Assembly (NCBI GenBank): GCA_001825665.1
Contig: MHXZ01000102.1
Location: forward strand, 1 to 64,000
Source: Planctomycetes bacterium GWF2_41_51
GTDB taxonomy: Bacteria; Planctomycetota; Phycisphaerae; Sedimentisphaerales; UBA12454
Direction: 5' to 3'
DNA length: 64,000 nucleotides
Every line of letters begins with the position of its first letter. The first letter of the stretch is position 1. Below are positions 1 to 64,000 of this stretch, piece by piece. The notes below the pieces were generated by a model that was not told the DNA's origin, did no database searches, and saw only the letters and a program-made list of their open reading frames with translations. The translations under genes were made by a program, and so were the position numbers.

Positions 1-1
1 G

Positions 2-589
2 ATGTATATGCGTCCGTTACTTGGTCTTGGAGAGCGGTGTAACCTTGAAACTGCTTGTCAGGAACATGGCATTAATTTTAATTATCAGTCTGCTCATATG
101 GCTGCGTCCGATGCCGAAGCTTCGGCGAAACTTATGGAATATTATTTGAAGATCATATCAGATAAGAAGATATATACTTTTGGTGAACTTGCTAGTCTCA
201 AATCTTATAAGTTTATGAACAGCTTTGGATATGCTCCTTTGCCAAAAGCTGAATTATTCCACCTTAAAAAAAGTGAAAAATATCTCTCAAGAGCTAATTA
301 TAAAACAGTAGTTTGTGATTCTGAAAGACAGGCTATAAATGAATACTGGGATGCATTACGTACTGTATTAGCAGACCTCGATATAACTGAACAGGAACTT
401 CAATATGTTCTTGATATAAGGAGGAAAATCCAATTGCCAAAAGAAAAAATTCGAATGTTGCATGCAAAAATTTTTGCTTCCGGGATATCTCAATTTATCA
501 GCGATCAAAATTTTGATGATAAAGAAGTATCGAAACTGGGGAAATTATTTAAATGTCTTTCAAAACTTGGATGGGCACCTGGAGAATGA
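2..589 (+). CDS. DEDDh 3'-5' exonuclease (DnaQ-like), C-terminal part, truncated by window edge
   Basis: ORF open to the window edge; HxAxxDAxxxxxL-type motif 'SAHMAASDAEASAKLMEYYL' as in ExoIII motif of DnaQ-family exonucleases. Confidence 0.7.
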   Translation: MYMRPLLGLGERCNLETACQEHGINFNYQSAHMAASDAEASAKLMEYYLKIISDKKIYTFGELASLKSYKFMNSFGYAPLPKAELFHLKKSEKYLSRANYKTVVCDSERQAINEYWDALRTVLADLDITEQELQYVLDIRRKIQLPKEKIRMLHAKIFASGISQFISDQNFDDKEVSKLGKLFKCLSKLGWAPGE

Positions 590-689
590 AATCTGCTGTC
601 AATTAGCAACTCAGATGTTGCATTTTTTAATTATGGTTATAACCAAAAAAATCATTAAAAGGGCTAAAATTTCTTATAAGGAATAGGAA

Positions 690-3137
690 ATGAGGGAGAA
701 TACAGTTAAGGGATCTTTGATTGTTCTTTTTGTTAGTTGCTTTATCTTGTTTTGGATATTAGCTTCTTTCAGTGCATCTATTTATTTCATCACCTTTTTA
801 ATGGGCTTAGTCAGTATATTATTTTTAAGGCATAAATTTATAATAACTTTTTCTAAAAAAATATTATTAACAGTTTTATTTTTAATTTGTTTTATAATTG
901 GTTATGAAAAAGGAATGCAGTTTTTTTTTCAAAGCATGCTTGTTTTTGGGGTCGTGGGGGTTTTAATTTGGAAATTTATTAAAGATCCTAATAAAGGAAT
1001 TTCAATGAAAACAGCATTTTCATCAGTTGAAATAATAAAAAAAATCATTTCAAAACCTCAGCCTTATTTCTTAGGCAAAGGCACAAAAATTGAAATTGGA
1101 GGATATATCCTTGAAGATCCTTTAATTTATGTTGTCGATAGTAAAACCTATGAAGAGTTTGATGCCAGTCTTTTATGTTTGAGACAACCGGTCGGATTTC
1201 CACAACAAACCAATCAGCGAACTTTACCTTATTGGCCGTCTTTGAGTAATGCTGATCCAAATCAAGTGGCAACTTACGTTAATTGGCTTGCGACAGGAAG
1301 AAAAGACCCCAATATCGAATTGGGTTATGTGTTTATATGTTTTTATGGATTAGAACGTAGAGCTCTTGTTGATAGGAAAGATATACTTGATGTAGGGTAT
1401 GAAGTTATAAGGCTATTGGGAATATATGGAAATTCAGGTTCGTTTAGAAATTATGCTACAGGGTTATTAATTCATCTAATTCTTTTGGGTATCCTAATGC
1501 CTAAAAGGAAATTAATTACAGCTTTAATGAATTATCAAGAAGGTTATCTTTCAGAAACGTTTCAGACAATGTTGCTTGGGTATTTGAGTAAAAATAACAT
1601 ACCTTTGCCAGACAATTGGGCGTTTTATCTTGCAAAACAGGACGAGAGGGTGGTTAGAAGTGTTGTTCTTACCAGAGCCTCGGAAGAATTTCAAAAGCTG
1701 TTTACGCTTCGATACAATGAAAAATGTGCAAATCAATTGATTCCTAAAAGTAATGGACATACCCATTGGATTGAATATCGTGCTGCATCACCGACTTTAC
1801 TTCGAGGAGAAGGATTTGAGACAACAGTATCACCAGCAGAATGGCCTGTAATTGTTGAGTGGAAAAAACAATTTTCGCCAGTGGTCAAGCTTTTCAACGA
1901 TTGTATAGAAGAATTAAAAGCTTATTCTCGAAAGACAGCACGGTCTACCATAGATAAATCGAAAGCTTTCACAGCATTGCCATCTGATCTTCAGCAAGAA
2001 CTGAAGCATCCTCAACAGGATGAGTGGGATAAATTGTTAGAAAGTTATTCGAATGACTCAAAAATATGGTTAGTGCCTGTTGAAAAAATAGCTGACTTAA
2101 ATAGAATTACATATCGACCAAAAATTTCTTTAAGTCAGTCAGAGCAAATAGCAAGGTTTGTTGAATCATTCGGCTTATCTATCGAGCCAGATCCGCGCTA
2201 TACAGAAAAGCCCTTCCAATGGAAAGATTATGCCGCTATTTTGCGTTTGCCGGATAAGCCATATTTGCCTGAGACGAAAAATTATGCTTTAGTTAGCGTG
2301 ATTGTGCCATTAGCAATCGAAGTATCGTTGGCCAGTGGAGAGTTGGAAGAAAAAGAGCAGCAAGTTATTGTTGAATTCTTGCAAGAACGTTTCATGTTAA
2401 CGCGCAATGACCGTCTACGATTAGATGCTTTGATCGAGGTAAGTCTGAAAAATGAAATATCTTTATTGGGCATAAAATATAAGATTCAATATTTATTTAA
2501 TGAAGTGCAATGCAAATCTATTGGTAAATTCCTTGTTATGATTGCAGGTTCTGTAAGTGGAATCTGCCCGAAAGAACTGGAGGCATTAGAAAAGATATTT
2601 GTTAAGGTGTTATGGTTATCAAAAGAACTTGTAAAAGAATTTGTTAATGAATTGGGTTATACGATAAATGAAGCGGAACGTTTAAGCATAAAAGGTATTA
2701 AAGGCTCACAAGGTGAGGTAATTCCGCCGAGAGTTGCAATATTAGACATAAATAAAATTAGAAAAATTCGCGAAGAAAGTATCGAAGCATCAAAGCTCTT
2801 AATTCAGGCAATGGAACAATCCGCCTCTGAAGCATCACATAGTGATATAGCTGTGATTAAAAATGAAACAGTAGTGATGCAAAATGAGAGCATCCGCAAT
2901 ATATCAAATATTTTAATATCTAATCATATTAAGCCATTTTTCCAGGAAATTATTACAAAAGAAAAATGGCCTAACGATGAAGTAAATGCTCTTGCTAGAA
3001 AACACAAGGTAACTATTTCAGCTGCTCTTGAGGAGATAAACACGTGGTCAGATGAGAATTTAGGAGATTTTCTAATTGAAGAAGGTGATAATTTAACTGT
3101 AAACAAAGAGTTACTCGATAATTTCGGAGGCAATTAA
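690..3137 (+). CDS. TerB N-/C-terminal domain protein with N-terminal transmembrane segments (Shango SngA-like)
   Basis: 815 aa; 'WIEYRAASPTLLRGEGFETTVSPAEWPVIVEWKKQFSPVVKLFNDCIEELKAYSR' resembles TerB_N proteins; hydrophobic N-terminus; position upstream of ATPase and helicase. Confidence 0.7.
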   Translation: MRENTVKGSLIVLFVSCFILFWILASFSASIYFITFLMGLVSILFLRHKFIITFSKKILLTVLFLICFIIGYEKGMQFFFQSMLVFGVVGVLIWKFIKDPNKGISMKTAFSSVEIIKKIISKPQPYFLGKGTKIEIGGYILEDPLIYVVDSKTYEEFDASLLCLRQPVGFPQQTNQRTLPYWPSLSNADPNQVATYVNWLATGRKDPNIELGYVFICFYGLERRALVDRKDILDVGYEVIRLLGIYGNSGSFRNYATGLLIHLILLGILMPKRKLITALMNYQEGYLSETFQTMLLGYLSKNNIPLPDNWAFYLAKQDERVVRSVVLTRASEEFQKLFTLRYNEKCANQLIPKSNGHTHWIEYRAASPTLLRGEGFETTVSPAEWPVIVEWKKQFSPVVKLFNDCIEELKAYSRKTARSTIDKSKAFTALPSDLQQELKHPQQDEWDKLLESYSNDSKIWLVPVEKIADLNRITYRPKISLSQSEQIARFVESFGLSIEPDPRYTEKPFQWKDYAAILRLPDKPYLPETKNYALVSVIVPLAIEVSLASGELEEKEQQVIVEFLQERFMLTRNDRLRLDALIEVSLKNEISLLGIKYKIQYLFNEVQCKSIGKFLVMIAGSVSGICPKELEALEKIFVKVLWLSKELVKEFVNELGYTINEAERLSIKGIKGSQGEVIPPRVAILDINKIRKIREESIEASKLLIQAMEQSASEASHSDIAVIKNETVVMQNESIRNISNILISNHIKPFFQEIITKEKWPNDEVNALARKHKVTISAALEEINTWSDENLGDFLIEEGDNLTVNKELLDNFGGN

Positions 3138-4441
3138 TGAAAATAAAACATAGAGAAAGAACCGCAATTCTCCAGAGTTTGGCAGCAGGCGTTGTTCCCA
3201 AAATTGGTTTACAACATATTCAAGTTGGAAGAAAAAATGAGTTACAGGCACTGATCACTGATTTAATGAATATCGAAGATGGGTGTTCTTCCATTCGTTT
3301 TGTGATAGGGAGGTTTGGGAGTGGTAAGAGCTTTTTTCTTAACTTGGTAAGAACAGTTGCCATAGAACGTAAATTTGTGATTTTACAAGCGGATATTACA
3401 GTTGATCGTAGATTATATGGTTCAGGAGGTTCTGCAAGGGCTTTATATACAGAGTTGATTAAAAATATGTCCACTCGTGCTAAACCTGAAGGGGGAGCTC
3501 TGTCAGGTCTTATTGAAAAATTTGTTCTTGATATTCATAATGAACTAAATGGAACAAAAGATTTTGATAAGTTAGAAAATGCAGTAAAAACAAGGCTGCA
3601 GCCCTTATTGGATCTGACACATGGTATGAATTTAATTCGTGTATTGGCAAAATACGTAGAAGGATTTTCAACCAGTAATGACGATTTGATGAATGCTGCA
3701 ACCCGCTGGTTACGCGGTGAATATGGTACCAAAACGGAAGCCAGGCAAGATCTTGATGTTAGGGATATTATAGAAGATGAGCATTTTTATGATATGCTTA
3801 AATTATGGGCAAAGTTTATTAAGCTTGCAGGTTACAGCGGTTTGTTTGTGAACTTAGATGAGCTTGTAGTTCTTTCAGAAAGACTAAATAATAGTGCTGC
3901 ACGGGCCAAAAACTATGAGATGATTTTACATATTTTAAACGATTGTCTTCAAGGCCATGTTGAAGGACTGGGATTTTGTTTTGCTGGAACTGAGGATTTC
4001 TTATCTGACAGAAAACGTGGATTATTTAGCTATGAAGCGTTAGCAACCCGTTTAGCCGATAACCCTTTCTCAATTGAGGGAACTGTCGATACTAAAGGCC
4101 CCGTGATACGGCTTGAACCACTTAGCCGAGAAGATTTATTTGTTTTACTTGGCAGGATTGTCAATGTTCATTCAAATGAGTTTCCAGAAAAAACTATAAT
4201 TAATGAAGATGGAATATTGAGGTTCATGAATCATTGTGAAAAGCGATTAGGGGCTGAATATTTTTTGACACCAAGAGATGCCGTTCAACAATTTGTAGGT
4301 TTGTTAAATGTAATGGAACAGAATCCAGACAAAGATATATCGTACTTTATTAAAGATGAAAATAAAAAAATTATTTTTAAAATAGATGAATCTACAGATT
4401 GTAAACCTGGAAATGATGAACTTGTTGATTTTAAACTTTAA
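3137..4441 (+). CDS. P-loop ATP-binding protein (BrxD/DUF2791-like; Shango SngB-like)
   Basis: Walker A 'GRFGSGKSFFLN', Walker B-like 'GLFVNLDELVVL'; TAATG overlap with upstream gene. Confidence 0.75.
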   Translation: MKIKHRERTAILQSLAAGVVPKIGLQHIQVGRKNELQALITDLMNIEDGCSSIRFVIGRFGSGKSFFLNLVRTVAIERKFVILQADITVDRRLYGSGGSARALYTELIKNMSTRAKPEGGALSGLIEKFVLDIHNELNGTKDFDKLENAVKTRLQPLLDLTHGMNLIRVLAKYVEGFSTSNDDLMNAATRWLRGEYGTKTEARQDLDVRDIIEDEHFYDMLKLWAKFIKLAGYSGLFVNLDELVVLSERLNNSAARAKNYEMILHILNDCLQGHVEGLGFCFAGTEDFLSDRKRGLFSYEALATRLADNPFSIEGTVDTKGPVIRLEPLSREDLFVLLGRIVNVHSNEFPEKTIINEDGILRFMNHCEKRLGAEYFLTPRDAVQQFVGLLNVMEQNPDKDISYFIKDENKKIIFKIDESTDCKPGNDELVDFKL

Positions 4442-4444
4442 ACT

Positions 4445-6670
4445 ATGACTTCAGCTTTTAATAGACTACATAGGTCCGTTCAGAACGTTTTATGGGATAT
4501 GAAATGGACCCAGTTGTATCAATTCCAGGTGGACTCTATTAATGCTTGGTTTGACACCGAAAGCGATATTATACTTATGGCAAATACTGCTGCTGGTAAA
4601 ACAGAAGCGGCTTTCTTGCCAATAATATCATCTTTAGCTGAAAATAACGGTTTCGGGTCAATTAGAGTCATTTATGTTGGACCTCTTAAGGCCTTAATAA
4701 ATGACCAATTTCAAAGGTTGGAAGAATTATGTAACAGAACCGAAATCCCAGTTCATAGATGGCATGGAGATGTTGATAGCTCAAAGAAAGCAAAAATAAT
4801 CAAATATCCTTCAGGTATATTGTTAATTACACCCGAATCTTTAGAGTCCTTATTGATGAAAGTAGGTCAAGACTCAAGAAGGATATTTTCAAACTTACAA
4901 GCTATAGTTATTGATGAATTACATGTGTTTTTAGATTCTGAGCGGGGGAGGCAATTAGCATCTTTGATTAACAGAATCGATGCATACAGGCAAGATTTAA
5001 TTCGAGCGAGAAAAATAGGGTTATCTGCTACAATCGGCGATGTCGATATTGCACAAAAGTGGTTAGCAGGAAACCATGAAAATACTCCTTCACTTATTAA
5101 ATCATCTCAGAGTAATGATGTTGAATTGTTAATCAAAACATTTATTGATGATTCTCCAGCAAGTTCCGATGGAGATGGTGATGAAATTATAAACAATAAT
5201 TTAATATCTATTGCAAATCATGTTTTAACTCATCTTAACGGCAAAACCAATTTAGTATTCTGTAATAGCAAAACTCAAATAGAAGAATTAGCTGACAATT
5301 TAGCACAAATTTCTAAACAGAAAAAATTACCAAATCAATTCTTAGTTCATCATGGTTCATTAAGTAAAGCGTTTAGAGAATCTGTAGAATATGAATTAAA
5401 ATCAGATCGTCCTTGCACGGCAATATGTAGCAGTACGTTGGAATTGGGTATTGATATTGGCGAAGTCGATGCAGTGGGGCAGATCGCACCACCACACAGC
5501 GTCAGTGCGTTGAAACAAAGAATGGGCAGAAGCGGTCGTAGAGAAGGGAAACCTTCTAAGTTGTATTTATATGTTCCTGTAAAAAAATGTAATGAAAAAA
5601 CTATTTTGCCTGAAAGACTTTATCCCAATTTAGTTCAAGGATTGTCACTTATTTTACTCATGCTGGGACAGGAAGGTATAGGTAAATGGATAGAACCTCC
5701 TTTGTTATTTGAAAAGGATTATAGTACTCTTATACAGCAGATATTGAGCATTATTGTCGAAAAGGGGGGAATACAGGCAAGTAACTTATATAAGTTAGTA
5801 TCGTTAAAACATGTATTTGGTAACATTTTACCAGACGAATTTTCTACGATTCTTAAAAGTTTGGGTGAATATGAATTAATTGAACAAGTTGAAGATGGAG
5901 ATTTAATTTTAGGCTTAGAAGGAGAGAGGATTGTATCTCACTATGATTTTTTTGCTGCATTTGAAACTCCCAAAAATTATGAGGTTGTATCATCTTCTGG
6001 TGCTATTGGCCAAGTTGAAGGACGAGAAGGATTTTATCAGCCGGATAGTTATATATTATTAGGAGGAAAACGATGGAAGATAGTAGATGTTGATGAACGG
6101 CAGATGAAAATTTTAGTCGAAAAAGCTAAAGGCAAAAAGCTTGTTCAATGGCACGGAGGAGGTGGAAATATTCATGAAAATATTAGAAGAACAATGTATT
6201 ACATTCTTCAAAAGAAAATTATACCGCCTTGGCTTGAAGCAAATTCAAAAATAGTTTTAGATTGGGCAATCCAGGAATTTCATCGAAATAATCTGGCCAA
6301 TAATTACATAGTAAATGAAGGAAATCTTCTGCATCTATTTACTTGGACGAGCACTCGTGCCAACCATACACTTTATTTAGTATTTAGATCAGCAGGTTTG
6401 GCTGCCAGCGAGGTCACGGATCAGGGTATTGCAATTACCATTCAAAAATCTAACTTTTCAGCTATAGATGCCAAATTAATTTTAAAGGATTTCATGAACA
6501 GACATATGAACCCGGAAGACCTATGTTCTTCTGTGTTTTCGGAAGATATTCCTGCGGTAGGTAAGCACGGAAGTTATCTATCTTCGGGATTAAAGGCAAA
6601 AGCATATGCCGCCAAATATATTGACATGGATGAAGCTTTAAAAATTGTTAAATTAATACTTAAAAAGTAA
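4445..6670 (+). CDS. DEAD/DEAH-box (Lhr-like) helicase (Shango SngC-like)
   Basis: 'ANTAAGKTEAA' Walker A, 'VIDELHVF' motif II, 'GLSATIGD' motif III, 'QRMGRSGRREGKPSK' motif VI. Confidence 0.85.
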   Translation: MTSAFNRLHRSVQNVLWDMKWTQLYQFQVDSINAWFDTESDIILMANTAAGKTEAAFLPIISSLAENNGFGSIRVIYVGPLKALINDQFQRLEELCNRTEIPVHRWHGDVDSSKKAKIIKYPSGILLITPESLESLLMKVGQDSRRIFSNLQAIVIDELHVFLDSERGRQLASLINRIDAYRQDLIRARKIGLSATIGDVDIAQKWLAGNHENTPSLIKSSQSNDVELLIKTFIDDSPASSDGDGDEIINNNLISIANHVLTHLNGKTNLVFCNSKTQIEELADNLAQISKQKKLPNQFLVHHGSLSKAFRESVEYELKSDRPCTAICSSTLELGIDIGEVDAVGQIAPPHSVSALKQRMGRSGRREGKPSKLYLYVPVKKCNEKTILPERLYPNLVQGLSLILLMLGQEGIGKWIEPPLLFEKDYSTLIQQILSIIVEKGGIQASNLYKLVSLKHVFGNILPDEFSTILKSLGEYELIEQVEDGDLILGLEGERIVSHYDFFAAFETPKNYEVVSSSGAIGQVEGREGFYQPDSYILLGGKRWKIVDVDERQMKILVEKAKGKKLVQWHGGGGNIHENIRRTMYYILQKKIIPPWLEANSKIVLDWAIQEFHRNNLANNYIVNEGNLLHLFTWTSTRANHTLYLVFRSAGLAASEVTDQGIAITIQKSNFSAIDAKLILKDFMNRHMNPEDLCSSVFSEDIPAVGKHGSYLSSGLKAKAYAAKYIDMDEALKIVKLILKK

Positions 6671-6781
6671 ATTGTTAAATGGCAAAAAAAAATAATTTTA
6701 GAATGAATAATCTATGAAAATTAAAAAAATTAGAATCGAAAAATATTGTAATCAAAAAGATAAAAGAGAGGTTTAAGAGAA

Positions 6782-7057
6782 ATGAAAAAAATGACTGTTT
6801 CAATCCTGCTTTATTTAGTCCTGTTATTTCCATTAAATATTTACGGGCACAGTGGAAGAACTGATTCCCAAGGTGGGCACTATAATAGAAAAACTGGTGA
6901 ATATCACTATCACAATTCAGGTTCGCGTACTTCTTCCTCTGGAACGCTCAATCCCGCTGCTATAGATAGAGTAGCCGCTTCGCCAAAACCGGTAAAAACA
7001 GATAGAACTGATAATGATAATCAGTCGAAAAATTACAGTCCGAAATTGTCTCATTAA
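6782..7057 (+). CDS. YHYH-domain small secreted protein
   Basis: Signal peptide-like N-terminus then 'GHSGRTDSQGGHYNRKTGEYHYHNSG'. Confidence 0.7.
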   Translation: MKKMTVSILLYLVLLFPLNIYGHSGRTDSQGGHYNRKTGEYHYHNSGSRTSSSGTLNPAAIDRVAASPKPVKTDRTDNDNQSKNYSPKLSH

Positions 7058-7095
7058 GATTTAAACTCAGAAACCAAACTGAACTTACGAATCAA

Positions 7096-7815
7096 TTGAC
7101 AAACCGATGCAATCTATTGGAAAAAAACAACAAGATAATTAAACAGGCTCTGAATGATGCAAATGTCCCATTGCCAAAACTATCTGAAGAGTCTGAACGG
7201 ATAAGTGGACATTCAATTTCACATGCCACCAATAATGTTATAGGGATTACTGAAAGCCATTGGCAAGTTGCATTAAATAAAAAAACATTTAATGGAAAAA
7301 TGGAAGTTACTGTTGCAACAGGTCGGATCGATATAGTTACTGATACGCAAGTAATTGAAGTTGATAAAATATCAAAATATGCAGAAGGAATTGCACAGGC
7401 ATTGAAATATGCGGACGCAACTGGTAAACAGCCAGTCTTGGCCGTGTATATTGATGGTGAAAAAGAAGGTTATAAATTATTGCAAGAAGCAGGCAAAAGT
7501 TGCAAAGAGAATGGGGTGATACTTGTATTGGCAAACAGCTATGTAAGCGTCAGTGACTTCATAGAATTGTTGACAGAGGCTGGTAAGTTGTGTTCTGAAC
7601 AGCTGCCTGAATCCGCAGGTACGTTACCTGCGTTCAGAACTGAGTCAATATCAGAAAATGTACAAGACAAAACAATTCAAGAAGTTGAATTAAAATACTG
7701 GATAACAAACAGTTCAGGTATAAGGCATAATAGTTCGTGCCGCTACTATGAAAATTCAAATGGTAGAAAATGTTCAAAAAATGAAGGCAGAGCGTGTAAA
7801 ATTTGTGGAGGCTGA
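7096..7815 (+). CDS. Putative PD-(D/E)XK-like nuclease domain protein with Cys-containing C-terminal motif
   Basis: 'VATGRIDIVTDTQVIEVDKISKYAEGIAQALKYADATGKQPVLAVYI' resembles restriction-like folds; tail 'NSSCRYYENSNGRKCSKNEGRACKICGG'; frame stays open upstream to 7021. Confidence 0.45.
   Translation: MTNRCNLLEKNNKIIKQALNDANVPLPKLSEESERISGHSISHATNNVIGITESHWQVALNKKTFNGKMEVTVATGRIDIVTDTQVIEVDKISKYAEGIAQALKYADATGKQPVLAVYIDGEKEGYKLLQEAGKSCKENGVILVLANSYVSVSDFIELLTEAGKLCSEQLPESAGTLPAFRTESISENVQDKTIQEVELKYWITNSSGIRHNSSCRYYENSNGRKCSKNEGRACKICGG
7607..7637. repeat. Inverted repeat / hairpin inside the nuclease-like gene
   Basis: ctgaa-tc-cgcaggta-cgt-tacctgcg-ttcag: 8-bp perfect inner stem plus 5-bp outer stem. 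Confidence 0.6.
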
Positions 7816-7818
7816 AAA

Positions 7819-8095
7819 ATGAAAGAAAGAATTGAAACGTTCGTGCCAATTATTATTGCAGTTGTTCTTTTAGTTTCTTCAATTTCAAATGCACATTCAG
7901 GAGGAACAGATAGTAGAGGGCGGCCACCATGTCAGAAGAACTGGTGAGTATCATTTTCACCATGGTCTATGTCCTTATGTAAATAGTAACCATAATAAAC
8001 AAAGTAACAATAAATCAGATTTCTTAAGATTAATACCATTAGGACTGATGGCCTTAATTGGTGGAGCAGCAATGGTAAATAAATATCATAAATAA
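7819..8095 (+). pseudogene. YHYH-domain protein interrupted by a +1 nt frameshift
   Basis: Frame from 7819 gives MKERIETFVPIIIAVVLLVSSISNAHSGGTDSRG then diverges; another frame continues GGHHVRRTGEYHFHHG; removing one G from 'agagggcgg' restores a continuous YHYH protein. Confidence 0.65.
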
Positions 8096-8148
8096 AACTA
8101 TATTGCTATTATAACTAATATCCTTGTACAAAAGAATGGTTCTAAAAG

Positions 8149-8598
8149 TTAATTAAGTAAATAATTACTTTCTATGAGGGTATTTATTTTTCGAAGTTCA
8201 GAGAATTTCATATATCTATAGCTTTGAGGAGGGGTAAAGCCGGGAAATAGTCCCCTTAATTTCTTAAGGGAAATTGGGCAATCAAAAAGAGAGACGTTTT
8301 TAATCATAATTCCATAACCGATATCTGAACCTTCATAATAACTAAAAAAGTCATCTTTTGTAATGCCTGATGACGAACCGACTTTTTTCCATAATTTATC
8401 GGGTGTATCTTTTATAACATTTGAGACTTCAAATACTCCCATCAATTCCATTATAGGTGAAGACACATAGACCAGAACTTTATCGCCATCTTGTAGCCTA
8501 GGGCGAACTTTTCTTAATTCAACTGATTTATCATAATTAAATATTTTGGTGGCATACGTAGGTTTAATAGACAGCAAAAGAGCTTCATTTCCCATCAA
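8149..8598 (-). CDS. ASCH (PUA-like) domain protein
   Basis: 'ALLLSIKPTYATKIFNYDKSVELRKVRPRLQDGDKVLVYVSSPIMELMGVFEV' typical of ASCH domains; 4-nt overlap with upstream gene. Confidence 0.7.
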   Translation of the reverse strand: MMGNEALLLSIKPTYATKIFNYDKSVELRKVRPRLQDGDKVLVYVSSPIMELMGVFEVSNVIKDTPDKLWKKVGSSSGITKDDFFSYYEGSDIGYGIMIKNVSLFDCPISLKKLRGLFPGFTPPQSYRYMKFSELRKINTLIESNYLLN

Positions 8599-10688
8599 AA
8601 CATTCCTTCTGAATATATTTTCAAAAAAACATCATTTCTAATCGGCTGGGGCTGTTGTATCTGGTATTTCTGGGACATTTCAAGAAATATATTATTTAGC
8701 CTTTTTAACTTTATCGGCTTTTTGAGCAGTTCTGTATTAGTAAATTTTAAGACCATTATATCATTATTAATATCACCTTTTGCCTTTTCAAGAACATTCT
8801 CCCATTGGTATATCCCAAAACGCTGATGTTTACGAAACAAATCTTTTGGTTTGCCAACTTGGACTTCTTCTAATAATGAACAAGCTCTTACATTTTGGCT
8901 AAATCCACTTTCATCTCCACTTACATACCATAAAAGTCTTGCGGGGAAAGTAATTTTCGGACCATGTGCAGAGCGGTAATAAATCATCGTGTCATTTAAA
9001 GCTAATTCAGTTTTTCTTCCAAATAACAATGCAATTCTATGCTCAAACAATTCTTGTGCCCATTTCGATTGTATTGGTACGGTATAACAAGGCATATAAC
9101 CATCCTCCAATTTTAGAGGAAAGTGATAATGTTCTACTGAAGCGACAAAGTCATATGACTTAATGTTATTCTTATCTTTAATTAAATTAGCCCAGTCTTC
9201 AAGCCCTTCATATTCAACCTCTATGTTATCACTTTGTGCAAGAATTTTGTCAGCAACTTGAGCCGAATTCAATATATATGGTAGGTTAATTTTAACATGT
9301 CCGTTCAGGCATTCAAAAAAACCAAATGCAAATATGATTTCTTTGATTACTTTATTAATGTTTTGATCTGAAATTCGTGTTATATACTTTTTTGAATCGA
9401 TACTAAACTTTATACAATCTCGTATAATTTGCCGAGCCAATGTAAATCCTTTGATGTTTTCTACAACTCTCAATATAGGAATTTCAATTTCAGGATTTTG
9501 CTCTTGAGGGACAGATTTTGCAATTAATCCTATTGGATTATTGTCTTCTGTAATAACATGCAAGGTGTATTGCAGAGGATTTAAAACAGAATGGATTGTA
9601 TGCCTGAATTGATTTTTTCTTTCCAAAGAAGGATTCTGAAAGATAGTAATCAAATTTTCTATTTCATCGGCTTTAGCTAATGAAAGTTGGATAGGAGTAC
9701 CAATAAAACGAGATGGCTCATAATTACCTATTCCACATAATTCGTCAATTTTTATAATGAATTGTGCTGGTCTCAATATTGTTAAATTATATTTATGTTT
9801 TAATGTCTCAAAGCTTGAAGATATTAGCTTTTCATCGTTTGTAACAAAATATTCCGCTCCAAAACCTATTGCCCATGCCATGTGTTTTAAATCGGATTTA
9901 TCTTGGTCTGATTGTTTTTCTGGAAATAGAAGATTTAGTTCGGAATTTATCCTATCAAAGTCTAAGGCAGAGCAGTCAGCTTGATAAAATGATTGTGCTT
10001 GTGCTCGATTTTTTGTTTGTATTGTATCATCTTTTTTTCTATGAATTTCATTATAAAGTTCTGGAGTTATGAATAATTCCACATTATCATCTATCCAGAG
10101 ACGTTTGAGCCTGAATGTTGGTGCGTTATTTTCGTTTTCTTCTTTAACAAATTCATAAACAATGTTTGCGTCTATGACAGCAGAGATTTTTTCTTGCTTT
10201 AACTTTTGGGCGGTAGAACTGAATAAATCTGGTTTACCATTACCCCTCCACCAAGTTATCAATTTTTTAGAGCCTTTGCCTCTGCCAGAAGTCTGTGTCA
10301 AATAGCTAAAGCCAAATTTTTCCCAAAAATGAGAATTAAAATAATCTTCTCTGCATTTCAATGCAATACCAGCAGTATGTTTCGTATGTTGAATTAAAAA
10401 ATCAACTAATTGTTTTGCAACACCTCGGCCTCTTTTATTAGCATCAACGCAAAGGTGGGTAATGGCTGTTTTATTTTTTGTAATTCTATAGAGTAAATAA
10501 CCGCAGCATATATCTGTTTCATCAACTGCAATTATTATTAATTTTTTATTTTTATGTTCTTCAAAAGCTCCTTTTGGGAAAAAACCCAAGCGGCTTGCGT
10601 CTTTTTTCCATAGATCTTGAACCTGATTTAAATGTTTCTCAGTTTTAAGAACTTCAATATTAACTTGATTATTTGTTATTGATGTCAA
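8595..10688 (-). CDS. Multidomain GNAT acetyltransferase - PIN nuclease - ASCH-like protein
   Basis: GNAT motif A 'THLCVDANKRGRGVAKQLVDFLI'; PIN-like 'AVIDANIVYEF...SDLKHMAWAIGFGAEYFVTNDEKLI'; C-terminal segment resembles the adjacent ASCH protein. Confidence 0.65.
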   Translation of the reverse strand: MTSITNNQVNIEVLKTEKHLNQVQDLWKKDASRLGFFPKGAFEEHKNKKLIIIAVDETDICCGYLLYRITKNKTAITHLCVDANKRGRGVAKQLVDFLIQHTKHTAGIALKCREDYFNSHFWEKFGFSYLTQTSGRGKGSKKLITWWRGNGKPDLFSSTAQKLKQEKISAVIDANIVYEFVKEENENNAPTFRLKRLWIDDNVELFITPELYNEIHRKKDDTIQTKNRAQAQSFYQADCSALDFDRINSELNLLFPEKQSDQDKSDLKHMAWAIGFGAEYFVTNDEKLISSSFETLKHKYNLTILRPAQFIIKIDELCGIGNYEPSRFIGTPIQLSLAKADEIENLITIFQNPSLERKNQFRHTIHSVLNPLQYTLHVITEDNNPIGLIAKSVPQEQNPEIEIPILRVVENIKGFTLARQIIRDCIKFSIDSKKYITRISDQNINKVIKEIIFAFGFFECLNGHVKINLPYILNSAQVADKILAQSDNIEVEYEGLEDWANLIKDKNNIKSYDFVASVEHYHFPLKLEDGYMPCYTVPIQSKWAQELFEHRIALLFGRKTELALNDTMIYYRSAHGPKITFPARLLWYVSGDESGFSQNVRACSLLEEVQVGKPKDLFRKHQRFGIYQWENVLEKAKGDINNDIMVLKFTNTELLKKPIKLKRLNNIFLEMSQKYQIQQPQPIRNDVFLKIYSEGMF

Positions 10689-10858
10689 GTATTACTTCCT
10701 CATTTTCATTCTTTTATAGATTCATAAAGCCATACAACATGAAGAGCAACAGCATTAGTTTTTATTATATTGATTTATTAATTATTTCATTAAGTCCCTT
10801 TATAGCTTCTATTCCATTTACGATATTGTTTTTATTGCTTATGGTCAACTATTTTCCT

Positions 10859-12142
10859 TCATGCCAGTTTCAATCTATCAAGCGGATACCATGTGGCATA
10901 TTTTTTGACTACTTTAATTATTTTTTCATCATGCCATGGATTTATAAAATCGATAATTTTATCTTCGGGTGGAAAACAACTGTGGCAATATTTTGGAGTC
11001 ATATCTTTGGGGACAATTCCACAATAATCCGTACCCTTGAGCATCTGTAGCAATTCTTGGGCGTCTGCTAATACAAATGGAATTTTATTTTCAGATAATG
11101 CGATTGTCATTCTCGCCGTTTCTACGACTCGCACTCTGCTTGATCCAGCCAAGTATAGTTGCCATCCATGTGGTTTCTTTTGGACTATCAAAGAAATATG
11201 TGTTGAATTGCCACCCTTGCAGATTTCCCATGGATGGCCTCCAATATGTGATTTATCACGATACCAATCGCTGAATGCCTTTTCTGAATTTCCTGGGATA
11301 TCAATAAGTCCTGCATTTCTTCCATCAGCCATTTTTTTGTATTTAGATCGAGATGTCTCGGATTGTTTGTTTTTAAAATAGCCATTGGCATCATAGCATA
11401 ATTGACAATAGTGAAAAAACTTATCTGCGGTCATGGCAGGGATTACGGCTTCTGTATCCATTTTACTAAGAGCGATCTCAAACTGTCTAAGATGTGTTTC
11501 TCCCAGTGCTACATCCAATCGTTCTATCTCTGGTATATGTTCCCATAGCTCAAGTCGTTTGATCTTACCGAATCTTTTATGTAATGGCAGATTATCAATA
11601 ATATATTCATTGTAGGCATCAATGTCTCTCGAAGCAGTAAGGATCTCAGTTTTAATATTTGACTGAACCCACAATAGGAATGCAACCAGTTTATCATCTT
11701 CAAATGATATACCAGATATTTGACCGGTCTCAATATTCAATTGGAAAACCAGCTTAGGTTCAAAAATAAAAATATAGATATTTTGATATACGCGAAAGGA
11801 TACTTTGTGCCATATAATTTCTTCAGGATAATAACTTTCGCTCAGGGATTTGAGTTCGGCTCGGTTTTTGATTTCGCCGGACTCTATCATCTCTTCATAT
11901 TCCTCTTTATTGATAAATGCAGACATTGGCCCGCGTTTTGAGCGAATCCACAATGACCAAACCTTATCCTGGCCATCCAATTGGGGTTGTATCACTTGCA
12001 GACTTTGATGTAATTGTTCCAGTATTGCAGTTATTTTCTTCGATACGCACGAATTATTCCGCCGATTGTAAGTACCGAAATCAGTACCGGCATATCTTTC
12101 GATGATTCCATCGATTTGTGGCGTATAAAACTTTTTTTTCAT
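10859..12142 (-). CDS. Hypothetical protein, 427 aa, no recognised domain
   Basis: Long ORF in series with minus-strand genes; 'SHIGGHPWEICKGGNSTHISLIV' motif. Confidence 0.6.
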   Translation of the reverse strand: MKKKFYTPQIDGIIERYAGTDFGTYNRRNNSCVSKKITAILEQLHQSLQVIQPQLDGQDKVWSLWIRSKRGPMSAFINKEEYEEMIESGEIKNRAELKSLSESYYPEEIIWHKVSFRVYQNIYIFIFEPKLVFQLNIETGQISGISFEDDKLVAFLLWVQSNIKTEILTASRDIDAYNEYIIDNLPLHKRFGKIKRLELWEHIPEIERLDVALGETHLRQFEIALSKMDTEAVIPAMTADKFFHYCQLCYDANGYFKNKQSETSRSKYKKMADGRNAGLIDIPGNSEKAFSDWYRDKSHIGGHPWEICKGGNSTHISLIVQKKPHGWQLYLAGSSRVRVVETARMTIALSENKIPFVLADAQELLQMLKGTDYCGIVPKDMTPKYCHSCFPPEDKIIDFINPWHDEKIIKVVKKYATWYPLDRLKLA

Positions 12143-12206
12143 TATTTAAACGGACCTATCAGAAAATGCGAACGCCGAAATTGTATATAGAGATTTCGGA
12201 TGGCGG

Positions 12207-13070
12207 TCATTTCTTTGCCTTTTGAATTACAGGCCAGAGCCGAGTTTGCAAATAGTTGATAATCTCTGATAATTTCAGTCCTGAATCGGAAAGATTACTG
12301 CGATTCAAAAAAGCTTTCCACTGTATTTCTTTCGTACTATCTTCCAAAAACTCCAGGCTCAATCCCACAGGTAATTGCTGCGGCAGTTCTACCTTTCGCC
12401 TGTTAAATGTTGCCTTGATCGCTTGTGCCAACAAATCGTTATCTATATTCATATGGTTTAGAAGAATGTATATATCGTAAAAATCTTTCATCCGGCTGTT
12501 CATAATGCCATGCACAACCATCGCGTTAATCTTTTCAGCAATCACAGTAGCAGGATGGTATGCTCTTATTCTTGGAGCGGGCAAATCTAAAATGGTTGGA
12601 TATACAATTTCCTCCGGAGCAGGTATTATAGCATCTCCCAATCCGATATCTATTTGAAGAGGAATTCTCCCATTGCCCAGAAAAGCTAATAGGTGTATCC
12701 GTGTTCCCAAATATTCCTGATCATCACGTATATCTTCTGTCTGTATCGAGCCTGCGTCGAATCTCAAACCATCGTCCTCGAACACTACATCACAGGCATC
12801 TGAAAATAATTGTTTCAATTGTTGATTAGATGGATTACCAAACCCAAGCAAATCAATGTCGCGGGTTGGCCGTCCGGGAACTTCGTGCCATAAAGCAAAA
12901 AGCATTGCGCCTTTTAGTACAAATACATCTGAATGATTGGAAAGCATGATCCTATAAAGCAATCGTTCCAGTCCATACCTGACCAATATGCTATTGAAAT
13001 TCTCGCCGGTTTTATCCCGAACGTTCAGTAATCGTTGATGAATAGATTGTGCAATGCCAGCTTTGTTCAT
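12207..13070 (-). CDS. abiEii: Nucleotidyltransferase AbiEii/AbiGii-family toxin
   Basis: 'FVLKGAMLFALWHEVPGRPTRDIDLLGFGN' nucleotidyltransferase motif; start set to ATG at 13070 (ATGA overlap with antitoxin stop). Confidence 0.88.
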   Translation of the reverse strand: MNKAGIAQSIHQRLLNVRDKTGENFNSILVRYGLERLLYRIMLSNHSDVFVLKGAMLFALWHEVPGRPTRDIDLLGFGNPSNQQLKQLFSDACDVVFEDDGLRFDAGSIQTEDIRDDQEYLGTRIHLLAFLGNGRIPLQIDIGLGDAIIPAPEEIVYPTILDLPAPRIRAYHPATVIAEKINAMVVHGIMNSRMKDFYDIYILLNHMNIDNDLLAQAIKATFNRRKVELPQQLPVGLSLEFLEDSTKEIQWKAFLNRSNLSDSGLKLSEIINYLQTRLWPVIQKAKK

Positions 13071-13651
13071 TTGCTCATTTCCAGATAAGGACGAATTACG
13101 TTGGTCATGCGGCATATTTTTGCATATCGCCAAATTTCATCGCGAGTCGCTTTCTTTTGTTTTAGAGAATCGACAAGAGCTTCGCGAGCCACATCAATTC
13201 CTATTTTATTACGGAATTTAAAACAATCGACCACCGTTTTGGCTGGGCAATAAACACGAACAGAAAGCCCTTCTTTTTTGTGTGTTTCTATACCTTCAGA
13301 AAATGCCTTTCCAGTAAGTTTAACGATACGCACGTTCGGTGATTTGGGCTTTGAAGCATTGCTCTCGATAGCTACCCATGTTTTGAATGGCATTTGGGTT
13401 GTTATTTCATGGAACTGTAGAGCCGATAGAAGGCAAATAACACTGCTGGGCGCTGACGTCATCACGTCTGCAAATGCTTCAAATGACAAATAGTTTCCAG
13501 CCAGAGTATATACTCCGCGGGTAACTCGACGAAGGGTACCACGATTAGCCATATAATGCAGCATGGTTCGAGGTATCCCGGCTTTTTTCAGGTCTGCGGC
13601 TGAACTCGATCCTTTGGCTTTTATAATATTAATTACTTTTTCTTTGTTCAT
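13067..13651 (-). CDS. abiEi: AbiEi-family type IV TA antitoxin
   Basis: N-terminal winged-HTH 'SSAADLKKAGIPRTMLHYMANRGTLRRVTRGVYTLAG'; 4-nt overlap with abiEii. Confidence 0.88.
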   Translation of the reverse strand: MNKEKVINIIKAKGSSSAADLKKAGIPRTMLHYMANRGTLRRVTRGVYTLAGNYLSFEAFADVMTSAPSSVICLLSALQFHEITTQMPFKTWVAIESNASKPKSPNVRIVKLTGKAFSEGIETHKKEGLSVRVYCPAKTVVDCFKFRNKIGIDVAREALVDSLKQKKATRDEIWRYAKICRMTNVIRPYLEMSK

Positions 13652-14027
13652 TTTTACCTACAAAGCACTTTTAGTCCCTAAATGATAACAAGTAGGGATT
13701 GTTTGTCAAAGTATTTTATAGTTGTTTCGATTTCTTTAAAAAAGTTGTATCTTTTCATATTTATCTTCCCCCCTGTTCCAATATGGATTTTGGTGGATGA
13801 ATTTGGGAAGTGCATTTTATTATTCTATTCGTTTTGGTACCATACATAACAATGACATTATATCTTGTCATCATATTGTATCGGCTATTATATGACAGGT
13901 CGCAGAACAGCAGGGAATGCAAGAAAATTTGCGCGATGAGCACGAGGGGAGTGTAAAAGTATTATCGGCAATATAACGGCAATAAAGGCGATATTTCTGT
14001 TGAGGGCACTGTGAAAATACAGTTCTT

Positions 14028-15028
14028 ATGCCTCGAAAATCAGAGTTATTGTGGAAACCATTATATTCGATAAACCCCGCAATTGTGCGTGTCTGATGCA
14101 AATTGAAGCGGCCAAGGCCGTGGTAGAAAACACACCTCTTTCACCTGCTGTTGAGGCTGAACTTCGATACAAGGCGCGTGTGCGTTCAACGCATTATTCC
14201 ACACGCATTGAGGGTAATCGCCTTACCTTAAAAGAGGCACAGGATGTTATCGAGAAAAAAAAGACAAATCTGCATGGCCATCAGCGGGATGTTAAAGAAG
14301 TGCGTAATTACTGGGATGCATTACTCAAAGTTGAGGATTGGGCAGCCAGAAAGGTTGATTTCAGCGAGGATTTGATCCGACGACTTCACGCTATTGTCGA
14401 GAAAGGGTTGCGTTCAAAACCAACAGCCTACCGTGATGGTCAAAATGTTATTCGCGATTCACAGTCTGGGGGCATTGTGTATATGCCGCCGGAGGCAAAA
14501 GATGTCCCTGCACTTATGTCGGCGATGGTGCGGTGGATATGCAAGGTGGAAAAAGAGAATCTCCCTGTGCCAATTATCGCGGCTCTTGTGCATTATCAGT
14601 TTGTGACCATTCATCCCTATTATGATGGCAATGGCCGTACGGCCCGGCTTTTGGCGACATTTATCCTGCAGCAGGGCGGGTATGGATTGCATGGCTTCTT
14701 TTCTATGGAGGAACATCATGCCCGTGATCTTGCCAGCTACTATGATTCACTTGTAGTGCATCAGCACCACAACTATTATTATGGCCGTGCAGAAGCGGAA
14801 CTGACAGGATGGGTCGAATATTTCATATTGCTTCTTGCAAAGGTGTTTACGCAGGCAAAAGATGAAGCCCTTCGGCTCGGCAAAACAGGCATTCCTTCTG
14901 AGCCGGAAAAACTTCGACGGCTCGATCACCGGGCACGTGTTGTATTGGCATTGTTTGCCAAAAAGAACTATATTACTGCTAAAGATGCAGCCGAGATATT
15001 TGGGCTTTCTATCGGACTTTCAGATTAA
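14028..15028 (+). pseudogene. Fic family protein, frameshifted near N-terminus and apparently C-terminally truncated
   Basis: Fic motif 'HPYYDGNGRTAR', inhibitory motif 'STRIEGN'; ATG at 14028 reads MPRKSELLWKPLYSINPAIVRV then stop; the other frame resumes LMQIEAAKAVVENTPLSP; the ORF ends abruptly inside 'AEIFGLSIGLSD'. Confidence 0.7.
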
Positions 15029-15083
15029 GTTAGTTGATATAACAGCCGATTTAATAAAATTGCAAGATTTATAGGTGTTATAA

Positions 15084-17027
15084 ATGGAACAAAAAAAACT
15101 CGAATACGCTAATGAGAAAATCCATATACCTATAATTGTTCCTGCGACCATTGCGATCTTACTGCTGCTGGCTGGCGCTATTGCAAGTTTATATGTGATG
15201 CAGGAACGATATTTGACTTCAAACACAAATGAATTAATAAATGCAGCCGAAAAATCCTTTTACGGTCAACTGAATAAAGATGCTGTGAGTATCTGCGGCA
15301 TAATGGACTTTGTAAAGGAAGACAGGCAACTTCAAAATATATGGCTTTCCCAAGACCGCCAGCTATTACTGAATTATTCAGAGCCGATTTTCAAAAAGAT
15401 TGAGTCTAAATATGACATAACGCACTTTTACTTTCATAGTATGGATAAAATTAATTTTCTGCGAGTTCATCAGCCTGCGCGATATGGGGACACCATAGAC
15501 CGTTTTACTTTAACTAATGCAGCTAATGATAAAAAAATCTGCTGGGGAATTGAATTGGGGCCATTGGGGACATTTACTTTGCGCGTGGTTGAACCATGGT
15601 ATATTAACGGTAGTCTTACAGGTTTTCTGGAAATGGGAAAAGAAATTTCGTATATAATGCCAGAAATTAATAAGACATTCCAAATTGAATCATTCCATAT
15701 CATTAACAAAACTTATCTTGACAAAACTCAATGGCAGCAGGGTATGAAAATGCTCGGATTCAACGGCAACTGGGATGCTTTTCAGGATTATGCTGCTATT
15801 GATTATAACTCGAGTGATTTGCAGGGAGCAATGACTAAGATAATAGCACATCCGCATAATCAACATAAAAAAATGTTGTTTGAATCTCGAATTAAAGGAA
15901 GGGATTATTATGTTGGCTTTGTTTCCCTTATTGATGCCGGAGGCAGGCAGGTCGGTGATATTGTTATTATGAAGAATATTACACCTGAAAAAACAACAAT
16001 CAGAATTTTTACGCTTATTATAGCGGTTTTCGGAAGTATTATTGGAGGACTTCTACTAACATTGTTTAGTTTACATGTTCGTCGAATTGAGCGTAAACTC
16101 AGCAGTACTTATGCTGAATTGAGAGGAGAAATAAATAAGCGTAAAAATACACAGGAACAGCTTCATCGGGCATATGAACAGATGGAGGGCAAGGTTAAAG
16201 AGCGAACAACAGAGCTAAGCGATGAAATTGCAGTGCGTAAAAAAGCTGAAGATGCTCTGATAAATCTCAATAGTCAGCTTGAAAGGACGATAAAGAAACT
16301 AACAGCCGCAAATTACGAACTTGAAGAGTTTACTCGCATAACAGCTCATGATTTAAAATCGCCTTTGCGGGCGATAGGAAGTCTGGCAGGAATAATGCAC
16401 ACTGATTATGGAGAAAAGCTTGACCCGCAAGGCAGAGAATTGCTTGACATAATAATAGCTCGCAGTATACGAATGGATAAGCAGCTTAGCGGTGTTTTGA
16501 GATATTCTGAAATACATCGCGGAAGCGAGCAGGAACAAGCTGTTGACCTGAACATATTATTGCATCAGATGGTAAATGATTTTGCAGTGCCTGCTGATAT
16601 TGAAGTTATAATAGAAAACCAGTTACCCGTAATCCTATGTGAAATTGATCTCATAAAACAACTTTTTGAATGTCTGCTGAATAATGCGGTAAAATTTATG
16701 GATAAACCCAAAGGTTGGATACGAATTGCTTGCAGTGAGCAGGAAGATTTTTGGAAGTTTAAAATAGAGGATAATGGTCCGGGGATTGATAATAAATATT
16801 TTGACAAGATTTTCAAGATTTTTCACAAACTTAGCAGGTCTGATGAATTTGAATCCACGGGTATCGGCCTTGCCATAGCCAAGAAGATTGTTGAAGAATA
16901 CGGTGGCAGAATCTGGGTAGAATCCGAGATTAGCAAAGGTAGCACATTTCTCTTTACTTTTTCAAAAAAGCACGCATGCATGGAAAAACAAACATCGACT
17001 GAAAAAGTTAGCAACTTTCAAAAATAG
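15084..17027 (+). CDS. Sensor histidine kinase with extracytoplasmic sensor domain
   Basis: Two TM segments, H-box 'ITAHDLKSPLRAIG', N-box 'LLNNAVKFM', G-boxes 'DNGPGID' and 'GIGLAIAKKIV'. Confidence 0.88.
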   Translation: MEQKKLEYANEKIHIPIIVPATIAILLLLAGAIASLYVMQERYLTSNTNELINAAEKSFYGQLNKDAVSICGIMDFVKEDRQLQNIWLSQDRQLLLNYSEPIFKKIESKYDITHFYFHSMDKINFLRVHQPARYGDTIDRFTLTNAANDKKICWGIELGPLGTFTLRVVEPWYINGSLTGFLEMGKEISYIMPEINKTFQIESFHIINKTYLDKTQWQQGMKMLGFNGNWDAFQDYAAIDYNSSDLQGAMTKIIAHPHNQHKKMLFESRIKGRDYYVGFVSLIDAGGRQVGDIVIMKNITPEKTTIRIFTLIIAVFGSIIGGLLLTLFSLHVRRIERKLSSTYAELRGEINKRKNTQEQLHRAYEQMEGKVKERTTELSDEIAVRKKAEDALINLNSQLERTIKKLTAANYELEEFTRITAHDLKSPLRAIGSLAGIMHTDYGEKLDPQGRELLDIIIARSIRMDKQLSGVLRYSEIHRGSEQEQAVDLNILLHQMVNDFAVPADIEVIIENQLPVILCEIDLIKQLFECLLNNAVKFMDKPKGWIRIACSEQEDFWKFKIEDNGPGIDNKYFDKIFKIFHKLSRSDEFESTGIGLAIAKKIVEEYGGRIWVESEISKGSTFLFTFSKKHACMEKQTSTEKVSNFQK

Positions 17028-17213
17028 GTATAAATTAAAATTCGGGAAAGGCCGATAATCATATGTTTTTTTAGCCGTTGAATTAATTAATTACGCAAGT
17101 TAAACATTTTTCTTGCGCAGAAACATCTCTTCTAATTTGGGTAAATATATTTGCCGATTATAAAGTAATGGGCCGGATATTGTATAAGTTCGGTTGGCGT
17201 ATGAAATGAAAAA

Positions 17214-19607
17214 ATGAAATATAGCAGAAAAAATCTTATTTTGGCGGCATTATTTTTAGTGCCTTTTATATTTTACCCGTTTTCCGTAAGAGCTTCCTGG
17301 GTAAGTAATAGTGACATCCACTCTTTGTTGGAATTTTTTGCAGCTGCTCTTGCACTGATAACTGCTTCTATAATTCTTATACAATTCTTTGCTACAGGAT
17401 ATCTCACATTTTTGTTTCTTTCGCTGGGGTTTACTTTGCAAGGATCTGAAGATTTCATACATGCCGTATATTCCTTTGTAAGAATCTGGCCAACCGAACA
17501 AATTGGCATGATTAATTTTATGCCGGGTACTTATGTGGCAGGGCGATTAGTTCTTGTAACATTTTGTATAATAGGTTTAGCTGTGGCAAAACTTCCCCCT
17601 GTTCACATAGAAAACAGGGTTAAATACGCAATAAAATGTAATATTATTGGTTTTGTTATCTCAGCGTTGGCGACGATAGGAATTGTCGGGCTTCCTCTGC
17701 CAAAGTTAATATTTCCAGGTCATTTAATTAGCAGGCCAATTGATTTGGTTGTGGCTATCATTTATCTCGTTACATTCATCTTATTTGTACGACTTTATCG
17801 TTTTAACGATAAATACCATACTCCTTTTGAATTCAGCATGATTGCTTCACTTATTTTTGGTTTTGCTGCTCAATTATATATGGTTCACTCTCAGCAATTA
17901 TATGATGCTCAGTTTAATATGTCTCATATAGCTAAAATTGTCAGTTATATCTTTCCTATTTTTGGAATAAGCGCTGGTATTTTTGGTATGTATAGAAAGC
18001 AGGAACATTTAAACGCATGTTTGCTTGAAGATGTCGCCAATAGAAAAAAAACGGAGGAAAAATTACGGCAGGAGATGAAATTTCACACGCTGTTTGATTC
18101 CACAAGCGATGCTATAATGTTGCTGGACGAAAGAGGTATTTTTGATTGCAATAATGCGGCCTTGAAACTTTTTGGATATTCCAACAAAGAGGAATTTTGT
18201 ACGAAAAATCCTGCCGATTTATCTCCTCTAAAGCAACCCTGTGGTACAGATTCTGTGACTATGGCTAACCGGCAAAATGCTTTAACAATGGAAAAGGGCA
18301 CTAATCATTTCGAGTGGCTGCACAAACGGAATGATACAGGCAGAGAATTTTCTGCCGATGTACTGCTTAATGTCATAGAACTGGATGGCAGAAAAGTTAT
18401 TCACGCAGTTACCCGCGATATTACTGAACAAAAACAAGCACAGGAAAGAATAAATAATTCGCAAAAGCTGTTGCAGAGAATTGTTAATCTTCTTCCTGAA
18501 AGAATATTCTGGAAAGACAAAAACTTAAGGTATCTTGGCTGTAACGAAATTTTTGCTAAAGATGCTGGTAAAAACAGCCCGGAAGAATTAGTTGGCAAAG
18601 ATGATTTTCAGATGGGCTGGAAAGAGCAGGCAGAAATTTATCGAGCTGATGACCAAAACGTTATAGAATCAGGAAAGTCAAAGCTTAATTTTGAAGAACC
18701 TCAAACTACTCCCTCTGGAGGGGAAATCTGGTTAAGAACAAGCAAAGTGCCATTAACGGATTTGCACGGAAATACAATCGGTGTTTTAGGGACTTACGGA
18801 GATATTACCGAACAAAAACAGGCTCAAGAAGAGATGAAAAATCTGAATAAAAAACTTGAAGATGCCAATCAGGAATTGAAACATTTCGTTTATATCGCCT
18901 CGCATGATTTGAGAGAGCCGCTTCGAAAAATTTCGGCCTTCGGTATTATGCTCGAAAAATCTCTAAATGGGAAACTTGACGAGGCTGATACGGAGAATCT
19001 TAATTTTATGATTGACGGGGCAAACCGGATGACGCAAATGATAGAAGGTCTCCTTGCATATTCAAGGGTAAGCACTAAAACACAACCTGTCGAATTAATT
19101 GATCTAAATGAAATGGTCCGGCAAATTGAGCATTTTGAACTTTCTGTATTACTTGAGGAAAGGCAGGCGAGTATAGAAGTGCCACAAACTCTGCCATCTA
19201 TAAAAGGCGATCCCACCCAAATACGACAACTTATCCAAAATCTAATCGCTAATGGCATAAAATATCAGAAAAAAGGCAACAAGCCACATATAGAAATCAC
19301 GTCGAAACCTGCAAGTGATGGTATGGTAAAAATAGCTGTTAGCGACAATGGTATAGGCATTAAACCTGAATATCTGAGTTCCATATTTGGGATGTTCAAG
19401 CGTCTGCATTCAAGAAGCGAATACGAAGGCACAGGTATTGGCCTTGCCGTTTGTAAGAAGATAGTTGAACGACATGGTGGACAAATAGGAATTGAATCTC
19501 AGCCTGATGTAGGCTCTACATTTTGGTTTACCATACCAGCAATAAACAAGCAAAATGCTATATCTGATGATAATCTTGTTGATGAAGCTATAAAATCTAC
19601 AGTCTGA
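17214..19607 (+). CDS. MASE3-like membrane sensor / PAS / histidine kinase
   Basis: Multi-TM N-terminus, two PAS-like segments ending 'VTRDITEQKQAQE' and 'TYGDITEQKQAQE', H-box 'IASHDLREPLRKIS', 'DNGIGIKPEY', 'GTGIGLAVCKKIVE'. Confidence 0.88.
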   Translation: MKYSRKNLILAALFLVPFIFYPFSVRASWVSNSDIHSLLEFFAAALALITASIILIQFFATGYLTFLFLSLGFTLQGSEDFIHAVYSFVRIWPTEQIGMINFMPGTYVAGRLVLVTFCIIGLAVAKLPPVHIENRVKYAIKCNIIGFVISALATIGIVGLPLPKLIFPGHLISRPIDLVVAIIYLVTFILFVRLYRFNDKYHTPFEFSMIASLIFGFAAQLYMVHSQQLYDAQFNMSHIAKIVSYIFPIFGISAGIFGMYRKQEHLNACLLEDVANRKKTEEKLRQEMKFHTLFDSTSDAIMLLDERGIFDCNNAALKLFGYSNKEEFCTKNPADLSPLKQPCGTDSVTMANRQNALTMEKGTNHFEWLHKRNDTGREFSADVLLNVIELDGRKVIHAVTRDITEQKQAQERINNSQKLLQRIVNLLPERIFWKDKNLRYLGCNEIFAKDAGKNSPEELVGKDDFQMGWKEQAEIYRADDQNVIESGKSKLNFEEPQTTPSGGEIWLRTSKVPLTDLHGNTIGVLGTYGDITEQKQAQEEMKNLNKKLEDANQELKHFVYIASHDLREPLRKISAFGIMLEKSLNGKLDEADTENLNFMIDGANRMTQMIEGLLAYSRVSTKTQPVELIDLNEMVRQIEHFELSVLLEERQASIEVPQTLPSIKGDPTQIRQLIQNLIANGIKYQKKGNKPHIEITSKPASDGMVKIAVSDNGIGIKPEYLSSIFGMFKRLHSRSEYEGTGIGLAVCKKIVERHGGQIGIESQPDVGSTFWFTIPAINKQNAISDDNLVDEAIKSTV

Positions 19608-19756
19608 TTTGGTAAAGGTGGCACAGTTGAAGGCAAGCAATAAAATTAAATTCCTATAGAGTTAATATACAAAGATGGGCAAGATAAAACTACCAAAACG
19701 GATAAATGGTGCATGGCAACTTTTGTAACGCGATATGCTATACTTTGCTTTATTTA

Positions 19757-19918
19757 AATGAGCCCCAACGTATGCCGCAAAGCCTGAGCATCAAGCGTTC
19801 GCACACGTTCATCTTCTTTTTCAATTCCAGTAGCGGCAAGGTCCGGGTCAAAAATACCAACCATTGAATCGGGCATATCAAACAGTGATAGGGCGGCAGA
19901 GAGGCGAGTAGGTAGTGC
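19757..19918 (-). pseudogene. Tyrosine recombinase/integrase remnant
   Basis: 'MPDSMVGIFDPDLAATGIEKEDERVRTLDAQALRHTLG' resembles the R-H-x-x-R region ('ALRHTFG') of phage-type integrases; no full gene. Confidence 0.5.
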
Positions 19919-20096
19919 AAGGAATATTTCGGATGCGCCAGATAGCTGATGAAAATTTATCTTACAAGAATTAAGTACAAGTATGTGGATTATTTTTTTG
20001 GCAAATGCGGCTAAAGTGTGATATGTTTGAAGCATAGCATGGATTTAGGATTGCCCTTATGTAAGAAGTTTTTGTATCCTCATTTATTGCATTGAT

Positions 20097-20522
20097 TCAA
20101 GGTTTCTTGAGATTGTCTTCAATACATGCTGTTATTTTCTCTATCATTCTTTTCGTTGGCTCGTGTTTTTCTTTTTCGAGATACCTCATTGTACCTTTAT
20201 CTATGCCAATTTTATCTGCCATTTGTTTTTGGGTAAGGCCATGAATTTGGCGATAAACACGAATTTCTTCGCCAAAAGTATTGGGTGTAAATAAATCTTT
20301 GGGAGTGTATCCTAAGAAATCGATTATTTTAGGTATATACCTTGGTCTTGGCCCAGAACGATTATGTTCCCAGTTTGCTATGGATAACTTATCTGTGCCA
20401 ATCATTTCCGCAGTTTGTTGTCGGTCGAGTTTCAAATCAAGTCGTCTCTTTAGAACATGGTCTCCTAAAGTTATTAAGGGGCGGGAGGATGGATACGAAG
20501 GGGCAAATATTTGCGTTCCCAT
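20097..20522 (-). CDS. Tandem XRE-type HTH transcriptional regulator
   Basis: Two HTH segments: 'LDRQQTAEMIGTDKLSIANWE' and 'LTQKQMADKIGIDKGTMRYLEK'; start set to ATG at 20522. Confidence 0.75.
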   Translation of the reverse strand: MGTQIFAPSYPSSRPLITLGDHVLKRRLDLKLDRQQTAEMIGTDKLSIANWEHNRSGPRPRYIPKIIDFLGYTPKDLFTPNTFGEEIRVYRQIHGLTQKQMADKIGIDKGTMRYLEKEKHEPTKRMIEKITACIEDNLKKP

Positions 20523-20545
20523 TTTACACCTAAAGCTATAAGTCT

Positions 20546-21073
20546 TTGGTAAATAAGGACATATATTCGCAAGGGATTGTAAGTTCTGTACCGCACGTGT
20601 GTCCCTGCGGATACTTTGGTTCGCAGCAGAAAAAATGCAAATGCACACCAAATCAGATTGAACGCTATATGGCAAAAATTTCAGGCCCGATGCTCGACAG
20701 GATTGATATTCATATCGATGTGCCCAGCGTTACATTCAGCAAGCTGCGGTCAAAACAGGAATCTATCAGTTCGGCGGAAATCAGGGAACGTGTGATTGCC
20801 GCAAGAGAAATTCAGCGAAAGAGATATGGAGAAAAAAAGACAACTACGAATGCGACAATGACGCACAGGCAGGTATCGAAACATTGCGGTTTGGATGAAT
20901 CTGCAGAAATGGTTTTGAAAAATGCAATGATGGAATTTGGATTGTCTGCTCGGGCGCACGATAAAATCTGCAAAGTGGCCAGAACTATCGCAGATTTGAC
21001 AGATGAGGAAAATATATCAGCCGAACATGTCGCAGAGGCAGTCAGTTACCGAAAACTGGATAGAAGTTTGTGA
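20546..21073 (+). pseudogene. ComM/YifB-like Mg-chelatase-family ATPase, C-terminal remnant
   Basis: 'CPCGYFGSQQKKCKCTPNQIERYMAKISGPMLDRIDIHIDVPSV' plus Mg_chelatase_C-like 'FGLSARAHDKICKVARTIADL'; the AAA+ N-terminal half is absent. Confidence 0.75.
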
Positions 21074-21498
21074 TATATATCTTTTTACATTAGGCTATAA
21101 ATTGTTAGGGGGTAACAAAATAAATTCATTTTAGTTATCTACGGATTGTCAACCGCAACTCTTCATCGAGCTAATGGCAACTTGCCGTCGGAAGAAATGG
21201 CACGTATAGTCTCTGAAATTAAGAGAGTTTAACGGGTATCCAGTTTATTAAATAAATTGGGCGATCTTTGTTCAACTTTGTATAATAATTCCAATTTATA
21301 TGAATAATGTAATTTTCTTAACTTTGCATTACGACGTATAATAATGTTAATTAAATAGGAATTGTAATGCATTTCTGGCAATTTGTGTTCTTGCGGACAA
21401 ACTTATCGTATAATATAAAATAAGTATGAAGAAACCTGCAAGCACATTAACTGAACAGAATTTATCGACAAATTGCTATCAAGTTGTAAAAGGAGAAT

Positions 21499-24399
21499 TT
21501 GATGTTTAATAAAAAAATGCTGGTTTGCGCTACTGTATTTTTATGTACATTTTTCAACATAGCAACAAGTGAAACCGTTTATCTCGATGAAGCGTTTTCA
21601 GTCAGCGGCCAAACACTAACCAGTGATCCTGCGGGAAAGTTCACGCTTAGTTCGGGAAATTCCAACAACGCACATTTCAGGGAAACTTCTGTTGGCGGCA
21701 GGAGCGGGATTTTTGCGGAATTGCAAATGGTTGGGACAACGGGAAATCAAACAACTGAAATCAGACGCGCATTTGATTTAGCTGTAAATTCCAAGGTAAA
21801 AAAATATTCCTGCAATTTCGATATTTATGTTGATTCAGGCTGGGATCCTGAAAATGATAATCGCTGTGAAATTTACTTTACACACGATAATACTCAAATG
21901 TTTGTATGGGATGTGCGCGGGCACGGTATTGTTGTAAATGCAAAGCGAGCTACTGACGGCGTCTGGGTACAGAAATATGTTCAGTATCCACAAACCAGAC
22001 CATCAGGCTGGGATAATATTAAATTTGTTATAGAGACAGGCATCAGTTCCGCGACTTTAACAGTTTACAGAAATGATATTCAGTTATGTCAATATTCAGG
22101 CGCGGATGCGATAGGATTGCCGGAGGATTCGAATGCTCAATTTGTAAATGGTATGTCGTATGTAATAAAGGTTAAAGATGCCGGTCCGAGCAATGACCCA
22201 AAAATATACTTGAGTAATCTTTCTGTAAAAACGCTCGAACCCATATCATACTATCCCAAATTCAACAATCCTTCAACTCTTTATGTGACAACATGGAATA
22301 TCAACGATGGAGTTATTCCGATTGAACACAAATATATTGCCATGACGCTTGCAGGTATAATGTGCAAACAAACAGGCACTCCGCAGTTATGTTTAAGATT
22401 TTCATGGCCGGCATGGCAATGGGAACAGGATCTTATAAATAGAGCACCAAGTATGGGAATAACGGTACAAAATGTTCCGACTTTTCCATGGGGATTGGTT
22501 AGCAATTTCAAAAGTTATATTTCCGGTTACGTGCTTTATAATCCAACGAGCGAATTGGAAGTAAGCAAAGCTGTAAATCTTGCCGGCATGCTCAATGCTA
22601 TTCCTTGCGCAAATACTCCTGCTGAAATAGCAAGCGCAACATCACGAGGATTAGCTCAGGTCGGCGATGTTAGAAACATGACGGAAAGAGATGTTTTTGA
22701 AGTTAATCCATCATATTGGTCTAATATTATGATTGGAGGAGCCGGGCAATGGAGCAATCACTGGTGGCATCCAGCGAGATATGATGCAGTTGCGAGAAAA
22801 TGGTTTATTGTGAACATTGACGCCAATGGATGGACAGAAGACAGGCTTACATTCCTCGATACTGTTCCGAATGAACAGCCTGTATATGGCTGGAGTACAA
22901 TGCAGAATGAGGATCTAACGGTTGGGCCAATGACGAGGCGGGGTTTTTCAATAATGTCACCCGGCCCAATTAATGGGCCTGTAATACAATTATTAAGACC
23001 GGGGACAGCATATCCATATTCAAATCTACAGCCTAAGCACAGGACTCTGGCAAATATAACATGGGAAGACAATGTGCATTATGTTTGCATGGCACTAAGT
23101 GACACAGGTAATATTAATTATTTTTGGCGCGGCTGGCCTTTTTCTACAACAGAATGGGCTGCGCCCGGACGCAACGACCCCAACCGAGGCTGGGGATTTA
23201 CCTGGAACAGGCCAATGGGTATTGGGGCGGATATGTTTGCGGCAGATTATAATTATGTAAGCAGCACATCGACCAAGTGGGACTTTTTCGCCAGTGACTG
23301 CAGCGGTTATGGCGGATACTATTACCCGGATTGGTATGGAACAAACAGGACCGCAAGTCTTCAATCACATATTGCACGAGACAGAGATTACTCGGATATT
23401 GCGCAGGTTTGTGGAATAGTGATGTTTCATGAAATGGCGAACTTAACTAATTTTCCAAATGAGTTTCTCAATGGAAATTCTAAGCCATTGGGGTACGTGG
23501 GTTTTAAATATGTTCCATACACCTCATATGGCGGTACTGTCAATTGGAAACCTAAAGTTTATACCAACGAGCACTATATAGATAATGTTCCAATAGTAGG
23601 AATGGATTACTTTGTATATGACAGATTCAGGCCGCAGCAGTGTGTTGATGCTTTAAACAGTAAAACGGCCAATGACCCTGTAGATAATATTAATGATTTT
23701 TCTTATGTATTGATTAACTGCTGGACGGATTTTGGTGCGGAAGGCAGGCAATTTTCAGTCGGCAAATACATTTACGATAATACAAATTCATCGATGAGAT
23801 TTGTAACGCTTGAAGAATATTTTCTGCAATTGCGTTTGAGACTCAAGACTCGTGAAACTTTAAGCAGATGGTTCGATCAGCTTCAGAATAAATTGCTCGA
23901 ATTCGAAGCTGCTGCGAATAAACCACAGGAAGCAATCAATCATATTTCATCTGCGCGAACTCATATTAATTCCGGCAAAATTAATTTGAATACCGCAAGC
24001 ACAGCAGGGCCATATTACGGATGGCAGGGCGGCAAATATGCTTACCAGGAGCTTGAGAAGGCACGATTATGCATGCATTCTACAACGGAGACAGCCGCTA
24101 ATACTTTCAACTTAAATATCCCGCAGCCTGTTGACCAAATGTTTTATTTATATCCGTATCAACTTTCATGGATAACCAATTTCGATACTGATTTAAAATT
24201 TCAGCTTCAGGATAGATTTATTTTGAAAGCTGTGCGCGTACAGGAATCTACAACATCTAACTTCTCGACCATAGCTGCAGATTATACAATAACATCACTG
24301 CCGATTCACATCACTGGAAACAATCAATACATTCGCATCAAGGTGCAAAGCGCTCTGACAGATGAATGGAGTGAAATCTGGTATAACTTCCAAAGATAA
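21499..24399 (+). CDS. Secreted protein: N-terminal beta-sandwich module plus divergent GxGYxYP-type domain
   Basis: Signal peptide; 'CSGYGGYYYPDWYG' motif; N-terminus shares a module with 24430-25641 and 32540-33475. Confidence 0.55.
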   Translation: MMFNKKMLVCATVFLCTFFNIATSETVYLDEAFSVSGQTLTSDPAGKFTLSSGNSNNAHFRETSVGGRSGIFAELQMVGTTGNQTTEIRRAFDLAVNSKVKKYSCNFDIYVDSGWDPENDNRCEIYFTHDNTQMFVWDVRGHGIVVNAKRATDGVWVQKYVQYPQTRPSGWDNIKFVIETGISSATLTVYRNDIQLCQYSGADAIGLPEDSNAQFVNGMSYVIKVKDAGPSNDPKIYLSNLSVKTLEPISYYPKFNNPSTLYVTTWNINDGVIPIEHKYIAMTLAGIMCKQTGTPQLCLRFSWPAWQWEQDLINRAPSMGITVQNVPTFPWGLVSNFKSYISGYVLYNPTSELEVSKAVNLAGMLNAIPCANTPAEIASATSRGLAQVGDVRNMTERDVFEVNPSYWSNIMIGGAGQWSNHWWHPARYDAVARKWFIVNIDANGWTEDRLTFLDTVPNEQPVYGWSTMQNEDLTVGPMTRRGFSIMSPGPINGPVIQLLRPGTAYPYSNLQPKHRTLANITWEDNVHYVCMALSDTGNINYFWRGWPFSTTEWAAPGRNDPNRGWGFTWNRPMGIGADMFAADYNYVSSTSTKWDFFASDCSGYGGYYYPDWYGTNRTASLQSHIARDRDYSDIAQVCGIVMFHEMANLTNFPNEFLNGNSKPLGYVGFKYVPYTSYGGTVNWKPKVYTNEHYIDNVPIVGMDYFVYDRFRPQQCVDALNSKTANDPVDNINDFSYVLINCWTDFGAEGRQFSVGKYIYDNTNSSMRFVTLEEYFLQLRLRLKTRETLSRWFDQLQNKLLEFEAAANKPQEAINHISSARTHINSGKINLNTASTAGPYYGWQGGKYAYQELEKARLCMHSTTETAANTFNLNIPQPVDQMFYLYPYQLSWITNFDTDLKFQLQDRFILKAVRVQESTTSNFSTIAADYTITSLPIHITGNNQYIRIKVQSALTDEWSEIWYNFQR

Positions 24400-24429
24400 A
24401 AATATTCGCAAATAGTTTGGAGAAGGCGT

Positions 24430-25641
24430 ATGAAAATCAAATCAAAAAATTTGAAATTAGTAAGTCTGTGTATTGTTTTTTGTACAGTTGCACAATGCTT
24501 CGCTTATGATTGTTTAGATGAATATTTTGTGCGCTGTAAGACCGCTCCTGATTCAAATTTAACTTCCAGCGGATTTACTTTGGTTAGCGGTAATAATGAG
24601 GCGCTTGCCAAGTACGATGGTTACTACCTTTTTGACAGTTCAGAAAAAATGATGGGCAGGATTTCTATGTGGGGACAGGCAGGAGGGGGCATACAACAAA
24701 CTCAAATCCGGCGATTATTCGATAGAAGCATTCCTCCTTTTGCAGCTTCTTATGTTTTCGAATATGATGTTTATGTCGATGGTGCATGGACAGACGCTTA
24801 CAACAATCGAATTGAAATATATGGTGCACGCGGTTCAGACTTGATGTTTGTATACGATATTCGAGGTGATGGGCATGTGTTTAATGCCAAACGTGCGAGT
24901 GATGGAGTATGGGTACAGAAATTGGCACAAACACAGACACGGCCGGCAGGATGGAATCATATAGAAATCGATGTTATGCCTGCGGTGGGCGGTGGTACAT
25001 TACAAATGTATATTAATGATGTTCTTCATTGTACATATAGCGGAATGGACGCGTTTGGATTGCCAGGAGATTTTGGCTCTCAATTTGTTGATAGATTGGT
25101 ATTTTTAACAATAGTACAGGACCAGGGGCCGGCTTATACAAATTCCGTTTACGTCGATAACTTCAGCGTATATACGACCGAAGATATACCTCCTCAGACG
25201 CTTCTAACCGATGGATTTGAAAGCGATTTTAGTAAATGGACAGATGCCGTAACAACGGATTGGGATAGAGCGACAGTTCAGAAATATTCCGGCAGCTATT
25301 CTGCTCATGCGGGCAGCGCAGATAATGATTTAATATCTGACAACCTGAACACAACAGGCGCATTATCTATGACAATCAGTTTCTGGTATCGTGATGATGA
25401 TATCGATGACGATGATAATATTTATTTACAACTTTATGATGGTGCAGCTTACGATAATAAATTCGAGCTTGGAAATACGTCTCCGGAAGACACCTGGCAT
25501 AATTACGTTGTTACAATTTATAATTCCGGCACTGATGCACAGTATTTTCATCCAAATTTCAGACTTAAATTTGAAGGAACATCTATCGATTCAGGTGAAA
25601 ATCTCTGGATAGATGATGTTTCGGTGACTACGATTTATTAA
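24430..25641 (+). CDS. Secreted beta-sandwich protein
   Basis: Signal peptide; LamG-like composition; C-terminal 'DGFESDFSKWTDAVTTDWDRATVQKYSGSYSAHAGSADNDLIS' jelly-roll-like. Confidence 0.6.
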   Translation: MKIKSKNLKLVSLCIVFCTVAQCFAYDCLDEYFVRCKTAPDSNLTSSGFTLVSGNNEALAKYDGYYLFDSSEKMMGRISMWGQAGGGIQQTQIRRLFDRSIPPFAASYVFEYDVYVDGAWTDAYNNRIEIYGARGSDLMFVYDIRGDGHVFNAKRASDGVWVQKLAQTQTRPAGWNHIEIDVMPAVGGGTLQMYINDVLHCTYSGMDAFGLPGDFGSQFVDRLVFLTIVQDQGPAYTNSVYVDNFSVYTTEDIPPQTLLTDGFESDFSKWTDAVTTDWDRATVQKYSGSYSAHAGSADNDLISDNLNTTGALSMTISFWYRDDDIDDDDNIYLQLYDGAAYDNKFELGNTSPEDTWHNYVVTIYNSGTDAQYFHPNFRLKFEGTSIDSGENLWIDDVSVTTIY

Positions 25642-27224
25642 TTCTTTTTGGATATGTTTTTTGTTAAAGCCTCGATGAACTGCTGCGCTGTTACAACTTT
25701 TGTTTTTTCGTCGAGCCGGTCGATAGTTTGTTTTATCGCTTCCATCGGGCCGCCAATAGTATTAAATGACCATGCGTGGACATTTATAAGAGCATAACTG
25801 TTCGGGTCAATCTCCGCTGAAGCGGGCAGATTGTTAATTGCATTTGCGACTTCGGCAGGGCTTGCGCCTTTCATGTTTTCCCAAAGCAGATATTTATATG
25901 AAACGCAAGGTTTCCCATTGTGCCAGTAAATTTTGCCTTGCTCTTTATTATATGGCTCATAGTCTTTGTATAAAACACCAAAAACGTCCGGCTGATCTAA
26001 AAACTCCTTAGAAACACTCATATCGCCATCAGCGTTGAGTATTGAAACTATAGAAAGTTTGCTTTTCTTCATATATGGTATAGTTTGTTTTACGAATGCT
26101 TTGCGGTCTGGAAGATAAGATGGGAAGCAATACCCCAATCCGCTTGAACCGACAACAAAATCATCATTGTCAGTTGCGGTAAGGTAATAATGTTCAAGCA
26201 CTTTTGGCGCAAGTTCTGAAAATATTGGTGCGATTTCCCATGTCATATTGAAATTTCCACGATGTTTGCTTGCCCAAAATCCGGGAGAATTTACGAAACC
26301 GCCGGCAAGCCACTGGATATTGTCGCCATCGCTCATTACAAAACATACGAGCCGTTGACCTTTTTGTGAAGATTCAAGTTTCTTGTGTGGTCGGTTAGGG
26401 ATTTTAACAGGCAGACGTGACATTATTGAAAGATTGAGACTCCAATCCGAAGGAATGCCTGCACATTGAAATTTGCTTATACCTTTGACCCATTCCAATT
26501 CATCATTGCCAAAGCCATAGATTAATGAGCCGGGATTTAAATGTGAAAGATATTCGGAACGATTTACATTTTGCGGATCCCAGAATACAAAAGCATTGTT
26601 TGCAACAAGGAAATCACGCAGATACATACTTTTTTTCCAATTCTGTTCGGCCATTAAGTTTTTTGTGAATAATTTTTTATTTTTCTCAAAAACTTCTTTT
26701 TCAGTAAGATTTCGAACATCAGCGAGCATTTTGAAGCCAAAGCTTTCAATTTTATCTTTCTGTGATTCGTGAATAGCAACGGCACTATATGGTCCGCAAA
26801 GTGATGTAGCGGCATTTATCGAGTTATTGCCTGATTTATACAGCATAAATCCTTTTACAGTAGATGAATATTTGGGCAATAATTCCCAGACAGAATCAAT
26901 TTCAACTGTATTGATACCCAGATCTTTAAATTGATTTAGAAAGATATTGTCCATACCTCCTGAATTAATCCAGATAATTTCTTTTTGCTTCGAAGTCAGT
27001 CCCTGCAGAGTTGCAAGCAGTACTTTTTCAGATTCAGAAAATCGCAATGGATTAATTATCCATATATTCGTGATACCTGTTTTGTTTGGCTGATTTTTCA
27101 TTTTTGAAATTATATCCAAAGTTCCCTTGGATGCTTTTTGAGCAGAGCACAAATTTGAATCATTTGCATAGAGATTAACTGCCAGAATACATGCGATTAC
27201 TGGTACGATATTTTTGAAAGGCAT
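25638..27224 (-). CDS. GxGYxYP-family putative glycoside hydrolase
   Basis: 'FVMSDGDNIQWLAGGFVNSPGFWASKHRGNFNMTWEIAP' and 'SSGLGYCFPSYLPD'. Confidence 0.75.
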   Translation of the reverse strand: MPFKNIVPVIACILAVNLYANDSNLCSAQKASKGTLDIISKMKNQPNKTGITNIWIINPLRFSESEKVLLATLQGLTSKQKEIIWINSGGMDNIFLNQFKDLGINTVEIDSVWELLPKYSSTVKGFMLYKSGNNSINAATSLCGPYSAVAIHESQKDKIESFGFKMLADVRNLTEKEVFEKNKKLFTKNLMAEQNWKKSMYLRDFLVANNAFVFWDPQNVNRSEYLSHLNPGSLIYGFGNDELEWVKGISKFQCAGIPSDWSLNLSIMSRLPVKIPNRPHKKLESSQKGQRLVCFVMSDGDNIQWLAGGFVNSPGFWASKHRGNFNMTWEIAPIFSELAPKVLEHYYLTATDNDDFVVGSSGLGYCFPSYLPDRKAFVKQTIPYMKKSKLSIVSILNADGDMSVSKEFLDQPDVFGVLYKDYEPYNKEQGKIYWHNGKPCVSYKYLLWENMKGASPAEVANAINNLPASAEIDPNSYALINVHAWSFNTIGGPMEAIKQTIDRLDEKTKVVTAQQFIEALTKNISKKN

Positions 27225-27233
27225 TTTGTTTTC

Positions 27234-28220
27234 CTAAGAGATTATATTCAGTATTTCTTCGAAATTTTTGCAGTAATGAGAGCATAATGCGTCAGTTTTG
27301 CTCTCAATAATGTTGCCGTCAGCAATGCCGATTGCGGTAAAGCCTGCCAATCTTATAGAAACTACTCCGGCGCCGCTATCTTCAATGCCAATAACCTGAT
27401 GACGATGCTCAAAGTCAATACCAAGCCCTATACGTGCGGTTTCTGCATAAAGCCATGGATGAGGCTTAGGTTCAAGTTCGCCAAGCGTACCGGGCTGACC
27501 ATCTGTGAAAGAATAACCTGCGTTTATTATAGCATCGTAAAACTTGCATGGGTCACCCATATCAAGCTGTCTGAAAGCATCGAGAATTTCAGGCCAGGCT
27601 TTTTCGTAAAGTCCCGAAGTTACAAGCCCTATTTTAATATTTTTTGCTTTCAAGGCATATAGAAAATCCTTCAAGCCTTCGGTCGGCTTGAAGGCATTTT
27701 TCCGTCCTCTGCCATTGACTATTTCCTGCATCTGAAAGCGTGTTATATCAAAATAATGACAACGCGCTTCTTCAACTGTTTTGTCAGGACAATATTTATG
27801 GATGCAATATTTTAAATGTTCGGAAACGCTGTGGCCTGATACAAAAGGCATATCCTTTTGTTCGAGCGAAAATTTCGGATTATCAAGAAGTTTCGCGGTG
27901 GTTTGTTCAATTATCCAAATCCAGAATTCTTCGCTGCGAACACTTGTGCCGTCGAGATCCATGAGAACTGCTTTTAACGGTTTATTCATGGATGCCGGCA
28001 ACAGGGGATAGATAGCCGGATAACCCATTTTAGATTTTACATAAGCGATTACTTTGCCGTTTAAATAGCATATAAATTCAACTTTATCATCGCCGGTGGC
28101 AAATATTTTTTCGACACCGTTGATTCCGACTGCATAAAAACCTTCGCCGCCTGAATCGCATTTAATAAGTTTGTCTTCGTTAAAAAGAAATCCATTCTTG
28201 TCATTACATTTGCAAATCAT
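27234..28220 (-). CDS. HAD-family hydrolase with uncharacterised N-terminal extension
   Basis: 'KAVLMDLDGTSVRSEEFW', 'GLVTSG', 'IGIEDSGAGVVSIRLAG'. Confidence 0.85.
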   Translation of the reverse strand: MICKCNDKNGFLFNEDKLIKCDSGGEGFYAVGINGVEKIFATGDDKVEFICYLNGKVIAYVKSKMGYPAIYPLLPASMNKPLKAVLMDLDGTSVRSEEFWIWIIEQTTAKLLDNPKFSLEQKDMPFVSGHSVSEHLKYCIHKYCPDKTVEEARCHYFDITRFQMQEIVNGRGRKNAFKPTEGLKDFLYALKAKNIKIGLVTSGLYEKAWPEILDAFRQLDMGDPCKFYDAIINAGYSFTDGQPGTLGELEPKPHPWLYAETARIGLGIDFEHRHQVIGIEDSGAGVVSIRLAGFTAIGIADGNIIESKTDALCSHYCKNFEEILNIIS

Positions 28221-28234
28221 TTTTCGTCCTGAAA

Positions 28235-31108
28235 TTAGTTTTTTAGTTTTAATAATATAGTTATAATTTTGTGTCCATCAGCTTGAATTTTAACAGAACC
28301 ATTCTTTATGACAAGCTCAGATTCTAAGGATTCATTAAGTTTAAGCAATGATGCGCCGCTGACAGGGATTATTGTATCTATCGAAGCGTCGATTTTTTCG
28401 CCTGATGTGTTCCAAAGCCTGATGAGGATGCCATCCTGGTTATCTGCTTTCTTTATCGCTGAAACCATCAGTTTGTCATTTGGCGAAATTTTAATCAGGC
28501 TGGCTGTTGATGGAAATTTTCCTTCATTTGGCACGCCCTGAACTGCATCGATTGAAACTTTAAATTGATAGGCTTTCTGCAAAATTCCTGCTTTATCCCA
28601 TGTGCCTTTATAAGGACAGACAGCATAATTGAATTCGAATGTGCCAAAGGAATGAAGACCTGTGTACTTATCATATTCTTCGGGAGTCATATCACTATTG
28701 GCAGTCATATATGCGCGTTGTGTACGGATTAATGTGACGGCAATAGTGCGATTTTCATCATCATGTATTTCATATTCACGAAGACCTTTATTTAAAATCG
28801 CAAGTCCGATATTTCCATCTTCGATAGCTGTGAAGTTCTGCATCGGCTGGAATGGATAAAAACCTTCAAAGTTATCGCCGTATTCGGTCCAGCTCATTCG
28901 TCGTTTTTCAACTGCGAATGCACTTTCAACCACGGCATAATCAGATTTTACATGGCTTGGGAAATTAACTCTCAACCGATGGTCACGTGCATCGTTGGAT
29001 AATCGAGTGCGAATTTTCAAATAACGCGAACCCTTTTCAAGCGTTAGCCATGTCGTAACGGGAATTATGCGAGTTTCTCTCATTCTGTCTTTGCCGTCTA
29101 TATTTGCGGCAGCGGGAATCGTGAGAGATAATTCAATTTTGTGAATACCTCGGAGCAAATTCGATTCCATCATTGTTATATTTGCGACAGAACCGAGACT
29201 TGTACGTACAAAATCTCTCTGAGGTGATTTCACAAGATGGGCACTTCCGATTTCACCATTATCTGTGAAATAATGCAAGTTTTCCATCTTGTGACCTGTT
29301 TCTTTATTAAGCAATGAAAATGTACCGTTAGCATTAATTTGAATCTTTAAATATTCATTTTCAAGTACTCCATTTTCACGTGCCATGAGTTTGCGATCGC
29401 TAATGACAGGGGGATGCATAACATAGCGGGCATCGCGAGGTCTAAGTGCGTATGTGGTATATCCCAAAGCGGGAATGCTTACTTCAAGAAGAATTCTTCG
29501 CCGAACAGCAGGCATCTTTATTCCATTCGTGTCAAGTTCGCGCTCGACTGCGATTGCAATATCTTCAACGCTCAAGCACTTATACTCTATCATATTGCCT
29601 TTATCGTCGATAATATCGAAATATTCGATGTTCTTGCTTGTACCGCCCATGCCTGTACAAGGGTCGATTATGCCATCTGAATCTCCGCCTTTAGCTAAAT
29701 CGATAATAACCTGCACGATCTCTTTGCGGTCAAAGGGCAGATTATTAAATAATGTGATGGTATGATCGGCTTGCTTGAAATTTGAAGAATCAATCTGGCT
29801 AAACAGGTAATGAGCACTGCGTGAGGTAACTTCCTGACCCACCATTTTTGCAATCGAGAAATTATAAAGCATATCCTCATGAGCCTGGTCAACTGCTGCG
29901 CCGCAAATACTATCGTGAGCCTGATTCAGAAGCAAATGTTTCCATGCTCGATTGAGTATAGTTTCAGGGTACTCACAGCCGAGCATATAAGAAATTGAGG
30001 CCAAAGGTTCTGCATGATATAACATGGCAGTTTCACATTGCTCGTTAAGCAATTTAAGGCGCATTCTCGAACTGTGTGTTGCTCCTAAAAGGCCGTTAAA
30101 ACCGTGTTCTACCGCGGGATTACGCAATTCTCCATTATGAACAGGCATATCGGATAATTTAGTTTCCGAGGTGATTTTTGCCATGTATTCATCGAGCGAA
30201 CTTTGAACAAATTCTATATCAGGTGAAATTTTATTCAGTTCGGCAATCATATCCGGCAGGAGAATGAAAGGTACATCGTTATCTTCCATATTAAGTGCAA
30301 GAATGTTATCACCTATTGCGTAAGGACCTGCCTGCTTCATTATGCGGTCGATTGCTTCTTTTAATTTAGTTTTATCTTTGTTGAAAGTCTTTTCTTCTTT
30401 AAGCAGTTTGAATGCCCGTTCATAATGAGTTTCATCGCACATATGAAGTGGAATATTCTGTCGATTATAATTATAAGATAAATCTCTTGGAGGCTTTGAT
30501 AAGACTAATGGCTGGTGAACATAGAAAAACCAATTTGTTCGTGTAACTTCATCGAATGTTCTTAATGTATGAAGTTTTGATCCATCCGCGCCTTTCCACA
30601 TGAAAAAGGGTTTAAGGAAATATTTGTTTGTTCCACGATAAAAAATCGCATTAGTAATACCGAAACCATTGTATATTTGAGGGAGTTGAGAAGTTTGGCC
30701 GTATGACGTTGCGGTGTAACCGCTTTTCATCGTACCACCATGTTCTTTCGCCATTTCCTGACCTAATTTAATGTTCCTGATAAGAGCTTCGGGAGCAACA
30801 GTGAATGTGTCGGGAAGTGTGTACCAATTTACAAGTTGGACACGGCCTGTTTTTATAAGTTTTTGAAGTTTTTCTTTGTTTTCCGGTCGAACGGTCAAAT
30901 AATCTTCAATCACAACCATACCGCCGTCAAGACAATAAACCTTATATGAAGGTTTGCTTTCGAGTGTTTCAATCATTGAATCTACAAGTTCCATTAATCT
31001 TGGTTTTGATTGTTCAGCGGTGTGCCGCCATTCTCTATCCCAATGTGTACCTGAAATTACGTGAATTGTTTTTTTGCCCATTGTTCCTAACTCCATAAGT
31101 TCTGTCAT
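28235..31108 (-). CDS. GH38 alpha-mannosidase-like protein
   Basis: 'ISGTHWDREWRHTAEQ' GH38 start motif; 957 aa; 'GYTATSYGQTSQLPQIYNGFGI' region. Confidence 0.8.
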   Translation of the reverse strand: MTELMELGTMGKKTIHVISGTHWDREWRHTAEQSKPRLMELVDSMIETLESKPSYKVYCLDGGMVVIEDYLTVRPENKEKLQKLIKTGRVQLVNWYTLPDTFTVAPEALIRNIKLGQEMAKEHGGTMKSGYTATSYGQTSQLPQIYNGFGITNAIFYRGTNKYFLKPFFMWKGADGSKLHTLRTFDEVTRTNWFFYVHQPLVLSKPPRDLSYNYNRQNIPLHMCDETHYERAFKLLKEEKTFNKDKTKLKEAIDRIMKQAGPYAIGDNILALNMEDNDVPFILLPDMIAELNKISPDIEFVQSSLDEYMAKITSETKLSDMPVHNGELRNPAVEHGFNGLLGATHSSRMRLKLLNEQCETAMLYHAEPLASISYMLGCEYPETILNRAWKHLLLNQAHDSICGAAVDQAHEDMLYNFSIAKMVGQEVTSRSAHYLFSQIDSSNFKQADHTITLFNNLPFDRKEIVQVIIDLAKGGDSDGIIDPCTGMGGTSKNIEYFDIIDDKGNMIEYKCLSVEDIAIAVERELDTNGIKMPAVRRRILLEVSIPALGYTTYALRPRDARYVMHPPVISDRKLMARENGVLENEYLKIQINANGTFSLLNKETGHKMENLHYFTDNGEIGSAHLVKSPQRDFVRTSLGSVANITMMESNLLRGIHKIELSLTIPAAANIDGKDRMRETRIIPVTTWLTLEKGSRYLKIRTRLSNDARDHRLRVNFPSHVKSDYAVVESAFAVEKRRMSWTEYGDNFEGFYPFQPMQNFTAIEDGNIGLAILNKGLREYEIHDDENRTIAVTLIRTQRAYMTANSDMTPEEYDKYTGLHSFGTFEFNYAVCPYKGTWDKAGILQKAYQFKVSIDAVQGVPNEGKFPSTASLIKISPNDKLMVSAIKKADNQDGILIRLWNTSGEKIDASIDTIIPVSGASLLKLNESLESELVIKNGSVKIQADGHKIITILLKLKN

Positions 31109-31239
31109 TAAAACATTAAAATAATTGCATCCAGCATGTCTTTATTTTATACTATAAGTGTGTAAAGCTTATGTATATAGAAATGCATTAATGCTCATTT
31201 TACTAAATTTAATAAGGATTGTCAATGGTGTTTAAGTGT

Positions 31240-31256
31240 AAAATGTACAACATTTT
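31240..31256. promoter_or_regulatory. Perfect palindrome, candidate operator in divergent intergenic region
   Basis: AAAATGT-ACA-ACATTTT between divergent GH38 and GntR/LacI-type genes. Confidence 0.5.
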
Positions 31257-31310
31257 GAGATTTGGATACATAGTAGTATGAATATATTGTATTAGATGTG
31301 TATTTAGTTC

Positions 31311-31339
31311 TTGACATTTTGTACGTAATCGGATATATT
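31311..31339 (+). promoter_or_regulatory. Sigma70-type promoter for the GntR-family gene
   Basis: TTGACA - 17 nt - TATATT, 25 nt before the ATG at 31364. Confidence 0.7.
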
Positions 31340-31363
31340 AATTTTGTTATCAGGAAGATATGT

Positions 31364-32536
31364 ATGAATGAATACAATAATTCAGTCCTTAACGATTCAT
31401 CGGTATCGTTGGAAAAAAGTCGCCCTGTTTATGAACAGCTTTGCGGCAAACTGAAGATTTACATCAAGGATGAAAAATTAAAAGAGGGGGATCGTTTTCC
31501 ATCAATCTATGCACTCTCAAAAAAATGGCAGGTAAATTATCGAACATTAAGAGCTGCTTTTGGGCTCCTTGAAAAAGATGGTTTAGTAGATTATACACCA
31601 AACCGAGGCGCAACTGTCAAAAAGAACGACTATGCCAAAAAAACAGCATCCATACTTTATGTTCGATGGCAGGCAGACGCATTTTGTGTTGCCATTTCTG
31701 ACGGCATACAGCGTTATGCAAGCGAGCACGGACTTGCTTATCTTATGGTAGATGCACGCTTATCGCATGAACTTTTTCTTGATGCAATTACTCACCCAGG
31801 CCAAGGCGTTGACGGCATAATTATCGTACCTGAAGATTCGCCTGAATATGTAAACGCTATTGAGCAAACAATACAATCAGGAAGGAAGGTTGTATTTCTT
31901 GACAGAGTTTTGCCGATCGCAAAAGCAAGTTCAGTATGTGCGGACCATTTTTCAGGCGCTTATCAAGCTGTTAATCATTTGCTTCTTCAGCATGATGGAA
32001 GGCCGGTCTATTATCTTGGGCCGGTCAAATCGCCAAGTTCTTGCCAGAATTGGGTCAAAGGCTGGAAAGAAGCAATGCACAGCCATAATCTTTATGACAT
32101 CGATAAGTATTGCATCGATAGTGAAGCGATTAAAGCTGAATTAGGTTTTGAAAATCTTAATCGCAGTGACGCTCTTGTGCGTATCGCAAAACGATTTTTC
32201 GAAATAAAACATGAAAAGGTTTACAGTATTTTTGCAGGCAACAATTATGTGGCAAGAGGTATTTATGTTGCCGCTGAAGAATTAGGTTTAAAAATCGGTA
32301 AAGATGTATTTGTAGCAGGATCGGGGGACGCGCCGAGAAGCGAAACATTTTCAGTACCGCTTTCAAGTATTTGGCAAAACAGTGAGCAAGTAGGCTATGA
32401 AGGTGCAAAGATTTTGCATGAATTGATTACGGGTTCATTGAAAAAACCTATTCATCGATTGGTTCCTGCAAAATTGGTTATCCGTGAAAGCAGTGTAGCG
32501 GCGGATAGTAAAAATAAATCAACACAGATAGGGTAA
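31364..32536 (+). CDS. GntR-type HTH regulator with LacI-like ligand-binding domain
   Basis: 'FPSIYALSKKWQVNYRTLRAAFGLLEKDGLVDYTPNRGATV' GntR HTH; C-terminal periplasmic-binding-like; start placed downstream of the promoter. Confidence 0.88.
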   Translation: MNEYNNSVLNDSSVSLEKSRPVYEQLCGKLKIYIKDEKLKEGDRFPSIYALSKKWQVNYRTLRAAFGLLEKDGLVDYTPNRGATVKKNDYAKKTASILYVRWQADAFCVAISDGIQRYASEHGLAYLMVDARLSHELFLDAITHPGQGVDGIIIVPEDSPEYVNAIEQTIQSGRKVVFLDRVLPIAKASSVCADHFSGAYQAVNHLLLQHDGRPVYYLGPVKSPSSCQNWVKGWKEAMHSHNLYDIDKYCIDSEAIKAELGFENLNRSDALVRIAKRFFEIKHEKVYSIFAGNNYVARGIYVAAEELGLKIGKDVFVAGSGDAPRSETFSVPLSSIWQNSEQVGYEGAKILHELITGSLKKPIHRLVPAKLVIRESSVAADSKNKSTQIG

Positions 32537-32539
32537 GGA

Positions 32540-33475
32540 ATGCGAAACTATAAACCATTCGTAATGTTCTATATGTCATTATTTTGGGGTTTGACTGTGG
32601 TATCACCTGCGAATGGTTATGAATGCCTTGATGATAATTTTATGCGATGTAAAACTTCTTCGAATAGCCCCCTGACATCAACAGCTAATTTTCAATTAAC
32701 CAGCGGGAATCCGGAAATTGCGGTATATGATGAATATAATGTTTTCACTAATTCTAAAAAAATGACCGCTCGTCTTTCATTATTCGGCAATCCAGGCAGT
32801 GGAACACAAAAAACTGAACTTACGCGTATCTTTGACGATATTATAGAGCATGCTGAAACGGCCTATACATGTTCATTTGACATCTTTATTGATGGCAATT
32901 GGACTGAATCTTCTACGAATCGCGCAGAAGTATATTTTGCGAAAGATTCTGATTTGATGTTTGCTTATGAAATTCGCGGCGACAGCCATTTATTTAACGC
33001 CAGGCGGATATCTGATGGTCAGTGGTATAATAAATTTTCCCAATTGCAGGCAAGGCCAATAGGTTGGAATCATATTGATATAGTGGTTTATCCAGATATA
33101 AGTAGCGGGGTGTTGGAATTTTATATTAACGGGATATTGATGTGCGTTTACGAAGACAGCGATGCTTTTGGCTTCCCTGGAAATTTTAATGCACAATTTG
33201 TTGACAGAATTGCATTTATTGTTTGGGTTAATAATCAAGGGCCGAGTTTAACCAATTCGATTTATATAGACAATATTTATGTACAGTCAGGCGCAAATCC
33301 AATTCTTGGGGGAGATTTCGATAAAATTAGCGGAGTTAATTTTAAAGATTTCAACACAATAGCCACTCAATGGCTTTTGGGGCAGCAATGCGGACTTGAG
33401 GGAGATTTGAATAATGATTGTACGGTTGACATAACAGATTTTGAGATGTTTGTATCAAACTGGCTTATAGAATGA
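32540..33475 (+). CDS. Secreted beta-sandwich protein with C-terminal dockerin-like tail
   Basis: Signal peptide; paralogue of 24430-25641 N-terminus; 'GDLNNDCTVDITDFEMFVSNWL'. Confidence 0.7.
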   Translation: MRNYKPFVMFYMSLFWGLTVVSPANGYECLDDNFMRCKTSSNSPLTSTANFQLTSGNPEIAVYDEYNVFTNSKKMTARLSLFGNPGSGTQKTELTRIFDDIIEHAETAYTCSFDIFIDGNWTESSTNRAEVYFAKDSDLMFAYEIRGDSHLFNARRISDGQWYNKFSQLQARPIGWNHIDIVVYPDISSGVLEFYINGILMCVYEDSDAFGFPGNFNAQFVDRIAFIVWVNNQGPSLTNSIYIDNIYVQSGANPILGGDFDKISGVNFKDFNTIATQWLLGQQCGLEGDLNNDCTVDITDFEMFVSNWLIE

Positions 33476-33521
33476 AGCATGACATAAATTTGTCCGTAAC
33501 GAAAATTGCACAGGAGTAAAA

Positions 33522-35540
33522 ATGCATTTAGCAGTGATAGACTATGCCATAATTTTATTTTATATGGCGACCCTTGTTGTCATAGGAAGGGTTCTGCGAA
33601 AGCAAGCCTCGGGCAGTATGGATGACTACTTTCTTGCCGGAAGGAAAATGCCTTGGTGGCTCCTTGGTCTTTCAAATATGGCCGCATGGCTGGATATGAC
33701 AGGTACCATGGTTATAACGTCATTTCTATTTATGCTTGGTCCTCGAGGGCTTTACATCGAATTTCGCGGCGGCGCGTGCTTAGTATTGGTTTTTCTAATG
33801 TTATGGCTGGGCAAATGGCATCGTCGAAGCGGTGTAATTACCGGTGCCGAGTGGATAATATATCGCTTTGGTTCTGATGTTTGGGGGCATTTTGCGCGTT
33901 TGGTTACCGTGGTTGCAACAGTGGTAACTACCGTTGGAATGTTGGCGTATTCTTTTAAAGGCGCGGGACTTTTTCTGGCGATGTTTGTTCCATTTTCACC
34001 GTTTACCTGTACTTTAATTATGGTGGCTATAACTACGTTATATACATTGGAAGCCGGTTTTTACGGTGTGGTTTTTTCTGATGTGTTTCAATCGATTTGT
34101 ATCTGGATCGGTGTTATTTTCATTGTGATAATGGCTGTAAGCAAGATCGTGGGAGGAGAGAACCTCGCCGCGGTCGCATATTCCGTTACTGGCAATCAGA
34201 GCTGGACTACTACCTTTCCGCAGTGGCATACACCAATGCCTAAAGGGTATGAGCAGTATAGTTTTCTGACAGGGATTGTGATGATTTACCTGCTTAAATC
34301 AATTTTACAGGGGCTTGGCATTGGACAGGATCCAAAATATTTTGGCGCTCGCAGTGATAGAGACTGCGGCTTTTTAAGTTTCAGCAGCGGTTGGTTTATG
34401 ATGCTCAGATGGCCGTTGATGTTGGGCTTTGCAATACTTGGACTTTTTCTCGTTCGTGATCTTTTTCCCGATCAGTCAGTACTGACGCAAAGTGCTGATC
34501 TTATAAAAAATCATCTCGGACCGGTAAGTGCAAGCAGATGGCCGGAAGTTATCGCTAATATCATGAATCATCCGGACTCATATTCGCCTGAGCTTATTGG
34601 GGGTATTAAATCGATTATGGGGCCGGACTGGTCAACAAAGATTAGCTTGTTAAGCCATCAGGGCACTATTGATCCTGAACGCATATTACCGGCAGTGATT
34701 CTTTATAACCTTCCGATAGGGTTGCGTGGATTATTGATAGTGGCATTATTGGCAGCGGCCATGTCAACTTTCAACGCGCTCATTAATATCGCAGCCGGAT
34801 TTCTTACTCGCGATCTTTATCAAGGTTATATACGACCTCGTGCGGGTAATAAGGAATTAATTTACATCAGTTATGCCTCCAGCGTTCTTCTTGTAATGCT
34901 GGGCATGTTAATGGCCTATAGCACCAGGAGTATTAACGATATCTGGGGATGGCTCACAGTCGGGCTTGTGGGTGGTCTTTCTGTACCTGGTATATTGCGG
35001 CTTTATTGGTGGCGTTTTAATTCAGGCGGCTTTGCAATAGGTACTATCGTCGGATTATTTACCGCTGTCGGTCAACGAATCTTTTTCAGTGATTTGCCTG
35101 AGATGCAGCAGTTTACTTTCCTTACGACAGCCGGTCTCATTGGCAGTATTATCGGAACATATTTGACTAAACCGACAGACCAAAAAGTTCTCGAGCATTT
35201 CTACAAAACTACGCGACCATTCGGATTATGGGCACCGTTCAAATCCATATTGGCTGCTAAGCAGCGAAGTATAATGGAAAAGGAACATCGCAACGATCTC
35301 ATTGCCATTCCTTTTGCCTTGTGCTGGCTTGTAACAATGCTTATGGCTCCGATGCAATTGATGATTGGCGAGTATAAGAGTTTTGCCATAACATTGGGAT
35401 TATTATTAATCGCACTGGCCGGGTTATACGTATTTTGGTATCGGCCGTTGAACCTGGCTCACAAACTTTCAGAATTGGAAAAAACAAATAGTGCACATGT
35501 GAACTCTGAAATAACCTCAGTATCTCGGAATAGTAACTAA
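33522..35540 (+). CDS. Sodium:solute symporter (SSS family)
   Basis: Multi-TM; 'DDYFLAGRKMPWWLLGLSNMAAWLDMTGT'. Confidence 0.88.
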   Translation: MHLAVIDYAIILFYMATLVVIGRVLRKQASGSMDDYFLAGRKMPWWLLGLSNMAAWLDMTGTMVITSFLFMLGPRGLYIEFRGGACLVLVFLMLWLGKWHRRSGVITGAEWIIYRFGSDVWGHFARLVTVVATVVTTVGMLAYSFKGAGLFLAMFVPFSPFTCTLIMVAITTLYTLEAGFYGVVFSDVFQSICIWIGVIFIVIMAVSKIVGGENLAAVAYSVTGNQSWTTTFPQWHTPMPKGYEQYSFLTGIVMIYLLKSILQGLGIGQDPKYFGARSDRDCGFLSFSSGWFMMLRWPLMLGFAILGLFLVRDLFPDQSVLTQSADLIKNHLGPVSASRWPEVIANIMNHPDSYSPELIGGIKSIMGPDWSTKISLLSHQGTIDPERILPAVILYNLPIGLRGLLIVALLAAAMSTFNALINIAAGFLTRDLYQGYIRPRAGNKELIYISYASSVLLVMLGMLMAYSTRSINDIWGWLTVGLVGGLSVPGILRLYWWRFNSGGFAIGTIVGLFTAVGQRIFFSDLPEMQQFTFLTTAGLIGSIIGTYLTKPTDQKVLEHFYKTTRPFGLWAPFKSILAAKQRSIMEKEHRNDLIAIPFALCWLVTMLMAPMQLMIGEYKSFAITLGLLLIALAGLYVFWYRPLNLAHKLSELEKTNSAHVNSEITSVSRNSN

Positions 35541-35624
35541 TATATGGCAATTTGTGTGCTTGTTATGGGGTGGTTAAAATTGGTAAAATACAGAAGTATG
35601 AGGGACATAAAAATGCATACGGAA

Positions 35625-35641
35625 TGTAACAAAGCGTTACA
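35625..35641. promoter_or_regulatory. Inverted repeat, candidate operator
   Basis: TGTAAC-AAAGC-GTTACA upstream of CDS 35685. Confidence 0.4.
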
Positions 35642-35684
35642 AGCGCACTTTAAATATTAACATTTTTTTAAGGAGGCAGATTGT

Positions 35685-37199
35685 ATGAAGTTGAAAATAT
35701 CTTATTTAGCTGTATTACTTTTTATCAGCAGTATAAGTTTGGCCTATGGTCCTCATCTTATACCGCAGGGTCAGCCTGTTGTTGACGGTGTAGTCGGAAG
35801 CGCGGAATGGGACGGAGTTGTCTGGCAGACGGCAGATAAAGCATATAATGGTTCAGCTCCAACTGATATTTTATATGCTAAATGGGCGGCAACATGGAGC
35901 CCGGCGACAAACCTTATTTACGTCGCAGTTGTAACGTTCGACTCAGAACGTATTTTAAATTCATGGACAGGAGCCGATCAACAAGATTATGTAGCAATTT
36001 GTGTCGATGCTGGTGATTCTAACGCAATTGGACAATTGGGTGTAAATGATAAAATGCAGCAATGGAATATCGGCGCAAACGGAAGCGGCGGAGCATGGGT
36101 CGTTCTCGGTAATGGTACGGCAATACCCGCAGGTGAAATAGCGGCTTACGCCGTTAGTGTAAGCGGCGCATCTGTGTCATACGAAGTTGCTGTAAAACCA
36201 TATACATCTTACGTTCCGGGCGGAAGCCAAACGATAAAAACGCTGGCAATAGATAATTTGGTTGGCCTTGATGTTGTAGTTTGCTCAAGAAATTCAGCCG
36301 GGGTTTTCGCAATGCTTGCAAATGATCAGAATGTAGATAAGTTCGATAATGCCGGCAAATTGATCGATCATAAACTATCGCTCAACGGTGAATGCGTTGA
36401 ATTGGAGGCCGGCGACTTGGATCAGGATTGCCATGTAAACTTTGCTGATTTTGCTATTTTAGCCGAAAGTTGGCTTGTCGACACAACTACTATTCCCAAC
36501 ACACCCACAATTGGCACACCTGTGTTTACCGGTCAGTGGGGCGGCGGATGGTTTTTTAAATGGCCACGCAGTTATAGCGGTGTCGCTGGATCATCTGTAT
36601 CGACCACTTTCAAAGGCACTTCAATAAGAATATGGGGTAATACATATTCTAACGGCGGAGATGGCGAAATCTTCATCGATGGAATATCACAAGGCGTAAG
36701 AAGTTTCCTTGGTTATAATAACGAGCAAATAAGTTATGACTTTGATGGATTGACAGATACCGACCACGTAATACAGTTAAAGGTTGCCACTCCGGCTAAT
36801 GGCAATGTTCTTTTCCTGGCATTTTTGCCAACAAATCCGGGAACATGGGAAATTACAGGTTCATGGGGTTCAAGCGGAGAAAATCCTTATACGAAAATTT
36901 TTATCTGGACAAATGGCGCCGGAAACACATGGTCGTCAACCTTTACCGGAACTGAAGTAACATTCGTAGCAAGTTCATGGCCGGATAGCGGTATTGCAGG
37001 TATATCAATCGATGGCGGAGCTGAAGAAATGGTGGATTTGTATCAGCCGGGTACGCCTAATGGGTCTAAGTTTGAATGGACAAAAACAGGCTTGTCAGCC
37101 GGTTCGCATAGTATAGTAATCCGTTGCACAGGAACAAATAGTGGAACAGGTTCGACGGGAAATGCCATTTCAGTTGTTGAAATTATTCCCTCGAATTAA
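35685..37199 (+). CDS. Secreted CBM9-like / dockerin-like / tandem galactose-binding-like module protein
   Basis: 'PVVDGVVGSAEWDGVVWQTADKAYNG' CBM9-like; 'GDLDQDCHVNFADFAILAESWL'; two ~110-aa repeats in C-terminal half. Confidence 0.65.
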   Translation: MKLKISYLAVLLFISSISLAYGPHLIPQGQPVVDGVVGSAEWDGVVWQTADKAYNGSAPTDILYAKWAATWSPATNLIYVAVVTFDSERILNSWTGADQQDYVAICVDAGDSNAIGQLGVNDKMQQWNIGANGSGGAWVVLGNGTAIPAGEIAAYAVSVSGASVSYEVAVKPYTSYVPGGSQTIKTLAIDNLVGLDVVVCSRNSAGVFAMLANDQNVDKFDNAGKLIDHKLSLNGECVELEAGDLDQDCHVNFADFAILAESWLVDTTTIPNTPTIGTPVFTGQWGGGWFFKWPRSYSGVAGSSVSTTFKGTSIRIWGNTYSNGGDGEIFIDGISQGVRSFLGYNNEQISYDFDGLTDTDHVIQLKVATPANGNVLFLAFLPTNPGTWEITGSWGSSGENPYTKIFIWTNGAGNTWSSTFTGTEVTFVASSWPDSGIAGISIDGGAEEMVDLYQPGTPNGSKFEWTKTGLSAGSHSIVIRCTGTNSGTGSTGNAISVVEIIPSN

Positions 37200-37227
37200 T
37201 ATAAGTAAAAAAGTATATAAAATAAAT

Positions 37228-37264
37228 GCCGGAAAGCCGGGAGAAAAATTCCTGGTTTTCCGGC
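37228..37264 (+). terminator. Intergenic hairpin (possible terminator or processing element)
   Basis: gccggaaagccggg - agaaaaatt - cctggttttccggc: 14-bp stem including two G-U pairs; no long T-run follows. Confidence 0.5.
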
Positions 37265-37285
37265 TTAATGTGGAAAGGTTAAACT

Positions 37286-38065
37286 ATGAACTTCGAGAAT
37301 AAATCACAAAGGCGTGGTTTCACATTAGTCGAACTTCTCGTTGTAATATCAATCATAGCAATTATGCTGGCAATTTTAATGCCTTCGCTTAATAAGGCAA
37401 GAGAGCTTGCAAGACGTGTTCAATGTTCGCATGACCTTCGAACAAACGGTCTCGCAATGTTATTGTATGCCGATACAAATAGAGGAAAATTACCTGTAAG
37501 AATAAATCCGAAAGGCTGTAGTGCATGGCTCTGGGATATTGATAACGCAACTGCTGATTTGATAATGAAAAGCGGAGGAACAAGGGATACGTTCTATTGT
37601 CCTTCTAATTCTAATAAAAAACTTATAAATGAATTTTGGACATCTTTTGGAACATGGAGAGTCACAAATTATTTTTGGATGACTCCTTTCATAAATTCTG
37701 ATGGAACTGTGGCGCCATTATTTACAAAACCGCCTCAGGGAACTGGCAATAAACAATGGGTTACGTCTACACAGATGAAAAACGTATCGAGTATGGAACT
37801 TGCTTCTGATGCGGTAATGTGCGATGAAGGTATGAAAGACAGTCAGCATCCATATGGCCATTTTACTCATATCAAGGCAGGGGTTGGAAGATACTATGCA
37901 GATGCAAGATGGTTTATCACAAACCATACACCAGGCAAAAGCGGCGCTAAATGCGATGGGGGAAATATCTTATTCGTTGATGGCCATGTCAAATGGCGTT
38001 CTTTCAAAGATATGGAAAGACGCGTTTTTACTACTCCTTTTGATAAGCCGGTTTTCTGGTGGTAA
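37286..38065 (+). CDS. Type II secretion pseudopilin-like protein (prepilin N-terminus, H-X9-DG-like tail)
   Basis: '[33 protein letters not shown]'; '[13 protein letters not shown]'. Confidence 0.88.
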
Positions 38066-38113
38066 GAAAAAATCAGTAATTATTTATTCTTTAAAGCATT
38101 CATAATATAAAAA

Positions 38114-41023
38114 ATGAAAATACAAATCCTCAAAATTGCGCTGTGTTGTTTGATAGTATGTTCTTCTTGTCATATTGTACTTGCTTCGCCAATTCAAACG
38201 TTTGATTATAATGGCGTTAGACTTGATAATAGCAGGTTGAAATCACAATTAGATCATGTCAAATCTGAATATTTAAGTATCCCAAATGATGATCTCCTAA
38301 AAGGATTCCGCCAAAGAGCGGGTCTTGCTGCCCCCGGCTTTAATATGGGCGGATGGTATAGTAATGATTATTTCCATGTTTTCGGTCAAATAATTTCAGG
38401 CCTGTCTCGTATGTATGCAGCTACTGGCGATGCGGCCTGCAAAGCGAAGGTTGACTATTTAATAGAGGAATGGGAAAAAACAATTTCGCCGGACGGTTTT
38501 TTTTATTATACCAATAATCCTAATGCCCGTCATTATACTTATGACAAAATGGTTTGCGGGCTTGTGGATGCAAAATTATATTGCAATAATAGCAGGGCAG
38601 TAAGCTGTTTAAACAGAATTACTGATTGGGCAATCGTAAATCTCGATCAAACACGCGTATATGCCTATAATGCAAGTAACGGCAATACCGAATGGTACAC
38701 ATTGACTGAAAATCTCTATCGCGCATATTTATTGACAGGCGACCAGAAGTATAAAGACTTTGGTGATATATGGGCATATAGTGAATTTTGGGATATTTTT
38801 GCGAATAATGGAAATATTTTCGACCGATGGCAGGCTTATCATGCTTACAGCCATCTCAATTCAGTCAATGGCGCAGGCGCGGAATATCTTGTAAAAGGAC
38901 AACCGCAATATTTAAACACACTTGTGAACGCTCACGATTATTGGCTGACGAAAGAAACCTATGCTTCAGGTGGATACGGCCCGAGAGAATATCTCCAGGG
39001 AAGTTATGACAACCTGATAAGCAGTCTTCTTGGCGAATCACATTTTGAGACTCAATGCGGCTCATGGGCGGCATTTAAATTGTGTAAATATCTTTTAACC
39101 AACACAGGCGATGCGAGGTTTGGTGATTGGGTTGAAACACTGACATACAATGGAATCGGCGCCTCGATAGGACTTGAAAACGGGAATGTTCAATATTTTT
39201 CGAGTTATAGTATTTACGGAAGTTCCAAAAAAGCAATCAATAAATGGTCATGCTGCACTGGCACACGCCCGCAGGCAGTTGCGGATTATGCAGATTTGAT
39301 ATGGTTTAAGGATCCATCTAATCTTTATGTAAATTTATATACTCCCTCTTCTGTAAATTGGATATGTGATGGCAAGACTGTAAACGTTGTACAGCGAGGG
39401 CAACTTGAAGCGAACGATGAAATTGAATTTACATTATCAGTTTCTTTACCTGTTACTTTTGGTTTTAAATTCAGAGTGCCAAATTGGATTTCAGGTCAGC
39501 CGGTAGTAAAAATTAATGATGTGGTTGTTCAGGCAAACACAAATTCTAACCATTGGCTGGAAATAAGCCGACAATGGCAGACAAATGATAAAGTAAGTAT
39601 CGCTTTCCCGATGAATTTACGCACCAAAAGAGTTGATCCTTCTAAAATATATCCTTACGCGATTATGTATGGGCCGATTTTTCTCGCTGCGGAACCCAAA
39701 GGCTTGAATAGTCTGGCTTCGATTAATTATAATCAATTGAATCTCGATTTCGTTCCTGTAAGCGACAGGATAGGGACATTTGTCAGAAAAAATAATCCTG
39801 AACTCATATTAAAACCATATTATGCTTATGAAGCCGGCGAAAAATATTTTGCGTATATCGATCCGCGTATGGATGATTACAGCGGATTTACTTTTGTTGG
39901 TTCATGGAGCGGTTCAGGTCAATTCAGATATACCAACAGCACAGGCTCTAAAATCGAAGGAAAATTTTATGGCAATTATATTAAGGTAGAATGGTCAAAA
40001 TTCAATGATGCGGGAAAAGCGGAAATAAAAATTGATGGACAAGTCGCTGGCATTATCGATCAATATGGACCTTGCCGAGGCTGCGAAAATGCAGTTTGGA
40101 CGTATTGCCTTCCAAATGGTGGAGAACATACATTCAGTCTGCGTGTTTTGGGGCAGAAATGTGAAGAGTCATCAAACACTTATATAAATATGGTCTCAAT
40201 CGCCGCAAAAGATTATAAAGCTGATATTAACTGTGATGAAAAAATTGATATTGCAGATTTAGCCATTTTTTATGATACCTGGCTTTTCGATAGTACAACT
40301 ATTCCCGAACCAGTTCCAATAGGCACTTCTTTTTTTAATGGAAGCTGGTCGGATGGAAATTTCTTTAATTGGTCTGTAAAGAGAACCGATCAGCAGGACG
40401 CGTTCGTGGGATGTGCATTTAATGGAACTGGTACTCGTTTGTGCGGCGTGGGGTCTAAAGACGGAGGATTAGCTGAAGTTTGGATAGACGGCTCACTGAT
40501 TGACACAAAAGATTTTTATTCTTCTATTGATAATACGTCTTTGAATTTTGATTTCAGCGGCTTACAGGATGGAGAACACTATATAATCTTAAAAGTTATG
40601 GGTTCGCATAATCCTTCTTCAACAGGTAATATAGTTAGTTTTTTGCGATTTGAACCTCTTGATCCAGGTCCGATGATTCGCACAGGCAGTTGGAATGGCG
40701 GATACAGCGTTGTTACAGAACAGCCATTCTGGTACAGCAGTTCAACAAATGCTTCAATCAGCAGATCATTCACCGGAACAGGTATTAAATTAATAAGCAC
40801 TTCATGGCAAGATAGCGGAATAGCTGAAATTCAGATTGATGGCATTGTTCATACTTCTTTAGATTTGTATCAGCATAACGGCGTTAATGGTATTCCATAT
40901 GAATGGGAAGTAACCGGCCTTAATAATGGAACGCATACGATTCTTGTAAGAGTTACAGGAACTAAAAATCCTTTGTCAGGCGGAAATTCAGTAAATGTGG
41001 TCGATCTTGTACCGATCAAATAG
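38114..41023 (+). CDS. Secreted GH127-like beta-L-arabinofuranosidase with dockerin-like motif and repeated C-terminal modules
   Basis: 'HFETQCGSWAAFKLCKYLL', 'WSCCTGTRPQAVADYADLIWF'; 'ADINCDEKIDIADLAIFYDTWL'. Confidence 0.8.
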   Translation: MKIQILKIALCCLIVCSSCHIVLASPIQTFDYNGVRLDNSRLKSQLDHVKSEYLSIPNDDLLKGFRQRAGLAAPGFNMGGWYSNDYFHVFGQIISGLSRMYAATGDAACKAKVDYLIEEWEKTISPDGFFYYTNNPNARHYTYDKMVCGLVDAKLYCNNSRAVSCLNRITDWAIVNLDQTRVYAYNASNGNTEWYTLTENLYRAYLLTGDQKYKDFGDIWAYSEFWDIFANNGNIFDRWQAYHAYSHLNSVNGAGAEYLVKGQPQYLNTLVNAHDYWLTKETYASGGYGPREYLQGSYDNLISSLLGESHFETQCGSWAAFKLCKYLLTNTGDARFGDWVETLTYNGIGASIGLENGNVQYFSSYSIYGSSKKAINKWSCCTGTRPQAVADYADLIWFKDPSNLYVNLYTPSSVNWICDGKTVNVVQRGQLEANDEIEFTLSVSLPVTFGFKFRVPNWISGQPVVKINDVVVQANTNSNHWLEISRQWQTNDKVSIAFPMNLRTKRVDPSKIYPYAIMYGPIFLAAEPKGLNSLASINYNQLNLDFVPVSDRIGTFVRKNNPELILKPYYAYEAGEKYFAYIDPRMDDYSGFTFVGSWSGSGQFRYTNSTGSKIEGKFYGNYIKVEWSKFNDAGKAEIKIDGQVAGIIDQYGPCRGCENAVWTYCLPNGGEHTFSLRVLGQKCEESSNTYINMVSIAAKDYKADINCDEKIDIADLAIFYDTWLFDSTTIPEPVPIGTSFFNGSWSDGNFFNWSVKRTDQQDAFVGCAFNGTGTRLCGVGSKDGGLAEVWIDGSLIDTKDFYSSIDNTSLNFDFSGLQDGEHYIILKVMGSHNPSSTGNIVSFLRFEPLDPGPMIRTGSWNGGYSVVTEQPFWYSSSTNASISRSFTGTGIKLISTSWQDSGIAEIQIDGIVHTSLDLYQHNGVNGIPYEWEVTGLNNGTHTILVRVTGTKNPLSGGNSVNVVDLVPIK

Positions 41024-41037
41024 CACTTGGGTTCTAT

Positions 41038-41913
41038 ATGGATTATCTTCAGCTTTCCGCAACCGACATCAATAACATAAGAGTGGGGCACGCTGGTTTA
41101 TTTATTTCACGCGGAGTTGGTCAGCATGCAAAGCGAGTCATAGATTCTTTCGAATTAATTTTTATTCGCAAAGGAATATTGAGGTTTCAGGAAAATGGCA
41201 ATGAATTCTGTATTCAGGCTAACCAAACATTATTGCTTTGGCCTGGCCGGGAACATAGCGGTATTGAAACATTTCCGAAAGATCTTGAATTCTACTGGGT
41301 ACATTTTTGGCTGAAACACAGGCAGCATAAAACATTCGAAGAAATTATATCAGTCCCGCAAACATGTCAGCCTGTTCGCCCTGAATTATTGACTGAATTA
41401 TTTCATCGATTCCTAACAGACCAGGAAACAAGAAAATTGACTTCATTGCAGTCAAAAATGCTGCTTATGCTGATGCTGATAGAAGCCTCACGAGAATCGT
41501 TAAATGATAATGTTGAAATGGGGTCGGATTTGCTCGCAAGCAGGGCACGCGCTTATATAATTGCGCATTCCCATGAGCCTATTACGACATTATTGGTTTC
41601 ACAGGCATTGAAGTGCAACCCCGATTACCTTGGCCAGATATATAAGGCTAAATATGGTATGACAATTACACATGCGCTTCAGGAGCAGCGAATGATTGGT
41701 GCAAGCAGAATGCTTTTGGGAGGAGATCTAAATATTAAGCAAATAGCGTTTCAGTGCGGTTTTGATAATGTAGGATATTTTCGCAGAGTTTTCAAAAGAT
41801 TCTATGGCGTAACACCTGCAGATTACAGGAAAATGAATCGTATTGTTAAGATTAATCGTCTTGGCGGCCAGGAAACAATATACAATAAAGAAAAAACTGA
41901 AAAAACAGAATAA
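41038..41913 (+). CDS. AraC-family regulator with cupin-like N-terminus
   Basis: 'LNIKQIAFQCGFDNVGYFRRVFKRFYGVTPADYRK' AraC HTH. Confidence 0.9.
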   Translation: MDYLQLSATDINNIRVGHAGLFISRGVGQHAKRVIDSFELIFIRKGILRFQENGNEFCIQANQTLLLWPGREHSGIETFPKDLEFYWVHFWLKHRQHKTFEEIISVPQTCQPVRPELLTELFHRFLTDQETRKLTSLQSKMLLMLMLIEASRESLNDNVEMGSDLLASRARAYIIAHSHEPITTLLVSQALKCNPDYLGQIYKAKYGMTITHALQEQRMIGASRMLLGGDLNIKQIAFQCGFDNVGYFRRVFKRFYGVTPADYRKMNRIVKINRLGGQETIYNKEKTEKTE

Positions 41914-41914
41914 A

Positions 41915-43939
41915 ATGAAATTGCATTCATTCAATTTTAAAAACGTAAAACTACAAGGCCGTTTGAAAGAACAATTTGAAACTGTAAAGCGGGAATATCT
42001 GTCAATTCCGAATGATGATTTGCTTAAAGGATTCAGGCTTCGCGCGGGTTTCAATGCTCCCGGAAATGATTTGGGCGGCTGGTACACCCGCGATTTGTTT
42101 CACAATTTTGGACAGATTATTTCAGGTCTTTCAAGAATGGCTTCAGCTTCGAATGACCATAACTGCTGTGATAAAGTAAATCTTTTATTGGCCGAATGGG
42201 CAAAATGTATCGCATCTGATGGTTATTTCTTTTATTCCGATAAATGCAACGCTCCAAATTATGTTTATGACAAAATGGCGGGAGGACTTATAGATGCTTT
42301 CTTGTATTGTGATAATAAAGAAGCTTTAAATTATTTATCTCGCATAACGGATTGGGCAATAAAAAACCTTCATTCGGAAAACAGGTATTCATGGGGATGT
42401 GGAGATGGCGGTATAGAATGGTACACGCTTAGTGAAAATATTTATCGTGCATATCTCGTAACAGGCGAACAAAAATATAAAGAGTTCGCACGAAAGTGGG
42501 AATATACAGAGTTTTGGGATATTTTCGCGAAAAATGGAAACATTTTTGATAGATGGCATGATTATCATGCGTACAGTCATGTAAATTCTCTTGGCGGAGC
42601 CGGCGCCGCATATAATGTATATGGTGAGGAAAAATATATCGATATTCTGATCAATGCGTATGATTTTCTTTTTAATACACAAACGTATGCTTCGGGAGGC
42701 TTTGGTCCTGTCGAAAGATTTAAGGCGACCTATCGGGAACTTATCGATAGTTTATTTATTGATGATTTGCATTTTGAAACTCAATGCGGTTCATGGGCGA
42801 TATTTAAGCTTGTTAAACATCTTTTAACTATCACAGGCAATTCGAGATTTGGTGATTGGGCTGAATTAATGGTTTATAATGGCATCGGTGCATCGCTTCC
42901 GATGAATCCTTCCGGCGATATTCAATATTGGTCAAATTACAATTTGTTTGGCGCTTCAAAAAAGAAATGTAATTCATGGTCATGCTGCAACGGCACAAGA
43001 CCAATGGCAGTTGCGGATTATTATGATTTAATTTGGTTTAATTGCAAAAATAATTTGTTTGTCAATTTATATGTACCATCAAGTGTCTGCTGGAAAAATG
43101 CAGATGATTTAATTACGGTCTCACAAACAGGTGAAATTGGCATTGATGATAAAATAGAATTTAAAATTTCATGCCCTTATCCATGTAAATTCAAATTAAA
43201 CTTTAGAATACCGGGCTGGATTTCAAATAAAATGGATGCTCAAATAAATGGGCAAACTATAAATCTGATATCCGATGCAAATAATTGGGCTTTTATTGAA
43301 AGAACATGGAACAGCAACGATGTTTTGACACTCAATCTTCCAATCAAACTTAGAGTAAAAACGATCGACCCTGATGATCAATATCCGGCCGCAATTTTAT
43401 GTGGGCCGATATTGCTTGCTGGTGAAATAAAAGGGCATAAGGATGCGTCTAAAATTGATCCAAATGACTTATGCGGAAAATTAAATTTATCACAAAAGGA
43501 TAAATTAAAATTTACGCTCGATGATTCTTCCATTGTAATGCGCCCCTATTATTCGTTCGAAAGTGATTTGGAATATTTCACGTATTTTGACCCGCAAATG
43601 GCAAAAAATCGTCAAATGAAATTCATGGGATGGTGGTTTAATGTAAATAACCTTCGATATGCCAATGATCCTAATTCGGCTGCAGAATATGTTTTTGAGG
43701 GAACAGAAATCCGCTGGAATGGTTTGAAGAAAAACGATGCCGGCAAAGCACAAATTCATATTGACGGAAAATTTATAGACATCATCGATCAATACCATCA
43801 CAACGATGGTTTACCATTTCGCTGGACTTATACCGGTTTGCAGCCCGGCAAGCATGTACTGCATATGAAGGTGCTGGGTGAAAAACATGATAATTCAAAA
43901 GATTGTTTCGTGAACATAACAACATTCCATTCTTTGTAA
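41915..43939 (+). CDS. GH127-like protein without signal peptide
   Basis: 'HFETQCGSWAIFKLVKHLL', 'WSCCNGTRPMAVADYYDLIWF'; start set to ATG at 41915 just after the araC-type gene. Confidence 0.8.
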   Translation: MKLHSFNFKNVKLQGRLKEQFETVKREYLSIPNDDLLKGFRLRAGFNAPGNDLGGWYTRDLFHNFGQIISGLSRMASASNDHNCCDKVNLLLAEWAKCIASDGYFFYSDKCNAPNYVYDKMAGGLIDAFLYCDNKEALNYLSRITDWAIKNLHSENRYSWGCGDGGIEWYTLSENIYRAYLVTGEQKYKEFARKWEYTEFWDIFAKNGNIFDRWHDYHAYSHVNSLGGAGAAYNVYGEEKYIDILINAYDFLFNTQTYASGGFGPVERFKATYRELIDSLFIDDLHFETQCGSWAIFKLVKHLLTITGNSRFGDWAELMVYNGIGASLPMNPSGDIQYWSNYNLFGASKKKCNSWSCCNGTRPMAVADYYDLIWFNCKNNLFVNLYVPSSVCWKNADDLITVSQTGEIGIDDKIEFKISCPYPCKFKLNFRIPGWISNKMDAQINGQTINLISDANNWAFIERTWNSNDVLTLNLPIKLRVKTIDPDDQYPAAILCGPILLAGEIKGHKDASKIDPNDLCGKLNLSQKDKLKFTLDDSSIVMRPYYSFESDLEYFTYFDPQMAKNRQMKFMGWWFNVNNLRYANDPNSAAEYVFEGTEIRWNGLKKNDAGKAQIHIDGKFIDIIDQYHHNDGLPFRWTYTGLQPGKHVLHMKVLGEKHDNSKDCFVNITTFHSL

Positions 43940-44077
43940 AAAAGGTATTTTAACAATATAGGAATTGTGACCCTTTTGTGGCATAAAGTACTCTTACTGT
44001 AAAAACGTTAATATTGTATGATAAAAATGTTAGGTCTGCTTTTCATTAAATTATGTATTTACAATGGAGGATAGAAT

Positions 44078-44941
44078 ATGTTTAAATTCAAATTTGGAGT
44101 CGATACATTTATATGGTCCGAAGTTTTTACTGACAAAGATTTATGGATCATACCGAAAGCAAAAGAGCTTGGCTTTGAAGTACTTGATATAGCTATCGCA
44201 CATCCCGAAAAATTTCCTACAAAAAGAGTACTTGATGAAGCAAAAAAGGCAGGCATTGAACTTGTAACAACAACCACGCTTAATGATAAAACAAATATTA
44301 TATCACCTGATTCTCAAACCCGTAAAAACGGGGTAAAAAGCCTTAAATTGCTTGTCGATATAAATAAGGAACTTGGTTCAAATATTCTGGGCGGAGTAAA
44401 TTACGCGGGTTGGGGCTGTATTACACGCAAGCCCCGCAGCAGAGATGAATGGAAATGGTCAACAGACTGCATGCGTGAAGTTGCCGAATACGCTCAAACA
44501 GTAAACAAAAATTTCATCATTGCGGTAGAATGTATTAATCGTTTTGAAACACATTTTCTCAATGTCGCTGAGGATGCTGTTCAATATTGCAAAGATGTTG
44601 GAACAGGTAATATTAAAGTACATCTCGACAGTTTTCATATGAATATTGAAGAATCAAGTTTTGAAGGCGCAGTTAAAACATGCGGTAAAGAATATCTTGG
44701 ATATGTACATGTATGCGAAAGCAACAGAGGCATACCGGGAACAGGAAGAGTGCCATGGAAAGAATTTTTTACTGCTTTAAAAGATATTGATTATAGAGGG
44801 CCGGTAGTAATCGAATCATTTGATATCAAGTTCGAGGAATTGGCAGGGTTGTGCGCGATTTGGAGAAAACTTGCAGAGTCCGGCGAGGCTTTGGCGATAG
44901 AGGGATTAAAAAATCTTAAAAGCATTGCTGCGAGAGTTTAA
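44078..44941 (+). CDS. Sugar isomerase/epimerase, D-tagatose/psicose (ketose) 3-epimerase-like TIM barrel
   Basis: 'VECINRFETHFLNVAEDAV', 'VHLDSFHMNIEESS', 'HVCESNRGIPGTGRVPWKEFF'. Confidence 0.82.
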   Translation: MFKFKFGVDTFIWSEVFTDKDLWIIPKAKELGFEVLDIAIAHPEKFPTKRVLDEAKKAGIELVTTTTLNDKTNIISPDSQTRKNGVKSLKLLVDINKELGSNILGGVNYAGWGCITRKPRSRDEWKWSTDCMREVAEYAQTVNKNFIIAVECINRFETHFLNVAEDAVQYCKDVGTGNIKVHLDSFHMNIEESSFEGAVKTCGKEYLGYVHVCESNRGIPGTGRVPWKEFFTALKDIDYRGPVVIESFDIKFEELAGLCAIWRKLAESGEALAIEGLKNLKSIAARV

Positions 44942-44942
44942 T

Positions 44943-45404
44943 ATGCGTATAGCTATTGATTGTGATGATGCCGGTATTGAGTTGAAAAAAACGATATTAA
45001 GTTTTCTTAAAAGCAAAGGTGCTGATGCGCAGGATGTAAACTGCCTTCAAACTAATCCTTCTGCCATGTATCCTGAAATTGGTTTTAATCTCGCTGAGAA
45101 AGTAAAAAATGGCGAATTTGATCGAGGTATTCTGATTTGCGGAACAGGGCTGGGAATGGCAATAGCAGCAAATAAAGTAGAAGGTATTTATGCAGGCGTT
45201 TGTCATGATGTTTTTTCCGCAGAGAGGTTGAGAAAAAGCAATAACGCACAGATACTTACTCTTGGAGCAAGAGTCATTGGACCAGAACTTGCAAAAACAA
45301 TTGTACAGGCATGGCTTGATTCAGAATTTCTGGGAGGAACGTCGCTTCCAAAAATTGAGCAAATGAAAATGCTCGAACGCAAATCTTTTCATCCTATTAA
45401 ATAA
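44943..45404 (+). CDS. RpiB/LacA/LacB-family sugar-phosphate isomerase
   Basis: 'GILICGTGLGMAIAANKVEGIYAGVCHDVFSAERLRKSNNAQILTLGARVIG'; start set to ATG at 44943. Confidence 0.88.
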   Translation: MRIAIDCDDAGIELKKTILSFLKSKGADAQDVNCLQTNPSAMYPEIGFNLAEKVKNGEFDRGILICGTGLGMAIAANKVEGIYAGVCHDVFSAERLRKSNNAQILTLGARVIGPELAKTIVQAWLDSEFLGGTSLPKIEQMKMLERKSFHPIK

Positions 45405-45418
45405 AATAAGACTGTTTT

Positions 45419-47941
45419 ATGGTAATGAAGCATAAAATTATAGGATTTTGTATTTTCCTTTTGATAGGAGGCGTAAGCACGTCCTATGCTGTAAGAGAAG
45501 TTGGTATAGAGATTAAGGCAGATTATAAAACCAAAGTCAGCCCTGAGCTTTATGGCCTTTTTTTTGAAGAGATCAACCATGCCGGCGATGGCGGGCTGTA
45601 TGCTGAAATGGTAGTCAATCGTACTTTCAAAGAACTGGTTCTGCCTGAAAACTGCAAAATTGAAAATGGTAAAGTCGTTACTGCCAATGGATGGCCTGGT
45701 TGGAGCCGGTTAAAACCGCAAAGCAATTTGCATGGATGGTCTGAAATCGCCCAGGATGGCGGACAAGTAACGATTAGTATCGATGACCAGTCTCCGCTGA
45801 ATAAACAAAATTATAATTCGCTCAAAGTCGAAGTAAAAAACGCCCAGGGCAGGGCAGGATTTGCAAACGAAGGTTACTGGGGTATGGCCGTTGTTGAGAA
45901 CGAAAATTATAATCTTTCATTCTATGCCAATAGCCCGACTAATGTGAACCTGACAGCATCGATTGAAAGCATTGATGGCAATACAATTTATGCGACTTCA
46001 ACGATCAATAATGTTCAAGGTACATGGAAACAATATAAGTGCAAGCTCACCGCCAACAAAACAGGTACTAAGGCCAGGCTGGTGATAACGGTTGACAGGC
46101 CCGCTACGTTGAAGTTCAACATAGTTTCATTATTTCCAGAAAAAACTTATAAGAATCGTGAAAATGGCTGGCGTGTCGATATTTATGAAAAGTTAGCCGC
46201 TCTAAAACCGAAATTTCTCAGATTCCCGGGCGGCTGCTTTGTAGAAGGATGCACGCTGGATAACCGCTACAAGTGGAAAGAAACTATCGGCCCGGTTGAA
46301 GAAAGGCCCGGCCATTGGAATGTCTGGGGCTATCGTTCAATGGATGGTATCGGTTATCATGAATATTTGCAGCTTGCAGAAGATCTTAACGCAGAAGTTT
46401 TATATGTTGTAAATGTTGGGCTGAGTTGCCAGTTTCGTAAAGCAGAGGTGCTTACTGATTCACAGATTATTAATCTGTATGTTCAGGACGCACTTGACGC
46501 TCTGGAATATGCAATGGGTTCAACGGATACAAAGTGGGGCGCTGCAAGAGTAAAGAATGGCCGCTCCAACCCTTTTAAAATCAAATATATTGAAATAGGC
46601 AATGAAAATCATGGGGCTGACTATAATCGTCTATATCAAATTTTTTATGATGCGATCAAAGCAAAGTACCCCGAGATTATAACTATCGCAACCGCAGTTG
46701 TTCCAGATGCCCCCCTCGAAGTGGTTGATGAGCATTATTATAAAGGCTCAAATTGGTTCCTTGCAAATTCAAATCTTTATGATAAACAAAATCGCAAAGG
46801 ACCAAAGATATATGTCGGCGAATACGCAGTACATACAGGTATTGACGAAGGGAATTTGGGCGGAGCGATTGCCGAAGCAGCCTTTATGATGGGCATTGAG
46901 CGGAATTCGGATATCGTTACGATGGCTTCATATTCTGAAATGCTCCAGAACTCAAATGACCGCGGATGGAATTACAATGCCATACATTTCGACAGCTCCC
47001 GAATTTTCGGCAGAAGTTCCTACTACATCCAGGAAATGTTCATGAACAACACACCTACCGTTATGGTTGATTGCAATGTTGTTGACAATTCTGATAGCCA
47101 CAAACCTTCGATTCCGCAGGGATTGTTTGGCTTGCGGACATACGCCACTGACGCCGAATTCAAAGATATACGCATTACTCAGGATGGTAACATTGTGTAT
47201 GCTTCGGATTTCTCAAAAGGCTCGCAGGAATGGGGAACAGAAGTAGGCAGTTGGATTACCGAAAATGGCGTCTATCGTCAGAGTAATAACACCTTACAAA
47301 ATACTGCCGCATACCTTAATAAGGTAATATTATCGAACTGCACTATTGAACTCAAGGCCAAGCGCAACTCCGGCTCAGAAGGCTTTATGGTAATGATCTA
47401 TAAAAACGACGGCTACTATGTGCAGTGGAATCTGGGAGGCTATAAAAATACTCAGCATGTTATCCACGGCATCAGTGACTATGGCTGTATGGAAGATTTC
47501 ACCATTCGCAAACCAGGTTCTATTGAGCTTAATCGTTGGTATGATCTCAAGCTGGTTCTTAACAATGGTCATATCGATTTTTATCTCGATGGGCAGCTAA
47601 TTCAGAGTGCAGATATTAATACCAACATCCCCCGGTTTTTTGCAAATGCCGGTATTGATGAGAAATCAGGTGAGTTGATAATTAAACTTGTCAATCCGAC
47701 GGGGGAACCGATAGATACAAAGTTGAGCCTTACTGATTTTAGCTCAATCAGCTCTTCTGCCGAAGTTATTACTCTTTCGGGAGAAAATCCATTGGCCGAG
47801 AACTCGTTTGACAATCCGACGAAGATATCGCCGATAAAATCGACTTTCGACGGCGTTGATTCTAATTTTATATATACAGTCAAGCCCTGGTCGGCCACCA
47901 TCCTTCGGTTTGGTGTTAAGAAAGGGCTTAACACCATATAG
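45419..47941 (+). CDS. Secreted GH51 alpha-L-arabinofuranosidase
   Basis: 'YGLFFEEINHAGDGGLYAEMVVNRTF', 'LRFPGGCFVEG', 'YIEIGNENHGADYNRLY'. Confidence 0.88.
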   Translation: MVMKHKIIGFCIFLLIGGVSTSYAVREVGIEIKADYKTKVSPELYGLFFEEINHAGDGGLYAEMVVNRTFKELVLPENCKIENGKVVTANGWPGWSRLKPQSNLHGWSEIAQDGGQVTISIDDQSPLNKQNYNSLKVEVKNAQGRAGFANEGYWGMAVVENENYNLSFYANSPTNVNLTASIESIDGNTIYATSTINNVQGTWKQYKCKLTANKTGTKARLVITVDRPATLKFNIVSLFPEKTYKNRENGWRVDIYEKLAALKPKFLRFPGGCFVEGCTLDNRYKWKETIGPVEERPGHWNVWGYRSMDGIGYHEYLQLAEDLNAEVLYVVNVGLSCQFRKAEVLTDSQIINLYVQDALDALEYAMGSTDTKWGAARVKNGRSNPFKIKYIEIGNENHGADYNRLYQIFYDAIKAKYPEIITIATAVVPDAPLEVVDEHYYKGSNWFLANSNLYDKQNRKGPKIYVGEYAVHTGIDEGNLGGAIAEAAFMMGIERNSDIVTMASYSEMLQNSNDRGWNYNAIHFDSSRIFGRSSYYIQEMFMNNTPTVMVDCNVVDNSDSHKPSIPQGLFGLRTYATDAEFKDIRITQDGNIVYASDFSKGSQEWGTEVGSWITENGVYRQSNNTLQNTAAYLNKVILSNCTIELKAKRNSGSEGFMVMIYKNDGYYVQWNLGGYKNTQHVIHGISDYGCMEDFTIRKPGSIELNRWYDLKLVLNNGHIDFYLDGQLIQSADINTNIPRFFANAGIDEKSGELIIKLVNPTGEPIDTKLSLTDFSSISSSAEVITLSGENPLAENSFDNPTKISPIKSTFDGVDSNFIYTVKPWSATILRFGVKKGLNTI

Positions 47942-48002
47942 TAGTGATAAGTAATGAATCCGATTATTATAGGAAGCATGCCTTCCAATGAAAGGAGTAT
48001 AT

Positions 48003-49007
48003 ATGCAAAAGATTATTAATAAAGCAAACAATGTTGTTGAGGAAATGCTTGCAGGTTATATTCGCGCGATGAAAGACTCTGTAGCATCTACTGAAAATGA
48101 TAGAGTTTTGAAATATAAAAATGCGCCTGTCTCCGGTAAGGTCGGCATAGTAACCGGAGGTGGTTCTGGCCATAAACCTGCGTTCATCGGGTACATTGGA
48201 AAAAATATGGTCGATGCAGTTGCTGTCGGCGAAATATTTTCCTCACCTCCTGCTCAAATGTTCTACGATGCGTTTAAAGCTGCCGATGCGGGTCAAGGAG
48301 TGGCTTGTCTCTATGGTAATTATGCCGGCGATAATATGAACGTAAAAATGGCTATTGAAATGGCAAATGCTGATGGCATATCGGTCAAAACAGTTGTTGC
48401 CAATGATGATGTTCCATCTGCCCCGAAAAATGAACGCAATCGAAGACGCGGCGTTGCGGGCGAAATACTTATGTGGAAAGTTGGCGGCGCAAAGGCTGCT
48501 ATGGGTGCAGGTCTTGATGATGTTATAGCCGCTGCTCAAAAAGCAATTGATAATACTCGCAGCGTAGGTATCGGTTTGAGTCCGTGTACTATTCCTGAAG
48601 TGGGGCATCCGAATTTTAAAATTGAAGAAGGAAAGATGGAAGTAGGAATCGGCCATCACGGCGAACCCGGCCTTGAAGTTGCCGCTATTGAAACCTCGAA
48701 GGAAATGGCAAAAAGAATGGCAGATATTGTTCTGCCTGATTTGCCTTTTAATAAAAATGATGAAGTTGTAGTTTTGATTTCCGGCCTTGGTTCAACACCA
48801 ATGATGGAATTGTGTATTCTTTTCAATGATGTTGCGGATATTCTTGATAAGGCCGGCATTGGCATTTATCATTCGTATGTTGGTAATTATTTCACTTCGC
48901 TCGAAATGGCAGGCGTTACTTTAACGGTTATGAAACTTGATGAAGAACTCAAAAAATGCATAGATTTCGAGGCTGATTCTGTCGGCCTTAGGCAATTTGA
49001 AAGGTAA
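48003..49007 (+). CDS. Dihydroxyacetone kinase-type subunit K
   Basis: 'GIVTGGGSGHKPAFIGYIG', 'NYAGDNMNVKMA', 'NDDVPSAPKNERNRRRGVAGEI'. Confidence 0.9.
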   Translation: MQKIINKANNVVEEMLAGYIRAMKDSVASTENDRVLKYKNAPVSGKVGIVTGGGSGHKPAFIGYIGKNMVDAVAVGEIFSSPPAQMFYDAFKAADAGQGVACLYGNYAGDNMNVKMAIEMANADGISVKTVVANDDVPSAPKNERNRRRGVAGEILMWKVGGAKAAMGAGLDDVIAAAQKAIDNTRSVGIGLSPCTIPEVGHPNFKIEEGKMEVGIGHHGEPGLEVAAIETSKEMAKRMADIVLPDLPFNKNDEVVVLISGLGSTPMMELCILFNDVADILDKAGIGIYHSYVGNYFTSLEMAGVTLTVMKLDEELKKCIDFEADSVGLRQFER

Positions 49008-49028
49008 CCATAAACGAAGGGAAAATAT

Positions 49029-49670
49029 ATGCAGGCATTTTTAAATACCAATGGCAGCGTAATTGTCGAAGATTTAATTACCGTGATTCAGGAGAATCGG
49101 CAATATCTCAGCGATATAGATGGGGCAATCGGAGATGGCGACCATGGTATAAATATGAATAAAGGCTTTACACTTTGTGCAGAATCTCTAAAGGAAACAC
49201 CTGGTGATTTGACACATTGTTTGAATACTCTTTCAAAAATATTGATGACAAAAATAGGCGGTTCAATGGGGCCATTGTATGGCTTCTTTTTTCAATCGAT
49301 GGCAAAGAAAACCGGAGATAATGAAAAAGTTAACGGACAGATATTTGGCGAAATGCTCAATGCCGCAGTTGGATCAATACAAACGATAAGTGATGCACGG
49401 GTCGGAGATAAAACTCTGCTTGATGTACTTGTACCTGCCGCACATACATTTAATGCCTATTTCGCTCAAGGCTCTGATTTTTTAACGGCGCTCCATGAAA
49501 TGAAGTCCGCTGCTATTAAAGGACGCGATTCAACTAAGGAGATGATAGCCAAAAAGGGCAGGGCAAGCAGACTTGGCGAACGTTCTCGCGGAGTATTAGA
49601 TGCAGGTGCAACTTCATGCTGTCTTATACTCTGCACAATGGCAGATAGTATAAAAAAAATTATAAAGTAA
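49029..49670 (+). CDS. Dihydroxyacetone kinase-type subunit L
   Basis: 'DGAIGDGDHGINMNKGF', 'MTKIGGSMGPLYGFFF', 'GDKTLLDVLVPA', 'KKGRASRLGERSRGVLDAGATS'. Confidence 0.9.
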   Translation: MQAFLNTNGSVIVEDLITVIQENRQYLSDIDGAIGDGDHGINMNKGFTLCAESLKETPGDLTHCLNTLSKILMTKIGGSMGPLYGFFFQSMAKKTGDNEKVNGQIFGEMLNAAVGSIQTISDARVGDKTLLDVLVPAAHTFNAYFAQGSDFLTALHEMKSAAIKGRDSTKEMIAKKGRASRLGERSRGVLDAGATSCCLILCTMADSIKKIIK

Positions 49671-49687
49671 GCTAATTCATTTTTTTA

Positions 49688-50710
49688 ATGGAGGATCAAA
49701 TGGTTATAATTGAATCGTATTCACTTGCAGTTTTGTTGTGTTTCGTAGTAATGCTTGCATGGGGTTCATGGCCTAATACAATGAAATTAGTGCCGAAGGA
49801 ATGGCGTTTTCAGCTTTTCTATTGGGATTACGCTGTTGGTGTTTTGATATTTTCATTAGTTATGGCTTTTACACTGGGAAGCAATGGAAGTACGGGAAGA
49901 GGTTTTCTCGCGGATATTTCACAGGCAAGCAGTAAGGCTCTTTGGTTGGCATTTATAGGCGGTGTTATTTTTAATTGCTACAATATTCTGCTTGTAAGCG
50001 GCGTTGATATTGCAGGTATTGCAGTTGCTTTCCCAATAGGCGTTGGATTAGCTCTCGTGCTTGGAACAATAGTAAATTATATAGCAAATCCAATGGGCAA
50101 TGCGGCGATTTTATTCATAGGAATCGCAGCGGTAGTCCTCGCTGTACTGTTTTGCGCTCTTGCTTATAAAAAAGTTCCATCTGTCGGGGAGAAAAGCACA
50201 ACAAAAGGAATTCTCGTTTCTTTGGCAGCAGGTGTATTCGGTACTTTCTGGTATTATCTTATAGCCGCTTCGATGGCAGCAATGTCCGCTGACCGTGTCC
50301 TTGAAGCAGGAAAGCTTGGACCATACAGCGCAGTTGTAATGTTTGCTGTTGGATTGGTTGCATCTAATTTTGTATTAAACAGCCTCGTTATGAAAAAACC
50401 TTTTGCCGGCTCTCCTGTTCCATTTAGCGACTATTTTGCAAAAGGTAATTTAAAAATTCACTTAATAGGTATTTTAGGGGGACTCATTTGGGGTGTTGGA
50501 ATTTCTTTTAGTATTCTCGCCTCTGGTGCGGCCGGTTTTGCTATCTCATATGGTCTGGCGCAGGCATGTACAATGGTTGCCGCGATATGGGGTGTCTTTA
50601 TTTGGAAAGAATTCAAATCAGCATCTAAAGGCGCTGGAACTCTTATCACTGCTATGTTTATTTCATATTTTGTCGGAATAGCTTTATTAATTGTATCAAG
50701 GTCTTATTAA
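49688..50710 (+). CDS. GRP/RhaT-like sugar transporter (DMT superfamily)
   Basis: About 10 TM; 'WGSWPNTMKLVPKEWRFQLFYWDYAVGVL'. Confidence 0.7.
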   Translation: MEDQMVIIESYSLAVLLCFVVMLAWGSWPNTMKLVPKEWRFQLFYWDYAVGVLIFSLVMAFTLGSNGSTGRGFLADISQASSKALWLAFIGGVIFNCYNILLVSGVDIAGIAVAFPIGVGLALVLGTIVNYIANPMGNAAILFIGIAAVVLAVLFCALAYKKVPSVGEKSTTKGILVSLAAGVFGTFWYYLIAASMAAMSADRVLEAGKLGPYSAVVMFAVGLVASNFVLNSLVMKKPFAGSPVPFSDYFAKGNLKIHLIGILGGLIWGVGISFSILASGAAGFAISYGLAQACTMVAAIWGVFIWKEFKSASKGAGTLITAMFISYFVGIALLIVSRSY

Positions 50711-50726
50711 TTATAAGGAATTAAAA

Positions 50727-52133
50727 ATGCAAAAACTTACATTTGGTGTTATAGTCGGCAATAGAGGATTTTTCCCTGATGCTCTTGCTAAAGAAGGGCG
50801 CGAAGATATGCTCGCACAACTTAAGGCGATGGGTATTGGTTCTGTTGCTCTGACCAGCGAACAAACAAAACATGGGTCGGTTGAAACATTCGCAGATGCG
50901 AAAAAATGTGCAAAGTTATTCACTGAGCATTCGAATGAAATTGACGGCATCATTGTAACATTACCAAATTTTGGTGATGAAAAAGGAGTAACCGAGTCAA
51001 TCAAGCGTTCAGGTCTCAATGTTCCTGTTTTGATTCACGCCGAATCCGATGATATGGCTAAAATGACTAACGCTAATCGTCGCGATTCTTTCTGCGGCAA
51101 AATTAGCGTATGCAACAATCTTAATCAGGCAATGATTCCATATACCCTGACAGCCAAACATACTATTGGTGTTAAATCTGCTGATTTCAAAAAAGACCTC
51201 GAAAAATTTGCCTCTGTCTGCGCGATTGTAAAGGGGCTCAGGAATTTAAGGTTTGGCGCCATTGGCGCACGCACAGGAGCTTTCAATACAGTCCGTTACA
51301 GCGAAAAACTTCTCGAAGCAAACGGCATTGCCATTGAAACAATTGATTTATCTGAAATACTCGGAAAAGTTGCTAAAATCAATGATAATGATGCGTTGTT
51401 AAAAGCAAAACTCAATGCGATAACCAGTTATATAAATACAGATAATGTACCAAATGATTCCATAATGAAGATGGCTAAATTTGGCCTTGTGATTGATAAC
51501 TGGATGAAGGATTTGGACCTCAGGGGTTCAGCTATTCAATGCTGGACTTCGCTTCAGGAATTTTTTGGCATCATGCCTTGTACGCTTATGAGCATGATGA
51601 GCGAATCTTTATTGCCTTCTGCCTGTGAAGTTGATATTGCTGGACTGCTGGGTATGTATATCCTCCAGCAGGCTTCGCAAACCCCAAGCGCAATTCTCGA
51701 TTGGAACAATAACTATGGCGATGACCCTGATAAATGTGTTGTATTCCATTGCTCAAATTTACCTAAATCATTTTTCAAAACAACGGAAATGGATTATAAT
51801 GCAATAATTGGTTCTGTTATGGGCAAATCTTGTTCATACGGCACTGTGTCCGGAAAGATTAAGCCCGGACCTGCTACATATTGCAGGATTTCTACCAATG
51901 ACCGAAATGGTAATATTTCAGCCTATGTAGGGGAAGGTAAGTTTGTAGATTGCGATATTGAATCTTTTGGCGGTTATGGTGTTATGGAAATACCAAATAT
52001 GCAGATGCTGATGCAGCATATCTGCAAGTTCGGATTTGAGCATCATGTTGCGGTAAGTATGAGTAATTATGCAGCCGCAATTAATGAAGCCCTTACAAAC
52101 TACATGAATTGGAACGTATATTTGCATCAATAA
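50727..52133 (+). CDS. L-fucose/L-arabinose isomerase-family protein
   Basis: FucI/AraA-like layout, 'KFGLVIDNWMKDLDLRGSAIQCWTSLQEFFGIMPCTLMSMMSESLLPSACEVDIAGLLGMYILQ'; start set to ATG at 50727. Confidence 0.78.
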   Translation: MQKLTFGVIVGNRGFFPDALAKEGREDMLAQLKAMGIGSVALTSEQTKHGSVETFADAKKCAKLFTEHSNEIDGIIVTLPNFGDEKGVTESIKRSGLNVPVLIHAESDDMAKMTNANRRDSFCGKISVCNNLNQAMIPYTLTAKHTIGVKSADFKKDLEKFASVCAIVKGLRNLRFGAIGARTGAFNTVRYSEKLLEANGIAIETIDLSEILGKVAKINDNDALLKAKLNAITSYINTDNVPNDSIMKMAKFGLVIDNWMKDLDLRGSAIQCWTSLQEFFGIMPCTLMSMMSESLLPSACEVDIAGLLGMYILQQASQTPSAILDWNNNYGDDPDKCVVFHCSNLPKSFFKTTEMDYNAIIGSVMGKSCSYGTVSGKIKPGPATYCRISTNDRNGNISAYVGEGKFVDCDIESFGGYGVMEIPNMQMLMQHICKFGFEHHVAVSMSNYAAAINEALTNYMNWNVYLHQ

Positions 52134-52153
52134 AAATTTAGAAAGATTGAAAA

Positions 52154-54274
52154 ATGAAAAAAGATATTACTATATTTGCCATTTGCGTTATTACAACTTG
52201 CTTTACTTTTGTAGGTTATTGCCAAAAGCCGAACCCCGTCATTGAACCTTTCGATTATAAAGGAATTCAATTAAATGACGGCCGTCTTCAACAGCAGTTC
52301 GAAATTGTAAAAAACGAATATTTAAGAACTTCAAATGACGACCTGTTAATTGGTTTCAGAAAACGAGCCAATTTACCTGCCCCCGGCAAAGAACTTGGCG
52401 GCTGGTATTCTGCTGATTCATTCAATATCTTTGGCCAGATTATCGGCGGCTTGTCAAGAATGTATGCCGCTACCGGTGACAAGCAATGCCTTGAAAAAGT
52501 CAATAGCCTTGTTGCCGAATGGGCTAAAACAATAGACCCTAACGGCTTTTTCTATTATACGGTAAAACCAAACGCCCCTCATTATACTTATGAGAAAATG
52601 GTCGGCGGTCTTCTTGATGCTTATGTCTATTGCGACAATAAACAGGCAAATGAATGTTTGAGCAAAATTACTGTTTGGGCAATTAAAAATCTCGATAGAA
52701 AAAAAGTATATGCTTTTAATGCCGGCCAGGGTAACACCGAATGGTACACTCTTTCTGAAAATCTTTATCGCGCCTGGCTCATCACAGGCGATCAGAAGTA
52801 TTTAGATTTTGCTCGTGAATGGGAATACACCGAATATTTGGATATTTTTGCCAAAGGTGGCAACATCTTTGACAGGTGGGGCGACTACCACGCATACAGT
52901 CATGTTAACGCGGTCAATGGCGCAGGTTCTGCATATATGGCAACTGGACAGGAACATTATCTTAAAACATTGATAAATGCCTATGATTATTTCAATACCC
53001 ATCAATGTTTCGCGACGGGCGGTTTTGGCCCTCGGGAAAGATTCAAACGCAACCGTGCAGAGTTGATAGGCAGTCTGTGTCTTGATGAACATCATTTTGA
53101 AACTCAATGCGGCTCATGGGCTGCATTTAAAATGTGTAAGTATCTGTTAACATACACAGGTGATGCACGCTTTGGTGATTGGATTGAAAGGCTTGTATTT
53201 AATGGTATAGGCGCTACTCTTCCTGCCGATGCGGATGGTTCGATTCAATATTGGTCAAACTACAATGTTTATGGTGCATCTAAGAAAAATTCGGGTGTAT
53301 GGTCTTGTTGTGCCGGTTCACGTCCTCAGGCCGTTGCAGATTATCATGACCTTATCTGGTTTAAAGATGCAAATAATATTTATGTCAATCTTTATGAACC
53401 CTCGACTTTGAAATGGAAATTCGCAGATGATACAGTTACCATTTCGCAAAAAGGCATCCTGGAAGAATCACAGACAATTGAATTTACAATAAGTCTCGCA
53501 GGAAAATCTGAATTCGGTATTTACTTTAGATTGCCCGGCTGGTTAAAGAAGCCTGCTTTAGCGAAAGTTAACGGCCAAAGCGTAGAACTCGCAAGTAATC
53601 AAAAGCATTGGGCTGTTTTAAAACAAACATGGAATGATGGCGATAAAATCAGTTTGACACTGCCGATGGGTATAACTGTAAATCAAATCGTTGCTGAAAA
53701 ACCATATTTTTTAGCGTTGAGCTATGGCCCGGTAGTTTTAGCTGTTGATTGTGAAAAAACACCACGTCTTAAGAACATCAATTGGAAAGATGCTAATGAA
53801 ATGATAGAGATTTCAAAATCGCCTCTTGTTTTAAGTCCGAAATCAAATCCCGAAATTGTTCTTAAACCTTATTATTCTTTTGCCGCCGAAGAGCATTATA
53901 AATTGTATATCGATCCGAATTCTGGAATTGTTCACAAGCCTCAATTTATTGGAAGGTGGCAAAAAAGCAGTGCCTTTATGTACAGCAATGCAGCAGATTC
54001 AATTGCCAAAGCCGTTTTTGAAGGAACATCCATCAGATGGCTTGGTGCGAAATTTGATGATGCCGGCAAGGCAGAAGTAAGCATCGATGGCACTGTTGTT
54101 GATATAATTGACCAATACGGCCCCGGCCGTGATTTGCCGTTTGAATGGAAGCACGAAGGGCTTGAACAGGGCACGCATGTAATCTCTGTCCGTGTCTTGG
54201 GACAAAAAAATGAAAATTCCAAAAATACATACATAAATGTTGCGAGCTTTAAACCAATTTTACAAGTAAAATAA
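52154..54274 (+). CDS. Secreted GH127-like beta-L-arabinofuranosidase
   Basis: 'HHFETQCGSWAAFKMCKYLL', 'WSCCAGSRPQAVADYHDLIWF'; tandem paralogue of next gene. Confidence 0.8.
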   Translation: MKKDITIFAICVITTCFTFVGYCQKPNPVIEPFDYKGIQLNDGRLQQQFEIVKNEYLRTSNDDLLIGFRKRANLPAPGKELGGWYSADSFNIFGQIIGGLSRMYAATGDKQCLEKVNSLVAEWAKTIDPNGFFYYTVKPNAPHYTYEKMVGGLLDAYVYCDNKQANECLSKITVWAIKNLDRKKVYAFNAGQGNTEWYTLSENLYRAWLITGDQKYLDFAREWEYTEYLDIFAKGGNIFDRWGDYHAYSHVNAVNGAGSAYMATGQEHYLKTLINAYDYFNTHQCFATGGFGPRERFKRNRAELIGSLCLDEHHFETQCGSWAAFKMCKYLLTYTGDARFGDWIERLVFNGIGATLPADADGSIQYWSNYNVYGASKKNSGVWSCCAGSRPQAVADYHDLIWFKDANNIYVNLYEPSTLKWKFADDTVTISQKGILEESQTIEFTISLAGKSEFGIYFRLPGWLKKPALAKVNGQSVELASNQKHWAVLKQTWNDGDKISLTLPMGITVNQIVAEKPYFLALSYGPVVLAVDCEKTPRLKNINWKDANEMIEISKSPLVLSPKSNPEIVLKPYYSFAAEEHYKLYIDPNSGIVHKPQFIGRWQKSSAFMYSNAADSIAKAVFEGTSIRWLGAKFDDAGKAEVSIDGTVVDIIDQYGPGRDLPFEWKHEGLEQGTHVISVRVLGQKNENSKNTYINVASFKPILQVK

Positions 54275-54337
54275 AATGAATAAATTCTTGAGCATAGATA
54301 TAATTGCATAACTCAAAATTTTGAGGAAAGGTAGATT

Positions 54338-56461
54338 GTGAAACATATTTATATCTCACCAGTTTTAATCGTTATATGTTTTTTTGCCGTCTCTGGATAT
54401 GGCCAGAAGCCGCAACAAGTGATTAAAGCCTTTGATTACAAAGGTATCGAATTGAATGACGGCCGCATTAAACAGCAATTTGAAATTGTAAAAAACGAAT
54501 ATTTAAGAATTTCAAATGATGATCTTTTAATTGGCTTTAGAAAACGAGCAAATTTACCGGCTCCCGGAAAAGAACTTGGCGGCTGGTATACCGCTGACAG
54601 CTTCCATATTTTTGGTCAGATTCTTGGCGGGCTTTCGAGAATGTATGCCGCAACTGGCGACAGCCAATGCCTTGAAAAAGTAAATATCCTTATTGCTCAA
54701 TGGACTAAAACCATAGACCCTAACGGCTTTTTCTACTACACGGTAAAACCCAATGCTCCGCATTATACTTATGAAAAAATGGTTGGTGGACTTGTGGATG
54801 CTTATGTTTATTGTGGAAACAAGCAGACGGCCGAGAGTCTTAGCCGCATTACCGACTGGGCAATTAAAAACCTTAACCGAGAAAAAGTATATGGCCGCAA
54901 TAGCGGTTTAGAAAACGAATGGTACACACTTTCCGAAAACTTGTACCGTGCTTACCTCGCAACAGGCGATGAAAAGTATAAGGAGTTTGCACAGGTGTGG
55001 GACTATACGGAATATTGGGATATTTTTGCTCAGGACGGCAATATCTTTGACCGTTGGCGGGACTACCATGCCTATAGCCATGTCAATGCCACCAACGGTG
55101 CTGGTGCCGCATATCAGGTAACCGGACAGGAGCATTATCTGCATACCCTAATAAATGCCTATGATTATTTCAATACCCATCAATGTTGGGTGACTGGAGG
55201 ATATGGCCCGCGCGAGAGATTCAAAAAAAATCGGGCAGAGTTAATAGATAGTCTCTGCCTCGATGAAAGGCATTTTGAAACTCAATGCGGCTCATGGGCA
55301 GTTTTTAAACTTTGCAAGTATCTTTTAACCTATACGGGAGATGCTCGCTTTGGTGATTGGATTGAAAAGCTTTTATATAATGGTATCGGCGCTACTCTTC
55401 CTTCCGATGCAGATGGTTCAATTCAATATTGGTCGAACTATAATGTTTTCGGCGCATCAAAGCAAAATTCAAGTGAATGGTCTTGTTGTGCCGGCACTCG
55501 TCCCGAAGTGGTTGCCGATTATTATGATTTAATCTGGTTCAAAGATTCTGATAATGTATATGTCAACCTCTACGTGCCATCGACTTTAAAATGGAAATTT
55601 GCGAATGCAGATGTAACTATATCGCAAAAAGGCGTTTTGGAAGAGTCACACACAATTGATTTTACAATAAATCTTTCCAAAAAGGCCAAATTTGGCATGA
55701 ACTTCAGAATGCCTGGTTGGTTAAACCAGCCGGTGTTGGCTAAAGTTAATGGTAAAAGCGTGGATATTACACAAAATCAAAAACATTGGGCCGTTTTAAA
55801 ACAAACATGGAACGATGGCGACAAAATTACTTTGACCATGCCAATGAGTATAACTGTAAATCAAATTGTGCCCGAAAAAATATATCCTTTAGCGTTGACC
55901 TATGGCCCGGTAGTTTTAGCTGTTGATTGTGAAAAAGCACCGCGTCTCAAGAATATCAATTGGAAAGATTCTAATGAAATAATAGAGGTTTCAAAATCGC
56001 CTCTTGTTTTCAGCCCCAAATCAAATTCCAAAATTATCCTTAAACCTTATTATGCCTTTACTGCGGAACAGCAGTATAAATTGTACATCGATCCCAACGC
56101 AGGGCTGGTGGAGCAGCCTCAATTTAGCGGCCGATGGCGCAAGGGTAGTGAATTTATGTACAGTAATGACCCCAACGCCGTTGCAAAGGCCATTTTTGAA
56201 GGTACATCTATCAGATGGCAGGGACGCAAATATGGTGATGCCGGCAAAGCGGAAGTCAGCATCGATGGTCAAGTCGTGGCTGTGATCGATCAATATAAGC
56301 CCGAAAGTGACCAGCAATTCGAGCCGTTTGAATGGAAATATGAAGGGCTTACGCCGGGATCACATGTTATATCTATTCGTGTTTTAGGACAAAAAAATGA
56401 AAATTCCAAAAACACCTATATTAATGTGGCGGGGTTTACGCCCGTTTTGAAAAAAAATTAA
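54338..56461 (+). CDS. Secreted GH127-like beta-L-arabinofuranosidase
   Basis: 'RHFETQCGSWAVFKLCKYLL', 'WSCCAGTRPEVVADYYDLIWF'; GTG start. Confidence 0.8.
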   Translation: MKHIYISPVLIVICFFAVSGYGQKPQQVIKAFDYKGIELNDGRIKQQFEIVKNEYLRISNDDLLIGFRKRANLPAPGKELGGWYTADSFHIFGQILGGLSRMYAATGDSQCLEKVNILIAQWTKTIDPNGFFYYTVKPNAPHYTYEKMVGGLVDAYVYCGNKQTAESLSRITDWAIKNLNREKVYGRNSGLENEWYTLSENLYRAYLATGDEKYKEFAQVWDYTEYWDIFAQDGNIFDRWRDYHAYSHVNATNGAGAAYQVTGQEHYLHTLINAYDYFNTHQCWVTGGYGPRERFKKNRAELIDSLCLDERHFETQCGSWAVFKLCKYLLTYTGDARFGDWIEKLLYNGIGATLPSDADGSIQYWSNYNVFGASKQNSSEWSCCAGTRPEVVADYYDLIWFKDSDNVYVNLYVPSTLKWKFANADVTISQKGVLEESHTIDFTINLSKKAKFGMNFRMPGWLNQPVLAKVNGKSVDITQNQKHWAVLKQTWNDGDKITLTMPMSITVNQIVPEKIYPLALTYGPVVLAVDCEKAPRLKNINWKDSNEIIEVSKSPLVFSPKSNSKIILKPYYAFTAEQQYKLYIDPNAGLVEQPQFSGRWRKGSEFMYSNDPNAVAKAIFEGTSIRWQGRKYGDAGKAEVSIDGQVVAVIDQYKPESDQQFEPFEWKYEGLTPGSHVISIRVLGQKNENSKNTYINVAGFTPVLKKN

Positions 56462-56515
56462 GGAATTTATCTGGAGTTGTAAATGAACTGCAATTGTGAA
56501 AAAACAAGTAATAAG

Positions 56516-58237
56516 ATGAAGATAAAAGTTTTTAAATTCTGTTTGTTGTTGTTCTCCGGACTTTGCTTTTTGCCTCAAGCATTTGCAAATGATATGAATT
56601 GGTGGCCGCAGCAGAAGGCTCCTGAAACAATTGCAAAACTTTACGGCGTTAGAAGTCCTGCTGATGCAATGCTTGCCCAGTCGCTTTCTGGTTTGGCTGC
56701 TCAGGCTGTAAATGAAGACAGATTTAAGGAAATGGTCTGGATTGAAGATAATCGGCCTGATTATATGCAGTGGTATGCAGGATTACAGGACAAACTGCAT
56801 TTGAAAGAGTCCGGCAAATATCAACTCTGGGATTTGGCCAAGCGATACGCCGAAAAGGGCATTATAAAAGGATACGTTCTGTACGACTATTCAGCAGATG
56901 GCATGAATAGCTCCGTAAATATCGCAACTGTTGCCGCCGGCCAGTTTCAGGCGATGTTGATTGAAGCCTCTCAGCAATCAAAGGCAAAAGAATTAAATCT
57001 GGAACTTTTATTCGATGCTCGGGGTAAGGATTACTTCTGGTGCTTTGAAAATTTTAAACAAAAGCTAAATCGCAATCTCCTCCTCACTCAAAGTCCCACT
57101 CTGCCAAGCATGCGAGATATGGCAATAGCTCACAAGACAATGGTGCTGTGGGATATCAATGAGCCGTTCGAAACTGTTCTAAAATGGCTCGAGCCGGGTA
57201 CTGCCGTAATGGGCTGGAACAAAGGCGATGAGAAGGGGCATGTCGGACCTGTGAGCGTATGGGGACATTTTCAAACAGCTTCCGATCATGCACAGAATAT
57301 CCCATTACTTTCCGCTGCTAATCGAAATATTACAATCAAGCAGGTTAAAGCATGCGATCCTGCCAAAATTGATTATAGTTCAAAAGCAAAGTTCGTCAGC
57401 TTTTTAATGAGCGATGGGGACAATGTTCAATGGCAGATGGGCCGCTTTGCATTTAATGAAAGCTTCTGGGCCAATCCTGAACATGGTAAATTTCCCATGG
57501 GTTGGAGTTCCTGCCTCGCCCAGCTTGCCCAGGTCTGCCCTGAAGCAATAGATTATCTTTCCGCTACACAGCCTGACAATTCAACTCTGGTTGAATTCAG
57601 CGGCGGATATTTTTATCCGGATTTGTTTGCGGTAAACCGCAGCAACCGGCTTGAAGTGCTTACGAAACATGCACGCAAGCTTTCATTCCAGATGAACCGT
57701 TCTGGTGCCCGCACACTTTGTTTTATAGTTAGAGACGTAAACAGCCCGGCCGCCAAAGAGGCTTATCAGGTATTTGCGAACGAAATTGATGGCCTGGTTG
57801 GAATGATCGCGCTTCAATACCATCCATACAGTGGAGGTATGGGCAAAGTGTTTTGGCTCACCAACCGCCAGGGAATCGAAATTCCAGTACTTACAGCAAA
57901 GTATGCAATTTGGAAAAAGGCCAGATACGCTAGCGGCGGCAGCCCCGAAAAAATAATCAAGATAGTCAACGCTGACCCTAATAGTCATAATTACAACCTC
58001 ATAGCCGTTCACGCCTGGTCAATGTTTAAAGATGCGGCAGATTACAATGACCAGGATAAACCATCAGACTTGCAGGCCGGTCTTTCGCCAGTAGCCGCAG
58101 GCATAAAGAATCTGGATTCAAATGCAAAAATAATTTCTCCCGAGGAGATGCTCTGGCGAATCCGCATGGATTATAATTCCAGGCAGACACAGAATGTTAT
58201 CTCGACAATGAAGAATATGGAATCTAAAAAGGAATAA
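56516..58237 (+). CDS. GxGYxYP-family putative glycoside hydrolase, secreted
   Basis: 'FLMSDGDNVQWQMGRFAFNESFWANPEHGKFPMGW'; 'EFSGGYFYPDLF'; start at ATG 56516 gives a signal peptide. Confidence 0.75.
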   Translation: MKIKVFKFCLLLFSGLCFLPQAFANDMNWWPQQKAPETIAKLYGVRSPADAMLAQSLSGLAAQAVNEDRFKEMVWIEDNRPDYMQWYAGLQDKLHLKESGKYQLWDLAKRYAEKGIIKGYVLYDYSADGMNSSVNIATVAAGQFQAMLIEASQQSKAKELNLELLFDARGKDYFWCFENFKQKLNRNLLLTQSPTLPSMRDMAIAHKTMVLWDINEPFETVLKWLEPGTAVMGWNKGDEKGHVGPVSVWGHFQTASDHAQNIPLLSAANRNITIKQVKACDPAKIDYSSKAKFVSFLMSDGDNVQWQMGRFAFNESFWANPEHGKFPMGWSSCLAQLAQVCPEAIDYLSATQPDNSTLVEFSGGYFYPDLFAVNRSNRLEVLTKHARKLSFQMNRSGARTLCFIVRDVNSPAAKEAYQVFANEIDGLVGMIALQYHPYSGGMGKVFWLTNRQGIEIPVLTAKYAIWKKARYASGGSPEKIIKIVNADPNSHNYNLIAVHAWSMFKDAADYNDQDKPSDLQAGLSPVAAGIKNLDSNAKIISPEEMLWRIRMDYNSRQTQNVISTMKNMESKKE

Positions 58238-58240
58238 AGA

Positions 58241-60901
58241 ATGTATTTTCTAAAAAGAAGTTTGTTTGTATTCTTGAGTTTCTTAATGATAGCTGTCGGT
58301 TCTGTATCAGCAAATGAATCGGAACTTTGGAAAGAAGGTTTTATCGGTGTTATGCCTTCCAGCCATCAGGATATCGCATGGGAAGATACTCCGGACAATT
58401 GCGATCTTATCCGGGAAAAAATATTTCTCAAGGCTCTCGATTTGCTGGAACAAAATCCCCAGTACCGCTATATGATCGAGGACTGTTATATCACAAAAAA
58501 ATTCATCCAGTTAAATCCGGATGCTGCGGCGAGGATCAAAAGAGCACTTAATAAAGGTCAGCTTGAAATTGGCGCAACATATACAATGCCCAATGAATCA
58601 CTGTTCAGCGGGGAAGTTTTAACACGGCAGTTTTATTTCGGCCAAAGATGGCTTCAGGATACGTTTGAACATACCTCTGTGCTTAGTACGAATGTCGATG
58701 TCCCGGGCGAAAGTATGCAGTATCCTCAACTGGCGGTTAAGGCTGGTATCAAACTTCGCATACTCGACAAGAACAAGCCTTTTGAACTTTTCAGATGGCA
58801 ATCGCCTGATGGTACGCAAATCGTAACGGAATTTTTGCCTCAGCACAATTATGGTTCTATGGCTGCCTATAATCCGCCAAAGCCGTTTGATCTCAGGAGC
58901 ATTGAGGATTTATTGGGATGGGACAAAAAAGAATTTTATGAGCAGGTTAATCCTGTACTTGAAAAAAACAAATTACCATTGGCTGCGTTATTGTATTATG
59001 GTTCGGATATAACATTCCCAGATGAAAGGTCTATCCAGACGCTTCACCAATATGGCAAAACGCATCAATCGCCAATGATAGAATTTTGCAGTCCAAAAGA
59101 ATTTTATGAGAAAGTAAAAGATCTGCCATTGCCTGTTAACTATGGCGAAATCCCTAATGACTGGTGCTATATGGTCGGCCCGTGCAATGCGGTGCATATG
59201 AAGATGGCCAGACGTGCACAGAATATATTGCCCGCAGCGGAAAAATTCAGCGTGATAGCCAATGAATTAAATCCTTATTTCAACTATCCGGCGCATGATT
59301 TGATAAAAGCGTGGAATAAACTTATGGACGCGACCGATCACAGCTATTCGGGTATTAACGGCAGGCAAACTAATATTATTTATCATACCGCTATTGAAGA
59401 TGCGGATCAAATGAGCCAAACTCTGCTGCATAATGCTGTAAATGATATTGCAGGCTTTGTGAAAACAGATAAATCTAAAAAAGAACTTGAGCCGGTAATA
59501 GTTTTTAATTCGCTCAACTGGGAAAGGCAGATGGACCTGGCTGAGATTACCGTGCGGTTTGTTAAAGACAAGGTTAATACCCCGGCTATCTTTGATGGCG
59601 ATGGAAATCGGCTAAGAACAGAATTGATTGAAAGTGAAAAGTATGATGATGGCTCTGTTAGCAAAGTTACAATGCTGTGTGTTGTAAAAAATATTCCATC
59701 TATTGGCTATACGACACTTTATGCCGGTCAAACTGATAACAAAGAAAGCGACGACAAGGCAGCAGTCTGGCATGATAATATTCTCGAGAATGATTTTTTC
59801 AGAATCGAGCTATGTTCATCAGGCATAAAGAGCATTCAGGACAAAGAGAGAAATATCGAATTGATCGCAACGGATAATTTTTATGGCGGTGAGTTTTTTG
59901 TTGGTAAAGATACCGGCAAATATACAGAGCCTGATAAGCTGGATTTAACTTCTTATTTTGAAAGAATGAAAGATAATCCGGTTACAATATCGCTTGTGCG
60001 TAATACCGCCTTGCGTGCAACGGTAGCACTTGAGACCTCGTTTGCGGACAGTAAATTCCGTGAATATATCACTCTCTATAAAGATATTAATCAGATAAAG
60101 ATTGATGTTGAAGTTGATTGGGCTGGTACACGGCAGAGACAGGTTCGTATGGCTTTGCCTTTCAATATCAAAGATGCTCAAATGGCTTACGAAGTACCGT
60201 TTGGTGTAGTTGAAATTGGTAAAAATGAATTTCCAAACCCTGAATTTTGGCAGGCTAAGAAAGATGAGCCGATAGTCGAATGGAATCCTTATAATACCAA
60301 GATTTATGCTAATGCACATCGTACCAGCAGAGAGGTTCAGAACTTTTTTGATATATCCGGAAAAGATATCGGTATCTGTATCAACAGTACAGTTGTCACG
60401 CATGACTACAGAGATAAAACCAAAAATCCTGTTGAGTACCCGATTCTTCAGCCGGTACTTCTGGCTACAAAAATTTGTTCAGGCAAACAGATATGGCATG
60501 AACAAAAAGGTATTCATAACCAAAGTTTCAGAATAACTACTCACAATCCGGGCTGGAAAAACGGTTATAAAACCGGATGGGAATTCAACAATCCTCTGGT
60601 CGCCGTTGTGCCGGTTACAAATAAAAATGCGTTGTTGCCTCAGGAGTATAGCTTTGTAACAGTAGAGCCGGCAAATGTTATCATGAGTACGATTAAAAAA
60701 TGCGAGGATGATAACAGCATAGTAATGCGAATGTTCGAAGAGGAAGGCGTGGATTCTAAAGTAAATATCAGGTTCTTCAGGCAGATTAGAAATATCGGTC
60801 AGACCAGTTTGATTGAACGCGGACGCCAAACGCTTGACGGTACCGAGATAACACTTGGCCATAATGAAGTAAAAACTCTTAAATTCGATTTCGAAAAGTA
60901 A
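58241..60901 (+). CDS. Secreted GH38-like alpha-mannosidase
   Basis: 'GVMPSSHQDIAWEDTPDNC' and 'LSTNVDVPGESMQYPQL'. Confidence 0.72.
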   Translation: MYFLKRSLFVFLSFLMIAVGSVSANESELWKEGFIGVMPSSHQDIAWEDTPDNCDLIREKIFLKALDLLEQNPQYRYMIEDCYITKKFIQLNPDAAARIKRALNKGQLEIGATYTMPNESLFSGEVLTRQFYFGQRWLQDTFEHTSVLSTNVDVPGESMQYPQLAVKAGIKLRILDKNKPFELFRWQSPDGTQIVTEFLPQHNYGSMAAYNPPKPFDLRSIEDLLGWDKKEFYEQVNPVLEKNKLPLAALLYYGSDITFPDERSIQTLHQYGKTHQSPMIEFCSPKEFYEKVKDLPLPVNYGEIPNDWCYMVGPCNAVHMKMARRAQNILPAAEKFSVIANELNPYFNYPAHDLIKAWNKLMDATDHSYSGINGRQTNIIYHTAIEDADQMSQTLLHNAVNDIAGFVKTDKSKKELEPVIVFNSLNWERQMDLAEITVRFVKDKVNTPAIFDGDGNRLRTELIESEKYDDGSVSKVTMLCVVKNIPSIGYTTLYAGQTDNKESDDKAAVWHDNILENDFFRIELCSSGIKSIQDKERNIELIATDNFYGGEFFVGKDTGKYTEPDKLDLTSYFERMKDNPVTISLVRNTALRATVALETSFADSKFREYITLYKDINQIKIDVEVDWAGTRQRQVRMALPFNIKDAQMAYEVPFGVVEIGKNEFPNPEFWQAKKDEPIVEWNPYNTKIYANAHRTSREVQNFFDISGKDIGICINSTVVTHDYRDKTKNPVEYPILQPVLLATKICSGKQIWHEQKGIHNQSFRITTHNPGWKNGYKTGWEFNNPLVAVVPVTNKNALLPQEYSFVTVEPANVIMSTIKKCEDDNSIVMRMFEEEGVDSKVNIRFFRQIRNIGQTSLIERGRQTLDGTEITLGHNEVKTLKFDFEK

Positions 60902-60952
60902 AATTGAAGTAAATAACTTTTTGTCACTAAACTTAAACTTAGGGAAGAATTT

Positions 60953-62248
60953 ATGGCCGCAACTATTAAAGAGGAAGCCAAAGAACAGTTATCATCCGGT
61001 AATATTCAGCAAAACAAGTTTGTAAATTTCATGGCGATGTTTCTGCCCGGTATTTTCCTGTTGGGGTTTAATATTGGTACTGGGAGCGTAACAGCCATGG
61101 CAAAAGCTGGTGCAACTTATGGAATGTCTCTTTTGTGGACTATTATCGCGTCATGCCTGGCGACTTTTTTCATGATCTGTATTTATGGCCGATATACGCT
61201 GGTTACGGGTGAAACAGCATTGCAGGCATTTCGCAAACACATCCATCCAGGCATTGGTATTTTTTTTATCGTCGCTCTTGTTACTGGTGTCAGCGGCAGC
61301 GTTATAGGGGTGATGGGTATTATATCTGACATGTGCTTTGAATGGTCTAAAACGATGATTGATGGCGGCATCCCGCCGATTTATTTTGCCCTCTTCTTTA
61401 CGAGCTTGGTCTATTACATTTTTTGGAATGGCAAAAGGCAGTTCTTTGAACGCAGCTTGGCAGTGATGGTGGCCATAATGGGCGTGTCATTTATATTAAA
61501 TTTTTTCATTATGATGCCTCCGCCGGTTGATATTTTAAAAGGAATAATCCCCAGCGTTCCGAAAGTCCTAAAGCCGGGAGATTCTCCATTATTGGTGATT
61601 GCTTCAATGGTAGGCACCACCGTTTTTTCAGGCCTGTTTATCATACGTACTACTCTCGTCAAAGAAGCGGGATGGACAATCAAGGATATAAAAAAACAGA
61701 GGAATGATGCATTTGTATCTGTGGGATTGATGTTTGTATTCAGCGCTGCAATTATGGCTGCTGCCGCCGGTACTTTGCATGCAAACGGCATTGGATTGGA
61801 TAAAGCCTCACAGATGGTCGAACTGATCAAACCTTTGGCAGGTTCTTTTGCCACAAGTATATTTGTAATTGGAATTATAGCCGCAGGTGTTTCATCGCAG
61901 TTTCCAAACGTGCTGATGCTGCCCTGGCTTTTGTGTGATTATAATCAGTCAGAGCGAAATATGACTCTCACAAAATATCGTGTAATGGTTTTTATAAGCT
62001 GCTTGCTCGGTTTAATCGTTCCTATCTTTAAGGCGCCTCCCGTTTTTATTATGATTTTATCTCAAGCATTCAATTCGGTTATTTTGCCGTCCACTGTGGC
62101 TTGTATCCTATATCTTGGAAATCGCAAAGATATAATGGGCGAATATAGAAATAATTTGATGACTAATATTATTCTAATCGCCATATTGCTGTTTTCACTG
62201 ATAACGACCGCTATGGGTATTAAAGGCGCTTGGGATATGATTTTTTAA
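60953..62248 (+). CDS. Nramp-related transporter
   Basis: 11 TM-like; 'LPGIFLLGFNIGTGSVTAMAKAGATYGMSLLW', 'MVGTTVFSGLFIIRTTLVKEAGW'. Confidence 0.72.
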   Translation: MAATIKEEAKEQLSSGNIQQNKFVNFMAMFLPGIFLLGFNIGTGSVTAMAKAGATYGMSLLWTIIASCLATFFMICIYGRYTLVTGETALQAFRKHIHPGIGIFFIVALVTGVSGSVIGVMGIISDMCFEWSKTMIDGGIPPIYFALFFTSLVYYIFWNGKRQFFERSLAVMVAIMGVSFILNFFIMMPPPVDILKGIIPSVPKVLKPGDSPLLVIASMVGTTVFSGLFIIRTTLVKEAGWTIKDIKKQRNDAFVSVGLMFVFSAAIMAAAAGTLHANGIGLDKASQMVELIKPLAGSFATSIFVIGIIAAGVSSQFPNVLMLPWLLCDYNQSERNMTLTKYRVMVFISCLLGLIVPIFKAPPVFIMILSQAFNSVILPSTVACILYLGNRKDIMGEYRNNLMTNIILIAILLFSLITTAMGIKGAWDMIF

Positions 62249-62289
62249 CCATCATTTATTAGTATTGCTTTGATTTTTCAGGGTCATTT

Positions 62290-63378
62290 GTGAATTACAG
62301 GAATAAATTGATCAAGCTGCCTCAAAACCGTGTTTGGCGTTCGTACCTTGGCGGCCGTATTCTTGACGAGCTTATCGGAAAAAGCAACCCATGCGATAGC
62401 CGTTACCCTGAAGACTGGATAGGCTCTGTTACAGTTGCTCGTAATCCTGACTCACGAAATGAAAACGAAGGTATTTCAAAAATTGAAATTGAAGAACAGG
62501 AACTCCTTTTCACCGATTTGATTGCACTGGATCCCAAGTATTTTCTGGGCAAAGAACATCTGGCTCGATTCGGTCAAAAGCCGATGGTGCTGGTAAAATT
62601 GTTGGATTCAGCGGTTCGACTGCATTTTCAAGCCCATCCAACCGCACAATTTGCCAAACTACATCTCAATACAACATCAGGCAAGGCGGAGGCATATCAT
62701 ATTTTAAGTATTCGTGAAGGTATTGAAGAGCCTTTTGTGTATTTGGGCTTTCAGCGACCCCCTGATCGCGCTGAATTCAAGCGTTGTATTGAACAGCAAG
62801 ATATTAAAACCATGGAAAGTTTTTTCGATAAAATCAAGGTTAAGCCGGGAGATACTTTATTTATTCCCGGCGGAGTCCCGCACGCCATTGGGGGGGGCAT
62901 TCTCATGGTGGAAGTTATGGAACCCTCGGATTTGGCGGTTCGCTTTGAATTTGAAAGGGGGGGCTATGTTTTGCCAGAGTCGGCAAGATTTATGAGCCGC
63001 GGTTTGGATTTTTGCCTGGACATCTTTGATTTCGAAGCTAAACCCGAAACTCTCGTGCGCAGCGAATATATGTTCGAACCCAGGCTGGAAGTAACTTACG
63101 GGAAAAACGCTCATCGTTATCATTTGATTGGCCCCGAGACTACCCCTTGTTACCGTATTAAAAAATCAATTGTTCAGGGTACAATAGAGCGTCATGAAAC
63201 AACATTTTTTATAGGCGTGATTACGAAAGGCTCTTGCGTAATCAAAACTCCTGAATCCGCCATTGAGCTTAAGACTTATGATAAATTCTTTTGTCCTGCA
63301 TGTCTGGGGCCCTACACAATAAAAGCTGATGATGAAGTTCATATATTGGAGTGCTTTGGACCCAATAAGCCAAATTAA
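62290..63378 (+). CDS. manA: Mannose-6-phosphate isomerase, class I
   Basis: 'LVKLLDSAVRLHFQAHPT', 'KVKPGDTLFIPGGVPHAIGGGILMVEVMEPSD'; GTG start. Confidence 0.82.
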   Translation: MNYRNKLIKLPQNRVWRSYLGGRILDELIGKSNPCDSRYPEDWIGSVTVARNPDSRNENEGISKIEIEEQELLFTDLIALDPKYFLGKEHLARFGQKPMVLVKLLDSAVRLHFQAHPTAQFAKLHLNTTSGKAEAYHILSIREGIEEPFVYLGFQRPPDRAEFKRCIEQQDIKTMESFFDKIKVKPGDTLFIPGGVPHAIGGGILMVEVMEPSDLAVRFEFERGGYVLPESARFMSRGLDFCLDIFDFEAKPETLVRSEYMFEPRLEVTYGKNAHRYHLIGPETTPCYRIKKSIVQGTIERHETTFFIGVITKGSCVIKTPESAIELKTYDKFFCPACLGPYTIKADDEVHILECFGPNKPN

Positions 63379-63385
63379 ACGTGAA

Positions 63386-64000
63386 ATGATGTTCAAACAA
63401 CTGCATTTCAAAAAAATTATTTTGCTTTCAATTACTTTTCTTCTTTCGGCGACATTTGCTTCTCCGGTGCATGGACCTGCTGCGGACTTGCTGGAATCTC
63501 TCGTTCGATTTGAACCCTGGGCAGAATCGATCTGGACAGATTGCAACTCTATCCCTGGTTCGGGGTATTTTGGAGATGGCAAGAGTGACGGCAATGGCGG
63601 CATACGAGGAACTTGCGGCATTGCGTTAAGCTATGCAGTTCTTCTCCTCGAATTTCCTGATGCTCCGCAGCGCCCGCAAAGGCTTAGGCGAATTGAGGCG
63701 ACTCTGCGTTATGCTTCACAAACTCACGCAACCGGGCCGGCAAAATCGGTTGCTGTTAACCGAAAGAAATGGGGCGGAAGCTGGCAAAGCTCTCTTTGGG
63801 CCGCAATGATGGGCTTTAGCGCAGCATTGCTCGAAAAAGAACTTGACCCGCAAGTAGTGTCAGATTGTAAGCGAGTAATAGCTTTTGAAGCAGACCGATT
63901 AGTAAGCATACAGCCGGTATCAAGATACAAAGGAAATTCCAGCGCAGAAGAAAATGCATGGAATTCCAGCATACCTGCCTTGGCGGCCGCTTGGATGCCT
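63386..64000 (+). CDS. Secreted hypothetical protein, truncated by window end
   Basis: Continuous frame from ATG 63386 with signal peptide 'MMFKQLHFKKIILLSITFLLSATFASPVHG' running off the window (absent from ORF track because no stop). Confidence 0.75.
   Translation, partial: MMFKQLHFKKIILLSITFLLSATFASPVHGPAADLLESLVRFEPWAESIWTDCNSIPGSGYFGDGKSDGNGGIRGTCGIALSYAVLLLEFPDAPQRPQRLRRIEATLRYASQTHATGPAKSVAVNRKKWGGSWQSSLWAAMMGFSAALLEKELDPQVVSDCKRVIAFEADRLVSIQPVSRYKGNSSAEENAWNSSIPALAAAWMP

Follow-up and report, generated by a model that had tools for sequence, protein, structure and literature searches.

Operons encoding proteins of the PIN-GNAT-EVE family were described by Bell et al. 2020, who class the family under toxin-antitoxin systems and report that its operons nearly always include an ASCH gene and often adjoin type I restriction-modification genes; none of the modules described there was experimentally tested (PMC7641849). 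In the literature library that we searched, we found neither an experimental test of PIN-GNAT-EVE/ASCH cassettes nor a paper naming PDC-M11, a defence candidate of PADLOC. ZmASCH of Zymomonas mobilis is a single-strand RNase (PMC5615036), and E. coli YqfB is an N4-acetylcytidine amidohydrolase with the triad Lys21, Thr24 and Glu74 (PMC6972931).

Here, we analysed a two-gene cassette in a stretch of 64,000 nucleotides from Planctomycetes bacterium GWF2_41_51 (contig MHXZ01000102.1), referred to as the window. Judged by its sequence matches, the cassette is a long form of the predicted (PIN)-GNAT-EVE + ASCH operon and belongs to PDC-M11. The original prediction had called it an undescribed module, which is incorrect because the operon of Bell et al. 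2020 (PMC7641849) and PDC-M11 already cover the gene pair. What is new here is that PIN decay is tied to type IV restriction enzymes in the long forms; the text of PMC7641849 mentions neither McrBC linkage nor cyanobacterial PIN decay.

Gene pair and domain architecture

The cassette is located on the minus strand between positions 8149 and 10688 of the window, where the original prediction had placed a 697-aa gene and a small ASCH gene overlapping by 4 nt; both open reading frames were confirmed, the overlap being counted from a TTG start. The features are as follows.

8595..10688, minus strand: long gene, open reading frame for the 697-aa GNAT1-PIN-GNAT2-ASCH/EVE protein, long form of PDC-M11A
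10242..10661, minus strand: GNAT1 (aa 10-149), from Pfam PF00583, Foldseek GNAT matches and the RGRGVA loop in the 19-row alignment
9735..10187, minus strand: PIN nuclease domain (aa 168-318), from Pfam PIN_3 and the acids D173, E214, D266 and D285
9288..9692, minus strand: degenerate GNAT2 (aa 333-467), from AlphaFold2 secondary structure in GNAT order and hhalign to the short form
8598..9101, minus strand: C-terminal PUA-superfamily ASCH/EVE domain (aa 530-697), from hhalign to the partner family and Foldseek matches to ZmASCH
8149..8598, minus strand: partner gene, open reading frame for a 149-aa ASCH protein of ZmASCH type (PDC-M11B), its start overlapping the stop of the long gene

The long gene starts with TTG and is preceded by an RBS-like GAGGAAG at 10701-10695. 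The partner comprises 149 aa from a TTG start, which gives the 4 nt overlap, or 148 aa from the adjacent in-frame ATG, with which the overlap is one base (TGATG); a Shine-Dalgarno-like AGAAGGA lies immediately upstream of its start. The copy sits between Shango (SngABC, 690-6670) and AbiE (12207-13651), in agreement with the Shango-like and AbiE neighbours first read from the sequence. A 427-aa protein is encoded 170 bp upstream of the long gene on the same strand (10859-12142, minus strand), for which Pfam, NCBIfam and PADLOC searches returned no significant family. This gene and a 239-aa gene downstream were considered as further parts of the cassette and left out because no homologues adjoin the other copies. 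The 239-aa gene of unknown function is flanked by genes for two small proteins (6782-7057 and 7889-8095, both plus strand) with a common His-rich motif (HSGRTDSQGGHYNRKTGEYHYH and GGHHVRRTGEYHFHHG).

In PADLOC, the long protein matches PDC-M11A (E 1.2e-14) and the partner PDC-M11B (E 3.4e-37), the assignment to PDC-M11 being based on the matches of both proteins with PADLOC's own coverage rules left aside. The PDC-M11A profile, 486 positions long, represents the short form, and the 697-aa protein matches it in two separate stretches. The part comprising PIN, GNAT2 and the C-terminal domain aligns end-to-end with short PIN-GNAT-EVE proteins (hhalign E 2.8e-18, 444 columns), and GNAT2 aligns with their single GNAT inside this match. 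The long protein therefore corresponds to the short form with an additional N-terminal GNAT.

The order GNAT, PIN, degenerate GNAT and ASCH-like C-terminus, proposed from the sequence, was borne out by Pfam, AlphaFold2 and hhalign. Pfam detected a GNAT domain (PF00583, aa 43-127, E 1.2e-11) and PIN_3 (PF13470, aa 170-286, E 3.4e-8), both above the gathering score. Structure prediction of both proteins, which the original prediction had called for, gave a four-domain model of the long protein from a 19-row alignment (mean pLDDT 82.8), in which the relative placement of the domains is uncertain because of a pTM of 0.58, and a ZmASCH-like model of the partner (pLDDT 91.4, TM 0.86). The similarity of the partner to ZmASCH was also found by hmmsearch against 5gus (E 1.8e-29).

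Within the long protein, a canonical acetyl-CoA loop is present in GNAT1 alone (RGRGVA, aa 86-91). By Foldseek, this domain resembles protein N-terminal acetyltransferases of the RimI/Ard1 type, a fold which does not specify the substrate. The loop of GNAT2 is degenerate and the second glycine of the loop region is missing. All four predicted metal-binding acids of the PIN domain (D173, E214, D266 and D285) are present, that is, the intact set looked for in a VapBC-like PIN. E210 had been considered for the catalytic glutamate and was replaced by E214, which is conserved among the homologues and fits the PIN_3 pattern, and which we take to be the catalytic residue. No PIN structure was among the best 50 Foldseek matches of the whole model because these were filled by GNAT matches. 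The C-terminal domain was modelled as a barrel, and ZmASCH structures are among the PDB matches of the long-protein model (Foldseek E 2e-7 to 6e-7). Its resemblance to the ASCH partner, suspected from the first inspection, was confirmed by profile comparison with the partner family (hhalign 95.9%, E 5.1e-9, 140 columns), which shows the two to be homologous. With ZmASCH as its nearest solved match and the ASCH partner as its nearest family, EVE and ASCH are not separated for this domain, which is also a homologue of the C-terminus of the short form.

Distribution and genomic neighbourhood

The long form is patchily distributed across the genomes searched. With the centre genomes included, it was detected in 5 of 395 genomes in the phylum of the window (long matches only, one of them a fragment), 15 of 388 in the phylum of a Nostoc locus (L007; one split), 1 of 348 in that of a Georgenia locus (L016) and 2 of 301 in that of an Anaerolineaceae locus (L024). 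Named loci stem from Verrucomicrobia, cyanobacteria, Actinobacteria, an Anaerolineaceae bacterium, Prevotella and Caulobacter. A direct search of viral contigs revealed no relative; phage- and prophage-borne GNAT-EVE + ASCH pairs were found (L101).

In almost all complete loci, which represent several phyla, the ASCH gene overlaps the long gene or follows within 25 nt downstream; in L092 it is divergent, and L011 lacks it. The original prediction of a linked sensor-effector cassette is supported in this respect, the cassette being widespread and conserved as a unit with an ASCH gene at nearly every locus, and the roles of sensor and effector are predicted ones. Several further variants were observed. 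The long-form gene is split in L087 and fragmented in L021. L011 encodes a 631-aa long form with mcrC directly downstream; ASCH and mcrB are missing there. A long form on a Caulobacter plasmid (L107:3870-6011) has a very long branch and Glu at the position of D285, and its ASCH match begins at the 3' end of the long gene. Single-chain proteins of the window's phylum comprise a 348-aa protein with GNAT and ASCH domains by Pfam (L096:7416-8462) and a 355-aa protein matching the ASCH profile (L097:2841-3908). In the window's class, two proteins of 313-315 aa contain a GNAT1-like domain (L098:7917-8858 and L099:7578-8525), and no ASCH gene was found near either.

The defence context expected by the original prediction was recovered in part: defence genes lie beside about half of the McrBC-free loci and none was recognised among the genes scanned at the other half, counts that are descriptive and no measure of enrichment, as the scan covered a subset of neighbours and no control loci. 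Copies adjoin AbiE (L005), a type I restriction subunit (L022), type IIG systems (L004, L018), an Eco57I methylase with an SNF2-PLD helicase (L017) or Hma genes (L089), and the short forms L093 and L094 adjoin DrmA and type I specificity subunits. At four loci (L006, L085, L088, L024), the adjacent genes among the neighbours scanned are of housekeeping type, so the gene pair may also stand alone.

PIN decay and type IV restriction enzymes

We compared 38 different long-form proteins, 21 of them cyanobacterial and linked to McrBC and 17 McrBC-free, including that of the window. The four acidic PIN residues were complete in none of the 21 linked proteins and in 16 of the 17 McrBC-free ones (Fisher's exact test, 7.6e-10, shared ancestry ignored); with E210 instead of E214, the acids were intact in 0/21 versus 14/17. 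Downstream of ASCH, the cyanobacterial loci encode an AAA ATPase (AAA_5) and McrC (PF10117, E 1.3e-44). McrBC is partial in three of the 21, with only mcrB in view in L003 and L079 and only mcrC in L011. A known reader was looked for in the McrB N-terminus, which gave no PDB match and no Pfam reader domain. The window's own genome contains an unlinked McrC, and its PIN is intact.

McrBC was gained once on the tree (clade support 87/94), which indicates one acquisition followed by decay in one clade and not many independent swaps, and which leaves a phylogenetic pair test of McrBC against PIN intactness without power. The pattern could therefore also reflect lineage drift, with PIN decay in one cyanobacterial clade unrelated to McrBC. 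The single gain is in line with this, and the loss of E214 in every member of the clade needs only one acid-to-non-acid change, so that one ancestral event would be enough for a PIN-dead clade. We nevertheless regard drift as rather unlikely, as three observations speak against it. First, L085, a locus of the same phylum without McrBC and with a seryl-tRNA synthetase gene as upstream neighbour, has kept all four acids. Second, in L086, the McrBC-free exception from this phylum, positions 266 and 285 are occupied by C and Q, and the gene for Mrr (PF04471 E 5.7e-37; PADLOC type IV E 3.9e-90) lies 134 bp upstream in the same orientation. Third, relaxation is largely limited to the PIN domain: 8 of 11 conserved columns were lost there in the McrBC clade compared to 9 of 57 in all other domains. 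The clade accounts for 4.9 of 33.8 units of branch length and for 21 catalytic-site changes, with 3 outside (4 if L107 is included), compared to 50 changes inside and 58 outside at control conserved columns (odds ratio 8.1, p 2e-4).

The Mrr case, a single one (n = 1), fits a swap of one nuclease for another. Together, the decay of a predicted RNA-cutting site beside a DNA-cutting restriction enzyme suggests an interchangeable cutter.

Candidate functions and comparison with known systems

The loss of the PIN acids bears on a classical toxin-antitoxin function, in which the long protein would be the toxin by its PIN and/or GNAT domains and the small ASCH protein the antitoxin. Overlapping genes, a small partner, the frequency of PIN and GNAT domains among toxins and the filing of the family by Bell et al. 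2020 (PMC7641849) are all in line with it. The effector gene comes first, however, and the partner keeps the functional Tyr and Ser of ZmASCH. Moreover, ASCH is kept in 20 of the 21 McrBC loci whose PIN lost its catalytic acids, even in five PIN-dead loci in which GNAT1 likewise has a degenerate loop (QNKK instead of RGKG; L007, L020, L023, L074, L077, all McrBC-linked), where a pure antitoxin would be left without a target. Such persistence would be expected of a reader or structural subunit and not of an antitoxin for the PIN or GNAT. We consider a classical toxin-antitoxin system unlikely. The original prediction had left toxin-antitoxin and defence as options; the simple form of the former is weakened by the kept ASCH genes, and the defence neighbours at about half of the McrBC-free loci speak for the latter.

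Base modification, in which the GNAT would acetylate a DNA or RNA base and ASCH/EVE would bind the mark, appears still less probable. Bell et al. (PMC7641849) cite Iyer et al. for this proposal, which agrees with the intact GNAT1 loop RGRGVA of the window protein, the fusion of GNAT to PUA-type readers and the single-chain GNAT-ASCH fusion of L096. GNAT2, the GNAT common to the short form, has lost its glycine loop in the long form, however; GNAT1 is RimI/Ard1-like, even if the fold leaves the substrate undefined, and its loop is gone in the five McrBC-linked proteins. Bell et al. also suggested (PMC7641849) that PIN-GNAT-EVE proteins counter GNAT acetyl-tRNA toxins by degrading acetylated aminoacyl-tRNA. 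GNAT-EVE + ASCH pairs on phages and prophages (L101) would suit such a countermeasure, which does not account for DNA restriction enzymes taking the place of the PIN in cyanobacteria and which we rate as highly improbable.

On balance, we favour the reading that the window encodes a PIN-armed long-form (PIN)-GNAT-EVE + ASCH cassette that probably combines readers with a PIN effector, a role that McrBC or Mrr would take over in cyanobacterial relatives. Beyond the observed domain content, family membership, operon conservation and pattern of PIN acids and restriction enzymes, we infer that the two proteins may form a complex, in which the ASCH/EVE domain at the C-terminus and the co-translated partner would be readers of a probably modified nucleic acid. 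GNAT1 would contribute an acetylation step. The PIN ribonuclease would be the effector at the window locus, released or directed once the readers meet foreign nucleic acid, and would most likely cut RNA, halting growth or infection, which may amount to an anti-phage role. In the cyanobacterial relatives, the same core would operate with a DNA nuclease, namely McrBC or, at one locus, Mrr, and their PIN would be a dead scaffold.

More tentatively, GNAT1-(PIN)-GNAT2-ASCH + ASCH could be a portable nucleic-acid sensor with an exchangeable killing part. It is likewise conceivable, if not the safer assumption, that PIN serves where the unit stands alone and decays to a scaffold once McrBC or Mrr has joined the operon. 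If true, the sensor could direct either an RNA-cutting or a DNA-cutting enzyme. Predictions of PIN-GNAT-EVE/ASCH cassettes date back to 2013-2020; the restriction-enzyme link yields a testable claim about effector versus sensor, for which PIN-intact and McrBC-linked loci are matched natural pairs for experiments.

Compared to known systems, the partner has the ASCH fold in common with E. coli YqfB (Foldseek E 4e-4) and keeps the Lys and Arg of the motif, whereas the position of the nucleophile Thr24 is, by motif spacing, an invariant Glu (E27) in 19 of 19 partners; a YqfB-type deacetylase role was excluded on account of this Thr-to-Glu difference (PMC6972931). Tyr47 and Ser128 of ZmASCH (5GUQ, PMC5615036) are kept as Y44 and S126, whereas the equivalent of Lys53 is M50 in the window partner and Lys in most relatives, so that the Tyr47, Lys53 and Ser128 set of a ZmASCH-type RNase is incomplete here. 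The type IV restriction enzymes linked to 21 cyanobacterial loci (McrBC) and to one more genome of that phylum (Mrr) do not adjoin the window copy, in which the PIN acids are intact. With the (PIN)-GNAT-EVE + ASCH operons of Bell et al. 2020 (PMC7641849), the cassette shares the order of PIN, GNAT-like and PUA-superfamily domains, the adjacent ASCH gene and defence neighbourhoods. The AAA_17 ATPase, frequent but not invariable in those operons, is absent from the neighbouring genes that we scanned in the window, and the long form differs from the proteins described there by an additional N-terminal GNAT with a canonical loop, while the inherited GNAT is degenerate.
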